Below the pieces are notes generated by a model. It was given only the letters and a program-made list of their open reading frames with translations, did no database searches and was not told where the DNA came from. 64,000 bases of DNA. Source: Crossiella cryophila. Lineage in GTDB: Bacteria > Actinomycetota > Actinomycetes > Mycobacteriales > Pseudonocardiaceae. The stretch lies in assembly GCF_014204915.1 (NCBI RefSeq), contig NZ_JACHMH010000001.1, positions 1,178,001 to 1,242,000 of the forward strand, given 5' to 3'. This document shows, in pieces, positions 1 to 64,000 of the stretch (its first letter is position 1; each line of letters opens with the position of its first letter). Made by a program: the position numbers and the translations under genes.

Positions 1-233
1 ACCGCGACGTGCGCCACCCCGAACAGGCCGAGGTAGGCCGCGCCGTAGTAGAGCAGGGCATTGGTCAGCTCCTGCTCCTGGTTGATCTCCACCAGCATCA
101 GCGCACCGGTGACCAGCACCGCGGCGAAGGCGAGCAGCATCAACTCGGTGCCGCGCCTGGTCGCGGTGGGTGGCGGCTGAGCTGGCGGCCCCCCGGGCAG
201 TGGCCCGGTGGTCGTCGCGGCCGACTCAGCCAT
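1..233 (-). CDS. rodA: FtsW/RodA-family peptidoglycan glycosyltransferase, 5' part only
   Basis: This is the N-terminal fragment, about 77 residues, of a SEDS-family protein; the rest lies beyond the window start. The product begins MAESAATTT, runs through a proline-rich cytoplasmic stretch, then enters hydrophobic segments (ELMLLAFAAVLVTGALML and a second one starting near residue 60). SEDS proteins polymerise peptidoglycan in the membrane with a class B PBP. Its ATG shares a TGATG junction with the pstP stop, so the two are translationally coupled. Order pstP then rodA is the known arrangement of the actinobacterial pknA/pknB cluster, and this context supports RodA rather than FtsW. Only the first helices are visible, so identity rests largely on synteny. 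Confidence 0.85.
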   Translation of the reverse strand, partial: MAESAATTTGPLPGGPPAQPPPTATRRGTELMLLAFAAVLVTGALMLVEINQEQELTNALLYYGAAYLGLFGVAHVA

Positions 234-1627
234 CAGCGCACCGTCCGGCATTCCACCCCGGGCTTCGGCGTCGGCGGCGGCAACGGCGTGACGTCCGAGG
301 TCGTGGGCGCGTTCGGGTCAGGGGGCGGCGTGCTCGTGCTGGTCGTCGGCGTGCCGGTGCCACCAGGAGTGCCGGTGGCAGGCGGGCACGGCGGCATCAG
401 CTGGGCGGTGCGCAGCCTGCGGATCGCGTTGCGCGCGCCCTCCAGCCCGTCCAGCCCGGTGATCCCGTTGGTGATGATCTCCTTGCCGGAGGAGGTCAGG
501 TCGGAGACCAGGATCGGCTCCGGGTCACAGCTCGCCGAGTTCGGCGCGCAGGAACCCTCGACCTCACGCTGCAGCCGGATGCCCAGCACATTGCCCTGCA
601 CGCCCTGGAAGACGGCCACCCGGCCGTCCTCGGTCGCGCCGACGTAGTACTGCTGCAGCACCCAGTACCGGGTGAAGAACCCGGCCGCGCCGAAGAGCAC
701 CAGCACCAGCAGCACGACCGAGAGGGTGCGCAGCCAGCGCCTGCCCCGTGGCGGGTCCGGCGGTGGGGTGGTCGGGTCCGGGCGTGGCTGCTGTTGTTGC
801 TGCCAGCCAGGGTTGAGCGCGCCCGCGCGGGAGGCAGGGGAGTCCGGCGGTGGCGGATCGGCGCTGCCGTCGCCGGCGGCGCCACCGACGATCGGGGCGT
901 TCTCCCCGAAGTCGACGTCCACCACATCGGCGACGATCACCGTCACGTTGTCCGGGCCGCCGCCCTTGAGCGCCAGCTCGATCAGCCGGTCGGCGCAGGT
1001 CCTCGGGTCGGGGATGGCCAGGGCCTCGGCCAGCGTCTCCGCCGACACCACCCCGGAGAGCCCGTCCGAGCACAGCATGTACCGATCGCCGTTGCGGGCT
1101 TCCCTGATCGCCAGGCTCGGCTCCACCTCGTGCCCGGTCAGCGCCTTGAGCAGCAGCGACCGTTGCGGGTGGGTGAGCGCCTCGTCCGGAGTGATCCGGC
1201 CTTCGTCGATCAGGGATTGCACGAACGTGTCGTCGTGGGTGATCTGGGACAGGTTTCCGTCCCGGACCAGGTAGGCGCGCGAGTCGCCGATGTGCACGAG
1301 ACCCAGTCTGTTGCCGGCGAAGAGCACCGCGGTCAGCGTGGTGCCCATCCCCTCCAGGTCGGGATCGCTCGCGACGAGTTCGGCGATCGCCGAGTTGCCG
1401 CCGAGCATCGACCCGCGCAGATCACTGAGCAGGTCCTCCCCGGGTTCGTCGTCGTCGAGGGGGGCTAGTGCGGCGATGACCACCTTGCTGGCGACTTCAC
1501 CGGCGGCATGGCCGCCCATGCCGTCGGCGAGCGCGAGCAGTCGGGGGCCGGCGTACACGGAGTCCTGGTTGTTGGCACGTACCAGGCCCCGGTCGCTGCG
1601 GGCCGCGTAACGAAGGACGAGGGTCAT
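233..1627 (-). CDS. pstP: PP2C-family Ser/Thr protein phosphatase PstP
   Basis: A 464-residue membrane-anchored phosphatase that reverses phosphorylation by PknA/PknB-type kinases and so acts on cell-wall and division proteins. The N-terminal 240 residues carry the PP2C metal-site motifs: NNQDSV (D22), ADGMGG (D35-G36), HIGDSRAYL, SDGLSG and GGPDNVTVIV. A proline/glutamine-rich juxtamembrane linker follows. One transmembrane helix lies near residues 297-320, and a predicted external tail of about 140 residues ends in a Pro/Thr-rich low-complexity stretch. The stop overlaps the rodA start, and the gene overlaps fhaB by 4 bp upstream, so fhaB-pstP-rodA is one transcription unit. Family assignment is secure; the tail's function is unknown. 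Confidence 0.96.
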   Translation of the reverse strand: MTLVLRYAARSDRGLVRANNQDSVYAGPRLLALADGMGGHAAGEVASKVVIAALAPLDDDEPGEDLLSDLRGSMLGGNSAIAELVASDPDLEGMGTTLTAVLFAGNRLGLVHIGDSRAYLVRDGNLSQITHDDTFVQSLIDEGRITPDEALTHPQRSLLLKALTGHEVEPSLAIREARNGDRYMLCSDGLSGVVSAETLAEALAIPDPRTCADRLIELALKGGGPDNVTVIVADVVDVDFGENAPIVGGAAGDGSADPPPPDSPASRAGALNPGWQQQQQPRPDPTTPPPDPPRGRRWLRTLSVVLLVLVLFGAAGFFTRYWVLQQYYVGATEDGRVAVFQGVQGNVLGIRLQREVEGSCAPNSASCDPEPILVSDLTSSGKEIITNGITGLDGLEGARNAIRRLRTAQLMPPCPPATGTPGGTGTPTTSTSTPPPDPNAPTTSDVTPLPPPTPKPGVECRTVR

Positions 1628-2085
1628 GAGCGCAGCTCGATCACCGTCTTACCGATGCGGATCGGAACGCCGAGCGGGACCCGGGTGGGTGCCGTGACCT
1701 TCGCCCGGTCTAGATAACTGCCGTTGGTGGAGCCTAGGTCCTCCACGTACCAGTCCGTTCCACGAAGAGAGAGTCTGGCGTGCCTCGTCGACGCGTAGTC
1801 GTCGTCGAGCACGAGGGTGGAGTCGTCGGCACGGCCGATGAGAATAGGGCGGCCGTCCAGCGCGATGCGAGTACCCGCCAGCGCGCCGTGGGTCACCACG
1901 AGTTGCCGGGCGGCTTTGTTGCCCCGCAACTGCCGCCCACTGGTCCGTCGGGAACCGGGTAGGGCGACCCGCAGCCCGGAGGCCGCGTAAAGGTCAGAGC
2001 GAACGACACGGAGCGCAGCCAGCACGAACAACCAGAGCAGGGCGAGAAACCCTGCTCTGGTTAGCTGCATCACAAGTTCTGGCAC
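1624..2085 (-). CDS. fhaB: FHA-domain protein FhaB (FipA-like)
   Basis: A 153-residue protein with one N-terminal membrane helix (about residues 8-25) and a C-terminal forkhead-associated domain that binds phosphothreonine. FHA landmarks are visible: GRADDSTLVL, the conserved Ser/Arg/His strand YASTRHARL, and the LGSTNGSYLD turn. The product reads VPELVMQLTRAGF at its start, which aligns with the beginning of mycobacterial FhaB. I therefore place the start at the GTG at 2085, preceded by a GGGAG element about 12 bases upstream, although the frame stays open for another 80 codons. FhaB couples PknB-family signalling to division and peptidoglycan synthesis in mycobacteria. It overlaps pstP by 4 bp. 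Confidence 0.94.
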   Translation of the reverse strand: MPELVMQLTRAGFLALLWLFVLAALRVVRSDLYAASGLRVALPGSRRTSGRQLRGNKAARQLVVTHGALAGTRIALDGRPILIGRADDSTLVLDDDYASTRHARLSLRGTDWYVEDLGSTNGSYLDRAKVTAPTRVPLGVPIRIGKTVIELRS

Positions 2086-2122
2086 CTGCTGTGACCGCTC
2101 CCGCCTTGCGATGTCGTCCTGG

Positions 2123-3379
2123 TCAGCCCTGGGACCGGAACACCAACGTCGAGTGCCCGATCCTGATCGCGTCGCCGTCGGCGAGCTGCCAGGCCTGGGC
2201 CGGGTTGGAGTTGACCGTCGTGCCGTTGGTCGAGCCCAGGTCGGCCAGCATCGCGTTCTGACCGTCCCAGGTGATTTCCAGGTGCCGGCGGGAGACCCCG
2301 GTGTCCGGCAGGCGGAAATCGGCGTCCTGGCCACGGCCTATCACGTTGCTGCCCTGCTTGAGGCTATAGGTCCGGTTGGAGCCGTCGTCGAGCTGGAGGG
2401 TCGCCGTCAGTGTGCGCGGCCCCGTCTGCACGGCGGGCGGAGCGTATCCCTGCTGGTTCGGGTCGGCGTAGCCGCCCTGCTGGGCGTAGCCCTGCTGGCC
2501 ATAACCCTGGTCGTAGCCCTGCTGGGCGTAACCCTGCTGCTGGCCGTAACCCTGCTGGTCATAGCCGGGCTGCTGGGCGTAGCCCTGGTCGTAACCCTGC
2601 TGCTGCTGGCCATAGCCCTGCTGGTCGTAACCGGGCTGCTGGGCGTAGCCCTGGTCGTAACCCTGCTGCCCGTAGCCAGGCTGCTGCGGCTGCTGGGCGT
2701 AGCCCTGCTGGTCATAACCAGGCTGCTGCGGCTGCTGGCCGTAGCCCTGCTGGTCGTAGCCAGGCTGCTGCGGCTGCTGGGCGTAACCCTGGTCGTAACC
2801 CTGCTGCCCGTACCCGCCTTGCTGCTGCTGGGCGTAGTTCGGGTCGTAGCCCTGCTGGCCGTAGCCAGGCTGCTGCTGCTGGTCGTAGCCGTACTGCCCC
2901 TGCTGCTGCTGGGCGTAGCGGTCTCCCTCGGGGTACTGGCCGGGTGGCTGGCTCATGGGTCGGTCTCCTGCGGTGCGAGGTGGTGCCGGCCGTCGGCGCG
3001 GCGATGCGTCTGGGTCGACTGACGAGCTCGTGTGGAACTGTCCGGTGTGCAGCGTCTCAGAGCGCTCCAAGGAGACTACGACGTCACCGTATGTGTCCCA
3101 CCCGTGCTCGGTCAGATGCTCTCCGACACAGTCGGCGAGCAGATCGGTGATCCGCTGCTCGTCGCCGGCTAGCCGGTCGTGGTCGGCTGGGCCGAGTGTC
3201 ACGGTGTAGTGGTTGGGTGCGAGGAGGCGGCCGCCGGCAAGCTCCTTGACCTTGCGTTCGGCCTCTCGTTGCAGGGCCTGCGCCACCTCCTGGGGTACTA
3301 CGTTGCCACCGAACACGCGCGCGAAAGTATTGCCGACAAGGCCTTCGAGCTTGCGCTCGAAGCGCTGCACGAGGCTCAT
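2123..3379 (-). CDS. fhaA: FHA-domain protein FhaA with Gln/Gly/Tyr-rich linker
   Basis: A 418-residue cytoplasmic phosphothreonine reader, first gene of the fhaA-fhaB-pstP-rodA unit. The N-terminal 120 residues ([16 protein letters not shown] onwards) form the DUF3662 domain typical of FhaA. The middle, roughly residues 150-315, is a low-complexity array of GYxQQ and GYDQGYAQQ units. The last 90 residues are the FHA domain ([30 protein letters not shown]). In mycobacteria FhaA binds PknB-phosphorylated partners such as MviN and regulates lipid II export; I infer the same role here. The ATG at 3379 is chosen over an upstream open frame because it begins the conserved MSLVQRFE sequence. Confidence 0.95.
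2447..2925 (-). repeat. Low-complexity tandem repeat inside fhaA
   Basis: Imperfect short tandem units encoding [19 protein letters not shown] and GYDQGYAQQ. The DNA unit is dominated by CTGCTG and TGGTCGTAACC-like blocks on the plus strand. The array stays in frame throughout. Such tracts are prone to length change by slippage, so the linker length probably varies between strains. Confidence 0.85.
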
Positions 3380-3515
3380 GTCCCACCCTTCCGCTTCCGG
3401 TCCAGTCCAGTGAGCGCCGGGCACCGAACGTGGTCGTGCGGTGCAGCTGGTTCGGCTCCGTGTCCGGTCGCTCACCCCGATCGTATCCGGGTCTGGGGGC
3501 AAGGGAGGGGCCGAG

Positions 3516-3546
3516 TTGTAAGCCAGTCCCCTGACCGTGCTAGGCT
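3516..3546 (+). promoter_or_regulatory. Possible promoter of tRNA-Leu
   Basis: TTGTAA at 3516-3521 and TAGGCT at 3541-3546, the latter preceded by TG (extended -10 form), lie about 30 bases before the mature tRNA end. The 19-bp spacer is longer than ideal, so this is a weak call by eye. It faces away from the fhaA start at 3379, making 3380-3578 a divergent promoter region. Confidence 0.35.
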
Positions 3547-3578
3547 TCCGCCGCACCCCAAAAGGGAGCCCCCGAAAG

Positions 3579-3661
3579 GGGCAAGTGGCGGAATGGCAGA
3601 CGCGCACGGTTCAGGTCCGTGTGTCCGAAAGGACGTGAGGGTTCAACTCCCTCCTTGCCCA
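3579..3661 (+). tRNA. tRNA-Leu (anticodon CAG)
   Basis: A class II tRNA. The acceptor stem is GGGCAAG (3579-3585) paired with CTTGCCC (3654-3660), followed by the discriminator A at 3661. The anticodon stem CACGG/CCGTG encloses the loop TTCAGGT with anticodon CAG, which reads CUG codons. There is a long variable arm (TGTCCGAAAGGACG) and a T-loop (GGTTCAACTCC). CCA is not encoded. The same tRNA-Leu(CAG) sits beside fhaA in Mycobacterium tuberculosis, so the position is an old syntenic landmark. Confidence 0.97.
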
Positions 3662-3707
3662 CGTAAAAGAAGACCCCGGCGCGCTGCGCCGGGGTCTTCT
3701 TTTACGT
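3661..3707 (+). terminator. Perfect 22-bp hairpin terminator after tRNA-Leu
   Basis: The arms at 3661-3682 and 3686-3707 are exact reverse complements with a 3-base loop (GCT). The top of the stem is G/C-rich and the outer part A/T-rich (ACGTAAAAGAAGACC... TTCTTTTACGT), so the transcript leaves on a U-rich strand. The stem begins at the discriminator base of the tRNA. The palindrome can act in either direction. Confidence 0.85.
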
Positions 3708-4137
3708 CCACACCGGGGGCCCGAGCCCCCGGACCCCCACGGTGCGGCTGGTGCTGAACCAGCGTGGTCACCTGCCTTTGTTGCCGCCTTATATGGCCGC
3801 CTTTGCCGTGGCCTATTTCTCTGTGACCTAGAGCGAAGATTCTTCAGGCTTGGCTCAGGTCCTTCTTTGGGGGCGGTTGGCGGGCTTTGGGGCGCGGTGA
3901 GCGGTGAGCGTGTCGGTCTCACACGAACGGCCGCACTGCCGGGCTGAAGTGCTTGACCGTGCACCGACCGGTTACCGACTGACTTCGGCCGCCGGTCGCA
4001 ACTGGGTATGGGCATTCCCTGCGGTAGGGCCCTGACCTGGTAAATCAGTTAAGGCGTCAGCGAACGAACCAGCTCCGGAACGCCAAGAACGCCGCTGTGG
4101 GTGACCACGGAGGTGAAGCCGCAGGGAGGCGAAGATC
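3708..4137. other. Intergenic stretch without a recognised gene
   Basis: About 430 bases between the tRNA terminator and the next gene. The first half is noticeably less G+C-rich than its surroundings. Open frames here have no ribosome-binding site or recognisable product. The last 15 bases hold the Shine-Dalgarno AGGGAGG for the gene starting at 4138. I see no structured RNA or repeat. Confidence 0.5.
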
Positions 4138-4761
4138 GTGAGCCGCACCACGGGCCAGCCGACAGTCCAGGGTGGACTGCCTGTCATTCCGGCCCGATCA
4201 ATCGCCCCGGTCGAGTTACCCGCTCCGCCGGAACATCTGGCCGCCAGGGCCGCCGACCTGCTGGGCTGGGGCGGGGTCATGCTGCCGCCGATGACCCTGC
4301 TGGGCCGCCGGGTGGTCATGGTCGCCGAGCTGATCACCGACGCGCACGCCGAACGGCTCGCGCTGGGGTGTCCGCCGGTGACCGACCGGACCACCGTCTC
4401 CACCTGGGTCTGGCCCGAACTGGCCGGCATGGTGCCCGCCCCCGCGGTCCGCCTGGTCGGCGCGATCGCGTTGTCCCGGCACTGGCGCACCGCGCTGACC
4501 TCGGTGGTGCCCTTCTCCCGGTTCACCAACACGGCCGTCGTGGTGCCGTCGGCGGTGGCCGAGGGCGATGACTTCCTGGCGAACTGCCTGATGCGGGCCG
4601 GTCACTACGGTGTGTCGGTGGCCACAGCCCAGGACCAGGGATCGGTCGAGCTGACCCTGCGCGGCCGTCCGCCGCAGGACTTCCCGATCGAGCAGGAGGT
4701 CACCGTGCGGTGGCTGCGTGAGGTGGTCTACGACCGGATCCTGGCCACCACGGTCAGCTAG
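4138..4761 (+). CDS. Conserved-looking protein of unknown function
   Basis: A 207-residue soluble protein starting at a GTG with a strong AGGGAGG ribosome-binding site about 7 bases upstream. I do not recognise a domain. The chain is hydrophobic but lacks a clear transmembrane helix or signal peptide. It has a Pro-rich start, a Trp-containing middle (TWVWPELAGM) and a mixed alpha/beta-looking second half ending VRWLREVVYDRILATTVS. Codon use is typical of the chromosome, so it is likely a real vertically inherited gene. It converges on the following oxidase, and the two stop regions overlap by 8 bp. Confidence 0.75.
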   Translation: MSRTTGQPTVQGGLPVIPARSIAPVELPAPPEHLAARAADLLGWGGVMLPPMTLLGRRVVMVAELITDAHAERLALGCPPVTDRTTVSTWVWPELAGMVPAPAVRLVGAIALSRHWRTALTSVVPFSRFTNTAVVVPSAVAEGDDFLANCLMRAGHYGVSVATAQDQGSVELTLRGRPPQDFPIEQEVTVRWLREVVYDRILATTVS

Positions 4762-6097
4762 TGGTGCCCAGCACCCGGTCCAGGTACCGGTTGCGGAAGC
4801 GGCCGTGCGGGTCCAGGGCAGCGCGCACGGCCTGGAAGTCGGCGAAATGCGGATACCGGCCGCGGAGGGACTCCTCCGTCTGGCTGTGCATCTTCCCCCA
4901 GTGCGGACGGCCACCCGCCGCATAGGCGATCTGCTCGAACGTGTCGAACCAGTGCCGGTAGGGCATGCCGAGGAACTGGTGGATGGCCAGGTACGCGGTC
5001 GGCCTGCCGGTCGCGGTGGACAACCAGATGTCATCGGCGGCGGCCACCCGGACCTCGACCGGGATGTTCACCGGGTGCTCAAGGCGCTCGGAGGCGGCGC
5101 GGAGTTCGGTGAGCACCTCGCGCAGGTGCTCCCGCGGGATCGCGTACTCGGTCTCGGTGAAGCGGACCCGGCGCGGCGTGGTGAACACCCGATGTGAGGC
5201 GTCGCTGTAACTGCGCTCGCCCAGCACCTTGGCGCACAGCCGGTTCAGCGGGCGGACCAGGCCAGGGATCGCCCGGCCGGTGTGGCAGACCGCGGCCAGC
5301 GCGGCGTTCTCCAGCACCTCGTACTCGAAGAACCGGCGCACCGGATGCAGTGGCTGCCGGGGTGCGTCCACCGGCAGCCGGTTGTTCCGCTTCACCATGA
5401 CCCGGTCGGTGTGCACGAACCAGTGGAACTCGGCGTGGTCGTTGGCCGCGGTCAGCTCGTCGAAGCACTCGATCGTCTCGTCCAGGCCCGCCGGGTACTC
5501 CGCGGCCTGCAGCGCGAACGCCGGTTCGCACTGCAGGGTCACCGTGGTCAGCACACCCAGCGCGCCGAGGCCGACCCTGGCCGCGCTGAACTCGGCCGGG
5601 TTCTCCGTCGCCGAGCAGCGCAGCAGCGAACCGTCGGCCAGCACCAGTTCCAGTGCCTTGACCTGGGTGGCCAGTCCGCCGAAGGTCGCGCCGGTGCCGT
5701 GGGTGCCGGTGGAGATGGCGCCGGCCACGGTCTGCCGGTCGATATCGCCCAGGTTGGTCATGGCCAGGCCGAGCTGGTCCAGCTCGCGGTTGAGCTGGTG
5801 CAGCGGAGTGCCGGCGCGCACGGTGACCAGGCCGGTCTGGTGGTCGGCCGCGATCACCCCGCGCCACTCGGACAGGTCCAGGGCCAGGCCACCTTCGGGT
5901 GAACCGACCGCACTGAACGAGTGGCCACTGCCCAGGGGGCGCACCGTGAGGTCGTCCCGGGCCGCGGCCTTCACCGCGGCGGCGATTTCCTCGACGTCCC
6001 TGGGACGAGCGGTGCGGGCCGGCCGCGCGGTGGCGGTCCGGGCCCAGTTGGTCCACGAGCCAGTGTCACTCTGTCGCGGCAAGGCTACCCTCCGCAA
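4754..6097 (-). CDS. FAD-linked aldonolactone oxidase (D-arabinono-/L-gulono-1,4-lactone oxidase family)
   Basis: A 447-residue flavoenzyme of the vanillyl-alcohol-oxidase fold. The FAD domain spans about residues 20-190 with the flavin-contact sequence GSGHSFSAVG and GTHGTGATFGG. The C-terminal ALO domain ends with the family signature HWGK (GGRPHWGKMHS), which separates aldonolactone oxidoreductases from other FAD oxidases. The enzyme would oxidise a sugar lactone at C2; the true substrate (gulono-, arabinono-, xylitol-type) cannot be told. The start MRRVALPRQS is 15 residues before the typical family opening (SWTNWARTATARP), so a slightly later start is possible. It is divergent from a PLP enzyme, with a short shared promoter gap. 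Confidence 0.9.
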   Translation of the reverse strand: MRRVALPRQSDTGSWTNWARTATARPARTARPRDVEEIAAAVKAAARDDLTVRPLGSGHSFSAVGSPEGGLALDLSEWRGVIAADHQTGLVTVRAGTPLHQLNRELDQLGLAMTNLGDIDRQTVAGAISTGTHGTGATFGGLATQVKALELVLADGSLLRCSATENPAEFSAARVGLGALGVLTTVTLQCEPAFALQAAEYPAGLDETIECFDELTAANDHAEFHWFVHTDRVMVKRNNRLPVDAPRQPLHPVRRFFEYEVLENAALAAVCHTGRAIPGLVRPLNRLCAKVLGERSYSDASHRVFTTPRRVRFTETEYAIPREHLREVLTELRAASERLEHPVNIPVEVRVAAADDIWLSTATGRPTAYLAIHQFLGMPYRHWFDTFEQIAYAAGGRPHWGKMHSQTEESLRGRYPHFADFQAVRAALDPHGRFRNRYLDRVLGTTS

Positions 6098-6170
6098 TCT
6101 TCGGGGCGGATGTTGGTGAACGTACGTGAAGAGGTTTCACCTTTCAAGGTTTTCGGCTTACCGTTGCAGT

Positions 6171-7370
6171 GTGCTAGCCACGCAGACCAGGTCCCGCTTC
6201 GACGCCGCGACCGCGCATCTCGACCCGCCACTGGCCGCGGTCGACCTCGCGGCGTTCCACAGCAATGCCGCCGAGCTGGTCCGCCGTGCGCACGGCAGGC
6301 CGATCCGGCTGGCCAGCAAGTCGGTGCGGGTGCGCGAGCTGCTCAAGCTCGCGCTCGCCGATCCGGGCTTCGCCGGTCTCATGTGTTACTCCCTCAACGA
6401 GGCGCTGTGGCTGCACGGCGCGGGGGTGAGTGACGACCTGCTCATCGGTTATCCGACCGTCGACCGCGCCGCGCTGCAGAAGCTGGCCGCCGACGACGGC
6501 GCCAGGGCCGCGATCACGCTGATGATCGATGATCCCGCACACCTGGACCTGATCACCGAGGTGCTCGGGCCGGGACACCCGGAGATCCGGGTCTGCCTGG
6601 AACTGGACGCCTCCTGGCGGCCGCTCTCCGGCGCGGTGCACGTCGGGGTCCGGCGCTCGCCGGTGCACACTCCGGCGCAGGCCAGGTCGCTGGCGGTGGA
6701 GGTCGTGCGCAGGCCGGGGTTCGCGCTGGTCGGGATCATGTCCTACGAGGCCCAGGTGGCCGGGCTCGGCGACAAGCCGATCGGCAGGCCGGTGCGCGGG
6801 CTCGCGGTGCGCTGGATGCAGAAGCAGTCGCTGGCCGAACTGGCCGAGCGGCGGGCGCTGGCGGTGGCCGGAGTGCGTTCGGTGGCCGAGCTGGAGTTCG
6901 TCAACGGCGGCGGCACCGGCAGCCTGGAGCGGACCGCGGCCGAGGACGCGGTCACCGAGCTGACCGCGGGTTCCGGCCTGCTCGCGCCCACCCTGTTCGA
7001 CAACTACGAGCATCTGCACCTGCGGCCGGCCGCGTTGTTCGCGCTGCCGGTGGTGCGCAGGCCGACCAGGGACACCGCCACCGTCTTCGCCGGCGGCTAT
7101 CTCGCTTCCGGGCCGGTGGGGCCGGACCGGGTGCCGGTGCCCTATCTGCCGAGGGGCCTCAAGCTCAACGCGATGGAGGGTGCGGGCGAGGTGCAGACCC
7201 CGCTGGTCGGCAAGGCAGCCGACGGGCTGGCCATCGGCGACCGGGTCTGGTTCCGGCACGCCAAGGCGGGGGAGCTGGCCGAGCGCTTCACCGAGTTCCA
7301 CCTGATCGACGGCGACCAGGTCAGCCTGAGCGCGCCGACCTACCGCGGCGAGGGCCGGGCTTTCGGCTAG
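6171..7370 (+). CDS. PLP-dependent amino acid deaminase/aldolase (alanine-racemase fold, D-threonine-aldolase-like)
   Basis: About 399 residues from the GTG at 6171. The N-terminal half has the alanine-racemase-type barrel with the PLP lysine in RLASKSVRV. The C-terminal domain resembles the D-threonine aldolase/D-serine dehydratase family (LKLNAMEGAGEVQTP, WFRHAKAGELAERF). Such enzymes cleave beta-hydroxy amino acids or deaminate D-amino acids; the substrate here is not known. The frame is open to a GTG at 6126, but homology-like sequence begins at RSRFDAATAHLDPP and neither start has a good ribosome-binding site, so I prefer 6171 with reservation. It is divergent from the lactone oxidase, and its stop overlaps the TetR gene stop in a shared CTAG. 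Confidence 0.82.
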   Translation: MLATQTRSRFDAATAHLDPPLAAVDLAAFHSNAAELVRRAHGRPIRLASKSVRVRELLKLALADPGFAGLMCYSLNEALWLHGAGVSDDLLIGYPTVDRAALQKLAADDGARAAITLMIDDPAHLDLITEVLGPGHPEIRVCLELDASWRPLSGAVHVGVRRSPVHTPAQARSLAVEVVRRPGFALVGIMSYEAQVAGLGDKPIGRPVRGLAVRWMQKQSLAELAERRALAVAGVRSVAELEFVNGGGTGSLERTAAEDAVTELTAGSGLLAPTLFDNYEHLHLRPAALFALPVVRRPTRDTATVFAGGYLASGPVGPDRVPVPYLPRGLKLNAMEGAGEVQTPLVGKAADGLAIGDRVWFRHAKAGELAERFTEFHLIDGDQVSLSAPTYRGEGRAFG

Positions 7371-7981
7371 CGGATCCGGCTGCCCAGGTAATCCCTGACC
7401 AGCGCCTTGGCCTCGGCGACGACTCGCGGGTCGCCGTCGGGGTCGTGCCGGAAAGCCAGGTGCAGCACCGCGTCCGCGGCCTCGATGGCCACCGCCATGG
7501 GCAGCTGGACCTCGCTGAGCGGCAGCCCGAACCGCTCGGTGATCAGCTGCGCCAGCCGGTCGGCGATCACCGTGTTGTTGTCCTTGCCGTCATCGAGCAG
7601 CCGCACGTCCACCGCGTCGCCGAAGTGCACCTTGCGGAAGCCGGGCACCTCGCGGTGCATGGCGATGTAGACGTCGAAGGCCCGGTCGACCACATCCCAC
7701 CAGTGCGCCAGCTCGACCTCGGCCAGGCGTTCGAGCACCTTGCTGAGGAAGCGGTCCAGGTTGCGCATGGTCAGCGCCTGCACCACGGCCCGCTTGTCCG
7801 GGAAGAACTGGTAGAGCGAGCCGACCGCGACGCCCGCGCGTTCGGCGATCAGGGTGGTGGTGACCCCGTCGTAGCCCAGCTCGGCGACCAGTTCGGCACA
7901 CGCGTCCAGCATCCGTTCGACCCGCTGCGCGCTGCGCTGCTGGACCGGGCGCCGCCGGAGCGGGGTGAGATCTGCTGACAC
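7367..7981 (-). CDS. TetR-family transcriptional regulator
   Basis: A 204-residue repressor. The N-terminal HTH (about residues 20-65) reads ERMLDACAELVAELGYDG then TTTLIAERAGVAVGSLYQFF, the classic TetR pattern ending in YQFFPDK. The C-terminal ligand-binding domain is helical and unassigned. It starts at a GTG with AGGGAG 7 bases upstream. It is divergent from the beta-glucosidase/MFS genes across a 129-bp gap holding a 17-bp inverted repeat, so it probably controls that operon and itself. The ligand may be a glucoside or aglycone, by context only. Confidence 0.93.
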   Translation of the reverse strand: MSADLTPLRRRPVQQRSAQRVERMLDACAELVAELGYDGVTTTLIAERAGVAVGSLYQFFPDKRAVVQALTMRNLDRFLSKVLERLAEVELAHWWDVVDRAFDVYIAMHREVPGFRKVHFGDAVDVRLLDDGKDNNTVIADRLAQLITERFGLPLSEVQLPMAVAIEAADAVLHLAFRHDPDGDPRVVAEAKALVRDYLGSRIR

Positions 7982-8075
7982 GGGCGGCTCCCTGGGGCAT
8001 TCGGCGGCGGACAGGCGTCCATTCTGGCGTGATCGACTGCGATGCTCTTTCGTGTGAACCGCGACACGCCTAAGA

Positions 8076-8092
8076 TGCGAATCGGATTCACA
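8076..8092. promoter_or_regulatory. Putative TetR operator
   Basis: An inverted repeat TGCGAATC-G-GATTCACA: eight-base arms with a single mismatched pair around a central G. It contains the perfect 11-bp core GAATCGGATTC (8079-8089). It lies in the divergent gap between the TetR gene (start 7981) and the beta-glucosidase (start 8111). Size and symmetry fit a TetR dimer site. Confidence 0.55.
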
Positions 8093-8110
8093 TTAGCCTG
8101 AGGAGGCTCG

Positions 8111-9415
8111 GTGACCTTTCCCGATGGCTTCGTGTGGGGGGTTGCCACCTCCGCGTACCAGATCGAGGGTGCCGTAACCGCGGGCGGCCGTGGGCCCTCC
8201 ACCTGGGACACCTTCAGCGCGACGGCCGGAAAGACCCGGTCGGGTGAGACCGGCGAGGTGGCCTGCGACCACTACCACCGGTATCCGGAGGACATCGCGC
8301 TCATGCGCGAGCTGGGCCTGGACAGCTACCGGTTCTCCTTCGCCTGGCCGCGGATCCAGCCGGACGGCCGCACGCTCAGCCGGGAGGGCCTCGGTTTCTA
8401 CGACCGGCTGATCGACACCCTGTGCGATCACGGCATCGCGCCGATGGCCACGCTCTACCACTGGGACACCCCGCAGGTGCTCGAGGACGAGGGCGGCTGG
8501 CTCAACCGGGACATCGCCGCCCGCTTCGCCGACTACGCCGCGGTGCTGGCCGAGGCATTCGCCGACCGGGTCGCGATGTGGGTGCCGCTCAACGAGCCCG
8601 CGATGATCACCCTGCTGGGGTACGGCATGGGCCAGCACGCGCCCGGCCAGACCCTGCTCTTCGACGCGCTGCCCACCGCGCACCACCAGCTGCTCGCGCA
8701 CGGGCTCGCGGTGCGGGCGCTGCGAGCGGGCGGGGCGAACTCGATCGGCACCGCGAACAACCACACCCCGGTGTGGGCCGCGGACGACCGGCCGGAGACG
8801 CTGGCCGCGGCCGCCGCCTACGACGCCCTGCACAACGGCCTGTTCGCCGACCCGATCCTGCTCGGCACCGTGCCCGAACACCTGCCCGGCCTGGAGATCC
8901 CGGCCGAGGACCTGCGGATCATCAACGAGCCGCTCGATTTCTACGGGGTCAACTACTACAACCCCACCCGGATCGGCGCCCCGTCGCCGGGCAACCCGCT
9001 GCCGTTCGACCTTGGCGAGATCCCCGAGCACCCGGCCACGCTGATGGGCTCGCCGATCGTGCCGGACGGGCTGCGCGAACTGCTCGTCCAACTGCGGAAG
9101 CGGTACGGCACCGCGCTGCCGCCGGTCTACATCACCGAGAACGGCGCGAGCTTCGCCGAGGACCTGGTCGACGGCCAGGTGCACGACCAGCCCCGGATCG
9201 ATTTCCTGACCGGGCACCTCGACGCCCTGTCCCAGGCGATCGAGGCCGGGGTGGACGTGCGCGGTTATTACGTGTGGAGCCTGCTGGACAACTTCGAGTG
9301 GGCCGAGGGCTACGGCCAGCCGTTCGGGCTGGTGCACGTGGACTTCGCCACCCAGCAGCGCACCCGCAAGGACTCCTTCCACTGGCTGCGGGAGCAGCTC
9401 GGGAAGCGCGGATGA
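8111..9415 (+). CDS. GH1 beta-glucosidase
   Basis: A 434-residue cytoplasmic retaining glycosidase, a normal length for bacterial GH1. It opens with the family signature FVWGVATSAYQIEGA. The acid/base glutamate is E162 in LNEPA, and the nucleophile is E343 in YITENGAS. The aglycone/substrate-site region YYVWSLLDNFEWAEGY is present near the C-terminus. There is no signal peptide, so substrates must be imported, which fits the MFS gene that overlaps its stop by 4 bp (ATGA). AGGAGG at 8101-8106 precedes the GTG start. It is likely repressed by the divergent TetR protein through the upstream palindrome. Confidence 0.96.
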   Translation: MTFPDGFVWGVATSAYQIEGAVTAGGRGPSTWDTFSATAGKTRSGETGEVACDHYHRYPEDIALMRELGLDSYRFSFAWPRIQPDGRTLSREGLGFYDRLIDTLCDHGIAPMATLYHWDTPQVLEDEGGWLNRDIAARFADYAAVLAEAFADRVAMWVPLNEPAMITLLGYGMGQHAPGQTLLFDALPTAHHQLLAHGLAVRALRAGGANSIGTANNHTPVWAADDRPETLAAAAAYDALHNGLFADPILLGTVPEHLPGLEIPAEDLRIINEPLDFYGVNYYNPTRIGAPSPGNPLPFDLGEIPEHPATLMGSPIVPDGLRELLVQLRKRYGTALPPVYITENGASFAEDLVDGQVHDQPRIDFLTGHLDALSQAIEAGVDVRGYYVWSLLDNFEWAEGYGQPFGLVHVDFATQQRTRKDSFHWLREQLGKRG

Positions 9416-10629
9416 CCACGCTCGCGCCGCGGCGGCGGGTGCGCGGCGGCTGGATCGGCCTGCTCACCCTGGCCAACGTCGGGGTGTGGGCGGCCTTCTT
9501 CGGACCGCTCAACCTGCTGCTCGGTCAGCAGGCGGCGCTGTTCGCACCCGGCAACAAGGAGAACGTGCTCGCGCTGGTCACCGGCCTGGGCGCGGCGGTG
9601 TCGGTGGTGGCCAACCCACTGGCCGGGGCACTGTCCGACCGCACCAGGGGGCGGTTCGGGCGGCGGCACCCGTGGACCCTGGGTGGCGCGCTGGCAGGCG
9701 CCGCCGCGCTCGTCCTGCTCTCGGGCGCGAACAGCGTGCTGACCATGGCGATCGGCTGGTGCCTGGTGCAGGCCGCGGTGAACGTGGCGCTGGCCGCGCT
9801 GACCGCCGAGGTGCCCGACCACGTGCCGGTGGACCAGCGCGGCGTGGTCGGTGGCTGGGTCGGTCTGGCCCAGATGCTGGGTGTGCTCGGCGGTACCGCG
9901 CTGGCCACCGCGATCGGCGGGATCCAGTGGGGTTACCTCGGATGTGCGACGTTGCTCGTCGCCGCGGTGCTGCCGTTCGTCGTGCGCAGCCGGGATCCCG
10001 GCGGGGCGGCGAAACCCAGACTTCGGCCGGGCCGAACTCTGGCCCGGTTCTGGGTCTCGCCGCGGGCGCACCCGGACTTCGCCTGGGCCTGGCTGACCCG
10101 GTTCCTGCTCAACCTCGGCAACGCCTTCGGCACCCTCTACCTGCTGTTCTTCCTCACCGACGCGGTCCGGCACCCCGATCCGAGCACCGGCGTGCTGATC
10201 CTGACCTCGATCTACGGGGTGAGCATGGTGGCCACCACGGTGCTGGCCGGCCGCTGGTCGGACCGGGTGGGGCGACGAAAGGTCTTCGTCACCGCGGCCG
10301 CGGTGGTGATGGCCGCCGCGCTGGCGGTGCTGATGCTCTGGCCGGTGTGGCCCGCGGTGCTGGTCGGCACGGTGGTGCTGGGGCTGGGCTTCGGCGTCTA
10401 CACCTCGGTGGACTTCGCCCTGCTCACCGAGGTGCTGCCGGCTGAGGAGGACCGGGCAAAGGACCTCGGCATGATCAACATCGCCTCGGCGCTGCCGCAG
10501 GTGCTGGCCCCGGCGGCGGCCGCGCCGGTGCTGGCCTACCTGGGTGGCTACCCCGCGCTGTACGGGCTGGCCGCCCTGGTGACCCTGGTCGGCGGGCTAC
10601 TGGTGAGTCGGATCCGCGGCGTGGCGTGA
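9412..10629 (+). CDS. MFS transporter 1, coupled to beta-glucosidase
   Basis: A 405-residue, 12-helix major facilitator. It starts at the ATG overlapping the glucosidase stop (ATGA), so the two are translated together. Visible MFS landmarks are the loop 2-3 motif LSDRTRGRFGRRHPW and its second-half copy WSDRVGRRKVF. The arrangement GWIGLLTLANVGVWAAFFGP at the N-terminus resembles sugar/glycoside-type MFS carriers. Probable role is uptake of the beta-glucosides hydrolysed by the preceding enzyme, or efflux of a product; direction is not visible. It is the first of three tandem paralogues. The much longer open frame upstream is only an overlapping non-coding frame inside the glucosidase. Confidence 0.9.
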   Translation: MTTLAPRRRVRGGWIGLLTLANVGVWAAFFGPLNLLLGQQAALFAPGNKENVLALVTGLGAAVSVVANPLAGALSDRTRGRFGRRHPWTLGGALAGAAALVLLSGANSVLTMAIGWCLVQAAVNVALAALTAEVPDHVPVDQRGVVGGWVGLAQMLGVLGGTALATAIGGIQWGYLGCATLLVAAVLPFVVRSRDPGGAAKPRLRPGRTLARFWVSPRAHPDFAWAWLTRFLLNLGNAFGTLYLLFFLTDAVRHPDPSTGVLILTSIYGVSMVATTVLAGRWSDRVGRRKVFVTAAAVVMAAALAVLMLWPVWPAVLVGTVVLGLGFGVYTSVDFALLTEVLPAEEDRAKDLGMINIASALPQVLAPAAAAPVLAYLGGYPALYGLAALVTLVGGLLVSRIRGVA

Positions 10630-10743
10630 CATCTGCGTAACCATTCTGCCCATTGCCCTACAGATTCCTTGTTCTGCCTGTTCACGAGCCTGGTGGGCTC
10701 TTAGTGTGCCCCGGTCAGCGCAGCTAGTACTGGGGGGCCACCC

Positions 10744-11973
10744 ATGACGATCACCGCACCGGAATCCTTGGTAGAACCCGAACGCAGAGTCGGTCCGGCC
10801 TGGATCGGCTCGCTCACCGCGGCCACGCTCGGCATGTGGATCGTCTACTTCGGACCGACCGTGCTGTTGCTGCCGATCCAGGCCGCGCACGCCGCGCCGG
10901 AGGACAAGGAGAACAGCCTCGGGCTGATCACCGGCGTCGGGGCGCTGGTGCTGATGGTCGCGCACATCCTCTTCGGGCTGGCCTCCGACCGCACCACCTC
11001 CAGGTTCGGCCGGCGCAAGCCGTGGATCGTCGGCGGCGTGGCCGTCTCCACCGTCAGCATGCTGCTGCTCAGCCAGCAGGACACGGTCACCGGCCTGCTG
11101 GTGGGCTGGTGCCTGGTGCAGCTCGGCTCGGCCGCGATCTTCTGCGGACTGCTCGCCGCCATGCCCGACCACGTGCCCAGCAGCCAGCGCGGCCTGATCA
11201 GCGGACTGGTCGGGCTGGCCCAGGCCGGTGGTTCGCTGGTCGGCAGCATGGTCATCGCGATCACCGCCGACCCGCTCACCGGCTACGGGCTCTGCGCGGT
11301 GCTGCAGATCCTGGCCGTGCTGCCGTTCCTGCTGCTCAACCGGGACCCGGTGCTGCCGCCAGGACGCCGCCCGGTGCTGCGGTCGCTGTGGATCTCGCCG
11401 CGGAAGAACCGCGACTTCATGTGGGCCATCGCCAGCCAGTTCCTGATCACCATCAGCTTCGTGCTCGCCAGCCTCTACACGCTGTTCTATCTCACCGACG
11501 TGATCCGGCACGAGGACCCGGTGGCCGGCACCGCGACGGCCTCCATCATCACCACCATCGGCACCCTGTGCGCGGCCGCCGTCTTCGGCCACATCTCCGA
11601 CCGGCTCGGCAGGCGCAAGATGTTCGCGGTGGCTGCCGGGGTGGTCATGGCGCTGTCCTCGGCGATCCTGGTGGTCGACCCGACCTGGGAGCTGTACGTG
11701 CTCAGCTCGGTGCTGCTCGGCCTCGGCCTCGGCATGGCGAACTCGGTGGACCTGGCCATCGCCAGCGAGGTGCTGCCCAGCCCGGACGACCGGGCCAAGG
11801 ACCTGGGCGTGAACAACATCAGCAAGTCCTTGCCCCAGTTCGTCGCACCGGTGATGGCCGCGCCGCTGCTCACCGCCGCGGACGGCTTCGGCTACTCGAT
11901 GATCTTCCTGATGGCCGCGGTGTGTGCCCTGCTCGGCGGCCTGCTCACTCTCAAGATTCGAACTGTCAGTTAG
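10744..11973 (+). CDS. MFS transporter 2
   Basis: A 409-residue paralogue of the preceding carrier with the same frame of motifs: GPAWIGSLTAATLGMW start, LASDRTTSRFGRRKPW between helices 2 and 3, ISDRLGRRKMF in the second half, and a shared EVLPSPDDRAKDLGVNNI segment near the C-terminus. It sits 114 bp after MFS 1, so it may have its own promoter. A GGGGGG ribosome-binding tract lies about 8 bases before the ATG. Substrate unknown. The DRAKDLG segment recurs in all three copies and marks them as one expanded subfamily rather than unrelated MFS proteins. Confidence 0.92.
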   Translation: MTITAPESLVEPERRVGPAWIGSLTAATLGMWIVYFGPTVLLLPIQAAHAAPEDKENSLGLITGVGALVLMVAHILFGLASDRTTSRFGRRKPWIVGGVAVSTVSMLLLSQQDTVTGLLVGWCLVQLGSAAIFCGLLAAMPDHVPSSQRGLISGLVGLAQAGGSLVGSMVIAITADPLTGYGLCAVLQILAVLPFLLLNRDPVLPPGRRPVLRSLWISPRKNRDFMWAIASQFLITISFVLASLYTLFYLTDVIRHEDPVAGTATASIITTIGTLCAAAVFGHISDRLGRRKMFAVAAGVVMALSSAILVVDPTWELYVLSSVLLGLGLGMANSVDLAIASEVLPSPDDRAKDLGVNNISKSLPQFVAPVMAAPLLTAADGFGYSMIFLMAAVCALLGGLLTLKIRTVS

Positions 11974-12020
11974 CGGTCGATGCCTGTCCGTGCCGAGGCG
12001 GGCTCGTTAGCGTCGAGCGC

Positions 12021-13262
12021 ATGACGATGACGGTGCCGGACGCACTGGCCGAGCCGGTCGAGCGGGTGCGCGGCGGCTGGATCGCCGCGCTCACCCTCGC
12101 CGTGCTCGGGGTGTGGGCGGTTCACTTCGGACCGGTGCAGGTGCTGCTGCTGGTGCAGGCCCAGCAGTTCGCGCCGGCGGACAAACAGGCGTTGTTCGGG
12201 CTGACCGCGGCGATCGGCGGGGTGGTCAGCATGGTCACCACCATCCTGGTCGGCTTCGCCTCCGACCGGACCGGTTCCCGCTTCGGGCGGCGGCGGCCGT
12301 GGGTGGTGGCCGGGGCCGGACTCGGCGCGCTCAGCCTGGCGCTGCTCGGCCTGGCCGAGGGGCCGGGGCTGATGATCGTGGCCTGGTGCGGGGTGCAGAT
12401 CGCCTTCGGCGGCATGCTGGCCGCGCTGCTGGCCTCGATCTCCGACCGGGTGCCGGTGTCCCAGCGCGGGCTGGTCGGCGGCTGGGTCGGCTTCGGCCAG
12501 ACCATCGGCGCCCTGGTCGGCGTGCTGCTGGTGAACGTGGTCAAACCCGCCACACCCGGCTACTTCGCGCTGGCCGGTCTGCTGCTGGTCTGCACGCTCC
12601 CGTTCGTGCTGCGCAACGCCGAGGCGGTGCTCCGCCCGGAACAGCGGCCGGCAAGCGGGCTCGGCCAGGTGCTGCGCGGGTTCTACGTCTCGCCGCGGCA
12701 GCACCCGGACTTCGCCTGGGCGATGCTCAACCGGCTGCTGATGAACCTCGGCTTCGTGCTGGCCACCCTCTACACGCTCTACATCCTGCAGGACGCGATC
12801 CGCAGGCCGGACGCGCACGCGGACCTGTTGCTGCTCAACGTGCTGAACGCGGTGATCATGGTGCCGGCCGCGGTGTACTTCGGCGGTCTGTCCGACCGCA
12901 GGGGTGGGCGGCGCAAGTTCATCTTCTGGTCAGGTCTGGCGGTCGCGGTGTCCTCGGCCATCCTGGTCCCGCTGCTGGACTGGCCGATGCTGCTGGTCAG
13001 CTCGGTGATCCTGGCCGCGGCCTTCGGCGCCTACCTCGCGGTGTCCACCGCACTGGTCACCGAGGTGCTGCCGGCCGCGGAGGACCGGGCAAAGGACCTC
13101 GGCATCGTCAACCTCACCCACGGCCTGCCGCAGGTGCTGGCCCCGCTGGTGGCCACGCCGATCCTGGCCGGCTTCGGCGGATACCCCGCGTTGTTCGTGG
13201 TTTCCGCGGTGCTGACGTTGATCGGCACATTCGTGATCTTCAAAATTCGCGCGGTGGCCTGA
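12021..13262 (+). CDS. MFS transporter 3
   Basis: A 413-residue third paralogue: VERVRGGWIAALTLAVLGVW at the start, FASDRTGSRFGRRRPW and LSDRRGGRRKFI as the two cytoplasmic MFS loops, and EVLPAAEDRAKDLGIVNL near the end. It starts 47 bp after MFS 2 at an ATG. It is closer in its N- and C-terminal sequences to MFS 1 (VRGGWI, AEEDRAKDLG) than to MFS 2. The long in-frame extension upstream of 12021 overlaps MFS 2 and has no transmembrane character, so I reject it as a fusion. Confidence 0.92.
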   Translation: MTMTVPDALAEPVERVRGGWIAALTLAVLGVWAVHFGPVQVLLLVQAQQFAPADKQALFGLTAAIGGVVSMVTTILVGFASDRTGSRFGRRRPWVVAGAGLGALSLALLGLAEGPGLMIVAWCGVQIAFGGMLAALLASISDRVPVSQRGLVGGWVGFGQTIGALVGVLLVNVVKPATPGYFALAGLLLVCTLPFVLRNAEAVLRPEQRPASGLGQVLRGFYVSPRQHPDFAWAMLNRLLMNLGFVLATLYTLYILQDAIRRPDAHADLLLLNVLNAVIMVPAAVYFGGLSDRRGGRRKFIFWSGLAVAVSSAILVPLLDWPMLLVSSVILAAAFGAYLAVSTALVTEVLPAAEDRAKDLGIVNLTHGLPQVLAPLVATPILAGFGGYPALFVVSAVLTLIGTFVIFKIRAVA

Positions 13263-13565
13263 CAACTTTCACTCAAAAGAGCGAAAGTCCGGAAATTCGA
13301 AACCCCTCGGATGGTCTGCGCGGGAGGGGCAGACCACCCGAGGGGTGGCTTTGGAATCCGCGGACCGGTGCCGGTCGGGGGGAGGGGAGTGCTACAGCAC
13401 CGGCCCGCGGAAGTCTCTGTTTAATTTTCAATTGGAGCTGGCACGGCGGTCCGGCCCGGAGCGGTCGGGGGTTCGCCCGGCCCGGACCACCGGCCACATG
13501 ACGGCTGCCGCGGCTGACCCGGTTCGGGGAAGAGCCCGAGGGCCGCGAGAGACGTCAGTCCCGGG
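13263..13565. other. Intergenic stretch between convergent units
   Basis: About 300 bases holding the hairpin described separately and, beyond 13347, nothing I can name. The frames here lack start signals. Both flanking units point into it (MFS triplet from the left, small-gene pair from the right), so it is a shared termination zone. Confidence 0.5.
13302..13346 (+). terminator. Hairpin after the MFS triplet
   Basis: The arms at 13302-13319 and 13329-13346 (ACCCCTCGG... / ...CCGAGGGGT) pair over 18 positions with one mismatch around a 9-base loop. It sits 40 bases after the last MFS stop and has no long U-run, as is usual for high-G+C actinobacterial terminators. It could also end transcription of the opposing small-gene pair. 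Confidence 0.7.
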
Positions 13566-13883
13566 TCAGGACACCTTCGCGGAACGAAGATGCCTGGCCG
13601 GACGTGGAGCGAGGCCACCGGCCACGAGGTGTTCATACGCCGCGCGCCACACCGAACACGGTGCCTTCTGCTGGCGCCAGCGGGTCGAACACTCGGGGCA
13701 GTTGCCGCGGTCATCGGGTTCGTGAGCAGCGAGCATCGCGCGCCAGCCCTCAGTGAGCCTGGGCAGCTCGGAACGCGCGACGGACAGCAGGGACGGGGCG
13801 TCAGCGCGGTTGGCCAGCTCGGTAAGCATGTCGAGCCGTTCCCAGACCGCGTTGCGCAGCACCTGACCCAGAATCTCGTCCAC
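13566..13883 (-). CDS. Small zinc-ribbon-like protein of unknown function
   Basis: A 105-residue protein. The first 60 residues look helical (ERLDMLTELANRADAPSLLS). They are followed by a short Cys/His cluster (HEPDDRGNCPECSTRW, then APCSVW and AYEHL) that could ligate one zinc ion through three Cys and a His. The rest is Arg/Pro-rich. No named family comes to mind. It begins 12 bp after the stop of the 91-residue gene upstream, so the two form an operon divergent from the XRE-TPR regulator. Possible roles are DNA/RNA or protein binding, by inference only. Confidence 0.7.
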   Translation of the reverse strand: MDEILGQVLRNAVWERLDMLTELANRADAPSLLSVARSELPRLTEGWRAMLAAHEPDDRGNCPECSTRWRQQKAPCSVWRAAYEHLVAGGLAPRPARHLRSAKVS

Positions 13884-13895
13884 CTGACGTCACCG

Positions 13896-14171
13896 TCACC
13901 TTCCCGCCTGGTCGGCGGCCTCGCGCAGAGCTGTCTTGAGCTGGCCAACCTGTCCAGCCGACAGCACTGCGGTCTCGCCGGGAGGCCCGACGAGGAGAAC
14001 CCTGTCTCGGTCAACGAGCACGGTCAGGAACCGACGCCGGTTCACCGAGTCGCGGCAGCTGACTCGCCACCACCGTCGCCGCTCACCCGTGCCCTGCCAC
14101 GGCGCCGGGAGCTGCCCGATGGGGGCTGCTCCGTCGCCTGAGGCAACGCTGGGTGACTCGGTCAACGCCAC
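13896..14171 (-). CDS. Small protein of unknown function, partner of the zinc-ribbon-like gene
   Basis: A 91-residue protein. I place the start at the GTG at 14171 because GGAGGGAA lies about 10 bases before it; the frame is open further upstream but without such a signal. The N-terminal 35 residues are Ser/Pro/Gly-rich. The conserved-looking C-terminal half starts at WWRVSCRDSVNRRRFLTVLV, continues with the beta-hairpin-like VLLVGPPGETAVLS, and ends in a helix QVGQLKTALREAADQAG. There is no signal peptide or membrane helix. It is the first gene of a two-gene unit divergent from the XRE-TPR/phosphotransferase pair across 216 bp. Confidence 0.7.
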   Translation of the reverse strand: MALTESPSVASGDGAAPIGQLPAPWQGTGERRRWWRVSCRDSVNRRRFLTVLVDRDRVLLVGPPGETAVLSAGQVGQLKTALREAADQAGR

Positions 14172-14387
14172 GGTTCCGACTTCCCTCCGTGCTCGATCCC
14201 TTACCGAAACTAAGATTGGGCCGAGTCGAACCAGAACGGGGAGTTTCAGCGCCGATCGGTGTAAGTGACACGGTGAGCGGTAGGCCAAGTTCAGTCGGGC
14301 CGATCAGCCTCACCGATGGGGACTTCACCACCGCCGGGAACTGCCCTTACTCTGCGGTTGACGCCCAGCGGACCGTAAGGGGGCGCA

Positions 14388-15788
14388 ATGGACACCATCG
14401 GATCCCAGCCACCGCTCGTTACTCCAGACACGTGGGAGCAACGGGAGATGCGGGACGCCTTGGCAGCCCGGGACATCAGCACGGTGTACCGGCTTCTTCG
14501 CCGAGTGGGGGTGTCACAGCGCCAGATCGCGGCCAGCACCGGGCAGTCACAGTCAGAGGTGTCGGAGATCCTCAAGGGCCGCCAGGTCATGGCATATGAC
14601 GTGCTTGCCCGGATCGCTGACGGGCTCCAAGTTCCGCGCGGCTACATGGGCCTCGCCTACGACGGAGCCACCGCAGTCCGGGTGGTCGGCGTCGCTGACG
14701 ACCCCTTGTCCGAGGAGGATGAGTCGGTGAAGCGGAGGAGGTTCCTTCAGCACGCCGCTTCGGTGACCATGGGCGTTGTGTCCATGCCCGGGGATCCTGG
14801 GCAGTGGATCACGTCCGTGGCGCAGACCCCGGCCAGGGAGAAGATCGGCAAGACCGATGTGATGCAGGTCGAGGCCGCGACCAAGGCATTGCGCGCACTG
14901 GACTACCAGTACGGCGGCGGCACCTGCCGGGACGCGGTGATCGCCCAGCTGTCCTGGGCCGAGCAGCTGTTGCGCGCGGACGCGATCGACCCGGTGCGCC
15001 GCCGACTGCGGCTGGCCCTGGCCGACCTGCACAGCCTGGCCGGCTGGACCTCGTTCGACACCGGCATGCTCGACCCGGCGCGCAACCACTTCGGCAAGGC
15101 GCTGGAGTACGCCAAGCAGTGCGAGAAGAACGACCTGGTGGCCAACATCCTGTACCGGATGGGCCGGGTCTACCTGCACTACGACGAGCCCAACGACGCG
15201 CTCAAGCTGTTCCAGCTGGGCCAGCTCGCCGCGCAGGACTCCGGTTCCGCGCTGACGGTGGCCGTGCTCTGCGCGAACGAGGCATGGGCCTACGCGATGA
15301 TGGGCATGCGCGAGCAGGCGATGAAGATGGTCGGCCGGACCAAGGACGAGTTCGCCCGCGCCGACTTCGACCACGCGCCGGAGTGGGTGCGCTTCTTCAC
15401 CGTCAACGACCTGCACGGGATGATCGGCTCGGTGCACCACTCGCTGGCCGCCAACGACGACTTCCGGGCCAAGCACGCGCCGCTGGCAGTGGCCGAGCTG
15501 GTCAAGTGCACCCAGGGCTACGAGTCGGACATGAAGCGCACGCACGTGTTCGGGCTCAGCATGCTCGCGGCCAACCACATCCGGGCGGGCGATGTCGGCG
15601 AGGGCCTGCGGGTCGGCCGGGTCGCCTACTCCATGGGCGAGGGCGTGAACTCGGTCCGGGTGGCCGACCGCATGATCGACATCCAGCAGGAGTCGGAGCG
15701 GTACAAGCACATCGCCGAGGCCAAGGACCTGGCCGAGGAGGTCCGCCAGTTTCGGATTCGTACCGGATCCCCGCAGAAACGACCATGA
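14388..15788 (+). CDS. XRE-type HTH regulator with TPR-like C-terminal region
   Basis: A 466-residue regulator. Residues about 30-85 form a Cro/C1-type helix-turn-helix (VSQRQIAASTGQSQSEVSEI, ILKGRQVMAYDVLARIADGL). A short linker with KRRRFLQHAA follows. From about residue 155 to 455 the chain is all-helical with tetratricopeptide-like helix pairs (YAKQCEKNDLVANILYRMG, AVLCANEAWAYAMMGMREQA). This architecture resembles actinobacterial developmental and secondary-metabolism regulators of the XRE-TPR type such as NsdA, but identity with any of these is not claimed. The next gene, a phosphotransferase, starts 1 bp after its stop. Divergent small genes share its promoter region. Confidence 0.88.
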   Translation: MDTIGSQPPLVTPDTWEQREMRDALAARDISTVYRLLRRVGVSQRQIAASTGQSQSEVSEILKGRQVMAYDVLARIADGLQVPRGYMGLAYDGATAVRVVGVADDPLSEEDESVKRRRFLQHAASVTMGVVSMPGDPGQWITSVAQTPAREKIGKTDVMQVEAATKALRALDYQYGGGTCRDAVIAQLSWAEQLLRADAIDPVRRRLRLALADLHSLAGWTSFDTGMLDPARNHFGKALEYAKQCEKNDLVANILYRMGRVYLHYDEPNDALKLFQLGQLAAQDSGSALTVAVLCANEAWAYAMMGMREQAMKMVGRTKDEFARADFDHAPEWVRFFTVNDLHGMIGSVHHSLAANDDFRAKHAPLAVAELVKCTQGYESDMKRTHVFGLSMLAANHIRAGDVGEGLRVGRVAYSMGEGVNSVRVADRMIDIQQESERYKHIAEAKDLAEEVRQFRIRTGSPQKRP

Positions 15789-15789
15789 C

Positions 15790-16701
15790 GTGAACGTTCG
15801 GGTTCGCCCCGACGCGGACGGACGGTACAGCCGTACCAAGCTCCGGACCGCCCTCGGGGAGATCTGCGACGCCGCCGGGCTGGACCCGGCAGGCGCGCGG
15901 CTGATCCGTTTTGTCAACAACGCGGTGTTCCACCTGCTGGCGCACCCGGTGGTGGTGCGCATCGTGCTGTCGCCCTCGCTGCGCTACCGGGCGGACAACG
16001 TGGTGCGCGCGGCGAGCTGGCTGGCCGAGCACGAGGTGCCTGCGGTCCGGCTGCTGCCGGGCGTGCCGCAGCCGCTGCACGTCAACGGGCATGTGGCCAC
16101 GCTCTGGCAGGCGGTGCCCGAGGTCGGGCAGGCCACCGGGCTGGAGCTGGCCCAGTTGCTCAAACGATTGCACGCACTGCCCGCGCCGCCCGATCATCTC
16201 GCCAGGTGGGAACCGCTGGGCGATGTGCGGCGACGGCTGGCAGATGCCGAGGAGCTGGACCCGGAGGACCGCGAGTTCCTGGCCAACCGGTGCACCGAGC
16301 TGGAAGCCGAGCTGGCGGGGCTGGAGTACCACCTGCCGCAGGGCGTCATCCACGGCGACGCGCACGTGGGCAACGTGATCAGCACGCCGATCGGCCCGCT
16401 GCTGTGCGACCTGGACTCGGTCTGCTTCGGCCCGCGCGAGTGGGATCTGACCCCGCTGGCCGTCGGCAAGCTGCGCTTCCGGCACACCGGTGACCGGTAT
16501 CGGCAACTCTCCAGGGCCTACGGCTTCGATGTCACGAAGTGGCCAGGCTTCCCGGTGCTGCGCCAGGTGCGCGAGCTGAAGCTGACCACCGGCGTCCTTT
16601 CGATCCTGCGCAGTAACCCGGATGTACGAACGGAGCTGGCCAAACGGCTGCAGTCCTTCCGTTCGGGTGACACGAGGGCTCGCTGGACCCCGCATCGTTA
16701 A
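15790..16701 (+). CDS. Aminoglycoside-phosphotransferase-like kinase
   Basis: A 303-residue protein of the APH/choline-kinase fold. The catalytic loop is visible at residues 188-195 (HGDAHVGN, catalytic D190), and the metal-binding Asp at D209 in CDLDSV. The N-lobe is short (RFVNNAVFHLLAHPVVVRIV). The fold serves antibiotic, choline, fructosamine and protein kinases, so the substrate is open. Coupling to an XRE-TPR regulator (1-bp gap) and the absence of any resistance or biosynthetic neighbours argue for a signalling or metabolic role rather than antibiotic resistance. It starts at a GTG. Confidence 0.88.
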   Translation: MNVRVRPDADGRYSRTKLRTALGEICDAAGLDPAGARLIRFVNNAVFHLLAHPVVVRIVLSPSLRYRADNVVRAASWLAEHEVPAVRLLPGVPQPLHVNGHVATLWQAVPEVGQATGLELAQLLKRLHALPAPPDHLARWEPLGDVRRRLADAEELDPEDREFLANRCTELEAELAGLEYHLPQGVIHGDAHVGNVISTPIGPLLCDLDSVCFGPREWDLTPLAVGKLRFRHTGDRYRQLSRAYGFDVTKWPGFPVLRQVRELKLTTGVLSILRSNPDVRTELAKRLQSFRSGDTRARWTPHR

Positions 16702-16909
16702 CCCGAACAGCCGCGTAACCTGGCACCTGCTGGGGTATACAGCTCCCCTCGATCCTCCTTCAGAATGAGTTGATCGGTAACACAATCCTTCTCTAGGACG
16801 ACAAAGGGACGTCAACGGAACGTCAAGACTCTCAGTGTGGTCACTCTGGGTGGCAGCGATGTTCGTTCTGCGAACTCTTGCTGGGTGCGATCGCGAAGGG
16901 CGGAGAAAC

Positions 16910-17212
16910 GTGTTGAGCTTCTCCACAAAGAGCAAGGCGCGTCTGCGCGGCCGGAAGGCCCTGCGAGCCGCGGAGATGCTGGATGAGGTCGTCGACAGCC
17001 AACTTCCGTTGGTGACCGAGCTTTCCGAGACCAGTCGTCGGCGTTCGGCCGACTACCTGTCCGAGCTGGTGATGCTCGCGCAGGACTACCGCCACTACGC
17101 GGCAGGCTGGATCGACCATGAGGAACTCCAGCGCCGGGGCAACGCCGCGGTGGCCAGGCTGGAGCAGCTCAGCCAGGAGCGCCGGGCCGCCGCGCTCACC
17201 GAACAGGAATGA
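16910..17212 (+). CDS. Small protein of unknown function
   Basis: A 100-residue, mostly helical, charged protein (KARLRGRKALRAAEMLDEVV, then LVMLAQDYRHYAAGWIDHEE, then QERRAAALTEQE). The GTG at 16910 has GGGCGGAG ending 5 bases upstream and gives the product VLSFSTKSKARL. The frame extends upstream to a GTG at 16835 but without a ribosome-binding site. No domain recognised; no membrane segment. It follows the phosphotransferase after 208 bp and converges with the CopD gene. Confidence 0.65.
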   Translation: MLSFSTKSKARLRGRKALRAAEMLDEVVDSQLPLVTELSETSRRRSADYLSELVMLAQDYRHYAAGWIDHEELQRRGNAAVARLEQLSQERRAAALTEQE

Positions 17213-17235
17213 CGCCGCGCTGGGGCTGACGCGGC

Positions 17236-18246
17236 TCAGCTGAGCGAGGCCCTGGCCAACGCCGCGGCCAGGCCGATCGCCAGCGCCATCACCAGCAGTT
17301 CCAGCGAGATCCACAGGGTCACCGGGGCCGCCCGGTGGCGAATGATCGCGGGCATCAGCCGGAACCGCAGCCAGCCGCCGAGTCCGGCGAGCACCAGCAG
17401 CGCGGCCGTCTTGGTCAGCACCACCCAGCCATAACCGGTGCCGAACAGGGCGGCCGCCCAGCTGATCCCCGGGCGGCCGGTGAGCTGGACCACGGCGTTG
17501 ACCACGCCGCTGACCGCGACCGCGCCCAGGCACACGGTGCCGACGGCGGCGAACCGCGGCAGGGCCTCGGCCAGCAGGCCGCGATGCGGCACGACCAGGA
17601 AGAACATCGCGCCAAGGCCGCCGACCCAACCGGCCGCGGCCATCACGTGCACGCTCATCGACAGCAGGGCCAGCTCGTGGTTGGCCGCCGCCGCGGAGTG
17701 CCCGGTGAGGGCGAGCGGGATCTGGCCGAGCATGGCCACCAGCACCGGTAGCTCGGCAGGCGGCCGGGGGCCGGTGCGCAGGCCGAGGCCGTGCAGCACG
17801 GTGTAGCCCAGTGCGCAGGCCGCGGCGACCAGCAGGGCCCGGCCCGCACCGACGGTGGCCGCGTAGTCCAGCAGTGCGGCGCCGTCCAGATCGAGTCCGG
17901 CCGGGGCGAGTTCGGCGGCCTGCACCCAGAGCAGCAGCACCGCGGCCAGCGCCCAGACCGCGCCGAGCACCAGGCCGATCCGATGTGCCCTGACCAGCAC
18001 CGGCCGGGTTCGGACGGACCGCCCACCGCGCAGCAGCAGCGGCAGCATGGCCAGTCCGACCGCGGCCACCGCACCAACGTCCACGGCCAGCCGCAACGCG
18101 GGCAGACCCAGCCGGACCACCGCTCCCGGCGCTGGCACCCCTGGCGCCGGGGCGGCCGCGGTGAGCAGGGAACCGATCGTGGTTCCGACTGCCGCGGTCG
18201 CCGCCAGTCCGAGGAGCAGCGGGATGGTGGTCCGGCTGGTGGTCAT
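17236..18246 (-). CDS. copD: CopD-family copper transport membrane protein
   Basis: A 336-residue protein with eight or so membrane helices, matching the CopD/PcoD domain. Helix-borne histidines in the middle (LTGHSAAAANHELALLSMSV, HVMAAAGWVGGLG) are characteristic of the family. CopD works with CopC to move copper across the cytoplasmic membrane. The ATG at 18246 overlaps the copC stop (ATGA). Order here is ycnI, copC, copD, so the three are translated from one message. Bacillus YcnJ is a CopC-CopD fusion, and here the same parts are separate genes. Confidence 0.9.
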   Translation of the reverse strand: MTTSRTTIPLLLGLAATAAVGTTIGSLLTAAAPAPGVPAPGAVVRLGLPALRLAVDVGAVAAVGLAMLPLLLRGGRSVRTRPVLVRAHRIGLVLGAVWALAAVLLLWVQAAELAPAGLDLDGAALLDYAATVGAGRALLVAAACALGYTVLHGLGLRTGPRPPAELPVLVAMLGQIPLALTGHSAAAANHELALLSMSVHVMAAAGWVGGLGAMFFLVVPHRGLLAEALPRFAAVGTVCLGAVAVSGVVNAVVQLTGRPGISWAAALFGTGYGWVVLTKTAALLVLAGLGGWLRFRLMPAIIRHRAAPVTLWISLELLVMALAIGLAAALARASLS

Positions 18247-18782
18247 GCCTTCTTGGCTGGTTTGGCCAGCACCAGGGCTACCGCCACCCCGGCGATGAGC
18301 AGCACGCCCGCGCCGACGATCCACAGCCACACCGGTGTGCCGGTCGAACCCTCGGCCTGGGCGTTGGTGCTGCCCTCGGCCTGCGGGCTCAGTGTTGCCG
18401 TGGTCGGGGTGCCGTTACCGGCCTTGGTCAGGGTGAACGGCACCGCGCCGGTCACCGGGTGCCCGTCAGCGGACAGGATCCGGTAGCCGATGGTGTACTC
18501 CCCGGCCGGACCCAGTGGCAGCAGCGCGGCGGTGACCACCGAACCGGACACCTTGGGTGTGCCGCCCTCCCAGCGGGTGCCGTTCGGGCCGGTCACGGTG
18601 ATCGTGTTGAAGCCGTCCTGCACCTCCTGGTCGAACTTCAGCATCACCTCCGCCGGACCGGCCTCCACCTGGGACTTGGCCTTGGGGTTGCTGTCGGAGA
18701 GCACGTTGTGCGCGAACGCGGGGGCCGCCGAACCGAGCAGGGCGGCCCCGGCGATCACCAGGGTGGCGAGCAGGCGCCTCAT
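18243..18782 (-). CDS. copC: CopC-domain copper-binding exported protein
   Basis: A 179-residue exported protein. The signal peptide ends at AFA-H25, giving a mature N-terminal His, which in CopC proteins binds Cu(II). Further ligands fit the motif ADGHPVTG. The Ig-like CopC domain covers about residues 25-118. A Ser/Thr/Ala linker and a C-terminal membrane helix (VWLWIVGAGVLLIAGVAVAL) with a Lys-rich tail follow, so the protein is anchored outside the membrane. It overlaps both neighbours by 4 bp. Confidence 0.93.
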   Translation of the reverse strand: MRRLLATLVIAGAALLGSAAPAFAHNVLSDSNPKAKSQVEAGPAEVMLKFDQEVQDGFNTITVTGPNGTRWEGGTPKVSGSVVTAALLPLGPAGEYTIGYRILSADGHPVTGAVPFTLTKAGNGTPTTATLSPQAEGSTNAQAEGSTGTPVWLWIVGAGVLLIAGVAVALVLAKPAKKA

Positions 18783-19501
18783 GCGGCCGACCGCCTGCCC
18801 CGCAGGATCGCGCCCACGCCGAAGCCGAGGCCGAGCGCGCCAACGGCCAGGCCGGCGCCGCCGAGCCAGCGGGCCGCGGTGTCGGTGCCGGCAGCGGCGG
18901 CCGTGTCCTTGTGCCCGTCGCTCTTGGCCGCGGCACTGGCCGTGGCGGCACCGCCGTGGCCGTGCCCGTCACCGGCGGCGGCGGTCAGCTTCAGCACCGG
19001 CGCCGGGTGTTCCGGCTCCTGGCCGTTGGCCGCGGGCGGGGCGTCCCACTTCACGACCTTGCCGTCGTCGTAGGTCTGGATGGCGGGCAGCACCAGCGAC
19101 TCGGTGTTGGTGGGCAGCTTGCCGAGGGAGACCTCGAACTCGGCGAACTCGTCCGGGTTGATCCGCACGCCCGCGTCCGCCTGCCAGGTGATGGTGCTGA
19201 CCACGTCCTTGTCGCCGTTCTTGACCTTGGTCACCGAGGCCTTCCAGCCGGGCACGGCCTTGGTGCGCACCGAGCTGAGCGGGAAGTCCTTCGGCAGGTT
19301 GACCTCGATCTTCACCGTGCCCGCGGTCGCGGACTCGTTGGGCACCCGGAAGGCGACCTTGGTGTAGCTGCCCTTGGCCGCCTCGCCGGGCTGGACGGTG
19401 ACGTGGGCCGCGGCCAGACCCGCGGTGACCAGGGCCGCGGCCGAGGTCAGGGTCACGATGGCGCCTGCGCGCTGCAGGGCGCGGTGTCGGGAAGTCGACA
19501 T
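18779..19501 (-). CDS. ycnI: YcnI-type copper-binding membrane-anchored protein (DUF1775)
   Basis: A 240-residue exported protein. The signal peptide is cleaved before H33 (GLAAA-HVTVQPGEA), giving the N-terminal His used in the monohistidine copper brace known from Bacillus YcnI; a Glu and a Trp (TITWQAD) are available as partners. The YcnI domain runs to about residue 165. A His/Gly/Ala linker (DGHGHGG, KSDGHKD) and a C-terminal helix with Arg-rich end (LRGRRSAA) anchor it. An ATG at 19501 with AGGAG very close upstream is preferred over a GTG six codons earlier. Confidence 0.92.
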   Translation of the reverse strand: MSTSRHRALQRAGAIVTLTSAAALVTAGLAAAHVTVQPGEAAKGSYTKVAFRVPNESATAGTVKIEVNLPKDFPLSSVRTKAVPGWKASVTKVKNGDKDVVSTITWQADAGVRINPDEFAEFEVSLGKLPTNTESLVLPAIQTYDDGKVVKWDAPPAANGQEPEHPAPVLKLTAAAGDGHGHGGAATASAAAKSDGHKDTAAAAGTDTAARWLGGAGLAVGALGLGFGVGAILRGRRSAA

Positions 19502-19543
19502 ATCTCCTGATTTCTGCACTGCTGTGGGGAAGGGTGGGCTGCC

Positions 19544-20083
19544 TTAACCAGAGAACGCGGGCGGCCCGCGCCGGGTTCGGAGGCGGCTCAACAGCAGTTC
19601 GAGCAGGAGTGGGGCCGGCCCGCCGAGGATGGCGAGCCGGGGGGAGGTGCGTACGGGCAGCGGGACGGGTCGGCGGCGCGCCACCACACCGAGGGCGGCG
19701 AACAGCGCGAACAACGCGGACTCGGCGTTGACCAGCAGGAACGCCGTGCCGAGCGCGGCCAGGACGTGTGCGAGGGTCATCAGTGCCGGATCGGCGAGGC
19801 CGGATCCGGCGTGGCCGTGTTCGGTGAGGTCGAAGAGCACGTGCTGCACGCACTGGGCCAGACCGAGGACGAGCAGGATACCGGGCAATCCGCGGCGGCG
19901 ACCGGCCAGCGCGGTGCCCGCGGCGGCCACGATCAGGGTGAGCAACACGGTCAGCACCCCGTCGTCGACCTGCCCGCCTGCCAGGCCGTGCGCGGCTCCA
20001 CTGAGCGCGGAACTGCAGATCGCGAGCACACTACCCCTGAGTACGCGGACTGCTCCGCGTACCGGGTCCAGGGTTGTGCGCAC
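19544..20083 (-). CDS. Membrane protein of unknown function in the copper operon
   Basis: A 179-residue hydrophobic protein with about four to five helices. Histidines occur at helix edges (ALSGAAHGLAGG, CVQHVLFDLTEHGHAG, LAHVLAALG), and the C-terminal Arg/Pro-rich tail is cytoplasmic by charge. I do not recognise a named family. It is the first gene before ycnI (42 bp gap) on the same strand, so a part in copper handling is inferred from context. A GTG at 20029 with AGGGG just upstream is an alternative start. I kept 20083 because the extra residues give a positively charged N-terminus before the first helix. Confidence 0.72.
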   Translation of the reverse strand: MRTTLDPVRGAVRVLRGSVLAICSSALSGAAHGLAGGQVDDGVLTVLLTLIVAAAGTALAGRRRGLPGILLVLGLAQCVQHVLFDLTEHGHAGSGLADPALMTLAHVLAALGTAFLLVNAESALFALFAALGVVARRRPVPLPVRTSPRLAILGGPAPLLLELLLSRLRTRRGPPAFSG

Positions 20084-20235
20084 CAGGAGAGCGTACGGCG
20101 CGGCGCAATGTCACCACTTCGCTACAGAACGCGCTTCATGTTTACCGCGTTACTCCGAACGGGTAACGGTGAGAGGCAGGAAGCGGTAGCCGTTCCCGTT
20201 CGTGAAGGAGGAGGCGCTCTCGGGCGCCGAACACC

Positions 20236-21978
20236 GTGACGACTGACGACCACCTCACCTCGGGCCCCGCTGCTACTGGTGGTACCCCGGGCAGCCCTGA
20301 TCAATCCACCCAACTACCCGGCAAGCCACTCGCCGAACGCCCGGCCCGGCTCGATCCGGTGGTCTTCGGCGTGGCCGCGGTCATCGCGCTGGGCTTCATC
20401 GGCTGGGGCGTTGCCGACAGCCAGGGCCTGGGCAGCGCGGCCAAGGCGGCGCTGAACTGGCTCATCACCAACGCGGGCTGGGCCTTCGTGCTGGCCGCCT
20501 CCGGTTTCGTGGTGTTCGCGCTGTGGCTGGCGGTCAGCCGCTACGGCAAGATCCCGCTCGGCCAGGACGGTGAGGAACCGGAGTTCCGGACCTCCTCCTG
20601 GGTGGCCATGATGTTCAGCGCGGGCATGGGCATCGGCCTGATGTTCTACGGGGTCAGCGAGCCGCTGGCGCACTTCGTCAAGCCGCCGCCGGGCACGGTC
20701 GCCCCGGCCACCGACGAGGCCCTCGAGACCGCGATGTCCACCACGCTGTTCCACTGGACCGTGCACCCGTGGGCGATCTACGCGGTGGTCGGCCTGGCCA
20801 TCGCCTACGGCAGCTTCCGCCGCGGCAGGCGTCAGCTGATCAGCGCGGTGTTCGCCCCGCTGTTCGGCCGCCGCCAGGCCGAGGGCCCGCTGGGCAAGAC
20901 CATCGACATCCTGGCCATCTTCGCCACCCTGTTCGGCTCGGCCACCTCACTCGGCCTCGGCGCGCTGCAGATCGGGCGCGGGCTGCACGAGGTGGGCTGG
21001 CTGGACCAGGCCACCACCACCCTGCTGGTGGTGATCATCGTGGTGCTGACCATCGCGTTCATCGCCTCGGCCGTCTCCGGCGTCGCCAAGGGCATCCAGT
21101 GGCTGTCCAACATCAACATGGTGCTGGCAGGCGTGCTGGCGTTGTTCCTGTTCGTGGTCGGCCCGACGGTGCTGATCCTCAACCTGGTGCCCACCTCGAT
21201 CGGCCACTACTTCGCCGATCTGGCCGAGATGTCCGCGCGCACCGCCGCGACCGGCGGCGACGCGATGAACACCTGGCTGAGCGGGTGGACGATCTTCTAC
21301 TGGGCCTGGTGGATCTCCTGGACGCCGTTCGTGGGCATGTTCGTGGCCCGGATCAGCCGCGGCCGCACCATCCGGCAGTTCATCTCCGGCGTGATCCTGG
21401 TGCCCAGCCTGGTCAGCCTGGTCTGGTTCTCCGTGCTCGGCGGCACCGCGCTCAACCTGCAGCGCAACGGGGTCGACCTGGCGGGCGCGGCCGGGCAGGA
21501 GGCCCAGCTCTTCGGCGTGCTCAAACAGTTCCCGCTGGCCGGAGTGGCCAGTGTGATCGTGATGCTGCTGGTGGCGATCTTCTTCGTCTCCGGCGCGGAC
21601 GCGGCCTCGATCGTGATGGGCACGCTGTCCCAGCGCGGCTCGCTCGCGCCGAAGAAGAGCGTGGTGATCTTCTGGGGTGCGCTGACCGGCGCGGTGGCCG
21701 CGGTGATGCTCACCGTCGGCGGGCAGAACGCGCTCAGCGGGCTGCAACAACTCACCATCATCGCCGCGGTGCCCTTCACCGTGGTCATGGTGCTGATGTG
21801 CGTCTCGCTGGCCAAGGACCTGCGGCAGGACCCGATGATCCGGCGGGAGAACAAGGGCGTCGAGGTGGTCGAGGCCGCGGTGATCAGCGGCACCGAGCAG
21901 TACGGCCACGACTTCCAGCTGGAGGTCAGCGCGGGCAACGGCAACGGCGATGACACCCCGGTGAGCGGCAAGCCGTGA
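20236..21978 (+). CDS. BCCT-family choline/betaine/carnitine transporter
   Basis: A 580-residue, 12-helix secondary carrier for trimethylammonium osmolytes. Family landmarks are MFSAGMGIGLMFYGVSEPL in the first third and the Trp-rich substrate segment WAWWISWTPFVGMFVARISRG. The N-terminal 35 residues and the last 45 (acidic, EVVEAAVISGTEQYGHDF) are cytoplasmic. It is the first gene of a five-gene uptake operon. Its stop overlaps the next permease start by 4 bp. The ribosome-binding site AAGGAGGAGG ends 22 bases before the GTG, an unusual spacing with a small hairpin between. Confidence 0.95.
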   Translation: MTTDDHLTSGPAATGGTPGSPDQSTQLPGKPLAERPARLDPVVFGVAAVIALGFIGWGVADSQGLGSAAKAALNWLITNAGWAFVLAASGFVVFALWLAVSRYGKIPLGQDGEEPEFRTSSWVAMMFSAGMGIGLMFYGVSEPLAHFVKPPPGTVAPATDEALETAMSTTLFHWTVHPWAIYAVVGLAIAYGSFRRGRRQLISAVFAPLFGRRQAEGPLGKTIDILAIFATLFGSATSLGLGALQIGRGLHEVGWLDQATTTLLVVIIVVLTIAFIASAVSGVAKGIQWLSNINMVLAGVLALFLFVVGPTVLILNLVPTSIGHYFADLAEMSARTAATGGDAMNTWLSGWTIFYWAWWISWTPFVGMFVARISRGRTIRQFISGVILVPSLVSLVWFSVLGGTALNLQRNGVDLAGAAGQEAQLFGVLKQFPLAGVASVIVMLLVAIFFVSGADAASIVMGTLSQRGSLAPKKSVVIFWGALTGAVAAVMLTVGGQNALSGLQQLTIIAAVPFTVVMVLMCVSLAKDLRQDPMIRRENKGVEVVEAAVISGTEQYGHDFQLEVSAGNGNGDDTPVSGKP

Positions 21979-22622
21979 ACTTCTGGGAGTTCGTCACCAC
22001 CCGCTGGGAGTCGCTGCTGCTGGACTCCTCGCTGCACGCGAGCGTGGTGGTGCAGTGCACGCTGATCGCCACCGCGCTCGGCGTGCTGCTCGGGGTGGCG
22101 GTGTATCGCAGCCGGCTGGGCTCGACCATCGCCACCGCGCTGACCAGCGCGATCCTCACCATCCCGTCCTTCGCGCTGCTCGGGTTGCTGATCCCGGTGC
22201 TCGGCCTTGGCGTGGCGCCGACGGTGACCGCGCTGGTGCTGTACGCGCTGCTGCCGATCGTGCGCAACACCATCGTCGGCATGTCCGGGGTGGACCCGGC
22301 GGTGGTGGACGCGGCCCGCGGCATCGGGATGGCCCGGTGGCGGGTGCTCACCCTGGTCGAGCTGCGGCTGGCCTGGCCGACCATCCTCACCGGCATGCGG
22401 GTCAGCGCCCAGCTGCTGATGGGCATCGCCGCGATCGCCGCCTACGCCAAGGGCCCCGGCCTTGGCAACCTCATCTTCAGCGGGCTGACCAGGGTGGGCA
22501 GCGCGAACGCGATCAACTCGGCGCTGGCCGGGACGCTGGGCGTCATCGTGCTGGCGCTGCTGCTCGACGGCGTTTTCCTGATCATCGGCCGGCTGACCAC
22601 CTCCAGGGGGATCCGTGTCTGA
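21975..22622 (+). CDS. OpuC/ProW-type osmoprotectant ABC transporter permease
   Basis: A 215-residue membrane subunit with about six helices. The ABC-permease coupling loop reads VDPAVVDAARGIGMARWRVL, the EAA-type motif, and GLGNLIFSGLTRVG is typical of glycine-betaine/choline permeases. It pairs with the second permease encoded at 23763. It starts at a GTG overlapping the BCCT stop and overlaps the ATPase gene by 8 bp. Confidence 0.94.
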   Translation: MNFWEFVTTRWESLLLDSSLHASVVVQCTLIATALGVLLGVAVYRSRLGSTIATALTSAILTIPSFALLGLLIPVLGLGVAPTVTALVLYALLPIVRNTIVGMSGVDPAVVDAARGIGMARWRVLTLVELRLAWPTILTGMRVSAQLLMGIAAIAAYAKGPGLGNLIFSGLTRVGSANAINSALAGTLGVIVLALLLDGVFLIIGRLTTSRGIRV

Positions 22623-23766
22623 GCACAGCAAGGTCAGCGGCGTCGAGATCGAGCTGACCGAGGTCACCAAGCGCTATTCCGGGCAGAAGACACCGGCGGT
22701 GGAGTCGGTGTCGATGACCATCCCGGCCGGGGAGACGGTGGTCTTCGTCGGACCATCCGGGTGCGGCAAGACCACCACCATGAAGATGATCAACCGGCTG
22801 ATCGAGCCGAGCAGCGGGCGGATCACCATCGGCGGGCAGGACGCGCTCGGGCTGGACCCGGACGAGCTGCGGCGGCGGATCGGCTACACCATCCAGCAGG
22901 CCGGGCTGTTCCCGCACCTGACCGTGGCGCAGAACGTCGGCATGGTGCCTGGCCTGCTGAAATGGGAGAAGAAACGGATCGCGGACCGGGTCGAGGAAAT
23001 GCTCGACCTGGTCGGGATGGACCCGGGTGAGTTCGCCGGACGCTACCCGCGGCAGCTCTCCGGCGGCCAGCAGCAGCGGGTCGGCGTGGCCAGGGCACTG
23101 GCCGCGGATCCGCCGGTGCTGCTGATGGACGAGCCCTTCGGCGCGGTGGACCCGATCACCAGGGGAAACCTGCAGGACGAGCTGCTGCGGCTGCAGGCTG
23201 AGCTGGGCAAGACGATCGTGTTCGTCACGCACGACTTCGACGAGGCGGTCAAGCTCGGCCACCGGATCGCGGTGCTGGGCGAGCGGTCCCGGATCCTGCA
23301 GTACGACACCCCGGAGGCCATTCTGGCCAACCCGGCCGATGACACCGTGGCCGGTTTCGTCGGCGCGGGCGCCTCGCTCAAACAGCTCACCCTGCGCCGG
23401 GTGCGCGAGGTCGAGCTGTCCGAGGTGCCCACCGCCGGCAGCGGTGACTCACCGTCCGAGCTGGCCGAACGGCTCGGCAGACGACGTGGCGCGGTCGGCC
23501 TGGTGCTGGACGCCCGGCGCCGTCCACTGCGCTGGGTGACCCCACCGGACCTGACCACCGGGTTCGCCCTGGACCGGGCCGGGCGCGCGGTGGAGGACAC
23601 GGTGGCGATGGCCTCCACCCTGCACGACGCGCTGGAGGCGGTGCTCACCGACGACGACGGGCTGGCCGTGGTGACCGGCTCCCGCGGCGAGTACATCGGC
23701 GTGGTCACCATGGACACGCTGATGGCCGCGGTGCGCGCGATGCGCGATGAGCTGGAGACGGCATGA
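22615..23766 (+). CDS. Osmoprotectant ABC transporter ATP-binding protein (OpuCA-like, CBS-containing)
   Basis: A 383-residue ATPase. Walker A is GPSGCGKTT, the signature is LSGGQQQRVGVARAL, Walker B is VLLMDEPFG, and the switch His is in FVTHDFDEA. The QQAGLFPHLTVAQNV Q-loop is of the glycine-betaine subfamily. The last 110 residues hold a degenerate CBS-type region (DGLAVVTGSRGEYIGVVTMD), which in OpuC-type ATPases senses ionic strength or c-di-AMP. It energises both permeases of this operon. Confidence 0.96.
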   Translation: MSEHSKVSGVEIELTEVTKRYSGQKTPAVESVSMTIPAGETVVFVGPSGCGKTTTMKMINRLIEPSSGRITIGGQDALGLDPDELRRRIGYTIQQAGLFPHLTVAQNVGMVPGLLKWEKKRIADRVEEMLDLVGMDPGEFAGRYPRQLSGGQQQRVGVARALAADPPVLLMDEPFGAVDPITRGNLQDELLRLQAELGKTIVFVTHDFDEAVKLGHRIAVLGERSRILQYDTPEAILANPADDTVAGFVGAGASLKQLTLRRVREVELSEVPTAGSGDSPSELAERLGRRRGAVGLVLDARRRPLRWVTPPDLTTGFALDRAGRAVEDTVAMASTLHDALEAVLTDDDGLAVVTGSRGEYIGVVTMDTLMAAVRAMRDELETA

Positions 23767-24509
23767 GTTCGCCGGTCCGCCAGGCCGGGCGGTTGCAGCT
23801 GTTCGCCGAACCCATCGCGGTGCTGCTGATCGTGACCGCGGTGCTGGTCTGGGCCTTCACCGGTGAGCTGGACTCGATCGAGCAGCGCAACATCACCTTC
23901 GCCAACATCCTCACCCTGACCTGGGAGCACCTCCAGCTCACCGCGGCCATCTCGGTGATCGTGCTGCTGGCAGGCGTGCCGCTGGGCGTGCTGGTCAGCC
24001 GCCGCTGGGCCCGGCACATCGCCCCGCTGGTACTGGGCCTGGCCACCATCGGCCAGGCCGCCCCCGCGGTCGGCGTGCTGGTGCTGTTCTTCCTGCTCAC
24101 CGGCCAGACCGGGTTCTGGATCGCGGTGCTGCCGATGGCGCTCTACGCGCTGCTGCCGGTGCTGCGCAACACCCTGGTCGGCCTGCAACAGGTGGACCGC
24201 ACCCTGGTGGAGGCCGGTCGCGGCATCGGCATGTCCGCCTTCACCGTGCTCCGCCGGATCGAGTTCCCGCTGGCCATCCCGCACGTGCTGGCCGGCATGC
24301 GCACCGCACTGGTGCTCGCGGTTGGCGTGGCCACGCTGGCCATGTTCGTCAACGGCGGCGGCCTCGGCTCGATGATCGACACCGGCTACAAGCTGCGCCG
24401 CACCTCGATCCTGGTGGTCGGCGCGGTGCTGGCGGCGGCATTGGCCCTGCTGGTGGACTGGCTGGGCGGCCTGGCCGAACGGCGACTCGGCCCGAAGGGA
24501 CTGCGATGA
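23763..24509 (+). CDS. Second osmoprotectant ABC transporter permease
   Basis: A 248-residue membrane subunit paralogous to the one at 21975. The coupling loop is VDRTLVEAGRGIGMSAFTVL, and NGGGLGSMIDTGYKL corresponds to the GLGNLI segment of the first permease. The start ATG overlaps the ATPase stop. Two different permeases flanking one ATPase is the OpuC/OpuB arrangement rather than ProU, which has one. Confidence 0.94.
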   Translation: MSSPVRQAGRLQLFAEPIAVLLIVTAVLVWAFTGELDSIEQRNITFANILTLTWEHLQLTAAISVIVLLAGVPLGVLVSRRWARHIAPLVLGLATIGQAAPAVGVLVLFFLLTGQTGFWIAVLPMALYALLPVLRNTLVGLQQVDRTLVEAGRGIGMSAFTVLRRIEFPLAIPHVLAGMRTALVLAVGVATLAMFVNGGGLGSMIDTGYKLRRTSILVVGAVLAAALALLVDWLGGLAERRLGPKGLR

Positions 24510-25483
24510 GAAATCGTCCACTGTGGACAGTCGCCCTGTTGATGACCGGCAGCCTGCTCGCGGGTTGCGGGCTTTCCGCGGGCGGGGCGCCACCGCTTCA
24601 CGTGAAACCGGGATCGATTCAGCCGGTGCCCGAGCTGGCCGGGGTCGAGCTGACCGTGGGGTCCAAGGACTTCAGTGAGCAGCTGGTTCTCGCCTACCTG
24701 GCCGAGTTCGCGCTGAGCGCGGCCGGGGCCAAGGTGCGGGATCTGTCCAACATCGCCGGGTCCAACAGCGGCCGGGACGCGCTGGTGACCGGGCAGGTCG
24801 ACCTGATGTGGGAGTACACCGGCACCGGGTGGATCAGCTACCTCGGCAAGGAGGATCCGATCCCGGACGACGCCGCGCAGTTCGAGGCGGTGCGCAAGGA
24901 GGACCTGGCGCGCAACGGGATCGTGTGGAGCCTGATGGCGCCGCTGAACAACACCTACGCGTTCGCGATGAGTCGCAAGAACGCCGAGCGGCTGGGCATC
25001 CGGACCATGTCCGAGCTGGCCAAACTGGTCAAGGAGCAGCCGCAGGAGGGCACCTTCTGCCTGGAGAGCGAGTTCGCCAGCCGCAACGACGGGATGCCGG
25101 GGGTGCAGAAGACCTACGGGTTCGAGCCCGCCCCTGGCAACGTCAAGCTGCTCGGCATCGGGCCGATCTACCAGGCCGTGGCCAACGGCGGGACCTGCAA
25201 CTTCGGCGAGATCTTCACCACCGACGGGCGGGTGCTGGCCCTCGATCTGGTGGTGCTGGCCGATGACCGGAACTTCTTCCCGCGCTACAACGCCTCGGTC
25301 ACCCTGCGCAAGGAGACCGCCGCCGCGCATCCGCAGATCACCGAGGTGCTGCGGCCGGTGGCGGCCAAGCTGACCAACGAGGTGGTGCTCAAGCTCAACG
25401 CCGAGGTCGACGTGGACGGCAAGGACCCGGCCGAGGTGGCCAGGGACTGGCTGGTGCGCGAGGGCTTCGTGCGGCTGCCCTGA
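24506..25483 (+). CDS. Osmoprotectant-binding lipoprotein
   Basis: A 325-residue solute-binding protein of the OpuAC/ProX class. The lipobox LLAGC places the lipidated cysteine at C21. The mature domain opens ELTVGSKDFSEQLVLAYLAE, the standard start of OpuC-type binding proteins. DLMWEYTGTGWISYLG and NNTYAFAMSRKNAERLG provide aromatic residues for caging quaternary amines. The product of this gene is the external receptor for the two permeases and the ATPase encoded upstream; the start overlaps the preceding stop by 4 bp and it ends the operon. Confidence 0.95.
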   Translation: MRNRPLWTVALLMTGSLLAGCGLSAGGAPPLHVKPGSIQPVPELAGVELTVGSKDFSEQLVLAYLAEFALSAAGAKVRDLSNIAGSNSGRDALVTGQVDLMWEYTGTGWISYLGKEDPIPDDAAQFEAVRKEDLARNGIVWSLMAPLNNTYAFAMSRKNAERLGIRTMSELAKLVKEQPQEGTFCLESEFASRNDGMPGVQKTYGFEPAPGNVKLLGIGPIYQAVANGGTCNFGEIFTTDGRVLALDLVVLADDRNFFPRYNASVTLRKETAAAHPQITEVLRPVAAKLTNEVVLKLNAEVDVDGKDPAEVARDWLVREGFVRLP

Positions 25484-25592
25484 GTAGTACTACGGAAGCT
25501 GACATCAGGGTCGACTCGGGGGTTTGCCCCATGGTGACTGTCGGTACCCCAGTCCAGGATGGTCACTGACGATCTTTCCGGGAGGGGATGTC

Positions 25593-25937
25593 ATGCGGGG
25601 ACTGGATTCGGTTCGGTACGTGCTGCTCGGTCACACCCTGGTGGCCTGGCTGACGGCCGGGGTGCTGTGGGCGGGGAGCGCGTTCGAGTTCCCGTTCGCC
25701 ATGGCCACGGTGATGACCGGCGCGGTCGGACTGGTGCTGGCCCTGCTGCTGCCCGGCTACTCCCAGCAGCTGCGCACCAGTGGGCTGTGGTTCACCGCGA
25801 TCCTCATCCCGCTGAACCTGGCGCTGTCCGCGCTCTCGGTGTCCGCGCTGGCCGGGGCGGTGCTCGCGGCGGTCGCCTTCACCCTGCTGCTGCGGCCGTT
25901 CCAGCTGCCGTTCCGGTACCGGCAGACCACCGCCTGA
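25593..25937 (+). CDS. Small four-helix membrane protein, unknown function
   Basis: A 114-residue membrane protein with about four helices (VLLGHTLVAWLTAGVLWAG, MATVMTGAVGLVLALLLPGY, WFTAILIPLNLALSALSV, AGAVLAAVAFTLLLRPF). The ATG at 25593 has GGAGGGG 5 bases upstream and gives MRGLDSVRYV; the frame is open to 25524 without such a signal. No family recognised. It ends exactly where the opposing DUF6474 gene ends. Confidence 0.7.
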   Translation: MRGLDSVRYVLLGHTLVAWLTAGVLWAGSAFEFPFAMATVMTGAVGLVLALLLPGYSQQLRTSGLWFTAILIPLNLALSALSVSALAGAVLAAVAFTLLLRPFQLPFRYRQTTA

Positions 25938-26375
25938 TCAGACGCCCAGGTGGTGCAGCAGGTGTGACTCGATCCGGTCGAGTTCGGTGGACACCGCGCG
26001 GTGCGCGGCCTTGCGCCGCGGGGTGGGCATCCGCTCGGCGGCCCTGACCACGGCGGCGAGTTCGACCAGCCGGGACTCGCCGTCCCTGGCGAAGGTCACG
26101 ATCTCCTCGCTGGCGTTGATCCGCAGTTCGGTCAGCGCGTTGGCGATGCCGGCGATCCGGGCGTGCAGCGAACCGCCGCGGCCGCTGTAGTTGGCCAGGT
26201 GCTCCACCGGGATGCCCAGCTTGCGGGCGCGCATCCGGTCGTAGCCGTCCCTGGCCGCCGCGGCCGCCTTGAGCGCGACCGGCGCGAGCAGTGGCAGCAC
26301 CACCTTGCCGATGCCGATCAGGTGCTTGGCGCGGGCGGGAGTCAGCTTGGGCAGTCCTCGCCGGATGCGGGCCAT
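25938..26375 (-). CDS. DUF6474-like protein
   Basis: A 145-residue basic helical protein found in actinobacteria. The conserved core is visible: AAAARDGYDRMRARKLGIPV, then NYSGRGGSLHARIAGIANAL. The N-terminus (PKLTPARAKHLIGIGKVVLP) is a hydrophobic, Lys/Arg-flanked stretch that may associate with membrane. Function is unknown. It converges with the small membrane protein gene without a spacer. Confidence 0.78.
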   Translation of the reverse strand: MARIRRGLPKLTPARAKHLIGIGKVVLPLLAPVALKAAAAARDGYDRMRARKLGIPVEHLANYSGRGGSLHARIAGIANALTELRINASEEIVTFARDGESRLVELAAVVRAAERMPTPRRKAAHRAVSTELDRIESHLLHHLGV

Positions 26376-26484
26376 GTCCTCAGCCTAGGCCGCTCGGGGG
26401 TTTCTTGGCGGTTCCGGCGCGCGAGCAGCCGAGATCAACCGGGTTGCCGACACGGAGCGCGCTCCGGCCACTTACCCTGCATGA

Positions 26485-28125
26485 GTGACGTCTGCGGTGC
26501 TACTTGATGCCGGGGTGGTGACCCGGTGCCGGCGCCGCGTGCACCTCGAACACGACCCGACCATGGTCAACGCGACCAAGGCGCCGCCGGATCCGGCTGC
26601 CGAGCAGCGGATGAGCGACGCGGCCGCGCACCGGCGTGCGGTGGCCGACCGGTTGTCCCGGCAGGTTGGCGCGGAGTGGACCGAGGTGCCCGCTGGTGAG
26701 GGCCCGGCCGACCGGGAACGGATCACCACCGCGGTGCTGGGCGCGGGCGCCCGGTTCGTGTGGGGTGGGCTGCTGCCCTCGGACCGCTCCGGTGGGCGGC
26801 GCGGTGGCATCGACCTGCTGGTGCGGGACGGCAGCGGGGGCTACATCCCGGTGCTGGTGGTCCGGCACAAGATCACCGACCCCGGCACGGGGGCGCGCAC
26901 CACACCGTTCGGCCAGCTCTACCCGGGCAGCGCCAGGGTCGACCCGATCCGCAAGGTCCGGCCGCAGCCGCGCGACCAGCTCCGGCTGGCGCACGCGCAC
27001 CGGCTGCTGCAGGCCGCCGGGCTGGCCGCGCGCGGCCGGGCGATGGGCGGGGTGATCGGCCTGGACGCCGATGTGGTGCTCTGGCACGACCTGGACGCGC
27101 CGACCTGGCCGAACGGCCGGACCGCGCTCAAGGAGTACGACGCCCGCTTCGCCGACCGGCTCGCGGTGGCGGCCGCGGCCGCCGGGGAGCGGGACGCGCT
27201 GGCCCGGCCGTCCCGGATCCTGGAGTGCCGCAGCTGCCCGTGGTGGCCGACCTGCGAGGCCGCGCTGATCGAGCGCCGGGACGTCAGCCTGGTGGTGCGC
27301 GGTGAGGACGCGGTGTCCCTGCGCGGCATCGGAGTGTCCACTGTGGACCAACTGGCCGCCCAGCCGACCGCGGTCGAGGCGCCTGCGCAGATGGTGGGCA
27401 TGCCGTTTGGTGACGCGGTGCTGCTGGCCAGGGCCTGGCTGCGCGGGGCCTCGCTGGTGCGCCGCGAGGAACGGGTGCTGGTGCCACGGGCCGATGTGGA
27501 ACTGGACGTGGACATGGAGAGCTTCGGCGATGCCGGGGCCTACATGTGGGGCTGTCACCTCTCCGGCGCGGACATCGGCGAACCCCAGGGCTACCGGGCC
27601 TTCGTCACCTGGGATCCGTTGCCCTGCGCGGATGAGGCGCGTTCCTTCGGCGAGTTCTGGTCCTACCTCACGCACGTGCGGCTGCGGGCCAGCGCGCGCG
27701 GGCTGAGCTTCCGCGCCTACTGCTACAACGAACTCGCGGAGAACCGGTGGATGCTCGGCTCGGCCGAGCGCTTCGCCGGGAAGCCGGACATCCCGACCCT
27801 GCAGACCGTGCAGGACTTCATCGGCTCGCCGCAGTGGGTGGACCTGTTCGGCATCGTGCGCGACCAGTTCCTGTGCGCCAAGGGCAAGGGGCTCAAGATG
27901 ATCGCCCCGGCGGCCGGGTTCAGCTGGCGGGACCCGGAGGCCGGTGGCGAGAACTCGATGCGCTGGTACCGGGACGCGGTCGGCATGGACGGCGGCGAAC
28001 CCCGGCCCGACCAGCGGGACCGGCTGCTGGAGTACAACGAGGACGACGTCAGGGCGACCTGGACGCTGCGCCGCTGGATGGACTCGCCCGCGGTGTACGA
28101 GCTGCCGTACGCGGGGGAGCTGTGA
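26485..28125 (+). CDS. TM0106-type RecB-like nuclease with RNase H-like domain
   Basis: A 546-residue protein. The N-terminal half is a PD-(D/E)XK (RecB-like) nuclease: GGIDLLVRDG and IPVLVVRHK supply the D...xxK core. ECRSCPWWPTC looks like part of the Cys cluster that can hold an Fe-S cluster in related nucleases. The C-terminal 200 residues (ELDVDMESFGDAGAYMWGCH onwards, ending LLEYNEDDVRATWTLRRW) are an RNase H/DEDD-exonuclease-like fold of the YprB type. The probable activity is DNA processing. It starts at a GTG. It is a single gene, not in an operon. Confidence 0.87.
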   Translation: MTSAVLLDAGVVTRCRRRVHLEHDPTMVNATKAPPDPAAEQRMSDAAAHRRAVADRLSRQVGAEWTEVPAGEGPADRERITTAVLGAGARFVWGGLLPSDRSGGRRGGIDLLVRDGSGGYIPVLVVRHKITDPGTGARTTPFGQLYPGSARVDPIRKVRPQPRDQLRLAHAHRLLQAAGLAARGRAMGGVIGLDADVVLWHDLDAPTWPNGRTALKEYDARFADRLAVAAAAAGERDALARPSRILECRSCPWWPTCEAALIERRDVSLVVRGEDAVSLRGIGVSTVDQLAAQPTAVEAPAQMVGMPFGDAVLLARAWLRGASLVRREERVLVPRADVELDVDMESFGDAGAYMWGCHLSGADIGEPQGYRAFVTWDPLPCADEARSFGEFWSYLTHVRLRASARGLSFRAYCYNELAENRWMLGSAERFAGKPDIPTLQTVQDFIGSPQWVDLFGIVRDQFLCAKGKGLKMIAPAAGFSWRDPEAGGENSMRWYRDAVGMDGGEPRPDQRDRLLEYNEDDVRATWTLRRWMDSPAVYELPYAGEL

Positions 28126-28159
28126 CGGTGCGGCCGAGTGACCGCACCGTCCACTCGGA

Positions 28160-28915
28160 CTAGCGGGGCGCCATCCGCAGCGAGCCGTCCATCCGGATGA
28201 CCTCGCCGTTGAGGTAGTCGTGCTCGACGATCATGAGCGCGAGCTGGGCGTACTCCGCGGGCGTGCCAAGCCGCTTGGGGAAGGGCACCCCGGCGGACAG
28301 GCCCGCGCGGAACTCCTCGGTGACCCCGGCCAGCATCGGGGTGTCGATGATGCCGGGCGCGATGGTCATCACCCGGATGCCGAAGGTGGCCAGGTCCCTG
28401 GCGGCGGACAGGGTCAGGCCGACCACGCCGCCCTTGGAGGCGGCGTAGGCGATCTGGCCGATCTGCCCGTCGAAGGCGGCCACCGAGGCGGTGTTGACCA
28501 CCACGCCGCGCTGCCCGTCCACGGCCTCGGTCTTGGCCATCGCGGCCGCGGCCAGTCGCAGCACGTTGAAGGTGCCGATCAGGTTGATCTCCACGACCTT
28601 GCGGAACAGGTCGTAGTCGTGCGGCTCGCCCTGCTTGTTGACGATCCGTCCGGCCCAGCCGACGCCGGCGCAGTTGACCACGGTGCGCAGCGGCGCGAAC
28701 GCGGCGGCCTGCTCAACGGCGGCCTGGACCTGCGCCGCGTCGGTGACGTCGGCCGGCAGGTAGGTGACGCCGTCGACCGCCTCGGCCTTCTCGATGCCCT
28801 GCGGCAGGTCAAGGGCGAAGACGTGGGCACCCTTGGCGGCCAGCGCGCGGCTGGTGGCCCCGCCGAGGCCGGACGCGCCACCGGTGACGATGGCAGCGGT
28901 GTCGGTGATCTGCAT
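28160..28915 (-). CDS. Short-chain dehydrogenase, 3-hydroxyacyl-CoA dehydrogenase-like
   Basis: A 251-residue classical SDR. The cofactor motif is VTGGASGLG near residue 10 with an acidic D after beta-2 (FALDLPQG), favouring NAD(H). The catalytic Ser is in NTASVAAF, and the Tyr/Lys in YAASKGG. The insert [20 protein letters not shown] and the [19 protein letters not shown] region are typical of the 3-hydroxyacyl-CoA dehydrogenase type II (HSD10-like) group, which acts in fatty acid or branched-chain amino acid oxidation. The ATG start is clear. Confidence 0.92.
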
Positions 28916-28935
28916 GCCGGGTAGGTTAGCCGTCG

Positions 28936-29898
28936 TTAACGTCGTCCTGGCGGGCAGATGGCGTCGATCTCAGTGAGGTCGGCCGCAGTGGGCGACCATT
29001 CCGCGGCGGTGGCGTTCTGCGCGACCTGTTCCGCGCTGGTCGCGCCGGCGATCACCGAGGCCACCGCGGGCTGCGCGGCCAGCCAGCCGATGGCCAGTTC
29101 CACCAGGCTCAGGTCCCGCTCCTCGGCGAAGCGGCGCAGCCGGTCGATCCGGTCCCACGGCGCGTCCGCGAGCAGCCGGTCCCGCCCGGCCAGCCGACTG
29201 CCCTCCGGTGGCTTGGTCTCCCGCTCGTACTTGCCCGTGAGCAGGCCGTTGGCCAGCGGGAAGTAGGGCAGCAGGCCCAGTCCGAAGCGCAGGCAGGCCG
29301 GGATGATCTCGCGCTCGGACTCGCGTTCCAGCAGCGAGTAGTGGTTCTCCGCGGACACCGGCGCGGTCAGGTTCGCGGTGCTCGCGCTCCAGGCCGCGTC
29401 CGCGATCTGCCAGCCTGCCAGGTTGCAGTGCCCGACGTAGCGGATCTTGCCCTCGTGCACCAGGTCGTCCAGCACCGACAGCGTCTCCTCCAGCGGAGTC
29501 TGCTGGTCCGGCCGGTGCAGCTGGTAGACGTCGATCCAGTCGGTGCCCAGCCGCCGCAGCGAGGACTCCACCGCGCGCCGGACGTAGCGCCGGGAGCCGC
29601 GGGCGCCGAAGTCCGGCCCGTTGCTGCCCTGCATGTCCATGCCGAACTTGGTCGCGATCACCGCGTGCTCGCGGCGCCCGGAGAGCGCCTGGCCGAGCAG
29701 CTCCTCGCTGCGCCCGCGCGGGGCGCCGTAGACGTCGGCGACGTCGAAGAAGGTGATGCCCGCCTCCAGCGCGGCATCGACAACCGACCTGGAACCGGCC
29801 AGCGTCTCGGTGGCGGTCCCCGGCCGCCCGAGGTTGTTGCAGCCGAGCCCGACCGCGCTGACCACCAGCCCAGAATCACCCAACCGTCGTTGGTCCAC
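28936..29898 (-). CDS. Aldo/keto reductase
   Basis: A 320-residue NADPH-dependent (beta/alpha)8 oxidoreductase. Catalytic residues are visible in FDVADVYG (Asp, Tyr), VIATKFG (Lys) and YQLHRPD (His). The cofactor segment is SVIAGATSAEQV. The closest named type is the YghZ/voltage-channel-beta-like AKR group acting on small aldehydes; the natural substrate is unknown. It begins at a GTG and lies 20 bp upstream of the SDR on the same strand, so the two are probably co-transcribed. Confidence 0.92.
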   Translation of the reverse strand: MDQRRLGDSGLVVSAVGLGCNNLGRPGTATETLAGSRSVVDAALEAGITFFDVADVYGAPRGRSEELLGQALSGRREHAVIATKFGMDMQGSNGPDFGARGSRRYVRRAVESSLRRLGTDWIDVYQLHRPDQQTPLEETLSVLDDLVHEGKIRYVGHCNLAGWQIADAAWSASTANLTAPVSAENHYSLLERESEREIIPACLRFGLGLLPYFPLANGLLTGKYERETKPPEGSRLAGRDRLLADAPWDRIDRLRRFAEERDLSLVELAIGWLAAQPAVASVIAGATSAEQVAQNATAAEWSPTAADLTEIDAICPPGRR

Positions 29899-30066
29899 GA
29901 GCGTGCACCCTACGTGTTGGGTGATGCCTCAGTCACTCCCCGTTCACCTTCGTGACCGGAGCCACCGACCGGTTGGCTGGCTATCCCCGCCGCGCGGTGT
30001 CAGGATGCGGCCGAACGGGGCAAGTCAGCCCGACGACAAAAGACCAACCCAACGCGGGGGTGGAGT

Positions 30067-31365
30067 GTGTTCGCACGGCGAATCGTCGTCGTCGGCTCCG
30101 GGTACGTGGGCCTGACCACCGGCGCGTGTCTCGCGTCGCTGGGCCACAAGGTCATCTGCGCCGATGTGGACGCCGCCAAGGTCACCCGGCTCAAGGCTGG
30201 CGAGGTCACTATCCTGGAGCCGCGGCTGGCCGAGCTGGTCGCCGAGGGGCTGGCCGCCGGGCGGCTGGAGTTCGTGCTCGGCGCGCGCAACGCGGTGGCC
30301 GATGCCGAGGTGGTTTTCCTGTGCGTGCCAACGCCGATGGGCTCGGGCGGCGCGGCCGACCTTGCCGCGGTGGAGTCGGTGATCGCCGAGGTGCGTGAGC
30401 TGCTGCCCAGCGGCTGTGTGGTGGTCAACAAGTCGACCGTGCCGGTGGGCACCGCGGCCAGGGTGCACGAGCTGCTGGACCGGGCCGACGTGGCCGTGGT
30501 CAGCAACCCGGAGTTCCTGCGCGAGGGCACCGCGGTGCACGACTTCCTCAACCCGGACCGGATCGTGGTCGGCTCCAGCGCCCAGGACGCGGCCGAGCGG
30601 GTGGCCGCGCTCTACGCCAAGCTCGGCGCGCCAACGGTGTTCACCGACGCGCCCAGCGCGGAGATGGTCAAGTACGCGGCGAACTGCTTCCTGGCGATGA
30701 AGCTGTCCTACGTCAACGCGATGGCCGAGCTGTGCGAGCGGTTGGGCGCCGACGTCGCCGATGTCACCGAGGGCATGGGCTACGACCGCCGGATCGGTCA
30801 GTCCTTCCTGCAGCCCGGCCCCGGCTGGGGCGGCTCCTGCCTGCCCAAGGACACCCACGCGCTGGTGCAGGTGGCCGAGGCGGTGGACTTCGACTTCATG
30901 CTGCTGCGTGCCTCCATCGACACCAACACCCGGCAGCGGGACCGGATGGTGGCCAAGATCCGGGACGCGGTCGGCGGCGTGCTGGACGGCGTGCGGCTGG
31001 CCGTGCTGGGCCTGGCGTTCAAGGCAGGCACCAACGACCTGCGGGACTCACCCGCGCTGGCGGTGGCGGAGAAACTGCGCGCCGAGGGCGCCGAGCTGGT
31101 CGCCTTCGACCCCGGCATCCCGGCCGCGGTGCCGGGGATGACCGACGCGGTGCGGGTGGTCAGCGATCCGTACCAGGCGGCCGAGGGCGCGCTGGGCCTG
31201 GTGCTGCTCACCGAGTGGCCGGAGTTCCGCACCCTGGACTGGCCGAGGGTGGCCGGTCTGCTGGCCGGGAAAGCCGTGGTGGACACCAGGAATCTGCTGG
31301 ACGCGGATGTGCTGCGGCGGGCCGGACTGGCCTGGCACGGGGTGGGTCGTAGCCCGGTTGCGTGA
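30067..31365 (+). CDS. UDP-glucose/GDP-mannose dehydrogenase family protein
   Basis: A 432-residue nucleotide-sugar 6-dehydrogenase. The NAD-binding start is VVGSGYVGLTTGACLASLGH, the central linker contains SAEMVKYAANCFLAMKLSYV, and the catalytic thiol is C258 in GGSCLPKD. The C-terminal substrate domain has LAFKAGTNDLRDSPAL. It converts a UDP- or GDP-sugar to its uronate, most likely UDP-glucose to UDP-glucuronate, for envelope polymers. GGGGGTGGAG precedes the GTG start. It stands alone here; the iron-regulated gene downstream has its own control site. Confidence 0.93.
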   Translation: MFARRIVVVGSGYVGLTTGACLASLGHKVICADVDAAKVTRLKAGEVTILEPRLAELVAEGLAAGRLEFVLGARNAVADAEVVFLCVPTPMGSGGAADLAAVESVIAEVRELLPSGCVVVNKSTVPVGTAARVHELLDRADVAVVSNPEFLREGTAVHDFLNPDRIVVGSSAQDAAERVAALYAKLGAPTVFTDAPSAEMVKYAANCFLAMKLSYVNAMAELCERLGADVADVTEGMGYDRRIGQSFLQPGPGWGGSCLPKDTHALVQVAEAVDFDFMLLRASIDTNTRQRDRMVAKIRDAVGGVLDGVRLAVLGLAFKAGTNDLRDSPALAVAEKLRAEGAELVAFDPGIPAAVPGMTDAVRVVSDPYQAAEGALGLVLLTEWPEFRTLDWPRVAGLLAGKAVVDTRNLLDADVLRRAGLAWHGVGRSPVA

Positions 31366-31398
31366 CGCATGTCACGCCCGACTGCGGCGTCCGGGTGA

Positions 31399-31417
31399 CC
31401 AGGTTAGCCTTACCTAT
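31399..31417. promoter_or_regulatory. Iron box (IdeR/DmdR-type operator)
   Basis: CCAGGTTAGCCTTACCTAT matches the actinobacterial iron-box consensus TTAGGTTAGSCTAACCTAA at 15 of 19 positions, including the AGGTTAG left half and ACCTA right half. It lies immediately upstream of a siderophore-interacting protein gene, the expected regulon member. Fe(II)-loaded IdeR/DmdR would repress from here. Confidence 0.8.
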
Positions 31418-31445
31418 GCTCGCAGAGGAGAAGGAGCGACCCGCC

Positions 31446-32201
31446 GTGCTGGCGGAGGTCTCCCAGGTGCGTCGCCCCAGCCCAGGGCTGGCTCGGGTGA
31501 CGCTGGCCGCCCCGGAACTGGACCGCTTCGGCTACGACGGTCCTGATCATCTGGTGCGCACCTTCTTCCCCACCTCCGGCCAGGACGCCCCGGTGCTGCC
31601 CAGCACGCCGGACTGGTGGACCGAGGTGCAGAGCATGCCCGAGGAGATCCGGCCGGTGGTGCGCAACTACACCGTGCGCCGCTACGACCGGGAACGCCGC
31701 GAGCTGGACATCGACTTCGTGCTGCACGGCGAGGCCGGACCGGCCGCACGCTGGGCGAACCGGGCCGAACCCGGTCAGCTCATCGGCCTGCGCAGCGAAC
31801 GCTCCGGGTACCAGCCGACCCCCGGCGCGGACTGGCAGCTGATCATCGGCGACGAGACCGCGCTGCCCGCGATCGGCGCGATCGTGGAGTCCATGCCCGC
31901 GGGCACCAGGGCCAAGGTCTTCGTGGAGATCGCCAACGACGCCGAGGAACAGGGCTTCGACACCGCGGCCGACGTGGAGCTGAACTGGCTGCACCGGGCC
32001 GGGCAGCACGCGGGCACCAGCGACATCGTGGCCCGCACACTGCGCGCGGCCGACCTGCCCGGCGGCGAGGTCTACGCCTGGGTGGCCGGGGAGTCCGGCA
32101 TGGTCACCGCGGTCCGGCGGCATCTGGTGCGGGACCGGGGCGTGCCCAAGGAGTCGATCTACTTCTGCGGTTACTGGAAGCATTCGGCGCCCACTTACTA
32201 G
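31446..32201 (+). CDS. Siderophore-interacting protein (FAD-binding ferric-siderophore reductase)
   Basis: A 251-residue flavoprotein of the SIP/ViuB family that reduces ferric siderophores in the cytoplasm. Markers are VVRNYTVRRYDRERRELDID (FAD-binding), LIIGDETALPAIGAIVESMP (NADPH side) and the family-ending YFCGYWKHSAP. The frame is open from 31362, but the iron box covers 31399-31417. I therefore place the start at the GTG at 31446, which has AAGGAG 9 bases upstream. It is probably transcribed with the gamma-glutamyltransferase gene 10 bp downstream. Confidence 0.93.
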   Translation: MLAEVSQVRRPSPGLARVTLAAPELDRFGYDGPDHLVRTFFPTSGQDAPVLPSTPDWWTEVQSMPEEIRPVVRNYTVRRYDRERRELDIDFVLHGEAGPAARWANRAEPGQLIGLRSERSGYQPTPGADWQLIIGDETALPAIGAIVESMPAGTRAKVFVEIANDAEEQGFDTAADVELNWLHRAGQHAGTSDIVARTLRAADLPGGEVYAWVAGESGMVTAVRRHLVRDRGVPKESIYFCGYWKHSAPTY

Positions 32202-32211
32202 GTTCAGGGGC

Positions 32212-33990
32212 GTGTTCACCACGCGGCCGGAACTCATCGGCACCCACGGCATGGTCGCCTCCACGCACTGGCTGGCCTCCGCGGCCGGGATGGCGCTGCT
32301 GGAGGACGGCGGCAACGCCTTCGACGCGGCGGTGGCCGCGGGCTTCACCCTTCAGGTGGTGGAGCCACACCTGAACGGCCCCGGCGGCGAGGTCCCGGCG
32401 ATCTTCGCCACCGCGGGTGGTCAGCCACAGGTGCTGTGCGGTCAGGGTGTCGCGCCGGCCGGGGCGACACTGGCGCACTACCGCGGTCTTGGCTTGGAGC
32501 TGGTGCCCGGCACCGGCTTGCTCGCCGCGACCATTCCCGGCGCGTGGGACGGCTGGTTGTTGCTGCTGCGGGATCACGGCACCCGCACCTTGCGGCAGGT
32601 CCTGGATTACGCGATCGGCTACGCGCGTTGCGGGTTTCCGGTGGTGGAGCGGATCACCGCGACCATCGAGGTGGTGGAGCGGCTCTTCCGCGAGCACTGG
32701 CCCACCTCGGCCGCGCAGTGGCTGCCCGCGGCCCGGCCCGGCGCCCGGCTGCGCAATCCGGCGCTGGCCGACACGCTGGAACGCTTGCTCGCTGAAGCCG
32801 AAGCCGTTGGCTCGGATCGTGAAGCGCAGATCGAAGCGGCAAGACGAGCCTGGTACCAGGGCTTTGTCGCCGAGGAGATCGATCGCTTCGCTCGGCAGGC
32901 ATTCCGTGACGATTCAGGACGAAGCCACGCCGGGGTGCTGACCGCGGCGGACCTGGCCGGGTGGTCGGCGAGCTACGAGACTCCCGTCAGCGTTGATCTC
33001 GCCGATGGGTGGACGCTGCACAAGATCGGGCGGTGGAGCCAAGGTCCGGTGCTGGCCCAGCAACTCCGGCTGCTCGACGGCGCTGATATGTCCTATGTGG
33101 ATGGTGTGGCCAGCGTGGACACCGTGCACCAGGCGGTGGAGGCGGCGAAGCTCGCTTTCGCGGACCGGGAAGCCTGGTACGGCGACAGCGCGGACGTGCC
33201 ACTGGATCGCTTGCTTTCCGCGGCGTACGCGGGGGAGCGTCGGGCCCTCATCGGCGCGAACGCTTCCCTTGAACTGCGGCCGGGTCTGGACGGCAGGCTG
33301 CCCGCGTTCGTGGCCGAAGGGCGGGGGATCGGCACCACCGCGGGCGAGATGGACACCGCGATGGGCGTTGGCGAGCCAACAGTCGCCCGCACCGGCCTGA
33401 CCAGGGGCGACACCGTGCACGTCGACGTGGTGGACCGCTGGGGCAACCTGATCTCGGCCACTCCCTCCGGCGGCTGGCTGCAGTCCTCACCGCACATCCC
33501 GGCGCTGGGCTTCAACCTGGGCACCAGGGCGCAGATGTTCTGGCTGGATGAAGGCCACCCCAATGTCTTGGCTCCTGGCAAGCGACCACGCATCACGCTG
33601 ACCCCTTCACTTGCCAGCAGACACGGCGAGCCGGTGCTGGCCTTCGGCACCCCAGGCGGGGACCAGCAGGACCAGTGGCAGCTGTGCTTCTGGCTGGCGC
33701 ACACCGGGGCCGGGCTGAATCTGCAGGAAGCCATCGATGCCCCGGCCTGGCACTCCACCGCGTTCCCTGCCTCCTTCTACCCGCGCAACTGGCAGCCCGG
33801 CGAGCTGGTCGCCGAATCCCGGCTGGGGGCGGCGACCTTCGCCGAACTGACCCGGCGCGGGCACACGGTGCTCGACGCCGGGCCGTGGGCGCTGGGCCGG
33901 TTGTCCGCGGTGTCACGAGATCCGGACACCGGCCTGCTCCGCGGGGCCGCCAACGCCCGCGGTGCCCAGGGTTACGCGGTCGGTCGCTAG
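32212..33990 (+). CDS. Gamma-glutamyltransferase family protein
   Basis: A 592-residue Ntn-hydrolase precursor without a signal peptide. The autocleavage/nucleophile threonine is T401 in RGDTVHVDVVD, splitting it into large and small subunits. The region TPSGGWLQSSPHIPALGFNL follows where the family has its Ser-Ser substrate contacts. The opening GMVASTHWLASAAGMALLED is typical. It is nearer to the cytoplasmic GGT-like acylase/hydrolase group than to exported glutathione-type GGT. It is likely on the iron-regulated message. Its last 78 bases overlap the opposing glycerate kinase gene. Confidence 0.9.
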   Translation: MFTTRPELIGTHGMVASTHWLASAAGMALLEDGGNAFDAAVAAGFTLQVVEPHLNGPGGEVPAIFATAGGQPQVLCGQGVAPAGATLAHYRGLGLELVPGTGLLAATIPGAWDGWLLLLRDHGTRTLRQVLDYAIGYARCGFPVVERITATIEVVERLFREHWPTSAAQWLPAARPGARLRNPALADTLERLLAEAEAVGSDREAQIEAARRAWYQGFVAEEIDRFARQAFRDDSGRSHAGVLTAADLAGWSASYETPVSVDLADGWTLHKIGRWSQGPVLAQQLRLLDGADMSYVDGVASVDTVHQAVEAAKLAFADREAWYGDSADVPLDRLLSAAYAGERRALIGANASLELRPGLDGRLPAFVAEGRGIGTTAGEMDTAMGVGEPTVARTGLTRGDTVHVDVVDRWGNLISATPSGGWLQSSPHIPALGFNLGTRAQMFWLDEGHPNVLAPGKRPRITLTPSLASRHGEPVLAFGTPGGDQQDQWQLCFWLAHTGAGLNLQEAIDAPAWHSTAFPASFYPRNWQPGELVAESRLGAATFAELTRRGHTVLDAGPWALGRLSAVSRDPDTGLLRGAANARGAQGYAVGR

Positions 33991-35118
33991 CGCCGCGCCG
34001 AGGAGCACCAGGCGCAGGGTGCGTTCGGTGGCGTCGGTGAGCAGTTCGGCGGCCCGGTCCATGGCCTCGGCCAGCGGGACCGGGGCGGCCAGGATGCCCG
34101 CGTAGGCGTCGATGCCGATGTCGTAGTTGCGCCTGGCGCCCTTGCCGATGGTGCCGGCCAGCGCGATCACCGGCTTGCCGAATCGCTTGGCCCGCCTGGC
34201 CACCTCGGCCGGCACCTTGCCGCGCGGGGTCTGGAAGTCGATCGCGCCCTCGGCGGTGATCACCAGGTCGGCCGCGGCCAGCCTGCGGTCCAGGTCCAGG
34301 TGCTCCAGCAGCACGTCGAAGCGCGGCAGCAGTTCCGCGCCGAGCACCCCGGCGAGTCCGGCGCCGAGGCCACCGGAGGCCCCGCTGCCGGGTGCGGTGG
34401 CCAGCTCGCGGCCGAATTTCTCCTGCAGCACCACAGCCCAGCGATCCAGTGCGGCGGCAAGTCTTTCCACGTCGCGGGGTGTGGCTCCCTTCTGAGGACC
34501 GAAGACACGGGCCACGCCCTGGTCGCCGCAGAGCACGTTGTGCGGGTTGCAGGCCAGCGTGATGCGCACGTCGGCGAGCCGCGGGTCCAGGCCGGTGACG
34601 TCGATGTCCTTCACCTCGGCCAGCGCGTCACCGCCGCGGCCCAGCTCCACGCCGTCGCCGTCGAGCAGCCGCGCGCCCAGCGCCTGTAGCGCGCCCGCGC
34701 CGCCGTCGCAGGTGCCGGAATCCCCGCAGCCGACCAGGATCCGCTCGCACCCGGTGTCCAGCGCGGCCTTGATCAGCTCGCCGACGCCGTAGGTCGTGGT
34801 GGCCCCCGGCTGCCGCAGATCGGTTGGCACCAGGCGCAATCCGGCCGCGGCTGCCATCTCCACCACCGCGGTCTTGCCGATCACCGCGAAGTGCGCGCGC
34901 ACCGGCCTGCCGACCGGGCCGGTGACGGTGAGCGGGATGAGTTCCCCGCCACCGGCGGCGGCCAGCGTGCGGGCCGAGCCCTCCCCGCCATCCACCAGCG
35001 GCACCGGGTCCACGATCGCGCCCGGCACCACCCGGCGGATCCCGGCGGTGATGGCAGCCGCGACGGCCTCCGCGTCCAGGCTCTCCTTGAACCCACTGGG
35101 AGCGACGACAAAACGCAT
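33913..35118 (-). CDS. Glycerate kinase (GlxK family)
   Basis: A 401-residue kinase that makes 2- or 3-phosphoglycerate from D-glycerate. It opens MRFVVAPSGFKESLDAEAV and has the family segments LVDGGEGSARTLAAAGGG, VGCGDSGTCDGGAG and ITAEGAIDFQTPRGKVPAEV. The ATG at 35118 has GGAGG 5 bases upstream. Family members usually end near TLRLVLLGAAL; the 25 extra residues here lie antisense to the conserved end of the GGT gene. It starts 2 bp after the SLC13 permease stop, so carboxylate import and glycerate phosphorylation look coupled. Confidence 0.92.
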   Translation of the reverse strand: MRFVVAPSGFKESLDAEAVAAAITAGIRRVVPGAIVDPVPLVDGGEGSARTLAAAGGGELIPLTVTGPVGRPVRAHFAVIGKTAVVEMAAAAGLRLVPTDLRQPGATTTYGVGELIKAALDTGCERILVGCGDSGTCDGGAGALQALGARLLDGDGVELGRGGDALAEVKDIDVTGLDPRLADVRITLACNPHNVLCGDQGVARVFGPQKGATPRDVERLAAALDRWAVVLQEKFGRELATAPGSGASGGLGAGLAGVLGAELLPRFDVLLEHLDLDRRLAAADLVITAEGAIDFQTPRGKVPAEVARRAKRFGKPVIALAGTIGKGARRNYDIGIDAYAGILAAPVPLAEAMDRAAELLTDATERTLRLVLLGAALATDRVTLGTAGVGGPAEQAGVRIS

Positions 35119-35120
35119 GA

Positions 35121-36590
35121 CTACCTCCAGTTCAGGCCGAGCAACGGCCACACCGAGAGCGCGAAGAACAGGACCAGTCCGGCGGTGAGCGGACCGAGGA
35201 ACAGCGACAGGCGCAGCAGGTCCGCGCGGCCGTAGGTGGGGGTGCCGTCCAGGTGGGCGAACATGGCCACCGGCTTGGCCGAGGAGGACAGCGTGTGGCA
35301 GAAGCCGGCCGCCGCGGTGGAGGCGAAGGCCACCGCCACCGGGTTGAGGCCGAGCGCGATCGCGGCCGGGATCACCAGTGGCACCAGCACCGAGGACCGG
35401 GCCGAGCGGGACTGGATGAGAAGGTGTGCGGCGGTGCTGACCAGCACGACCACCACCAGGAATATGACTGGGCTGTGCACCGGGCCGAGCAGCGCGGTGG
35501 CCAGCCAGGCGGCCGCGCCGGAGGAGATCAGCGCCGCACCCAGGGCCGCGGTGGCCGCCATGAACACCAGCAACGACCAGGGCACCCCGGCCAGCGCCTT
35601 GTTCAGCTGCACCGTGCCGAATCGCGGTGAGCTGATCAGCAGCGCGCCGATCAGCGCCACCACCGCGGGCGAGACACCGTGCAGCGGTTCGCTCGCCCAC
35701 GCCACCGAGACTCCGGCCAGCAGCAACGCGGCCCGCCGCTCCGGCCTGGACAGGCCCTTGGGCGGCCGGATCTCGTTCAGGTCCAGGGTGAATCCACCAC
35801 GGCGATCCCGGCGCCCGGTGAACAGGAACAACACCAGCTCGGCCGCCAGGTGCGAGCTGACCAGGGCTAATGGCAGGCCGAGCAACAGCCACTGCCCGAA
35901 CCCGATGCCGGACCCGGTCGCCGCGGTGAGCAGCTGACTGGTCACCAGATGCGCCCCGGCGCCCATCAGGGTGGCCACCGCGGACAGCAGGATCACCGTC
36001 GGGAACAGGATCGCCAGCGCCCGCACCACTCGCGGCCGCTCGCGCAGTGTCCCGGCCAGCGCCACGAACACCGGCACCGCCAGCGCGGCCCGCCCGGAGG
36101 TCGCCGGAATGGCGAACGCGCTGAGCAGCAACGCCGCGGTGACCAGATGCGCCAGCCCACGCACCGACCGGGCCCGCCCGATCAGCGCCACCGCCACCCT
36201 GGTCGGCAGTCCACTCGCGCCCACCCCCGCGGCCAGTACGAACGCGGCGATCAGCAGCCAGATGGTCTCACCGCCCAGGGTGGCGAAGAGCTGGTCGCCA
36301 CTGAGCACCCCGAGCAACACCAGCACCAGCGCGGCGGCCAGTGCGACATAGGTGTCGTCGATCCGGGTCAGCGTCCAGGCGGCCACCGCCGCGGTGAACA
36401 CCAGCAGCGTGGCCTGCCCGGACAGCGTCAGCCCGGTCCCACCGAAGTGCAGTGCCCCGGCCAGCCCACCCAGCGCGAGCACCGCCACCAGCAGCGGCCA
36501 CCACCGCCTGCGCCGGCGCAACGGCGCGGTGGGCGCCTCGGCCAGTGGGACCCGCTGCCAGGGCGGGGCGAGTTCGAGGGTGCCGGACAT
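35121..36590 (-). CDS. SLC13/DASS-type carboxylate permease
   Basis: A 489-residue membrane protein with about 12-14 helices of the divalent-anion:Na+ symporter superfamily. Visible elements are the N-terminal Arg-rich segment before helix 1, a helix-breaking TSGRAALAVPVFVALAG region in the first half and its counterpart QSRSARSSVLVPLVIPAAIA in the second, corresponding to the paired SNT-like substrate loops (here degenerate). It would import a dicarboxylate or, given the coupled kinase gene, glycerate. The substrate is inferred only. Confidence 0.85.
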   Translation of the reverse strand: MSGTLELAPPWQRVPLAEAPTAPLRRRRRWWPLLVAVLALGGLAGALHFGGTGLTLSGQATLLVFTAAVAAWTLTRIDDTYVALAAALVLVLLGVLSGDQLFATLGGETIWLLIAAFVLAAGVGASGLPTRVAVALIGRARSVRGLAHLVTAALLLSAFAIPATSGRAALAVPVFVALAGTLRERPRVVRALAILFPTVILLSAVATLMGAGAHLVTSQLLTAATGSGIGFGQWLLLGLPLALVSSHLAAELVLFLFTGRRDRRGGFTLDLNEIRPPKGLSRPERRAALLLAGVSVAWASEPLHGVSPAVVALIGALLISSPRFGTVQLNKALAGVPWSLLVFMAATAALGAALISSGAAAWLATALLGPVHSPVIFLVVVVLVSTAAHLLIQSRSARSSVLVPLVIPAAIALGLNPVAVAFASTAAAGFCHTLSSSAKPVAMFAHLDGTPTYGRADLLRLSLFLGPLTAGLVLFFALSVWPLLGLNWR

Positions 36591-36633
36591 GGACCACAGC
36601 CTGGGCCGCGCAACTGAGCCCTTCGTGAGCCGT

Positions 36634-36990
36634 TCATGAAACGACTCTCATCCAGCGGCCCCAGGCCACCGCCGCCACCAGCAGCAAGGTCACCCCGGGG
36701 AACACCGCGGCCACCGGCCCACCGGCGGCGACCCCCAGGATCACGGCGCCGATCAGCAACGCGACCAGTCCGAGCGCGGCCCACCTGGTCAGCACCGGGA
36801 TCAGGATGCCGATCCCGCCTGCCAGCTCGCACAGGCCGACGAAGACCACCATGCCCCCACCCAGTCCCATCGCGGCGAAGCCCGCGACCACCGCGGGGTC
36901 GCCGGTGAGCTTGCTGTAGGCGCCGAAGAGGAACAGGGCGGCGATCAGGACCTGGCCGATCCAGAGGGCGATGTTGCGGTTCTTGGTCAT
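36634..36990 (-). CDS. DoxX-family membrane protein
   Basis: A 118-residue, four-helix membrane protein with the DoxX pattern: ALWIGQVLIAALFLFGAYSK at the N-terminus, then GLCELAGGIGILIPVLTRWA. DoxX-like proteins associate with thiosulfate:quinone oxidoreductase or redox-stress complexes; the role here is unknown. It lies in a same-strand run, 43 bp before the SLC13 gene and 19 bp after the SDR gene. Confidence 0.87.
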   Translation of the reverse strand: MTKNRNIALWIGQVLIAALFLFGAYSKLTGDPAVVAGFAAMGLGGGMVVFVGLCELAGGIGILIPVLTRWAALGLVALLIGAVILGVAAGGPVAAVFPGVTLLLVAAVAWGRWMRVVS

Positions 36991-37009
36991 GCCCCCTGGT
37001 CGGAGCCGG

Positions 37010-37765
37010 TCACGTCTTCTCTACATGGCCGAGGCCGCCGTCGGCGGAGAGCACGATCCCGGTGCTGAAGGTGGCGGCGAAGGCCAGGAACAGCACTGCC
37101 GCGGCGATCTCCTCGGGGGTGCCGTGCCTGCCCATCGGGGTCAGCGCGTTGCCTGCCTCCAGGTTGGCTGCCTGCTCGGCCGCGGTCATGGCGGCGAAAC
37201 CCATGGTCGGGGTCAGGGTGAAGCCGGGGCTGACCGTGTTCACCCTGATCCCGCGCGGCAGCAGTTCGGCGGCCAGGGACTGGGCCAGTGCGTGCACCGC
37301 GGCCTTGGCCATGGTGGCCACGCTGCTGTCCGGCCAGCCCATGCCGACCAGCACCGCACCGGTGAACACCAGCGCGCCGCCCGGCCTGATCAGCGGGGCC
37401 AGGCGTTGCGCGGTGAAGAAGGCGCCCTTGGCGTTGACGTCGAGCATCCGGTCGTAGGCCGCTTCGGTGACCGAGGCGAGCGGGCCGGTCTCGGCGTAGC
37501 CGTGGTTGACCAGCACCAGGTCGACCGGGCCGAGGGTGCGTTCCACCAGGTCACCGAGGGCGGTGATGTCGGCCAGGCTGGCCGCGTCCGAGCGCACCAC
37601 GTGCGCGGGCCGGCCGGCCAGTTCGGTGCGGGCGGCCTCGATGTTGCGCTCGTCGCGGCCGGTCAGCACCACCTCCGCGCCGCCGTCGAGCAGTGCCTTC
37701 ACCACGGCCAGGCCGATGCCGTGGGTGCCGCCGGTGACCACTGCTTTCTTGCCCGAGTAGTTCAC
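37010..37765 (-). CDS. SDR-fold protein lacking the catalytic Ser and Tyr
   Basis: A 251-residue Rossmann protein. The cofactor motif VTGGTHGIG and the Asp/Arg after beta-2 (TGRDER) predict NADP(H) binding. At the active site, where classical SDRs have Ser-x12-Tyr-x3-Lys, the sequence is VFTGAVLVGMGWPDSSVATM-AK. The Lys is kept, but the Tyr and Ser positions are both Ala. The NNAG-type Asn motif also reads NHGYA. It may be a non-catalytic or altered oxidoreductase. The GTG start overlaps the imine-reductase-like stop (GTGA), so the two proteins are co-translated. Confidence 0.87.
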   Translation of the reverse strand: MNYSGKKAVVTGGTHGIGLAVVKALLDGGAEVVLTGRDERNIEAARTELAGRPAHVVRSDAASLADITALGDLVERTLGPVDLVLVNHGYAETGPLASVTEAAYDRMLDVNAKGAFFTAQRLAPLIRPGGALVFTGAVLVGMGWPDSSVATMAKAAVHALAQSLAAELLPRGIRVNTVSPGFTLTPTMGFAAMTAAEQAANLEAGNALTPMGRHGTPEEIAAAVLFLAFAATFSTGIVLSADGGLGHVEKT

Positions 37766-38619
37766 TTGAGCAGCTCCATGATCGAGTTCACGCTGACCGA
37801 GCCGTCGGTGGTGGCCAGCTTGCGGGCGATGAGGGTGTGGAAGGGGGCCAGCAGGTCGGCGGAGATGCCCTGCTGCCAGCTCGCGGTGAGGATGTTGTCC
37901 AGGCCGTCCTTGTTGACCTGCAGGCTGGACTCCTCGCCGAGGAACTCGCCCTTGTCGATCTCCGCGGCCATCGAGGGCAGCACCGCGGCCATCGCGGTCA
38001 CCCAGGGCACGACCAGCTCGGTGATCTCCACCGCGGGCACGCCCTCGGTGCCGGCCAGCGCGATCGCGTGGAAGGCGCCGGCGAAGGTGCCGTACATGCC
38101 GCTGAGCAGCGCGAGGTCGTAGAGCGAGGCCAGGCCGGGGTCGGCGCCGAGGAACCTGGCCGGGCCGAGCAGGTCCAGCAGCTCCCGGTGCGCCTGGAAG
38201 GTCTCGGTCGCGCCGCTGTAGAACAGCAGTGCGCTGGGTTGACCGATCATCTCCGGGATCGCCATGATCCCGCCGTCCACATAGGACGCGCCGCGTGCGG
38301 TGAGGGCTGCCGAGGCTTCCCTGGCCTGGCGCGGGGTGCCGTTGGTGAGGTTGACGATCGCCTTGCCGTGCAGGTCGACGCCGTCCAGCCGGGCCAGCAC
38401 GGTGTCGTAGACGGACAGGCAGATCACCGTGACCTCGGCGGCGGCGATCGCCTCGGCCACCGTGGCGGCCACGGCCGCGCCCTGGGCAGCCAGGGGTTCG
38501 GCCTTGCTCGCGGTGCGGTTCCACACCGTGGTGGGGTGGCCCGCGGTCAGGAAGGCGGCGGCCAGGGCGGTGCCCATGTTGCCGAGGCCGAGCACCGCGA
38601 CGCTGGTGGGGTTGGTCAT
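37762..38619 (-). CDS. Imine reductase-like NADPH-dependent oxidoreductase
   Basis: A 285-residue beta-hydroxyacid-dehydrogenase-fold protein. The cofactor motif is VLGLGNMGTALAAAF with NRTASK after beta-2, specifying NADPH. IPEMIGQPSALLFYSG and GLASLYDLALLSGMYGTFAG match the imine-reductase pattern. The catalytic Lys of true 3-hydroxyisobutyrate dehydrogenases is absent, and an Asp/Tyr pair (LYD) takes its place. Imine reductases act on cyclic imines or perform reductive aminations. It is the first gene of a five-gene run and divergent from a SARP regulator. Confidence 0.87.
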   Translation of the reverse strand: MTNPTSVAVLGLGNMGTALAAAFLTAGHPTTVWNRTASKAEPLAAQGAAVAATVAEAIAAAEVTVICLSVYDTVLARLDGVDLHGKAIVNLTNGTPRQAREASAALTARGASYVDGGIMAIPEMIGQPSALLFYSGATETFQAHRELLDLLGPARFLGADPGLASLYDLALLSGMYGTFAGAFHAIALAGTEGVPAVEITELVVPWVTAMAAVLPSMAAEIDKGEFLGEESSLQVNKDGLDNILTASWQQGISADLLAPFHTLIARKLATTDGSVSVNSIMELLK

Positions 38620-38661
38620 TCCGGTCCTCTCGTCGATGTGCCGCCACCGTGCCCAGTCGCG

Positions 38662-38679
38662 CTCTCGGTCTCCTCTCGA
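38662..38679 (-). promoter_or_regulatory. SARP-type heptamer direct repeat
   Basis: On the minus strand two heptamers, TCGAGAG (38673-38679) and CCGAGAG (38662-38668), are separated by 4 bases, giving the 11-bp period used by SARP activators. TCGAG heptamers are the known ActII-ORF4-type half-site. A further CTCTCG lies at 38627-38632. The site is in the 84-bp gap between the SARP gene and the imine-reductase-like gene, oriented toward the latter. No clear -10 box follows. Confidence 0.5.
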
Positions 38680-38703
38680 TCACCTCCCGGGTTACCGTGA
38701 GCT

Positions 38704-41586
38704 GTGCGTTTCGGGGTGCTGGGTCCGCTGGCGGTGTGGACGGCGGAAGGCACGCCGGTGCGGGTGCCCGAGGCCAAGGTCCGCGCGCTGCTGGCGGTGC
38801 TGCTGGTGCACGCCGGGCGGGTGGTCTCGGCGGACCGGCTGGTCGAGGACCTGTGGGGTGAGCGGCCCCCGGCGAATCCGGCGGCGGCGTTGCAGCACAA
38901 GGTCTGGCAGCTGCGGCGGGCGATCGGCGCGGAACTGGTCGAGTCCCGCCCACCCGGCTACCTGCTGCGGGTCGAGCCGGGTGCGCTGGACGCGGACCGG
39001 TTCACCAGCCTGCTCGACCGCGGTGACCCGGCCGGTGCGCTGGCGTTGTGGCGTGGTCCGGTGCTGGCCGATTTCCCGGACGCCGGGTTCGCCCGCGGTT
39101 ACGCCGACCGGCTTGCCGAGGCCCGGCTGACCGCGATCGAGGACCTGGCCCAGGCCCGGCTGAGCGCGGGGGAGCCGGTGCTGGCCGAGCTGACCCCGCT
39201 GGTGCGCGAACACCCGCTGCGCGAACGACTGCGCGCCCTGCACCTGCGCGCCCTCTACCTGGCCGGCCGCCAGGCCGAGGCACTGACCAGCTACGCCGAG
39301 CTACGCGAACGCCTGGCCGAGGACCTGGGCGCCGACCCCGGCCCCGAGCTGGCCGCGGTGCACCAGGCGATCCTGCGTCAGGACCCCGGACTCACCCGCC
39401 GCGGCAACCTGCCAGCCCCGCTCACCGGTCTGATCGGCCGGGACACCGACCGCGCCGAGGTCAGCGCGTTGCTGCGCTCGGCAAGGCTGGTCACGCTGAC
39501 CGGTCCTGGCGGGGTCGGCAAGACCACCCTGGCCCTGGCCACCGCTGCACAAGAGTCCTTTGTGGACGGTGTGTGGCTGGTCGAGCTGGCCGGGCACGGA
39601 CCCGCCGTCGAGGAGGCGGTCAGCGTGGCGCTCGGCGTGCGTGAGGACGTGCCCAGCGCGGATCGGTTGCTGGACGCGGTGCGCGGCAGGCGGATGCTGC
39701 TGGTGCTGGACAACTGTGAGCACGTGCTCGAACCCGCGGCCGCGCTCGCCCAGCGACTGCTGCGCGCCGCCCCGGACCTGCGCGTCCTGGCCACCAGCCG
39801 GGAAGCCCTCGGCCTGGCCGGGGAGACCCAGCACCTGGTGCGGCCGCTGGCCACCGAGCACGCGGTGGAGCTGTTCGCCGCCCGCGCGCCCGGTTTCCGG
39901 CTCACCCCGGACAACGCCGGCACGGTCGCCGCGATCTGCGCCCGGCTGGACGGTCTGCCGCTGGCCGTGGAACTGGCCGCCACCCGGGTCCGGGTGCTCG
40001 GCGTCGACGAACTCGCCGCCCGGCTGGACGACCGGTTCCGGCTGCTCAACACCGGTCACCGCGGTGCACCCAGCCGCCAGCGCACCCTGCGCGCGATGAT
40101 CGACTGGAGCTGGGAGCTGCTCACCGCGGCCGAACGCCTGGTGCTCAGTCGCCTGGCCGTGCACGCCGAAGGCTGCACGCTGGCCGCCGCCGAGGCGGTG
40201 TGCGCGGGCGACGGCGTGCGCCCGGAGGAGGTCCTGGACCTGTTGTCCCGGCTGGTCGACCGCTCGCTGGTCACCGGCGGGCCGCGCTACCGGCTGCTCG
40301 AATCCGTTGCCGCGTACTGCCTGGAGAAACTCGCCGAAGCCGGTGAACTGGACGCGGTCCGGCAGCGGCACCGGGGCTACTACCTGGCCCTGGCCGAACA
40401 GGCCGAACTGCACGGCGCCGGCCAGCGCTGCTGGCTGGACGGCCTGGACCGGGAAACCGCCAACCTGCACCGCGCCCTGGCCGGTGCGCAGGCCGACCTC
40501 GCACTGCGGCTCACCGACGCGCTGGCCTGGTACTGGTTCCTGCGCGGCCGCTTCACCGAGGCCGTCCGCGCCTTCGACCTCGCGCTCAGTGCGCCCGGCG
40601 GTGACCCGGTGCGGCGCGGGCGGATCCAGTCCTGGCGCACCGGGTTCCAGTCCCTCGCGGGCGCGCCGCCCACTGATCTGTCCACTTCGGACAGTCGAAC
40701 CGGCTGGCTGCTCGGCTACGCCCTGCTCGGCAAGGGCGAACCCGCGATCAGCGAACGCCTCAACTCCGCCGCCCTGGCCGAGTTCGAGGCCACCGGCGAT
40801 CGCTGGGGTGAGGCCGCCGCGCTCAGCACCCGCGCCGCCCAGGCGTTGCTGCACGGGGACCTGGCCGCGATGCACCGGGACGCCACCCGCAGCGTCGAAC
40901 TGTTCGCCCAGCTCGACGATCACTGGGGCCAGGCGCAGGCCACCGGCGAACTCGCCCAGCTGGCCGAGATCACCGGCGACTACCCGGCCGCCGCCCGGCT
41001 GCACCGCGAGGGCCTGCGCTCGGCCGAGGAACTGGGCCTGTGGACCGCGGTCACCGCCAAACTCGCCGGACTCGGCCGGATCGCGCTGCTCACCGGAGAC
41101 CTGACCGAAGCCGCCGACCTGCACCAGCGCGCACTCGAAGTGGCGGTGCGGCACGGCAACACCGCGGGGGAGCAGTTCGCCGAGGTCGGCCTCGGTCTGC
41201 TGGCCCGCCGTCAGGGTCGCCTGGACGAGGCCGAGGCGCATCTGCGGCGCTGGGTCGACTGGTGCCGCGAGGTGGACGGCGGCCCCGGCCTGGCCCTGAT
41301 CCTCACCGAACTCGGCTTCATCGCCGAACAACGCGGCGACCCCGCGTCCGCACTGGCCCTGCACACCGAAAGCCACGAACTGGCCCAGAAAATCGGCGAC
41401 CCACGGGCCATCGCGCTCACCGAGGAGGGCCTGGCCGGTGCGTACGCGGCCACCGATCCGGCGCTGGCCGCGACCCTGCTCGGCCGGGCCACCGCGACCA
41501 GGGCCGCGCTCGGCGCCCCGCTGCCGCCAGCCGAACGCGGTGACGTCGACCGCATCGAGCGGATCATCAGGGCAGCTTCGCGTTGA
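38704..41586 (+). CDS. SARP/AfsR-type regulator (DNA-binding, BTAD, NB-ARC, TPR)
   Basis: A 960-residue regulator. Residues 1-90 are an OmpR-like winged helix (RFGVLGPLAVW, ALQHKVWQLRRAIG). Residues 95-235 are the bacterial transcriptional activation domain (LREHPLRERLRAL-like segment, EDLGADPGPELAAVHQAIL). The NB-ARC ATPase follows, with P-loop GPGGVGKTT at 267-275, LLVLDNCEHVL (Walker B) and GLPLAVELAATRVRVLG. The last 350 residues are TPR-like helical repeats. Such proteins activate secondary-metabolite or catabolic genes. It starts at a GTG and diverges from the imine-reductase-like operon, its likely target. Its 3' end overlaps the opposing amylase by 20 bp. Confidence 0.93.
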   Translation: MRFGVLGPLAVWTAEGTPVRVPEAKVRALLAVLLVHAGRVVSADRLVEDLWGERPPANPAAALQHKVWQLRRAIGAELVESRPPGYLLRVEPGALDADRFTSLLDRGDPAGALALWRGPVLADFPDAGFARGYADRLAEARLTAIEDLAQARLSAGEPVLAELTPLVREHPLRERLRALHLRALYLAGRQAEALTSYAELRERLAEDLGADPGPELAAVHQAILRQDPGLTRRGNLPAPLTGLIGRDTDRAEVSALLRSARLVTLTGPGGVGKTTLALATAAQESFVDGVWLVELAGHGPAVEEAVSVALGVREDVPSADRLLDAVRGRRMLLVLDNCEHVLEPAAALAQRLLRAAPDLRVLATSREALGLAGETQHLVRPLATEHAVELFAARAPGFRLTPDNAGTVAAICARLDGLPLAVELAATRVRVLGVDELAARLDDRFRLLNTGHRGAPSRQRTLRAMIDWSWELLTAAERLVLSRLAVHAEGCTLAAAEAVCAGDGVRPEEVLDLLSRLVDRSLVTGGPRYRLLESVAAYCLEKLAEAGELDAVRQRHRGYYLALAEQAELHGAGQRCWLDGLDRETANLHRALAGAQADLALRLTDALAWYWFLRGRFTEAVRAFDLALSAPGGDPVRRGRIQSWRTGFQSLAGAPPTDLSTSDSRTGWLLGYALLGKGEPAISERLNSAALAEFEATGDRWGEAAALSTRAAQALLHGDLAAMHRDATRSVELFAQLDDHWGQAQATGELAQLAEITGDYPAAARLHREGLRSAEELGLWTAVTAKLAGLGRIALLTGDLTEAADLHQRALEVAVRHGNTAGEQFAEVGLGLLARRQGRLDEAEAHLRRWVDWCREVDGGPGLALILTELGFIAEQRGDPASALALHTESHELAQKIGDPRAIALTEEGLAGAYAATDPALAATLLGRATATRAALGAPLPPAERGDVDRIERIIRAASR

Positions 41587-42979
41587 CGTGCAAGGCGATC
41601 CCGTCCTGCGCGGCCACATCGGCGCGGAACCAGCCGCCACCGTCCACGGTGTACACCGGCCCGCTGCACGCACCGCCGCTGAAGTTGCCGTGCACCACAT
41701 CGCAGTACCGGCCGGCGGGCAGCCCGGTCTGGAACGAGCGCCCGGTCACCGGACCCTCGTCGTTGAGCACCAGGTAACCCCGGTCCCCACGCCCGAACGC
41801 GATCACGTCGTTCCCGTTGTCCCACCAGTTGTTCACCCCGGTGCCGCGCACCGCGTTGCGGAAGCCGACCAGGTTCGCGATCACCTGCCAGCGGTGCTCG
41901 CACCGCCAGCGGTCGGTGAAGCAGACGCTGTCCCTGGTGCGCCCGGACGCCTCCGCGGGCGGCCCCTCGTCCTTGTTGCCGAACTCGTAACTGCTCATCA
42001 GCTTCGGCGAGCCGTACGGCCAGGCCAGCATGAACGCGTTGGCCAGCGCGTACCGCGCGTTGTCCCGGTAGGTCAGCACCCCGGAGCCGCGCTGGGTGTC
42101 GTGGTTGTCGGTGAAGACCACCGCACTGCCACTGGGCAGGGTGGAGCCGAAGGTGCGCAGGTAGGACAGCTTCTCCTGGTTGAAGATCCGGGCCAGGTCC
42201 TCGCCGTAGTGGAACTCCAGCAGATCCCCGTTGCCCGCGTACTGCTCCGGCCGCACCGGCTCACCCGCGCCGGGGATCACCTCCTGGTACAGGTAGGCGG
42301 GCCGGGACAGCCGGGCCTTGATCGCGGCGATGTCCGCGGGCGGCATGTGCTTGGCCGCGTCGATCCGGAACCCGTCCACGCCAAGGGCCAGCAGCTTGTT
42401 GAGGTAGCCGGCGATCCGGTCCCGCACGTAGTCCGCGCCGGTCTTCAGATCGGCCAGGTTCACCAGTTCGCAGAACTGCACCTCGTAGGCGTCCCGGTAG
42501 TTCTGGATGTCGTCGTTGCCGTTGCGGCCGCAGTGGTTGAAGTCCTGGTGCTGGTAGATGCCGGGGTAGTCGTAGTGCCCGAACCGGGAGCCGCCGCTGC
42601 CGGTGCCGCCGCCGTCCTGCCCGGACATGTGGTTGATCACCGCGTCCGCGTACACCTTCACCCCGGCCGCGTGGCAGGAATCGACCATGGCCCTGAACTC
42701 GGACTCGTTGCCGCGCCGGGTGTTCAGCCCGTAGCTCACCGGCTGGTAGTCCTGCCACCACGGGAATCCGTTGACCACCACGTGTTCCTGCGGCGGGGAG
42801 ACCTGCACCCCGCCGAACCCGCGCGGGCCGAGGAAGTCCCGGCACTCCCGCGCCACCGAGTTCCAGTTCCAGGAGAACAGGTGCACGAGCACGTCCTTGT
42901 TGCCCGGCGGCGCGGCCTGGGCCGTCGGGGTCAGCAGCGCGCCCAGCAGGACGCAGACAAGCAGCACACAGCGACGCAT
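41567..42979 (-). CDS. Secreted GH13 alpha-amylase
   Basis: A 470-residue secreted enzyme cleaving alpha-1,4-glucan. The signal peptide ends near AQAA (residues 1-23). GH13 motifs are DAVINH (region I), GFRIDAAKH with nucleophile D207, YQEVI with acid/base E233, and FTDNHDTQR with D294. The C-terminal beta domain (DVVHGNFSGGACSGPVYTVD) completes a Streptomyces-type alpha-amylase of usual length without a starch-binding module. Strong Cys content (for example CHAAG, HCGRN) fits a disulfide-bonded exoenzyme. Confidence 0.96.
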   Translation of the reverse strand: MRRCVLLVCVLLGALLTPTAQAAPPGNKDVLVHLFSWNWNSVARECRDFLGPRGFGGVQVSPPQEHVVVNGFPWWQDYQPVSYGLNTRRGNESEFRAMVDSCHAAGVKVYADAVINHMSGQDGGGTGSGGSRFGHYDYPGIYQHQDFNHCGRNGNDDIQNYRDAYEVQFCELVNLADLKTGADYVRDRIAGYLNKLLALGVDGFRIDAAKHMPPADIAAIKARLSRPAYLYQEVIPGAGEPVRPEQYAGNGDLLEFHYGEDLARIFNQEKLSYLRTFGSTLPSGSAVVFTDNHDTQRGSGVLTYRDNARYALANAFMLAWPYGSPKLMSSYEFGNKDEGPPAEASGRTRDSVCFTDRWRCEHRWQVIANLVGFRNAVRGTGVNNWWDNGNDVIAFGRGDRGYLVLNDEGPVTGRSFQTGLPAGRYCDVVHGNFSGGACSGPVYTVDGGGWFRADVAAQDGIALHVNAKLP

Positions 42980-43089
42980 GGTGGCCTCTCAACGCTGAAA
43001 GGGCAGGGGTCTTGATCGTGGCAGCGGCTCGGGGTGACCACTAGGGGCACAGCGGGGAAATCCCCGTAAGCGCCTCGACGTACGGCGCA

Positions 43090-45093
43090 GTGTCGCTCCC
43101 AGGCCGACGATTTCCGCTGGTCAGATGCCCACCATCAAGCATCGTGTACGCCTTGGGATTCCTGCTCGAGATGACCACCTCACTGCTGCTGTTGCCGCCG
43201 CTGCTGCTGTGGGCCCGCGCCGTGCGCAGGCTCCCGGACGCGCGGAACTGGCACCGGGCAGCCCGCGCGGCCCGCCGCCGCTACTACTACGTGCTCGCGC
43301 TGCTGGTGCTGAAACTGCTGCCCGCGGCCCTGCTGCTCGGCCACGGACTGGCCTTCGGCATCCGCCCACTGCGCACCCTGGTCCTGCTCGGCGTGCCGCT
43401 GATCATGGCGGCCCGCAGCACGCTGCCCGCGCTCAACCGGGCGATCCGCGCGGTCGAACCCACCCCGGAGCTGCGGCTCGCGGTCACCGCACCCGCCGTG
43501 GTGCTGCCCGCCCGGCTGGCCGCGGTCAGCGGGGGACTGCTGGTGGTGCTGAACCTGGTGGTGCAGGAGACGATCACGCTCTGGCTTGCCGGACTGGTGT
43601 TCGCGCTGGTCGCACTGGTGGTGGTGATCGACGTCAACCAGCGGCACCGGCGGCTGACCGGACAGGTCGGCACCATCCGCTGGTCCCCGTGGGCCCGGCT
43701 GGCCGCCCCGCTGGTGCTGGTGGTCGCGGCGGCGGGCTGTGGTGCGGTGGGCAGCACCATGTCCGCCTTCCCGGACCGGCTGTCCATGAACGCGCACGGC
43801 CACCACGGCGCGAGCACCGGCCCCACCCGCAGCGTCAAGGACCTCATCGGCGGGCCGTATACCGGACCGGTGCGGAAGTTCACCGTGGTCGCCGACGAAA
43901 CCCGCATCCCGCTGGCCTCCGGGCAGCTCGTCGACGCCTGGACCTTCGGCGGCACCCTGCCCGGCCTGCCACTGCGGGTGCGGCAGGGCGAGACCATCGA
44001 GCTGAAGCTGGTCAACCGGCTCGAAGCCACCCCGACCACCATCCACTGGCACGGCGTGGACGTGCCCAACGCGATGGACGGCGTCGCCGGGGTCACCCAG
44101 GACGCGGTCCAGCCCGGCGGCGAGTTCACCTACCGCTTCCGCGCGGAGAAACCCGGCACCTACTGGTACCACTCGCACCAGGTGGCCAACGAGCAGGTCA
44201 CCCGCGGTCTGTTCGGCGCACTGGTGATCGAACCCGCGGCCGGGCCGGTCGCCGAGATCGACGAGACCCTGCTGGTGCACAACTGGAACGACCGCCTGGA
44301 CGTGCGCAAGGCCGAGCCCGGCCGCCGGGTGCGGCTGCGCGTGGTCAACGCCAACTCCGGCACCGAACGCCTCACCTTCGCCGGCGCCCCGTTCCGGGTG
44401 GCCGCGGTGGACGGCCAGGACCTCAACGAACCCGGCGAGATCCGCGATCGCTCCATCACCCTCGGCGGTGGCGGCCGCGCCGACCTGGACTTCACCATGC
44501 CGGCGCACCCGGTGCGCATCGGCGGTCCAGGCACCCGCAGCGCACTGGTGCTCAGCCCGGACGGAGTGTCCACAGTGGAACAGCCACGGCACGCGCCGGA
44601 ACTGGACCTGAACGCCTACGGCAAGCCCAAGACCACCCCGTTCGGCCCGGATTCGGCCTACACCAAGCACTTCACCGTCGACCTCGACCAGGGCATGGGC
44701 TTCCACGCCGGTCGCCTCGGCCTGCTGTGGACGGTGGACGGCCGGGTGTTCCCGGACGCGCCGATGCTGATGGTCCGCGAGGGCGACCTGGTCCGGATGA
44801 CCTTCCGCAACAAGGGCATGAACGACCACCCCATGCACCTGCACGGCCACCACGTGCTCGCGCTCAGCCGCGACGGGACGCCGTTCACCGGCAGCCCGCT
44901 GTGGCTGGACACCGTGCTGGTGCGCCCCGGCGAGACCTGGGAGGTCGCGTTCAGGGCGGACAACCCCGGCATCTGGATGGACCACTGCCACGACCTGCTG
45001 CACGCCAGCAACGGGATGACCCTGCACCTGGGCTACGAGGGCGTGCGCACCCCGTTCACCGTGGGCAGCGCCACCGGCAACAAGCCGGAGTAG
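43090..45093 (+). CDS. Multicopper oxidase with fused N-terminal membrane domain
   Basis: A protein of up to 667 residues. The first 220 residues contain about five or six membrane helices (YYYVLALLVLKLLPAALLLG, LWLAGLVFALVALVVVI) ending in VLVVAAAGCGAVG. A two- to three-domain cupredoxin oxidase follows. Copper ligands are visible: HWHG (H319), WYHSHQ (H361, H363), HPMHLHGHH (H580-H588) and HCHDLLHASNGM (C633, H638, M643). The type 1 site has the Met axial ligand. It would oxidise Cu(I), phenols or metals on the outer face. Alternative starts at 43144 (GTG) and 43171 (ATG) exist, and none has a good ribosome-binding site. Confidence 0.88.
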   Translation: MSLPGRRFPLVRCPPSSIVYALGFLLEMTTSLLLLPPLLLWARAVRRLPDARNWHRAARAARRRYYYVLALLVLKLLPAALLLGHGLAFGIRPLRTLVLLGVPLIMAARSTLPALNRAIRAVEPTPELRLAVTAPAVVLPARLAAVSGGLLVVLNLVVQETITLWLAGLVFALVALVVVIDVNQRHRRLTGQVGTIRWSPWARLAAPLVLVVAAAGCGAVGSTMSAFPDRLSMNAHGHHGASTGPTRSVKDLIGGPYTGPVRKFTVVADETRIPLASGQLVDAWTFGGTLPGLPLRVRQGETIELKLVNRLEATPTTIHWHGVDVPNAMDGVAGVTQDAVQPGGEFTYRFRAEKPGTYWYHSHQVANEQVTRGLFGALVIEPAAGPVAEIDETLLVHNWNDRLDVRKAEPGRRVRLRVVNANSGTERLTFAGAPFRVAAVDGQDLNEPGEIRDRSITLGGGGRADLDFTMPAHPVRIGGPGTRSALVLSPDGVSTVEQPRHAPELDLNAYGKPKTTPFGPDSAYTKHFTVDLDQGMGFHAGRLGLLWTVDGRVFPDAPMLMVREGDLVRMTFRNKGMNDHPMHLHGHHVLALSRDGTPFTGSPLWLDTVLVRPGETWEVAFRADNPGIWMDHCHDLLHASNGMTLHLGYEGVRTPFTVGSATGNKPE

Positions 45094-46788
45094 CTAGATG
45101 CCGGGCCGCAGCTCCGGCCCGGTGCTGCCGAGTTGCTCGGTGGACACCACGGGCGGCGGCGGCCAGGTGACCCCGGACGGCGGCCACTGCTGGCCGGTGG
45201 CCCGGAGGAAGTCGGCGGGCGGCTCGTACAGCGGCGGCTGGGTGCCGTCGGGGATCAGGCTCTTCCAGTTGGCCCCGGCGGTGCGCTCCTCGAACTCCTT
45301 GCGGATGGCCGCCAGCACCTCGGGCTGGGTCAACAGGTCCACGGCCGTGGCAGCCAGGTACTTCGCCGCGGACAGCAGTCCCTTGTGCGCGATCCCGGTG
45401 GCCGCGGCCGAGGTCACGGCCCAGTTGTGGTGCGGGATGCCGGGCGGGAAGGTCGCGGCGAGCACGGTGACCTTGGGCGTGCGCCAGGAGACGTCGGCGG
45501 CGTCGGTGGAGGGTCCGCCAAGGAACGCCGCGGGCGGCGGGGTCAGCGGCACCAGCTGGGTCGGCAGTCCGACCTCGGGCCGGCCCAGCGATTTCTGCAA
45601 CGCCCGCGCGAGCCGCTGGTCCTCCACGGAGAACTGCGGCGGGCCGATCTTGCGCATGTTCTCGTCGGCCAGCTCGGCTGCGGCCTTGTTGCCGAGGGAG
45701 TTCCAGGTGGCGGCGTGGAAGCGGTGCACCAGCCGGGTCTGGCTGGCCTTGGCGGCGGCCTCCGCGGCGGCCACGATCTTGTCGTAGAGCACGGTGAGCC
45801 GGGCCGGGCTGCCCTCGCGGACGAAGAACCAGATCGAGCACATGTCCGGGGTGACGTTGGGCGCCCCACCACCGTTGATGATCGCGTAGTGGAACCGCCC
45901 GGACGGCGCGACGTTCTTCTCCCGCAGGTACTCGGTCATGGTGGCCATGAGCAGCGCGCCGTCCAGCCCGCTCTTGTTGCCCAGCGGTGAGCCGCCGTGC
46001 CCGGCCGCGCCGAGGAAGGTGAAGGTGGCCGAGGCCAGCGCGGAGGTGGTGTTCCAGGTGGCCAGGGTGGCGGCGAAGGGGTGCCAGTCCAGGTAGGCGT
46101 CCAGGCCCTCATACGCCCCGGCCTTGACCGCGAACGGCTTGCCGACCAGCTGTTCCTCCCCGGTGGACCCGAACACCTTGAGCGTGCCCGGCAGCCCGTG
46201 CCGCTCCATGGCGTGCCGCACCGCGATGGCGGCCCCGGTGGCGCCCGCGCCCAGGGCGTTGTGCGCGTCCCCGTGCCCGGCGCCGTAGGTCGGCCCGTAG
46301 GCGTCGTGGTTGTAGACCAGCGGATCGTGCGTGCCCGCGCCGCGCTGCTGGGACAGGCCGGGCAGCGCGCCGTACTCCACGTTGAACCCGAGCACCGGCT
46401 TGCCGGCGCCGTAGGTGGCGGTGAACGCGGCCGGAAACCCACCGGTGCCCCACTCGATGCGGAACCCGTTGCGCCGCAACAGCTCAGCGGTGGCCTGCGC
46501 GGACCGCCACTCCCGCAACGACAGTTCGGCGAACCCCCACACCTCGTCACTGAGCCTGGTGATCGACTCCGCGTTGCCGTCGATCCAGGCGAGCGCGGCA
46601 TCCTTGGCCGCCGAGTCCTTGGCCAGCCCGCTGGGCGCCCGGTACTGCCCTGGCGACACCCCGTTGGCCTCGTCATAGGCCAGCGTGGCCGCCAGCACCG
46701 GATCGGCCGCCCGCATCGCCGCGACCCCGGCACCGGCACTCAACCCGAAGAGCTGCAACACCCGCCGCCGCCCAAGTTCATGATCCAC
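45094..46788 (-). CDS. Tat-exported M20-family amidohydrolase (AbgB-like)
   Basis: A 564-residue metal-dependent amidase. The N-terminus VDHELGRRRVLQLFGLSAGA is a twin-arginine signal with a hydrophobic stretch. The M20 core has HGDAHNALGAGATG, STGEEQLVGKP and AYLDWHPF for the metal site, and TFLGAAGHGGSPLGNKSGLD for the dimerisation domain, with close resemblance to the p-aminobenzoyl-glutamate hydrolase subunit B group. A C-terminal 60-residue Pro-rich tail (PPPPVVSTEQLG) is unusual. Start at the GTG at 46788. It converges with the multicopper oxidase with no spacer. Confidence 0.87.
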   Translation of the reverse strand: MDHELGRRRVLQLFGLSAGAGVAAMRAADPVLAATLAYDEANGVSPGQYRAPSGLAKDSAAKDAALAWIDGNAESITRLSDEVWGFAELSLREWRSAQATAELLRRNGFRIEWGTGGFPAAFTATYGAGKPVLGFNVEYGALPGLSQQRGAGTHDPLVYNHDAYGPTYGAGHGDAHNALGAGATGAAIAVRHAMERHGLPGTLKVFGSTGEEQLVGKPFAVKAGAYEGLDAYLDWHPFAATLATWNTTSALASATFTFLGAAGHGGSPLGNKSGLDGALLMATMTEYLREKNVAPSGRFHYAIINGGGAPNVTPDMCSIWFFVREGSPARLTVLYDKIVAAAEAAAKASQTRLVHRFHAATWNSLGNKAAAELADENMRKIGPPQFSVEDQRLARALQKSLGRPEVGLPTQLVPLTPPPAAFLGGPSTDAADVSWRTPKVTVLAATFPPGIPHHNWAVTSAAATGIAHKGLLSAAKYLAATAVDLLTQPEVLAAIRKEFEERTAGANWKSLIPDGTQPPLYEPPADFLRATGQQWPPSGVTWPPPPVVSTEQLGSTGPELRPGI

Positions 46789-46862
46789 CGCCCCATCGTT
46801 CCCGCCAGGGCGGCCCGAAGCCAGGCACCAGGGGACACGAAACCCGTCCCCCGCGGCACCGG

Positions 46863-47525
46863 CTAGTCGCCCAGCCGGTAACCCATGCCACGCACGGTGT
46901 GCACGCACTCCGCGCCGAGCTTGCGGCGCAGCGCGCGCACGTACACATCCACCACGTTCGAGCCCGGATCGAAGTCGTAACCCCACACGTGGGAGAGGAT
47001 CTGCTCGCGGGTGAGCACCTGCCCCGGATGCCGCAGGAACAGCTCCAGCAGCGAGAACTCCCGCGCGGTGAGGTCCACCGTCCGGCCCTGGATCTGTGCC
47101 CGCCGGGTGCGCAGGTCCAGTGAAAGCTCGTCCTGACGCAACACGGTGACCTCCGGCGCCCGCTCCGGGGCGCGCAACCGCAACCGCACCCTGGCCAGCA
47201 ACTCCTCGAACCGGAATGGCTTGGTCATGTAGTCATCGGCGCCACCCTCCAGCCCGGCCACGGTGTCGTGCACCGAGTCCCGCGCGGTCAGGATGATCAC
47301 CGGCGTGGTCACCCGCGCCTGCCGCAACGCGTGCAGCACCGCGAACCCGTCCCGGCCGGGCAATCCGAGGTCGAGCACCACCAGGTCGAAGTCCCCGGTC
47401 AGCGCGTAGTCCAGCGCGGTGTTCCCGTCGGCGACCGTGCTGGTGCTGAACCCGTTGGCCCGCAACCCCTTCTCCACGAACGAGGCGATCCGCTGCTCGT
47501 CCTCGGCAATCAGGATCCGCCCCAC
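46863..47525 (-). CDS. OmpR-family response regulator
   Basis: A 220-residue two-component regulator. The receiver domain has the acidic pocket AEDE (E8, D9), phosphoacceptor D52 in VVLDLGLPG, and K in MTKPFRFEE. The C-terminal winged helix contains LTAREFSLLELFLRHPGQVL and VDVYVRALRRKLG. It starts at a GTG overlapping the histidine kinase 3' end by 16 bp, so the pair is co-translated. The target genes are not evident. Confidence 0.95.
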   Translation of the reverse strand: MGRILIAEDEQRIASFVEKGLRANGFSTSTVADGNTALDYALTGDFDLVVLDLGLPGRDGFAVLHALRQARVTTPVIILTARDSVHDTVAGLEGGADDYMTKPFRFEELLARVRLRLRAPERAPEVTVLRQDELSLDLRTRRAQIQGRTVDLTAREFSLLELFLRHPGQVLTREQILSHVWGYDFDPGSNVVDVYVRALRRKLGAECVHTVRGMGYRLGD

Positions 47526-48946
47526 GACGCCTCCCCATCCACTGCCACCAACGGCAGTTCGACACCGAAGGTCGCCCCCGACCCCGGTTCGGACAACACC
47601 CGCACCACCCCGTGATGCGCCTCCGCGATCACCTTCACGATCGCCAGGCCCAGCCCGGCGCCACTGCGGTCACCACGTCCAGAACTACCCCGCGCGAACC
47701 GATCGAAAATCGCCGCCCGGTCCGCCTCGGCGATACCCGGCCCCGAATCGGTGACCCAGAACGACACGTTCTCCCCGTGCACCGCCGACCCAAGCCGGAT
47801 CTCGTCACCGTCCGCGGTGTGCTGCACCGCGTTCTGCGCCAGCTGCACCACCGCCTGGGTGACCCGGTGCGCGTCCAGCACCACCTCGTCCTCGGCCATC
47901 GACTCCAGCACCCAGCGCCGCGGCGCCAGCGCCCGCACCTTGGCGTCGATATCGCTGGTCAGCTCGGGCAGCGAGACCGGGGCCGGCCGCAGGAAGTCCG
48001 GCCGCTCCGCCTTGGCCAGCAGCAACAGGTCCTGCACGATCCGGTTCATCCGGTCCAGCTCATCGGTGCACAACCGCACCACCTCGGCCCGCTCCCGCGG
48101 ATCATCACCCATCAGCTCCAGATGCCCGGACACGATCGTGATCGGTGTCCGCAACTCGTGACTGGCATCGTCGAGGAACTGCCGCTGTGTCCGGAACGCC
48201 TGATCAAGCCGGTCCAGCATGGCGTTGAACTGCTCGGCCAGCGCCGCGATGTCGTCCTTGCCGTGCACCGGGATCCGCCGGGTCAGGTCATGCTCGGTGA
48301 TCGCCGCCGCGGCCTGCCGCACCGTCCGGATCGGCGCCAGGATCCGCCCGGCCACCACCCAGGACACCCCGGCCGCCAGCAGGAACCCGATCACCGAGAC
48401 CAGCAGCAGCAACCGGATGGTCTGATCAGCCCCGGCCCGCACGGCGTCCACGAAGAACGCGGTGATGAACGCGGCCCGGTGCGGTCCGGCCGCGGTCAGT
48501 TTCACCTTGGCCCAGCGCAGCTCACCGGCGGCGGTCGGCGCGGACCCGAAACTCTCCGGCGAGTCCACGATCCCGCGCAGCAGGGCGTCGTCCGCGGCCA
48601 GGTCCACCGGCGTCTCGCCCCGCCGGGTCGACAGCACGGTCCCGTCGTCCTTGACCACCACCCCGAGGTGCACCTCATTGGGCTCGGGGTACTGGTTGTT
48701 GTGCAGATGCGCCTCGAGCAGCCGGTTCCCGTCGGTGATCGTCCGGCCGGGCCGCGGATCCCGCCCGAGCCTGGCGAACTCGACGAACTCGTTGGTCTCC
48801 TGCTCCAGCCCCCGGTTCACCCGGTTCTCCACATCGGAGGTCAGCAGCCGCCACACCACGACCACCACCACGGCGAGCACCAGTGCCATGAACGCGAGCA
48901 ACCAGCCCATGATCCGTACCCGCGCGGGCAACCCGGGCCTAGCCAT
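47510..48946 (-). CDS. Membrane sensor histidine kinase
   Basis: A 478-residue kinase. Two membrane helices (MGWLLAFMALVLAVVVVVVW near residue 13 and TIRLLLLVSVIGFLLAAGVS near residue 185) flank an external sensor domain of about 150 residues. HAMP follows, then the phosphoacceptor His in FLDDASHELRTPITIVSG, N-box LAQNAVQHTADG, G1 DSGPGIAEAD and G2 GAGLGLAIVKV. The ATG at 48946 overlaps the stop of the poly-Asp gene by 8 bp; several ATG codons upstream inside that tract are alternative starts. Cognate to the adjacent OmpR-type regulator. Confidence 0.94.
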   Translation of the reverse strand: MARPGLPARVRIMGWLLAFMALVLAVVVVVVWRLLTSDVENRVNRGLEQETNEFVEFARLGRDPRPGRTITDGNRLLEAHLHNNQYPEPNEVHLGVVVKDDGTVLSTRRGETPVDLAADDALLRGIVDSPESFGSAPTAAGELRWAKVKLTAAGPHRAAFITAFFVDAVRAGADQTIRLLLLVSVIGFLLAAGVSWVVAGRILAPIRTVRQAAAAITEHDLTRRIPVHGKDDIAALAEQFNAMLDRLDQAFRTQRQFLDDASHELRTPITIVSGHLELMGDDPRERAEVVRLCTDELDRMNRIVQDLLLLAKAERPDFLRPAPVSLPELTSDIDAKVRALAPRRWVLESMAEDEVVLDAHRVTQAVVQLAQNAVQHTADGDEIRLGSAVHGENVSFWVTDSGPGIAEADRAAIFDRFARGSSGRGDRSGAGLGLAIVKVIAEAHHGVVRVLSEPGSGATFGVELPLVAVDGEASWGGS

Positions 48947-49205
48947 CGTCGTCATCGTCATCGTCGTCGTCATCCGGGGGTGGCGGCGGCACCACACTCG
49001 TCCGTGGCGGCGGTGGCTGGGGCGTCGGTGGTCCCGAGGTCGGCGGCGGCTGGGGCGAGGGCGGCAGATAGGCAGGCACGCTCACCGACACCTCAGGCTG
49101 GATCTTCGGTGGCTGCACGCCACCCACCAGCGTGAACACCGCCAGCGCCGCGCCGGCCACCGCGGCAGCCACCGCAGCGGCCACCCCGATCCCCGACCAC
49201 CTCAT
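48939..49205 (-). CDS. Small membrane-anchored Pro-rich protein with a ten-Asp tail
   Basis: An 88-residue protein. Its N-terminal helix (GVAAAVAAAVAGAALAVFTL, residues 8-27) is a membrane anchor or uncleaved signal. The middle is Pro/Ser/Thr-rich (PPSPQPPPTSGPPTPQPPPP). The end is VVPPPPP, then ten consecutive Asp, then Gly. AGAGGGTGG precedes the ATG at 49205. It overlaps the histidine kinase start and so is the first gene of a three-gene signalling operon. It has the look of an exposed polyanionic sensor or cation-binding accessory. No family recognised. Confidence 0.75.
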   Translation of the reverse strand: MRWSGIGVAAAVAAAVAGAALAVFTLVGGVQPPKIQPEVSVSVPAYLPPSPQPPPTSGPPTPQPPPPRTSVVPPPPPDDDDDDDDDDG

Positions 49206-49305
49206 GCCACCACCCTCTCCCACGCCCCCGAGGCGCAGATGAGCCGCAGATGAGGAAGTCTTCATCCAGCCGTCGCACCCCGCCACCGCAGGCGACTCGG
49301 TTAAA

Positions 49306-50712
49306 GTGCGGGACGTGCAGGAGCCCACGTCGCCAACGATCGGTGCGCTTGCGGTGTGGAGCAGCTCCGACCTCCCGGGGCTCGGCGACCAACTGCTGCC
49401 CCGGCTCACCGAGTTCCACCTGTCCACCCGGCTGCCCGACTGGCGGATCTCCTTCCACGCCCCCTTCGGCTGGACCCGCCCGCTGCGCACCGACGGCGGA
49501 CTGGTGGCCGAACCGCTCGGCGAGTACCGGCCGCGCCGCGTCTCCGCGCTGGCCGCCGCCGACCTCACCGTGATCACCCCGGCCTTCCCGCTCGGCGCCG
49601 ACCTGACCGGCTTCTACGGTGGCCCGGTGCCAGGCGCCGAGTTCTTCACCCACGCCCTCGGCGAGCACCCGGTGCTGGTCAGCGCGGTGCGCGTGGCGGA
49701 GAAGCCCAGTGCGCAACTGGTCTCGGCCTTCGCCGGACAGCCCTACCCCTCGGTGCGGGACATCCGGTCCAGGGACCGGCTCGCCGACGCCGGGCTGCAA
49801 TGGGACGTGGCCGTGGTGCCGCATCCGGCGCTGCTGGCCGACAGCCTGGTCAGCCCGGGTGCGCTGGCCACCCGCCAGGGTGATCTGCGCAAGCTGCGCA
49901 TCCTGCCCGCTGAGGGCAGCTACCTGGTCCTGCAACTCACCCCCGACCTGGCAGGCGAGCTGGCCACGCTGCCGGCGGTGCTGGAGAAGATCCAGGACTT
50001 CCTGGCCATCGAGCACATCGTGCTGCTGCCCACCGGCCCGGACGCCCCCGCCCTCGACGGCCACCTGCTGCCTGCCGACCTGGTCCTGGAGGACCGGATC
50101 GCGGTACTGGCCGGGGCGAGCCTGGTGGTCGCCGCCGACGAGCACGCCGCCGCGGCCGCGGCCGGTCTGGACCGCCGCTGGGTGCTGCTGGACCCCACCG
50201 GCGAACAGCGCTGGCCGGTGCTGGAGTTCGGCGCCACCAAGCAGATCGCGGACCGGGCGAACAAGCTGCTGGACGCGGTGCACGCCGCGCTCAAACCGGT
50301 GGCCTCCCGGCGGCAGGCGGTGATCGAGCACTTCGACGCCATCGCCGAGGCCGCCCAGCGCGCCGCCTCCGGCCGGGCGCCGACCCGCGACCTGACCGCG
50401 GAGAACCGCGCGCTGCGCGCGGCCAACGCCGCCCTGCGGGAACGGATGTTCATCGAACGCCAGCGCCTGGTCGAACAGCTCGCCGCCGGCTGGCAGGACA
50501 GCGAGCCGGACGCGGACCTGGAGTCGCTGCGCGCCGAACTCGCCGAGGAACGCAGGCTGCACGGCGAACTCGCCGAGCGGCACCGCGCGCTGGCCGCCGA
50601 GATCGACCGGCTCGCCGCGGACAGCACGGAACTGGCCGCACTGCGCAACACCAAACTCATGCGCTGGGCCCAGCCGGCCAGGGACGCCTACGGAAAGCTC
50701 CGCAAGCCGTGA
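49306..50712 (+). CDS. Polysaccharide pyruvyltransferase-like protein with coiled-coil C-terminus
   Basis: A 468-residue protein. The first 320 residues look like two Rossmann-type halves of the GT-B/pyruvyltransferase kind: the opening ALAVWSSSDLPGLGDQLLPR resembles the pyruvyltransferase start (G..NLGD), and ILPAEGSYLVLQLTPDLAG begins the second half, with ASLVVAADEHAAAAAAGL at the usual acceptor-site position. From about residue 365 to 455 a Leu/Glu/Arg heptad coiled coil follows. The family call is tentative. Its stop overlaps the glycosyltransferase start (GTGA), so it acts in the same envelope-glycan pathway. Confidence 0.65.
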   Translation: MRDVQEPTSPTIGALAVWSSSDLPGLGDQLLPRLTEFHLSTRLPDWRISFHAPFGWTRPLRTDGGLVAEPLGEYRPRRVSALAAADLTVITPAFPLGADLTGFYGGPVPGAEFFTHALGEHPVLVSAVRVAEKPSAQLVSAFAGQPYPSVRDIRSRDRLADAGLQWDVAVVPHPALLADSLVSPGALATRQGDLRKLRILPAEGSYLVLQLTPDLAGELATLPAVLEKIQDFLAIEHIVLLPTGPDAPALDGHLLPADLVLEDRIAVLAGASLVVAADEHAAAAAAGLDRRWVLLDPTGEQRWPVLEFGATKQIADRANKLLDAVHAALKPVASRRQAVIEHFDAIAEAAQRAASGRAPTRDLTAENRALRAANAALRERMFIERQRLVEQLAAGWQDSEPDADLESLRAELAEERRLHGELAERHRALAAEIDRLAADSTELAALRNTKLMRWAQPARDAYGKLRKP

Positions 50713-52616
50713 CCGCCATCCCCAGGGTCACCTTCGTGCTGGTCAGCTACAACGGCAAGGACATGCTGACCAGCTGCCTGGCCACCCTCGCCGAGCACAC
50801 CCCAGGCCCGTACGAGGTCGTGGTGGTCGACAGCGCCTCCCCGGACGGCACCGGCGAATGGCTGGAAGCCAACCTCACCGGCGCGACCGTGCTGCGAATG
50901 CCGGAGAACCTGGGCTTCGGCGCGGGCTGCAACCTGGGCGTCCAGCACGCCCGCACCGAACTGATCTGCTTCCTCAACGCCGACGTCGAGGTCACCCCCG
51001 GCTGGTTCGAGCCGCTGCTCGCCCGCCTGGACGCCACCCCGGAGGCCGCCGCGGTCGGCTCGGTGCTGGTCTTCCCGGACGGCCGCCTGCAGGAGGCGGG
51101 CAGCGTCATCGGCGGCGACGGCTGGAGCCGCGGCTGGGGCGACGGCGACGCGGACCTCTCCCCGCTCTACCCACGCTCGGCCGACTACTCCTCGGCCGCC
51201 TGCCTGCTCATGCGGCGGCGTGCGTTCTGGGAGACCGGCGGGTTCTCCCCCGAGTTCCACATCGCCTACTTCGAGGACACCGACCTCCAGTTCCACCTGC
51301 GCTCGCTGGGCTGGCAGATCTGGGTCGAACCCGCCTCCCAGGTCCGGCACATCCGGCACGGCAGCAGCACCACCCCACGCGCGATCGAGCTGTCCAACAT
51401 AAACCACGAGGTCTTCGTCCGCCGCTGGCCGGAAGCCCTGGCCAAACGCCCGCCAGCGGTCGGCGTGCACGAACACCCGCACCGCCTGTGGTGGCTACGC
51501 GACCAGCAAGCCCCCTACCGGGTCCTGCTCACCGCCGACCAGGTCCCCGACCCCACCCAGGGCCAAGGCGCCCAACGAGCCTGGGCGGTCATCCAGTACT
51601 GGCGCCAGGCCAACCCGGAAGCCGCCATCACCGTCCTGGCCACCCACGGCGAGGCCACCGCACTGCGCGCCACCGGCGTCGAAGTGTCCATCGTGGACAA
51701 CCCCACCGCCTGGGGCCGCGACCGAGCCGGACTCTATGACGTCATCGTCGCCCTCGGCGCCCGCGGTTTCCCGCTGGCCGAAGCGGTCTCCCGCACCCAA
51801 CCGCAGGCAGTCCGGCTGCTCGATACCCAGACCTTCCTGCACCGCGAGGCCGAACGCCGCTTTTCCACACTGCCCGACGCCGCAGCCCGCCGCCGCTGCG
51901 CCACCGAGGCGGCTGCCTGGCGCGAGGCCGAACACAAGGCCCTGACCTGGGCCGAACTCGCCACCGTCGGCAGCCCGGCCGAACTTGACTGGGCCACCCG
52001 CTTCGCCCCTGCGGCCAACCTGCACGTGGCTCCGTACCCGGTGCGGATCACCCCGGCGCCGGCCGGCCCGGACCGCCGCGAGGGCCTGCTCTTCCACGGC
52101 GCCTTCGCCACCGCCCCCACCTCCAACGAGGTGGCCGCCCGAACCCTGATCGACGAGGTCCTGCCCCTGCTGGACGGCCCCCACCTGCGCGTGATCGGTG
52201 CACATGCCCCGGACACCCTGCGCGCACCCGGCGTCGACGTCATTGGCTGGGTCCCCGACCCCGCCCCCTACCTGCGCACGGCCCGAGTCCTGGTCAACCC
52301 GGCCCGCAGCGGCGCGGGCGTGCAGACCAAACTGCTGGACGCGATCGCGCACGGCCTGCCGTTCGTCACCACTTCCCTTGGATCCGAGGGCATCCCGCTC
52401 GGCGACCTGCGCGCGGACCTGGTCGCCGACACCCCGGCCGAGATCGCCGAACTGACCCAGCGCCTGCTCGACGACGACGCCAGGTGGACCCGGATCCAGG
52501 TCGCCCTGCTTGACCTGGCCGCCACCCACCTGTCCGAAGAGCACTTCCACACCGCGATGGCCGCCGTCCTCATCCACTGCGGCATCGCCCCGCCCACGGC
52601 GGCCTACGCGCGCTGA
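50709..52616 (+). CDS. Bifunctional glycosyltransferase (GT2 plus GT4)
   Basis: A 635-residue fusion. The N-terminal GT2 domain (about residues 1-250) has VTFVLVSYNGKDMLTSCL, the metal-binding region FLNADVEVTPGW, and the FHIAYFEDTDLQFHLRSLGW acceptor loop typical of rhamnosyl-type GT2. From about residue 275 a GT4-like domain follows, with the sugar-nucleotide site VNPARSGAGVQTKLLDAIAH and GLPFVTTSLGSEGIPLGD. It would add two sugars to a lipid- or protein-linked glycan. Cytoplasmic. It begins at a GTG overlapping the preceding gene. Confidence 0.9.
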   Translation: MTAIPRVTFVLVSYNGKDMLTSCLATLAEHTPGPYEVVVVDSASPDGTGEWLEANLTGATVLRMPENLGFGAGCNLGVQHARTELICFLNADVEVTPGWFEPLLARLDATPEAAAVGSVLVFPDGRLQEAGSVIGGDGWSRGWGDGDADLSPLYPRSADYSSAACLLMRRRAFWETGGFSPEFHIAYFEDTDLQFHLRSLGWQIWVEPASQVRHIRHGSSTTPRAIELSNINHEVFVRRWPEALAKRPPAVGVHEHPHRLWWLRDQQAPYRVLLTADQVPDPTQGQGAQRAWAVIQYWRQANPEAAITVLATHGEATALRATGVEVSIVDNPTAWGRDRAGLYDVIVALGARGFPLAEAVSRTQPQAVRLLDTQTFLHREAERRFSTLPDAAARRRCATEAAAWREAEHKALTWAELATVGSPAELDWATRFAPAANLHVAPYPVRITPAPAGPDRREGLLFHGAFATAPTSNEVAARTLIDEVLPLLDGPHLRVIGAHAPDTLRAPGVDVIGWVPDPAPYLRTARVLVNPARSGAGVQTKLLDAIAHGLPFVTTSLGSEGIPLGDLRADLVADTPAEIAELTQRLLDDDARWTRIQVALLDLAATHLSEEHFHTAMAAVLIHCGIAPPTAAYAR

Positions 52617-52638
52617 TCGACTCGAACGACAAGATCGT

Positions 52639-52649
52639 TACGTGACGTA
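52639..52649. promoter_or_regulatory. Palindrome upstream of the RHS gene
   Basis: TACGT-G-ACGTA, a perfect 11-bp inverted repeat in the 156-bp gap before the RHS gene, followed by AT-rich sequence (GATATACC at about 52659). It may be an operator; no regulator family can be assigned from so short a site. Confidence 0.3.
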
Positions 52650-52772
52650 GTCGGTCAGATATACCTCTCTGGTCGCTGGCGCGATGACTCGTCGCCGAGT
52701 CAAAATTCCGCCGTTTGTTTCGTCAGCCGCGTGCTGCCTGGGGGGCTCGCACTAGTTGTAGGGGGGAACGCG

Positions 52773-55700
52773 TTGACACGCGTGCCTTTACTTCGTCGTG
52801 CTCGCAGACAAGTAGTCCGAACGATCGCCGTGGTGGTCGCCGCCGCCATGACGGTGTCCATTACGCAGGCCGTCGCGGTCGCCGAGCCTGAGCAGCAGGC
52901 CACGGCGCCGCGTCGGGGCACTGCCGCCGACCTGCCACTGCCGGACAACAAGCCCGGTGAACTGCTCAAACCGGAAAATCCCAAGGGCGACTTCGGTCAG
53001 CCCGGCCGGGCCCCGGCCCGCAGCCCGAAACCGATCGACCCGCCACGGCCGGAGCGCACCGGCTTTGTCGAGGGCAAATCGGTGCTGGTCGAGCGGTTGC
53101 CCACCGGAAACGTCTACCGCAACCCGGATGGCACCAGGACCGCGAAGATGTTCCAGGACGTGGTCAACGTCAAGGACGACCGCGGCCAGCTGGTCGAGGT
53201 CCAGACCGACCTGGAACGCAAGAACGGCAAGCTGGAACCCAAGGCCACCCTGGCCGACGTCCAGCTCCCCGAGCAGGTAGGCGCGGGCGCCGACCTCCGG
53301 GTCACCGCCCAGGACGGCGCCACCGCCGCGCTGGAACCCGTTGACCTGGCCATCCGCCCCGCCACCGTGTCCGGCGGCACCGCCAAGTACGCCGGCGTCC
53401 AACCCGACGTGGACCTCCAGGTCCGCATCCTGCCCCGCGGCTTCAAACACGACGTGGTGCTGCACCGGGTCCCGCAGGCCACCGAATGGCGCTACCGCCT
53501 CAAACCGGAGGGCAACCTCACTCCGGTCGCCGAAGAGGGCGGCGCGATCGCCCTCAAGGACCCCGACGGAAAGGTCCGCCTGACCGTCCCGGCCCCCGTC
53601 GCCTGGGACTCCGCCATCAACCCGGCCTCCGGCGACCCCGCCTACGGCCCAGCCACCCAACGCCTGGAACGCGACTCCCAGGGCTGGCTGCTGGTGCTCT
53701 CGGTGGACCGCAAATGGTTGACCGATAAGGCCCGCGAGTTCCCGGTGACGGTCGACCCCGGCGTGACCACGCCCGCGGTCGCCGAGGACGCCTATGTCAG
53801 CGACCAGTTCCCGACCACCAACTACGACCAGAGCTGCGGCGATGAGCGTGGCTGTGTGAACAAGGTCGGGTTCTGGCCGGGCGCCGGTCTCAACGAGACC
53901 TACGTCAAGTACGACCTGGGCCCCGCCCGTGGCAAGCAGATCATCAGTTCCACCTGGCACGGGTACTGGGCCTGGACGAACAAGCCGCAGGCCACCCCGT
54001 TCTGGCTGCGCAGCGTGGACTGCGGCTGGAACGCCCGCAACATCACCTGGAACAACAAGGCCTGCGTCGGTGGTGCGGTCCAGCAGGCCGCCGCGCAGGG
54101 CGGCGCCTGGACCGACGTCGACATCAGCGGCTGGATGAAGGAGTACGCAGCGGGCCGGTGGAACTGGAATGGTTTCCGCCTGGACACCAACGGCGACCGG
54201 AATCCGGACCTGTGGAAGAAGCTGGCCGCGGCCGAGGCGCCAGCGCAGGCCAAGTCGCACCTGACCATCCACTACAACGACTGGCCGCAGGTCGCCGAGA
54301 TCACCGGCCCGTCGCCGGTGAACGGCCAGGAGTACCGGACCCGCGAGTTCCGCTTCGGCGTGCAGATCGGCGACCCGAACAACGACAAGCTGTACGGTCA
54401 GGTGCTGATCTCCGAGGACCCGAACGTGGTCCCGACCGCCTTCGACTCCGACACCATCGAACGTCCTGGCGGCGAGCGCAAGGCCGAGTTCGGCAAGACC
54501 TTCAAGCTGGACTGGAACAAGACCTACTACTGGCAGGTCGCCTTCCGGGACGACTGGTCGGAGTGGGTCTGGTCACCGGTGTGGAACTTCCGCACGGCCA
54601 ACCGCATCCCCGCGGTACCCGGCCAGGCCGCTCCCGGTGAGCGAGCGGTGGTCTCGATCAAGTCGCCGGAGCTGAAGGTGACTCCGGTCACCGATCCGGA
54701 CGGCGAAGGCGTGCAGTACCAGTTCGCCGTCGGCACCGGTGGTTCGGCCCGCGCGGGCATGGTCGCGGTTTCCGGCTGGCTCGACAGTCCACAGTGGACC
54801 ATTCCGCCGGGTGTCCTCAAGGACGGCGTCACCTACCACTGGACGGTGCGGGCCAGGGACTCGGTGTCCCAGCAGGAGACCAGGGATGCGCCGTCCCGGC
54901 CGATGAAGGTGGACATGCGACTCGGCGCCCAGGGCCCGATCGCCGGTGACACCCTCGGCCCGTTGACGGTGAGCCTGGCCACCGGCAACGTGATCACCAG
55001 CCTGAGCACCCCGGACCTGACCACCGTGGGCGGACCGATCTCGGTCAAGATGACCTACAACTCGCAGGCCTCCGACGACGCGGGCCTGGTCGGCTCGTAC
55101 TACACCGGGGACAGCGAGGAGGGCATCAAGGACACCGAGACGCCGGTTCTGGTGCGCACCGACCCCCAGGTCTCCTACAACTGGGGCGAGGGTTCTCCGT
55201 ACGAGCCGGTGATCGCCAAGGACGGGTTCCGGATCCGTTGGCAGGGCTTCGTGCGCGTGCCCACCACCGGGGACTACTCCTTCGGCGGCGTGCACGACGA
55301 CGGCCTGCGGGTCTGGGTGAACAACCAGCAGGTCTACAACGAGTGGAAGCAGTGGATGCAGCCGGGCGATGCACCCAAGCTGGGATCCGCCCTCCGGCTC
55401 GAGGCGGGCAAGCCGTACCCGATCAAGGTCGAGTACCGGGACTGGAACCACACCGGTCTGGTGCACCTGTGGGCCAAGGGCGCTGGGGACCCGGTGCCGG
55501 TTCCCGCGTCCTGGCTTACCCCGACCGCCTCGGCGTTGCCGCCGGGCTGGTCGCTGTCGGCGGACGTGGACGGCCAGGGCCAGAGCTACACCAAGGCCAC
55601 GCTGACAGAGTCCGGCGTGACCTTGACCGACACCGACGGCGGATCGCACTCCTACGAGCGCACCTCCGACGGCGGTTACCGCCCGCCCGCCGGTGAGTAC

Positions 55701-58700
55701 GGCGTGCTGTCCAGGGACAACGAGGGCAAGCTGACCCTGATCGACTCGGGCGGCACGGTCTACGTGTTCAACGCCTCGGGCGGCCTCGAGTCGGTGACCT
55801 CGCCCAGCGACATCCGCAAGCCGGCCGCGGCCCGGATGGAGTGGCGCTCGGTGGACCCGGGCAACCCGATCCCGCGGCTGAAGAAGATCATCGACCCGGT
55901 CTCCGGCCGGTTCGTCGAACTCTTCTACGGCGGTGAATCCGGTTGCGCCCCACCGGATGGCGCCGATCCGGTGCCACCGGGTTACCTGTGCACGGTCCGG
56001 CTGCCCGACGGCGCGGCCAGCCACCTCTACTACCGGGGCGGCAAGCTGACCCGGCTGAAGAACCCTGGCGATGAGCTGACCGACCTGAGCTACACCGACA
56101 CGCACCTGCTGACCGCGATGCGGACGCCGCAGGTCCTCGACTGGGTGCTGGCCGACATCGACCGGCGCAACACCCACGAGAGCACCTTCGTCGCGGAATA
56201 CCAGGAGGGCACGCGGAGCGCGAAGGCACTGCTCGGGCCCGAACCCAGCGGGTTCAAGCAGACCCCGCCCAAACGACCGCACCACCGGTTCGGCTTCGGC
56301 GCGGACTTCACCGAGGTCTTCATCGACGGCACCTCGCCAGCCACGGACAAGGCTCGCAAGGTCATCCGGGACAGCGGCGGCCGTACAGTGACCGATATCG
56401 ACGCGGCTGGCAAGCAGACCCGGCACGAGTGGGCCGAGGACGACAAGCAACTCTCCAGCACCGATGCCGCTGGCCGCAAGTCGACCTGGGTCTACGACGC
56501 CAAGGGCAACCCGATCGAGCAGTACGGCCCGGCCCCGGAGAAGTGCTTCGGCGCCGATCGCCGTCCACTCAGCCCGGCGCCAGCTGGCTGCGAGAAGGTG
56601 CCTGGCAAGCGCACCAGCTACGACGAGGGGTTCAAGGGACTCTCCAGCGCGTGGTGGAACAACGCCGCCATGTCCAGCGGGGCCAGTGCCTACTCGACCA
56701 CCGAGCCCAACGGTGACTGGACCACGAAGGCCCCGACCGAGGGGCTGACCGCGGCGGGCACCTACTCGGCCCGGATGTCGGGCGTGGTCCAGGTGGACAC
56801 CGCGGGCCGGTACACCTTCGGCACCCACGAGGACGATGCCGCGGACGGGCTGCGGGTCTATGTCGACGACGAACTGGTCGTGGACCGTACCTACTCGCCG
56901 TCGGTGGTCGAGTCCCGGCCGCTGGCGTACTGGCGGCTGGGCGATGGCAACGACGACCTGCTGGATGCCTCCGGCAACGGCCGCAACGGCCGGTACGAAG
57001 GCGACGTGCTCAAGCAGGAGACGGGCGCGCTGCCCAACGACATCAGCCGCAGCGTGCTCTTCCGCGGTGGCACCGGCCGGGCCCAGGTGCCCGACAGTGA
57101 TGCGCTGGACATCACCGGTCCACTGACCCTGGAGGCGTGGATCCGGCCGCTGAACAACGAACCCGGCGGTGGCTGGCACGACCTGATCAGCAAGTACGCC
57201 GCGGACAGCGGAACCCCGTACGAGCTGGTGGTCACCCCGGAGATGCAGGTCGAGTTCCGGCAGGGCGGCACTGGTTCGCTGCAGTCGCTGAAGTCCACCG
57301 GCGGCCTGCGCACCAACAGGTGGAACCACGTCGCGGTCACCAGGGACGCCTCGAACAAGGTGATCTTCTACCTCAACGGGTCCAAGTCCGGTGAGGGCAC
57401 CATCGCCAAGTCGGGCGAGCCCAACCCGCTCCCGCTCACGCTGGGCCGCCGCAATGTCGGCGGCACCGCGCAGAGCTGGCTGGACGAGGTCGCCGTGTAC
57501 GACCGGGTGCTGGCGGAGAAGGACATCGCCAAGCACGTGGGCGCGGCAGGCCGGGTCGACGAACCGGACCAGTCCGTCGAGCTGTCCGCTGGCCCGCACC
57601 GGATCCGGGTGGACTACCTGCAGCAGCAGCGTTCGGGCAACCAGTTCCGGGGCGACTCCAAGGTCAACCTGATGTGGCGGCGCGGCGACGCGGCGCTCAC
57701 CCCGGTGCCTGCGGACAAACTGACCCCGGACTACGGCCAGGACACCGCCACGGTGGAGGCGGAGTCCGACGGCGTACCGGATCGGCGCACCACCACCGAT
57801 CGGGCAGGCGGCGGGCTTGACCTGGCCTACGGCCTGGAGGGCACCGTCACCAAGCACACCAGCGACGGCGGGCTGACTTCCGGCACCGAGTACGAGAAGC
57901 CGGGCGCCGGATTCCTGCGCCGAGTCGCCAGGAGCATGCCCTCCGGCGCGAAGACCACCTACGGCTACTACGGCAACACCGAGACCAGGGACAACCCCTG
58001 CACCCCCGAGGCAGATCCGGCCCCGCAGGCCGGACTCGCGAAGGTGGTGACCTTCCCGCAGCCCGCCTCCGGGGCAGCTCGGACGGACGAGCAGGTCTAC
58101 GACGCCCGCGGCCGGGTGGTGGCCAGGGCCACGGGTGGCTCCTGGACGTGCACCAGATACGACGCCCGGGGCCGGGTCACCGAGGTCAAGTTCGCGGGCA
58201 ACGCCACCGCGGGCGAGCGGACCGTCCGGCACGACCACGCCGTGAACGGGGACCCGCTGGTCTCCTCGGTCTCCGACCTGCACGGCACCATCACCACCAC
58301 CGAGGACCTGGTGGGCCGGACCGTCGCCTACGTCGACGCACAGGGTGTGCGGACCGAGACCGACTACGACCGGGCGGGCAAGGTGGCCTCGGAGAAGGTG
58401 ATCCCACCGAACCCGGCCGACCCGCCGCAGATCACCACCTACGGCTACGACAACGCCGGTCGGGCCGTCACGGTTAAGCTTGGTGACGTCCAGCTGAGCG
58501 AGATCACCTACGACGCGGCAGGCGAACTCGGTTCGGTCAGCTACGCCAACGGCGCCAAGCTGGCCGCGATCGGCAAGGACGGGGCGGGCAGGCCGACCTC
58601 GCTCACCTGGCGGCTCGGCGACGGCCGTGAGGTGGTCAGCACGGTCAGCCGGACCAGGGCGGGCACGGTCGTCGACGAATCCCTCGGCGGCGCGGACGCC

Positions 58701-59984
58701 CGGCCAAACGGCCCGAACTACTCCTACGACGGAGCGGGCAGGCTGACCGAGGCATGGGTGGCTGGACACCAGTACACCTATGACTTCACCAGCACCGCGG
58801 CCGCTGGTTGCCCGACCGGCACCCAGTCCAACGCGGGCCGGAACACCAACCGGGTCCGGTTGCTCGACAAGACCGCGGCAGGCACGGCCGAGACCGGCTA
58901 CTGCTACGACGCGGCGGACCGCCTGCTGTCCACCACCGGCGCCAACGCGGTGTCCGGGATCAAGTACGACGTGGCGGGCAACACCACCGAGTACACCGCC
59001 GGCGGGGCGCCCACCTACCTGGGCTGGGACGCCGCAGGCCGCAACCTGACCGCCCGCACCACCGGGTCCGACCCGGCCGACGTGGCCTACCTGCGCGATG
59101 CCGAGAACCGGATCATCCGCCGGGACGCCACCAAGGGCGACCAGACCACGCTGGTGCTCTACGGCCACACCAGTGGCAACGACACCAGCGATGTGGCCAT
59201 CAGCCAGGACAAGCGCCTGGTGTCCAGGTCGATCGTGCTGCCGGGCGGGGTACTGCACACCGTGCCGGGCAGCGGCCAGGACAAGCCCGCGGCCTGGGAC
59301 CACCCCACGATCCGCGGCGACATCGCGGCCACCTCCGGCCCTGACGGCAAGCTGGTCGGCGAACTCCGCACCTACACGCCCTCCGGCGAGCCGGTGAAGC
59401 CCAACGGAGCGATCGACCCGGACCACGTGCCCGACAACCAGCCGGGCGCGATGGACTACGGCTGGCTCGGCCAGCACCAGCGACCGTATGAACACGCCGG
59501 CGCGCTGTCCCTGGTGCAGATGGGCGCTCGCCCGTACTCACCGCTGCTGGGCCGCTTCCTGGCGGTCGACCCGCTGGAGGGAGGAGCGGCCAACGACTAC
59601 GACTACGCGGCCGCCGACTCCATCAACAAGCAGGATCTCAACGGCCAGTTCATCGGTCCGCTGCTCGGACTCGCGGCTCGCTATGTCATCCGACCCGCGG
59701 CCAACCTGCTGGTGCGGCATGTCGTGAAGCCCGCGTTCAACTGGGCGAAGGACAAGGCGGTGCCGTGGGTCGGACGGCAGCTGAAGAGAGCATTCTCGCC
59801 TGTGCAGAGAACGTTGTCGGGTATTAGAAAGAAGCCGGGGAGGTTCGTCTACACCTGTTTCGTTTCCATCGTTCTCGCCGTCGTTCCTCTGTATGTCAGC
59901 GGCGCCAGGATCTGGCTGGGTGTGCTGACGGGGGTGCTCACCTGCCTCATCAAGGACGCCCCCCGAGACGCCTGGCCTAGATAG
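52773..59984 (+). CDS. Secreted RHS/YD-repeat protein with PA14 and LamG domains and a C-terminal toxin-like tip
   Basis: About 2,403 residues. Start chosen at the TTG at 52773, which has AGGGGGG 6 bases upstream (a GTG at 52731 is open but lacks one). A basic N-terminus and hydrophobic signal (VVRTIAVVVAAAMTVSITQA) are followed by a beta-rich exported region and a DNRLRE-like domain (about 53780-54270). Next come an Fn3-like segment, PA14 domain 1 (about 55075-55540), early YD repeats, PA14 domain 2 interrupted by a LamG-like domain (about 56630-57720), a long YD-repeat array (57760-59500) and the RHS core end (YSPLLGRFLAVDPLEGG). The last 110 residues form the variable tip with a hydrophobic segment. 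The YD shell typically encloses such a tip. Confidence 0.9.
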   Translation: MTRVPLLRRARRQVVRTIAVVVAAAMTVSITQAVAVAEPEQQATAPRRGTAADLPLPDNKPGELLKPENPKGDFGQPGRAPARSPKPIDPPRPERTGFVEGKSVLVERLPTGNVYRNPDGTRTAKMFQDVVNVKDDRGQLVEVQTDLERKNGKLEPKATLADVQLPEQVGAGADLRVTAQDGATAALEPVDLAIRPATVSGGTAKYAGVQPDVDLQVRILPRGFKHDVVLHRVPQATEWRYRLKPEGNLTPVAEEGGAIALKDPDGKVRLTVPAPVAWDSAINPASGDPAYGPATQRLERDSQGWLLVLSVDRKWLTDKAREFPVTVDPGVTTPAVAEDAYVSDQFPTTNYDQSCGDERGCVNKVGFWPGAGLNETYVKYDLGPARGKQIISSTWHGYWAWTNKPQATPFWLRSVDCGWNARNITWNNKACVGGAVQQAAAQGGAWTDVDISGWMKEYAAGRWNWNGFRLDTNGDRNPDLWKKLAAAEAPAQAKSHLTIHYNDWPQVAEITGPSPVNGQEYRTREFRFGVQIGDPNNDKLYGQVLISEDPNVVPTAFDSDTIERPGGERKAEFGKTFKLDWNKTYYWQVAFRDDWSEWVWSPVWNFRTANRIPAVPGQAAPGERAVVSIKSPELKVTPVTDPDGEGVQYQFAVGTGGSARAGMVAVSGWLDSPQWTIPPGVLKDGVTYHWTVRARDSVSQQETRDAPSRPMKVDMRLGAQGPIAGDTLGPLTVSLATGNVITSLSTPDLTTVGGPISVKMTYNSQASDDAGLVGSYYTGDSEEGIKDTETPVLVRTDPQVSYNWGEGSPYEPVIAKDGFRIRWQGFVRVPTTGDYSFGGVHDDGLRVWVNNQQVYNEWKQWMQPGDAPKLGSALRLEAGKPYPIKVEYRDWNHTGLVHLWAKGAGDPVPVPASWLTPTASALPPGWSLSADVDGQGQSYTKATLTESGVTLTDTDGGSHSYERTSDGGYRPPAGEYGVLSRDNEGKLTLIDSGGTVYVFNASGGLESVTSPSDIRKPAAARMEWRSVDPGNPIPRLKKIIDPVSGRFVELFYGGESGCAPPDGADPVPPGYLCTVRLPDGAASHLYYRGGKLTRLKNPGDELTDLSYTDTHLLTAMRTPQVLDWVLADIDRRNTHESTFVAEYQEGTRSAKALLGPEPSGFKQTPPKRPHHRFGFGADFTEVFIDGTSPATDKARKVIRDSGGRTVTDIDAAGKQTRHEWAEDDKQLSSTDAAGRKSTWVYDAKGNPIEQYGPAPEKCFGADRRPLSPAPAGCEKVPGKRTSYDEGFKGLSSAWWNNAAMSSGASAYSTTEPNGDWTTKAPTEGLTAAGTYSARMSGVVQVDTAGRYTFGTHEDDAADGLRVYVDDELVVDRTYSPSVVESRPLAYWRLGDGNDDLLDASGNGRNGRYEGDVLKQETGALPNDISRSVLFRGGTGRAQVPDSDALDITGPLTLEAWIRPLNNEPGGGWHDLISKYAADSGTPYELVVTPEMQVEFRQGGTGSLQSLKSTGGLRTNRWNHVAVTRDASNKVIFYLNGSKSGEGTIAKSGEPNPLPLTLGRRNVGGTAQSWLDEVAVYDRVLAEKDIAKHVGAAGRVDEPDQSVELSAGPHRIRVDYLQQQRSGNQFRGDSKVNLMWRRGDAALTPVPADKLTPDYGQDTATVEAESDGVPDRRTTTDRAGGGLDLAYGLEGTVTKHTSDGGLTSGTEYEKPGAGFLRRVARSMPSGAKTTYGYYGNTETRDNPCTPEADPAPQAGLAKVVTFPQPASGAARTDEQVYDARGRVVARATGGSWTCTRYDARGRVTEVKFAGNATAGERTVRHDHAVNGDPLVSSVSDLHGTITTTEDLVGRTVAYVDAQGVRTETDYDRAGKVASEKVIPPNPADPPQITTYGYDNAGRAVTVKLGDVQLSEITYDAAGELGSVSYANGAKLAAIGKDGAGRPTSLTWRLGDGREVVSTVSRTRAGTVVDESLGGADARPNGPNYSYDGAGRLTEAWVAGHQYTYDFTSTAAAGCPTGTQSNAGRNTNRVRLLDKTAAGTAETGYCYDAADRLLSTTGANAVSGIKYDVAGNTTEYTAGGAPTYLGWDAAGRNLTARTTGSDPADVAYLRDAENRIIRRDATKGDQTTLVLYGHTSGNDTSDVAISQDKRLVSRSIVLPGGVLHTVPGSGQDKPAAWDHPTIRGDIAATSGPDGKLVGELRTYTPSGEPVKPNGAIDPDHVPDNQPGAMDYGWLGQHQRPYEHAGALSLVQMGARPYSPLLGRFLAVDPLEGGAANDYDYAAADSINKQDLNGQFIGPLLGLAARYVIRPAANLLVRHVVKPAFNWAKDKAVPWVGRQLKRAFSPVQRTLSGIRKKPGRFVYTCFVSIVLAVVPLYVSGARIWLGVLTGVLTCLIKDAPRDAWPR

Positions 59985-59994
59985 GGAAGATCCA

Positions 59995-60225
59995 GTGGCT
60001 GTTGAGGAGGGCTTCGTCTCCTGGCTGGTGCGTGACAGGTGGGCCAGGAGAGTGTTCTACATCCCGGTGATTCCGGCGCTGGTCCTGGCGGTTGCCTATC
60101 TCTTGTTCGGCTGGCCGCCGGGATACTTCGCCGTAGCCTGGATCTTGATATCGATTTCGGATCTTGCGCTGAGGTACCTCGACTGGCGAAAGATCAAGCG
60201 AGGCGGACCGCCGCCCTGGCAATAG
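59995..60225 (+). CDS. Small two-helix membrane protein, candidate immunity protein
   Basis: A 76-residue protein. AGGGAAG lies 6 bases before the GTG at 59995, and the gene begins 10 bp after the RHS stop. Two membrane helices (FYIPVIPALVLAVAYLLFGW and FAVAWILISISDLALRY) are flanked by Arg/Lys-rich ends (VRDRWARRV, DWRKIKRGG). Codons such as ATA, TTG, CTT and ATT are frequent here and rare in neighbouring genes. No family recognised. Position after a polymorphic-toxin-type gene is where cognate immunity genes sit. Alternative: an unrelated small membrane protein. Confidence 0.7.
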   Translation: MAVEEGFVSWLVRDRWARRVFYIPVIPALVLAVAYLLFGWPPGYFAVAWILISISDLALRYLDWRKIKRGGPPPWQ

Positions 60226-60247
60226 AAACTGATCAGCAGTTCAAGAT

Positions 60248-60287
60248 GGTGGGGGCATGTCCCGGAACCCCGGGGCGTGCCCCCACC
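60248..60287. terminator. Bidirectional hairpin between convergent genes
   Basis: The arms at 60248-60265 (GGTGGGGGCATGTCCCGG) and 60270-60287 (CCGGGGCGTGCCCCCACC) pair over 18 positions with two G-U pairs around a 4-base loop. It lies between the RHS/immunity unit and the opposing glycan gene, so it likely ends transcription from both sides. Confidence 0.78.
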
Positions 60288-60302
60288 GCTGTTCGGAACT
60301 GG

Positions 60303-63300
60303 TCAGTCCAGCGGTGGCACGGTCCGTTCCGGCATCCGCCGCCGCGCCCGCCGCAACGCATGCCAGCGCAGCGCCGCGGTCAGGAAGTACCGCTCCGTCC
60401 CACCGGTCTCCGGCCGCTTCCCGTTCCGCGCGGCCAGCTCCACCAGCACCGACAACTGCCGCTCCACCCCGGCCAGCTTCACCAGCTCACCGCGATCGGC
60501 CGCACCCAGCTGATCCCCGTTGCGCGCCAGCAACACCGAGGCGAACTGGGCGATCCGCCGCAGCTCGTGCTCGACGACGTGCTCCAGCTCCTCGCGCCGC
60601 CGCGGGGTCAGCCGCCGGTCGATGCCCAGGCTCAGCTCGGCCAGTCCCACCGGTCCCGGCAGGCCGGAGGTCCACCACGGCAGCATCCACCCGGTGACGT
60701 TCTCCCCGTGCTGCCGGTAGGACTGCAACGGACGGTCCACAAAGGACAGTGCGCCGACCGACAACGCCGTCGCCGCGATCCACTGGTCGTGATACGCCGT
60801 CGGTGTGCCAGGCGGGAACGGCAACACCCGCTCGCGCACCAGGTCCGCCCGCACCAGCGAGGCCGCGCCGGTCACCGTGTTCAGCATCAGCAGCGCGTCC
60901 AGTTCGCTCCACTGGTTGCGCCGCTTGCCCCAGGAGGTCTTGGCGATCAGCTTGCCGTCGTCGTCGATCAGCCGCATATCGCAGTAGACGAGCTGCACCT
61001 TGGGGTCGGCCAGCCGCTCCAGCTGCACCGCGAGCTTGTCCGGATCCCACACATCGTCCTGGTCGGACAGCGCGATCGCGTCCGCGTCCAACGGCGCCAG
61101 CCGCAACGCGCGCTCGAAGTTGCGGTAGAAGCCCACGTTCCGTTCGTGCTCGACCACCACGAACCGCGGATCCCCGTCGGTCAGTTCGGCCAGCACACTC
61201 CGTGCCGCCGGATCCGTGCCGTCATCGGAGATCACGCACACCCAGTTGTCGTGGGTCTGCTTCCGGATCGAGTCCAGCTGCTCGGCCAGGAACCGCCGCT
61301 CCGGGTGGTAGGTCGCCAGGCAGATCGCCACCCGCGGACCCGACCCCGGCCACTCCACCCGCACCGGCCGGATGCCCACCTCGGCCCTGGTCCGCAGGCT
61401 CGGCAACGCCCGGTGCAACCGGGTGCCGTCGCTGAGGTCGACGATCAGTTCCAGCGGCAGGTCGTGCCTAGTCGGCCCGGCAGGCAACGGAATCCGTGCC
61501 CGGAACCCACTGCCCTCCGGCACGTGCCAGCCGGCCGCGCCCAGCTCCTGCCGCACCACCGGCCGGTGGTAGCCCAGGTTCGCCGGGACCATCCGCCCAT
61601 CGGCCTTGATCCACACCGCCCGCACCGGCAGGTCCGCGTGCACCGCCCAGCCGGCCAGATCCACCACCTGACCACGCCCGATGTGCACCGGTTCGCCCGG
61701 CACGTCCACCGCGAACCGCAGCCCGGCCTCCCGCGCCGCGCCCTCGCGCACCCGCAATCGCCTGGCCAGCAACGGGGTCAGCGCGGGCGCGTACCGGCTG
61801 GCCCGCCGCAACACGCTGTCCGGCTCCGCCCCGCCCCGGCCCAGCAGCAGATCCCGCATGCCCCTTGCCGCCCGCGCGGCCGGCCACACGTACCGGTGCC
61901 CGGCCCGCACCAGCGAGGACCCCTCCAGCGCGTCCAGCCGCGCCCGGGTCCTGGCCAGCCGGTCCCGCAGCTGCTGACTGGCGCTGGCCTGCCCGGCCGC
62001 GTCCGCCCGAGCCGCGTCCACCTCCGAGCGCACCTGCTCGAAATCCGCGGTCGCCTCGGCCAGCCCGGCGAACGCGCTGCCCACCCGGTTGTCCAGTTCG
62101 ACCAGCTCGTCCTGGGTGCGCGCGAGTTCCTGCCGCAGTGACTCCCGCTCGGCGTCCGCGGCCCGCAACGCCTCCTCGGCCGCCTGGTGCTCCTTGGTCA
62201 GCTCCGCCCGCAGCTCCTCGGCCTGCGCCTTCGCCTGGGTCAGCTCGGCCTGCCGGTGCGCGATCTGCTGACGCAGCGCCTCCACATCGGTCCACAGCGA
62301 GCGGGCGGTCTTCTCCGCCTGCTCCTTGGCCGCCAGCGCCCGGCCCACCTCGCCAAGCCCCGGCGGCAACTCCCACACCCGTGGTCTGCCCGGCAGCACC
62401 GCATCGGCTTCCAGCGTCGCCAGCACCCGATCCCGCGGCGCCCCCGACACCAGCTCCTGCAACGAGGCCTCGGCCGAGGTCAGCTCGACCCACCGCTGCC
62501 GCGCCGGACCACCCAGTCCGCACAGATCAGCCAGCCGGAACAACAACTTCTGCAGATTCGTCTCGGCGGGCCACGGATGCGGCGCGCCGGAATCCCGCAG
62601 CTCCCTGGCGAACTCGCGCAGCCCGCGCAACAACGCCAGTTCCGCGTCCACCCCCGACCCGGCCTCCCACTCCAGGTCGATCCGGCGCACCTCCCGGTCC
62701 GGCCCCAGCACCAGGTTCCCCGGGTGCACGTCCAGACAGTCCGGCGGCAGCACCGGCACGCCGACCCGGCCAGGCAGGAACGGATGCCGCAGGTCCTCGG
62801 CGGTCAGCGGTCGAGCCTGGGCCAGACAGGTCCGGCACCACAGGCCCAGCAGCCCACCGGCCCGGTCCAGATCACCGGCGGCGAGCGCGTCCAGCAACTC
62901 GGTGTCCAGACACCGACCCGGCAGCCACGGCTCGGCCGGAACCACCCGCTGCCGCAGCCAGCCCTCGGTGTTGTCGGTGCCCTCGATCGTCTCCAGCACC
63001 AGGTCCGCGCTCAACCGGCGGGCCCGCTGCCAGCGCGGCTGCCTGCTCGAGTTCACCAGCCAGGCCAGCCCCGGCCCGGTCACCCTGGCCACCGCCTCCG
63101 GCGTCCGCCCGGCCACCACCAGGAAGGCAGGCGCCACCGCCGCCGCGAAACCCTCGGCCAGCGCCAACTGGTGCAACCGCCGCCCCGGCGCCGCCGCCAG
63201 CTGCTCGTCCGCGGCGCCCAGCAACGGATCCCGCACCAGCTTGTCGACCAGCTCCAGCCGGTCCGCCCGCTCGAACACCGCGCCGTCCACCAGCACCCGC

Positions 63301-63719
63301 GGCCGCACGTGGTCCGGGTAGCACAGCAACCAGCGCTGCGCGGTCAGCCCGGCCCCCTCCAGCAGCCCGGTCAGCACCCGGCGACTCCAGGTCCGCGGCC
63401 CCGGCCTGCCCGGGTAGTCCGCCGCGCCCAGCCACATCCGCTCCCGCACCGGATCGGCCTTGCCCAGCAACTGCCCCAGCCCGAGCTGGTTGTGCACCGC
63501 CAGCACCAGCACGCCATCGGCCGCCAGCTGCCCGGTCACCTGGCCGAGCAGCCCGGCCGGATCCGCGGTGTGCTCCAGCGATCCATCCAGCAACGCCAGG
63601 TCGAACGGCCCGCCCTCGGTCAGCCCCTCCGGACCGACCTGCACCAGCCGCGCCTCCGCGGTGGTCCGGACCGGCGCGAGCAGCCCGCGCCACAGCATCT
63701 CCTGCTCAGGGGCAGCCAC
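60303..63719 (-). CDS. Giant multidomain envelope-glycan protein (methyltransferase-like, kinase-like, coiled coil, beta-sandwich, GT2)
   Basis: 1,138 residues from a GTG. Residues 1-165 resemble an SAM-methyltransferase core (FDLALLDGSLEHTADPAGLL, ADGVLVLAVHNQLGLGQLLG), though no clear GxGxG motif is present. About 330-350 carry a phosphotransferase-like loop (DVHPGNLVLG, then RRIDLEWE). About 460-600 are a long coiled coil. About 670-780 form a beta-sandwich-type module with the phrase DLAGWAVHADLPVRAVWI. About 790-1010 are a GT2 glycosyltransferase (ICLATYHPERRFLAEQLDSI, ALSDQDDVWDPDKL). Such fusions build cell-surface glycans in actinobacteria. The upstream gene ends 4 bp before it. Confidence 0.85.
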   Translation of the reverse strand: MAAPEQEMLWRGLLAPVRTTAEARLVQVGPEGLTEGGPFDLALLDGSLEHTADPAGLLGQVTGQLAADGVLVLAVHNQLGLGQLLGKADPVRERMWLGAADYPGRPGPRTWSRRVLTGLLEGAGLTAQRWLLCYPDHVRPRVLVDGAVFERADRLELVDKLVRDPLLGAADEQLAAAPGRRLHQLALAEGFAAAVAPAFLVVAGRTPEAVARVTGPGLAWLVNSSRQPRWQRARRLSADLVLETIEGTDNTEGWLRQRVVPAEPWLPGRCLDTELLDALAAGDLDRAGGLLGLWCRTCLAQARPLTAEDLRHPFLPGRVGVPVLPPDCLDVHPGNLVLGPDREVRRIDLEWEAGSGVDAELALLRGLREFARELRDSGAPHPWPAETNLQKLLFRLADLCGLGGPARQRWVELTSAEASLQELVSGAPRDRVLATLEADAVLPGRPRVWELPPGLGEVGRALAAKEQAEKTARSLWTDVEALRQQIAHRQAELTQAKAQAEELRAELTKEHQAAEEALRAADAERESLRQELARTQDELVELDNRVGSAFAGLAEATADFEQVRSEVDAARADAAGQASASQQLRDRLARTRARLDALEGSSLVRAGHRYVWPAARAARGMRDLLLGRGGAEPDSVLRRASRYAPALTPLLARRLRVREGAAREAGLRFAVDVPGEPVHIGRGQVVDLAGWAVHADLPVRAVWIKADGRMVPANLGYHRPVVRQELGAAGWHVPEGSGFRARIPLPAGPTRHDLPLELIVDLSDGTRLHRALPSLRTRAEVGIRPVRVEWPGSGPRVAICLATYHPERRFLAEQLDSIRKQTHDNWVCVISDDGTDPAARSVLAELTDGDPRFVVVEHERNVGFYRNFERALRLAPLDADAIALSDQDDVWDPDKLAVQLERLADPKVQLVYCDMRLIDDDGKLIAKTSWGKRRNQWSELDALLMLNTVTGAASLVRADLVRERVLPFPPGTPTAYHDQWIAATALSVGALSFVDRPLQSYRQHGENVTGWMLPWWTSGLPGPVGLAELSLGIDRRLTPRRREELEHVVEHELRRIAQFASVLLARNGDQLGAADRGELVKLAGVERQLSVLVELAARNGKRPETGGTERYFLTAALRWHALRRARRRMPERTVPPLD

Positions 63720-63723
63720 CAGC

Positions 63724-64000
63724 TCAGCCCTTTCTCGCGACCGCGGCGACCCGGTACAGCTCTCCGCCCGAACGAACCACCACGCTCGGCGCGGTCGACC
63801 CCGGGGTGGCCACCGCGCTGAAACCCGCGTTCATCTCGTCGATCCGCAACTGCTGGGCGAGATCGCGCCGGGTCAGCCCGGCCACCCCGCCGCCGACCAC
63901 GGTGCCTGCCTGATCCAGCACCAGCACGCAGTCCGGGGCCTGGTTGCGCACCAGCGCCCAGCCGGTGATCTCCGCGTCGCCCCGCACCGGACCGGTGTCC
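63724..64000 (-). CDS. 3' end of an unknown protein carrying the GWA beta-sandwich module
   Basis: The last 91 or so codons of a gene that continues beyond the window edge; the frame is open to 64000. The sequence GDAEITGWALVRNQAPDCVL followed by LDQAGTVVGGG and MNAGFSAV matches the pattern of the beta-sandwich module in the middle of the downstream giant protein (DLAGWAVHADLPVRAVWI, then KADGRMV, GSGFRARI). It is on the same strand with a 4-bp gap, so the two genes form one operon. Probably another surface-glycan enzyme. Confidence 0.65.
   Translation of the reverse strand, partial: DTGPVRGDAEITGWALVRNQAPDCVLVLDQAGTVVGGGVAGLTRRDLAQQLRIDEMNAGFSAVATPGSTAPSVVVRSGGELYRVAAVARKG

Follow-up and report, generated by a model that had tools for sequence, protein, structure and literature searches.

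The RHS locus and its two genes

The window, by which we mean the whole 64,000-nucleotide stretch of DNA that was analysed, comes from Crossiella cryophila, a soil-type actinomycete. In this window, a gene encoding an RHS polymorphic-toxin protein and a small gene behind it fill an insert of about 7.7 kb between two glycosyltransferase genes. The features of the locus, in window positions, are as follows.

52617 to 60302, no strand assigned: inserted segment of about 7.7 kb (blastn of the window flanks, and gene maps)
52731 to 59984, forward strand: RHS polymorphic-toxin protein, 2417 residues (open reading frame, Pfam/NCBIfam domains)
59547 to 59651, forward strand: final stretch of the conserved RHS shell, LGRFLAVDP...DLNGQ (at the DNA level, similarity to paralogous shells runs up to 59651)
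59652 to 59810, forward strand: basic linker, amphipathic in part (similar stretches are found in RHS tips whose C-termini differ)
59811 to 59981, forward strand: predicted toxin domain, 57 residues (HMM built with the window left out, profile A3 on 386 genomes, hydropathy)
59984 to 59989, forward strand: GGGAAG, possible ribosome-binding site of the small gene (sequence alone)
59995 to 60225, forward strand: predicted immunity gene, 76 residues, GTG start (HMM built with the window left out, hydropathy, homologues beside the same toxin domain)

The unit of RHS gene, tip and small gene is missing from the orthologous site in all four congeners compared (G185-G188). Similarity of the flanks to these sites, as detected by blastn, stops at 52609-52614 and restarts at 60303-60305, and the two flanking glycosyltransferase genes are adjacent in G185 and G186 and about 1 kb apart in G187 and G188.

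The RHS protein consists of a hydrophobic N-terminal segment, DNRLRE/CBM96-like, PA14 and LamG-like domains, RHS/YD repeats, the core end and the tip. Searches with the whole protein identified the repeats (PF05593, E 4.6e-11) and the RHS-associated core (TIGR03696, E 6.2e-9, 36.3 bits against a cut-off of 32.5). The N-terminal segment suggests that the protein is probably exported. A paralogous RHS shell in the same genome is 53% identical across 2342 residues and carries a different tip. Searched alone, the 145-residue end has no domain above cut-off in Pfam or NCBIfam, and its partial match to the RHS-associated core scores 21.6 bits, against the same cut-off of 32.5.

The initial annotation saw a tip of about 110 residues past the RHS core end. 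This length holds when counted from 59652, but not from LGRFLAVDPLEGG, which begins at 59547 and is followed by 132 residues. Moreover, it is the last 57 or so residues (59811-59981) that form the domain shared by a family of tips, whereas the part from about 59652 to 59810 is largely linker, and RHS tips that end differently and precede different genes have similar stretches too. The amphipathic basic stretches that had been described here are likewise of two kinds: RYVIRPAANLLVRHVVKPAF is basic, yet its amphipathicity is at chance level (1038 of 5000 shuffles reach its moment), while VPWVGRQLKRAFSPVQRTLSGIRK, the stretch after it, is indeed amphipathic (24 of 5000).

In the window, the predicted toxin domain follows the pattern PGR-x4-C-x28-C-...-DAWP, with cysteine codons at 59856-59858 and 59943-59945. 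It has two hydrophobic segments (59844-59900 and 59904-59960). One, already noticed from the sequence, reaches a Kyte-Doolittle value of 2.14 over 19 residues, and the other is weaker, at 1.25. We saw no catalytic motif in the tip, and our searches gave no known binding or enzymatic domain or family match. In a structure model, the 104-residue tip shows four helices, at low confidence (mean pLDDT 55.2); both of the models made are all-helical and of low confidence (55.2 and 65.2).

The RHS stop codon, TAG, occupies 59982-59984, and after a 10-base gap the small gene starts with GTG at 59995. As had been proposed, its 76-residue product has two putative membrane helices, seen as hydrophobic segments at residues 23-39 and 43-59 (2.36 and 1.74 over 17 residues), of which only the first passes a stricter setting (19 residues, 1.6). 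Two such segments (17 residues, 1.4 or more) are present in all six of the small proteins measured. The small protein of the window has no Pfam or NCBIfam domain above cut-off.

The shift in codon choice reported for the tip and the small gene coincides with exactly these pieces. GC3 is 0.907 in the RHS reading frame before its last 104 codons, 0.743 in its last 70 codons and 0.776 in the small gene. The codons AGA, AGG, ATA, TTG, ATT and TTA together account for 11.6 of every 100 codons in the tip's last 69 and for 11.8 in the small gene, versus 1.1 in the remaining RHS reading frame.

A tip family and its adjacent small gene

The tip domain, defined as the last 57 or so residues with C-x28-33-C followed by [HKR]D[AS]W or a variant, was found by profile search in at least 8 of the 386 family genomes, on three kinds of shell. 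Profile A3 gave at least 18 matches at E up to 0.01, of which eight (E up to 5.1e-5) were accepted and ten (E 7.8e-4 to 0.0093) were taken as chance; six of these ten were inspected and have no toxin tail, and the other four include one in the congener G185. All eight family members have exactly two cysteines in the domain. In G201 (Goodfellowiella coeruleoviolacea), G062 and G071, the proteins that carry the domain are 3.2-3.3 thousand residues long and also contain RHS repeats and PT-HINT; we had considered the G201 shell to be devoid of RHS repeats, a reading that the domain scan refutes. The shells of G060 and G065 were assigned by resemblance to the eye.

An HMM built without the window tip scores that tip at 21.8 bits, compared to 5.9 bits for the best of 28 tips outside the family, but this test is not fully independent, because the profile that recovered four of the other seven tips had itself included the window tip. 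In a shuffle test with the last 60 residues of the tip, none of 3000 shuffled sequences reached the real 23.8 bits (2902 reported, best 9.8). Of all family members, the window tip diverges most. With an HMM of the three tips recovered without a profile containing the window tip (G246, G250 and G201), it ranked among 36 tips at E 0.01, below the unrelated L020 (E 0.0077), and it was not listed when this HMM was run on the window. The segment between the cysteines is partly Gly/Ala-rich and moderately hydrophobic in the other members (mean 0.44-1.02, versus 1.61 in the window), so that membrane insertion can be read less readily from the family as a whole than from the window tip. The 104-residue tip found no match in the genome contigs, nor did the small protein and the tip in plasmids, or the 145-residue end in phages.

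In half of the eight members (the window, G246, G250 and G201), a homologue of the small gene lies directly after the tip domain. The two reading frames overlap in G246 and are separated by 8 bp in G201 and 10 bp in the window; in G250, the distance is 26 bp to the first start of a 93-residue reading frame, or 80 bp to the start that aligns with the family. An immunity HMM that left out the window placed its small gene best of 942 reading frames (E 5.5e-16), although the other small proteins had been found by similarity to that of the window, which makes this test, too, not fully independent. The tip proteins of G060, G062, G065 and G071 have no small membrane gene alongside, and elsewhere in these genomes there is no clear homologue, with weak candidates only in G065 and G071. 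The initial annotation had regarded a small gene missing beside identical tips as evidence against the pairing; the four tips that lack it are homologous to the others, not identical.

It had viewed wide occurrence of the small gene away from RHS genes in the same way. Such occurrence is real but is confined to a minority of genomes: a small-gene profile has any match at E up to 1e-3 in at least 15 of 386. These matches number at least 16, eight strong and eight weak; six of the weak ones were inspected, four of them in wider context. With the single small protein as query, 17 genomes were matched, and all 16 outside the window were inspected. Eight of the 17 hold family members (the window, G201, G246, G250, G385, G057, G066 and G068), and the remaining matches lie inside larger unrelated proteins. 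The strong homologues in G057, G066 and G068 are orphans, with no toxin found in their genomes by profile. G385 also has a strong homologue, but was rejected as a pair, as there is no intact toxin reading frame upstream; a stretch there in another frame resembles the tip motif by eye. A class-wide profile search for the small protein matched at least 2 of 394 genomes, that of the window and one other, whose match, inside a 612-residue frame, was rejected.

A frame-disrupted copy of the small gene near another RHS gene in G213 could suggest that the window, too, holds a remnant tip with a leftover gene, both functionless. We regard such decay as the least credible reading, given that the RHS and small-gene reading frames of the window are both intact, the tip retains its motif residues, and the small gene is preceded by a sequence resembling a ribosome-binding site.

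Exchange of tips on one shell

A comparison with RHS loci of relatives, as the initial annotation had recommended, did uncover one shell with different pairs of tip and downstream gene. At this site in another genus (the g25 site), which is flanked by an aldehyde-dehydrogenase gene and a mycothiol-transferase/DinB gene, RHS shells are 81-96% identical across six genomes. Two of these (G246 and G250) have the tip described here with the small membrane gene, and four (G228, G233, G243 and G240) have another tip with a HEAT-like protein of 250-271 residues; the last 60 or so residues are 13-22% identical between the two classes. Further RHS loci of this genus, those of G238, G244 and G248 and a second locus of G233, lie at other sites with other tips.

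Tip and small gene are not conserved with their shell; conservation with it had been named as evidence against an exchangeable tip/immunity cassette. The idea of such a cassette is well supported by recurrence on different shells, the swap at the g25 site and the matching step in codon bias. That a putative cognate immunity gene adjoins the tip and changes with it is well supported, by four of eight members and by the g25 site. These patterns also bear on whether the hydrophobic tail merely anchors the RHS protein in the producer's own membrane, next to an unrelated small gene. A hydrophobic C-terminal segment could do so, and four relatives have the tail without the small gene; however, tail and small gene are found together on different shells, and at one site another tip and gene take the place of both; we consider anchoring very improbable.

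Predicted action and related systems

We think it likely that the RHS tip is a membrane-permeabilising two-helix toxin and the small protein its immunity protein, the two being exchanged as one cassette. The RHS protein would be exported, and neighbouring bacteria, probably related ones, would be exposed to its short C-terminal toxin, either presented on the protein or released from it. The basic linker may bring the tip to the target membrane, where the last 57 or so residues would enter the cytoplasmic membrane as a hairpin of two helices and permeabilise or depolarise it; a disulphide linking the two conserved cysteines probably closes the hairpin. In the producer's membrane, the 76-residue two-helix protein would block insertion or assembly of the hairpin, and tip domain and small gene would travel between shells together. 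We infer membrane action from the two hydrophobic segments, the paired cysteines and the membrane-type partner; it is consistent with the sequence of the tip.

The same cassette could instead carry a tip that forms no pore and binds a target in the membrane or cell wall, such as a receptor, lipid II or a transporter, with the small protein shielding that target. The small size of the domain would suit a binder, the conserved polar positions (PGR ahead of the first cysteine, [HKR]D[AS]W behind the second) could form a binding surface, and the other family members are less hydrophobic than the window tip. We nevertheless find this unlikely, since the window tip has two hydrophobic segments, its partner is itself of membrane type, and no known binding or enzymatic domain emerged from the searches. 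A further alternative, in which the tip is a nuclease or other cytoplasmic enzyme and the small membrane protein stops its import, has a parallel in the suggestion of Zhang et al. 2012 that Imm-CdiI and Imm17 might prevent uptake at the membrane (PMC3482391). Yet only about 57 residues are common to the family, with no catalytic motif or family match seen, and the two hydrophobic segments of the window tip also make an enzyme a highly doubtful explanation.

The favoured reading, a membrane-active tip with a membrane immunity protein, was initially thought to represent a less-described type. Precedents contradict this, at least as the cited passages describe them: Tse5-Tsi5 (PMC9637101), and Imm-CdiI and Imm17 (PMC3482391). 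What we describe is therefore a new, unnamed family of a kind of weapon that is already known. Tse5 of Pseudomonas aeruginosa is an RHS pore-forming effector, and its immunity protein Tsi5 has two predicted transmembrane regions (PMC9637101). The likeness is one of architecture only: an RHS C-terminal tip in the cytoplasmic membrane, as predicted here, and a two-segment immunity protein. Tse5 is delivered by type VI secretion and has a degenerate PAAR-like N-terminal fold (PMC9637101), whereas a Pfam scan of the whole window RHS protein at E up to 1 gave no PAAR, though such a scan could miss a degenerate fold. When the tip profile A4 was searched against PDB chains, the sole match, to an OmpA-family protein, was at chance level (E 0.52), and no Rhs toxin was matched.

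Among contact-dependent inhibition (CDI) toxins, the CdiA-CT EC93 group has polymorphic depolarising tips that combine an entry part with a membrane domain at the C-terminus, and CDI ionophore immunity proteins are highly variable, and hydrophobic in the EC93 case (PMC11630599). As reported there, the ionophore domain of these toxins has five helices and sits on filamentous CdiA of proteobacteria, whereas the domain on the actinobacterial RHS protein has about 57 residues, two hydrophobic segments and paired cysteines. EsxX, with ExiAB/ExiCD, of the Staphylococcus aureus type VII system resembles our prediction in being a Gram-positive membrane-depolarising tip whose membrane immunity genes also occur as orphans, but it differs in LXG/type VII delivery, a glycine zipper and two immunity pairs (PMC12744356). 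Tox-WTIP, found on RHS repeats, has two membrane-spanning helices, as do Imm17 and Imm-CdiI (PMC3482391). By inspection, the RxxR and Wx[ST]IP motifs described for Tox-WTIP are absent from the 104-residue window tip, which has no Pfam match above cut-off, and the window small protein shares two hydrophobic segments with Imm17 but lacks its WxW (Imm17 also has an R between its helices).

To our knowledge, RHS warheads have been characterised little in Gram-positive actinomycetes compared to proteobacteria. If our reading is correct, a minimal membrane toxin of about 57 residues, probably disulphide-bonded, is matched by a 76-residue antidote, a pair whose size would allow structure and bilayer work directly. 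Tip exchange would likewise be directly testable at the g25 site, where the same shell has different tips at one exchange point, the putative guard being the two-helix membrane protein in some genomes and the HEAT-like protein in others.

More tentatively, the tip may be one of a broad class of miniature, bacteriocin-like hairpins, closed by a disulphide, that serve as interchangeable actinobacterial RHS warheads with two unrelated guards, a possibility we would rate as rather less than even. The proposed pattern, about 40-60 residues with C-x26-33-C near the end, is present in 16 of 36 tips: eight of this family, seven with HEAT-like neighbours and one with another small membrane protein. The HEAT-like protein has no transmembrane segment in our scan, and this family and the HEAT-neighboured tips are not demonstrably homologous (hhalign probability 5%). 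In all 36 tips, the number of cysteines is even over the last 70 residues, or over the last 59-65 in five tips.

The RHS gene, its variable end and the small gene

The C-terminal tip of the RHS protein and the small gene behind it form a predicted toxin/immunity cassette, a reading that is well supported by the comparisons described here. We refer to three ORFs:

52731–59984: RHS ORF, from GTG to TAG, 2417 aa
59995–60225: small ORF, starting with GTG, 76 aa
60303–63719: downstream flanking gene, glycosyltransferase family 2 match

Pfam and NCBIfam scans of the RHS protein gave a DNRLRE/CBM96 region, PA14, a LamG-like domain, RHS/YD repeats and the RHS-associated core, and no domain above the cut-off was found in its last 145 residues scanned alone or in the small protein. 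The initial annotation had noted a less G/C-biased codon choice over the tip and the small gene, which our measurements confirm: GC3 is 0.907 in the body of the RHS ORF, drops to 0.743 over the last 70 codons and stands at 0.776 in the small gene, and six AT-rich codons rise from 1.1 per 100 in the body to 11.6 in the tip end and 11.8 in the small gene.

A second RHS gene in the same genome (locus L096, C1:6961000-6980500) has a shell 53% identical to that of the window over 2342 residues, with a different tip, and a counterpart of it is found in the congener G186 (L097). DNA similarity of the window shell to both of these shells ends at 59651. The 145-residue end, which comprises the last part of the shell, a linker (59652–59810) and a tip domain of about 57 residues (59811–59981), is matched in 84 of the 390 family genomes, and almost all of these matches fall within query residues 1 to ~90, which cover the RHS core end and the linker. 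Since relatives of the linker occur in tips with quite different ends, the linker is not the toxin itself. Between the two species, the L096 and L097 tips have diverged but are still related, with two close cysteines at the end, and the ORFs listed directly after this second RHS gene look spurious.

Probable gain of the locus and exchange of tips

All four congeners compared (G185–G188) have an orthologue of the flanking gene at 60303–63719 (82–97% identity), and none of them has the RHS gene or the small gene at the orthologous site, or a match to the small protein anywhere in its genome. In G185 and G186 the flanking genes at this site have an overlap of a few bases; in G187 and G188 they are separated by about 1 kb that contains a single 113-aa gene (MerR-like by eye). 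Similarity of the window to the congener sites ends at 52609–52614 and picks up again at 60303–60305; given these breaks and the congeners without either gene, the RHS gene, tip and small gene were gained or lost as one 7.7-kb unit. Its absence from all four congeners favours gain over loss. The site between the two glycosyltransferase genes (window 52609–60305; L119, L120) is a possible insertion spot, holding either the RHS unit or the 113-aa gene.

The tip had also been proposed to be exchangeable, so that one shell would carry different tip/downstream pairs, and this was borne out at a chromosomal site of another genus (g25), where all seven genomes mapped have an RHS gene. Its neighbours are an aldehyde dehydrogenase gene, a LysR gene (uncalled in two maps) and a mycothiol-transferase/DinB gene, with domains tested in G246 only. 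In G246 and G250 a tip of the window family is followed by a small membrane protein gene, and in G228, G233, G243 and G240 another tip end is followed by a protein of 250–271 residues. HEAT_2 matches one of the latter proteins weakly (E 7.7e-5; 23.3 bits against a cut-off of 27.7), and the remainder are termed HEAT-like by resemblance. G239 carries a further tip, with a 263-residue gene after it, and its RHS gene shows up as several ORFs. Among the six genomes whose RHS gene is intact, shell identity is 81–96%, and the last ~60 residues share 13–22% identity between classes, 35% within G246/G250 and 30–82% within the HEAT-like class. By eye, G246, G250, G233 and G240 also have another HEAT-like gene, or a piece of one, upstream of their RHS gene.

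Two protein families and their pairing

With the small protein as query, 17 of 390 family genomes match at E ≤0.01. A five-member HMM built without the window recovers the window protein at E 5.5e-16, its rows having themselves been found by similarity to that protein (single-genome E 3.3e-13 to 5.7e-4). A seven-row profile gave 16 matches in 15 of 386 family genomes at E ≤1e-3, eight strong and eight weak; in a class-wide sample of 394 genomes the window is the sole credited match. Four strong matches lie directly 3′ of a tip domain: 10 bp behind it in the window, 8 bp in G201, 26 or 80 bp in G250 (depending on the start codon), and overlapping it in G246. G385 has a strong match without an intact toxin, and G057, G066 and G068 have orphan strong small genes, with no toxin detected by profile. 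Orphan membrane immunity genes are described for EsxX (PMC12744356). Among the weak matches, those in G230, G251 and G235 and one of G013 appear to be distant orphans.

The tips of G246, G250 and G201, reached through strong relatives of the small protein, share a pattern: PGR (with variants), four residues, C, 28–33 residues, C, and after this [HKR]D[AS]W or a variant, for instance DAQ. The profile built from four of these ends, including that of the window, matches 18 of 386 family genomes at E ≤0.01, and eight members are convincing: the window, G201, G246, G250, G062, G065, G071 and G060. In G201 (Goodfellowiella coeruleoviolacea DSM 43935), G062 and G071 the domain sits on proteins of 3.2–3.3 thousand residues that also carry RHS repeats and a pretoxin HINT domain; the ends of the G065 and G060 proteins look similar by eye.

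A seven-member HMM without the window, not a fully independent test because four of its members came from a profile containing the window, scores the last 110 window residues at 21.8 bits, versus 5.9 for the best of 28 non-family tips and at most 9.8 for the shuffled window tip (2902 of 3000 shuffles reported). Applied to the six-frame translation of the window, this HMM places the RHS ORF first among 942 ORFs (E 3.2e-4, against 0.12 for the next), with the match placed at the C-terminus. With a three-member HMM (G246, G250, G201) the window tip reaches E 0.01 in a set of 36 tips, one unrelated tip ranking above it, and the window translation gives no match; this weak score thus marks the window tip as a divergent family member. 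The argument for its membership leans to an important degree on its place beside the same predicted immunity family.

In G062, G065, G071 and G060 (L061–L064, L091, L092, L142), which belong to the same genus as the orphan-bearing G057, G066 and G068, a gene whose product is probably secreted comes right after the toxin gene, and no small membrane gene intervenes; in G201 a similar-looking gene (by eye) is separated from the toxin gene by the small gene. Small-protein profile searches of the four genomes returned at best weak candidates in G065 and G071, which adjoin a pyruvate-carboxylase-like gene (by eye). These tip-domain loci without the small gene are the main evidence against strict pairing.

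Two of the loci with weak small-gene matches have other notable features. In G213 (L131, L141) a frame-disrupted copy lies behind an RHS gene that has another tip and its own, different small membrane gene; the copy looks like a relic of an earlier cassette. In G251 (L139:7834-12319) an ORF about 2.9 kb upstream of a distant homologue starts like the RHS core end by eye and has a GNAT acetyltransferase domain, with no RHS match by Pfam; it may be a fragment of an RHS tip that bears an enzymatic toxin.

Predicted mechanism and related systems

A membrane mechanism for the tip is likely. The window tip has a net charge of +15 over 104 residues, and in one linker stretch the amphipathicity exceeds chance (24 of 5000 shuffles); the basic stretch that the initial annotation had named as amphipathic has a moment no better than chance (1038 of 5000 shuffles). 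The tip end contains two hydrophobic segments, of which the second is weak; each includes a single cysteine. All eight members have exactly two cysteines in the tip domain, and the C-terminal 70 residues contain an even number (0, 2 or 4) in 36 of 36 RHS tips, 14 of which have none, although many of these tips (L006, L007, L010–L038, L057, L061–L064) are related, so that they are not 36 independent cases, and five are only 59–65 residues long. The two-cysteine domains and even counts suggest that disulphides form in the tips after export. Structure models, of low confidence, are all helix, with breaks where hydropathy places them. The tip would be a disulphide-closed helical hairpin that inserts into the target membrane, and the two-helix membrane protein encoded by the small gene would block it.

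Similar arrangements have been described. Tse5 is a pore-forming RHS effector, and two transmembrane regions are predicted in its immunity protein, Tsi5 (PMC9637101). CDI ionophores combine an entry part with a membrane part, and their immunity proteins are highly variable (PMC11630599). Zhang et al. 2012 (PMC3482391) list a single pore-forming class, Tox-WTIP, and describe Imm-CdiI and Imm17 as immunity families that have two transmembrane helices. The motifs and profiles tested place the window pair in none of these, and among the best matches listed of openly licensed papers no title or abstract opening concerned the window tip/small-protein family. The pair is thus a new family within an already known kind of system.

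Other tip classes were also met. At L010, L011, L012, L030 and L035, other RHS tips are followed by proteins of 66–77 residues with one or two hydrophobic segments; these are not among the matches of the window-type profile and are perhaps more membrane-type immunity families. At L015–L018, L020, L025 and L027 (G009, G228, G233, G110, G086, G243 and G240), the RHS tips have C-x27-28-C, 7–8 residues from the end, and are followed by HEAT-like proteins of 250–272 residues; these tips may be a parallel class of small tips with disulphides.
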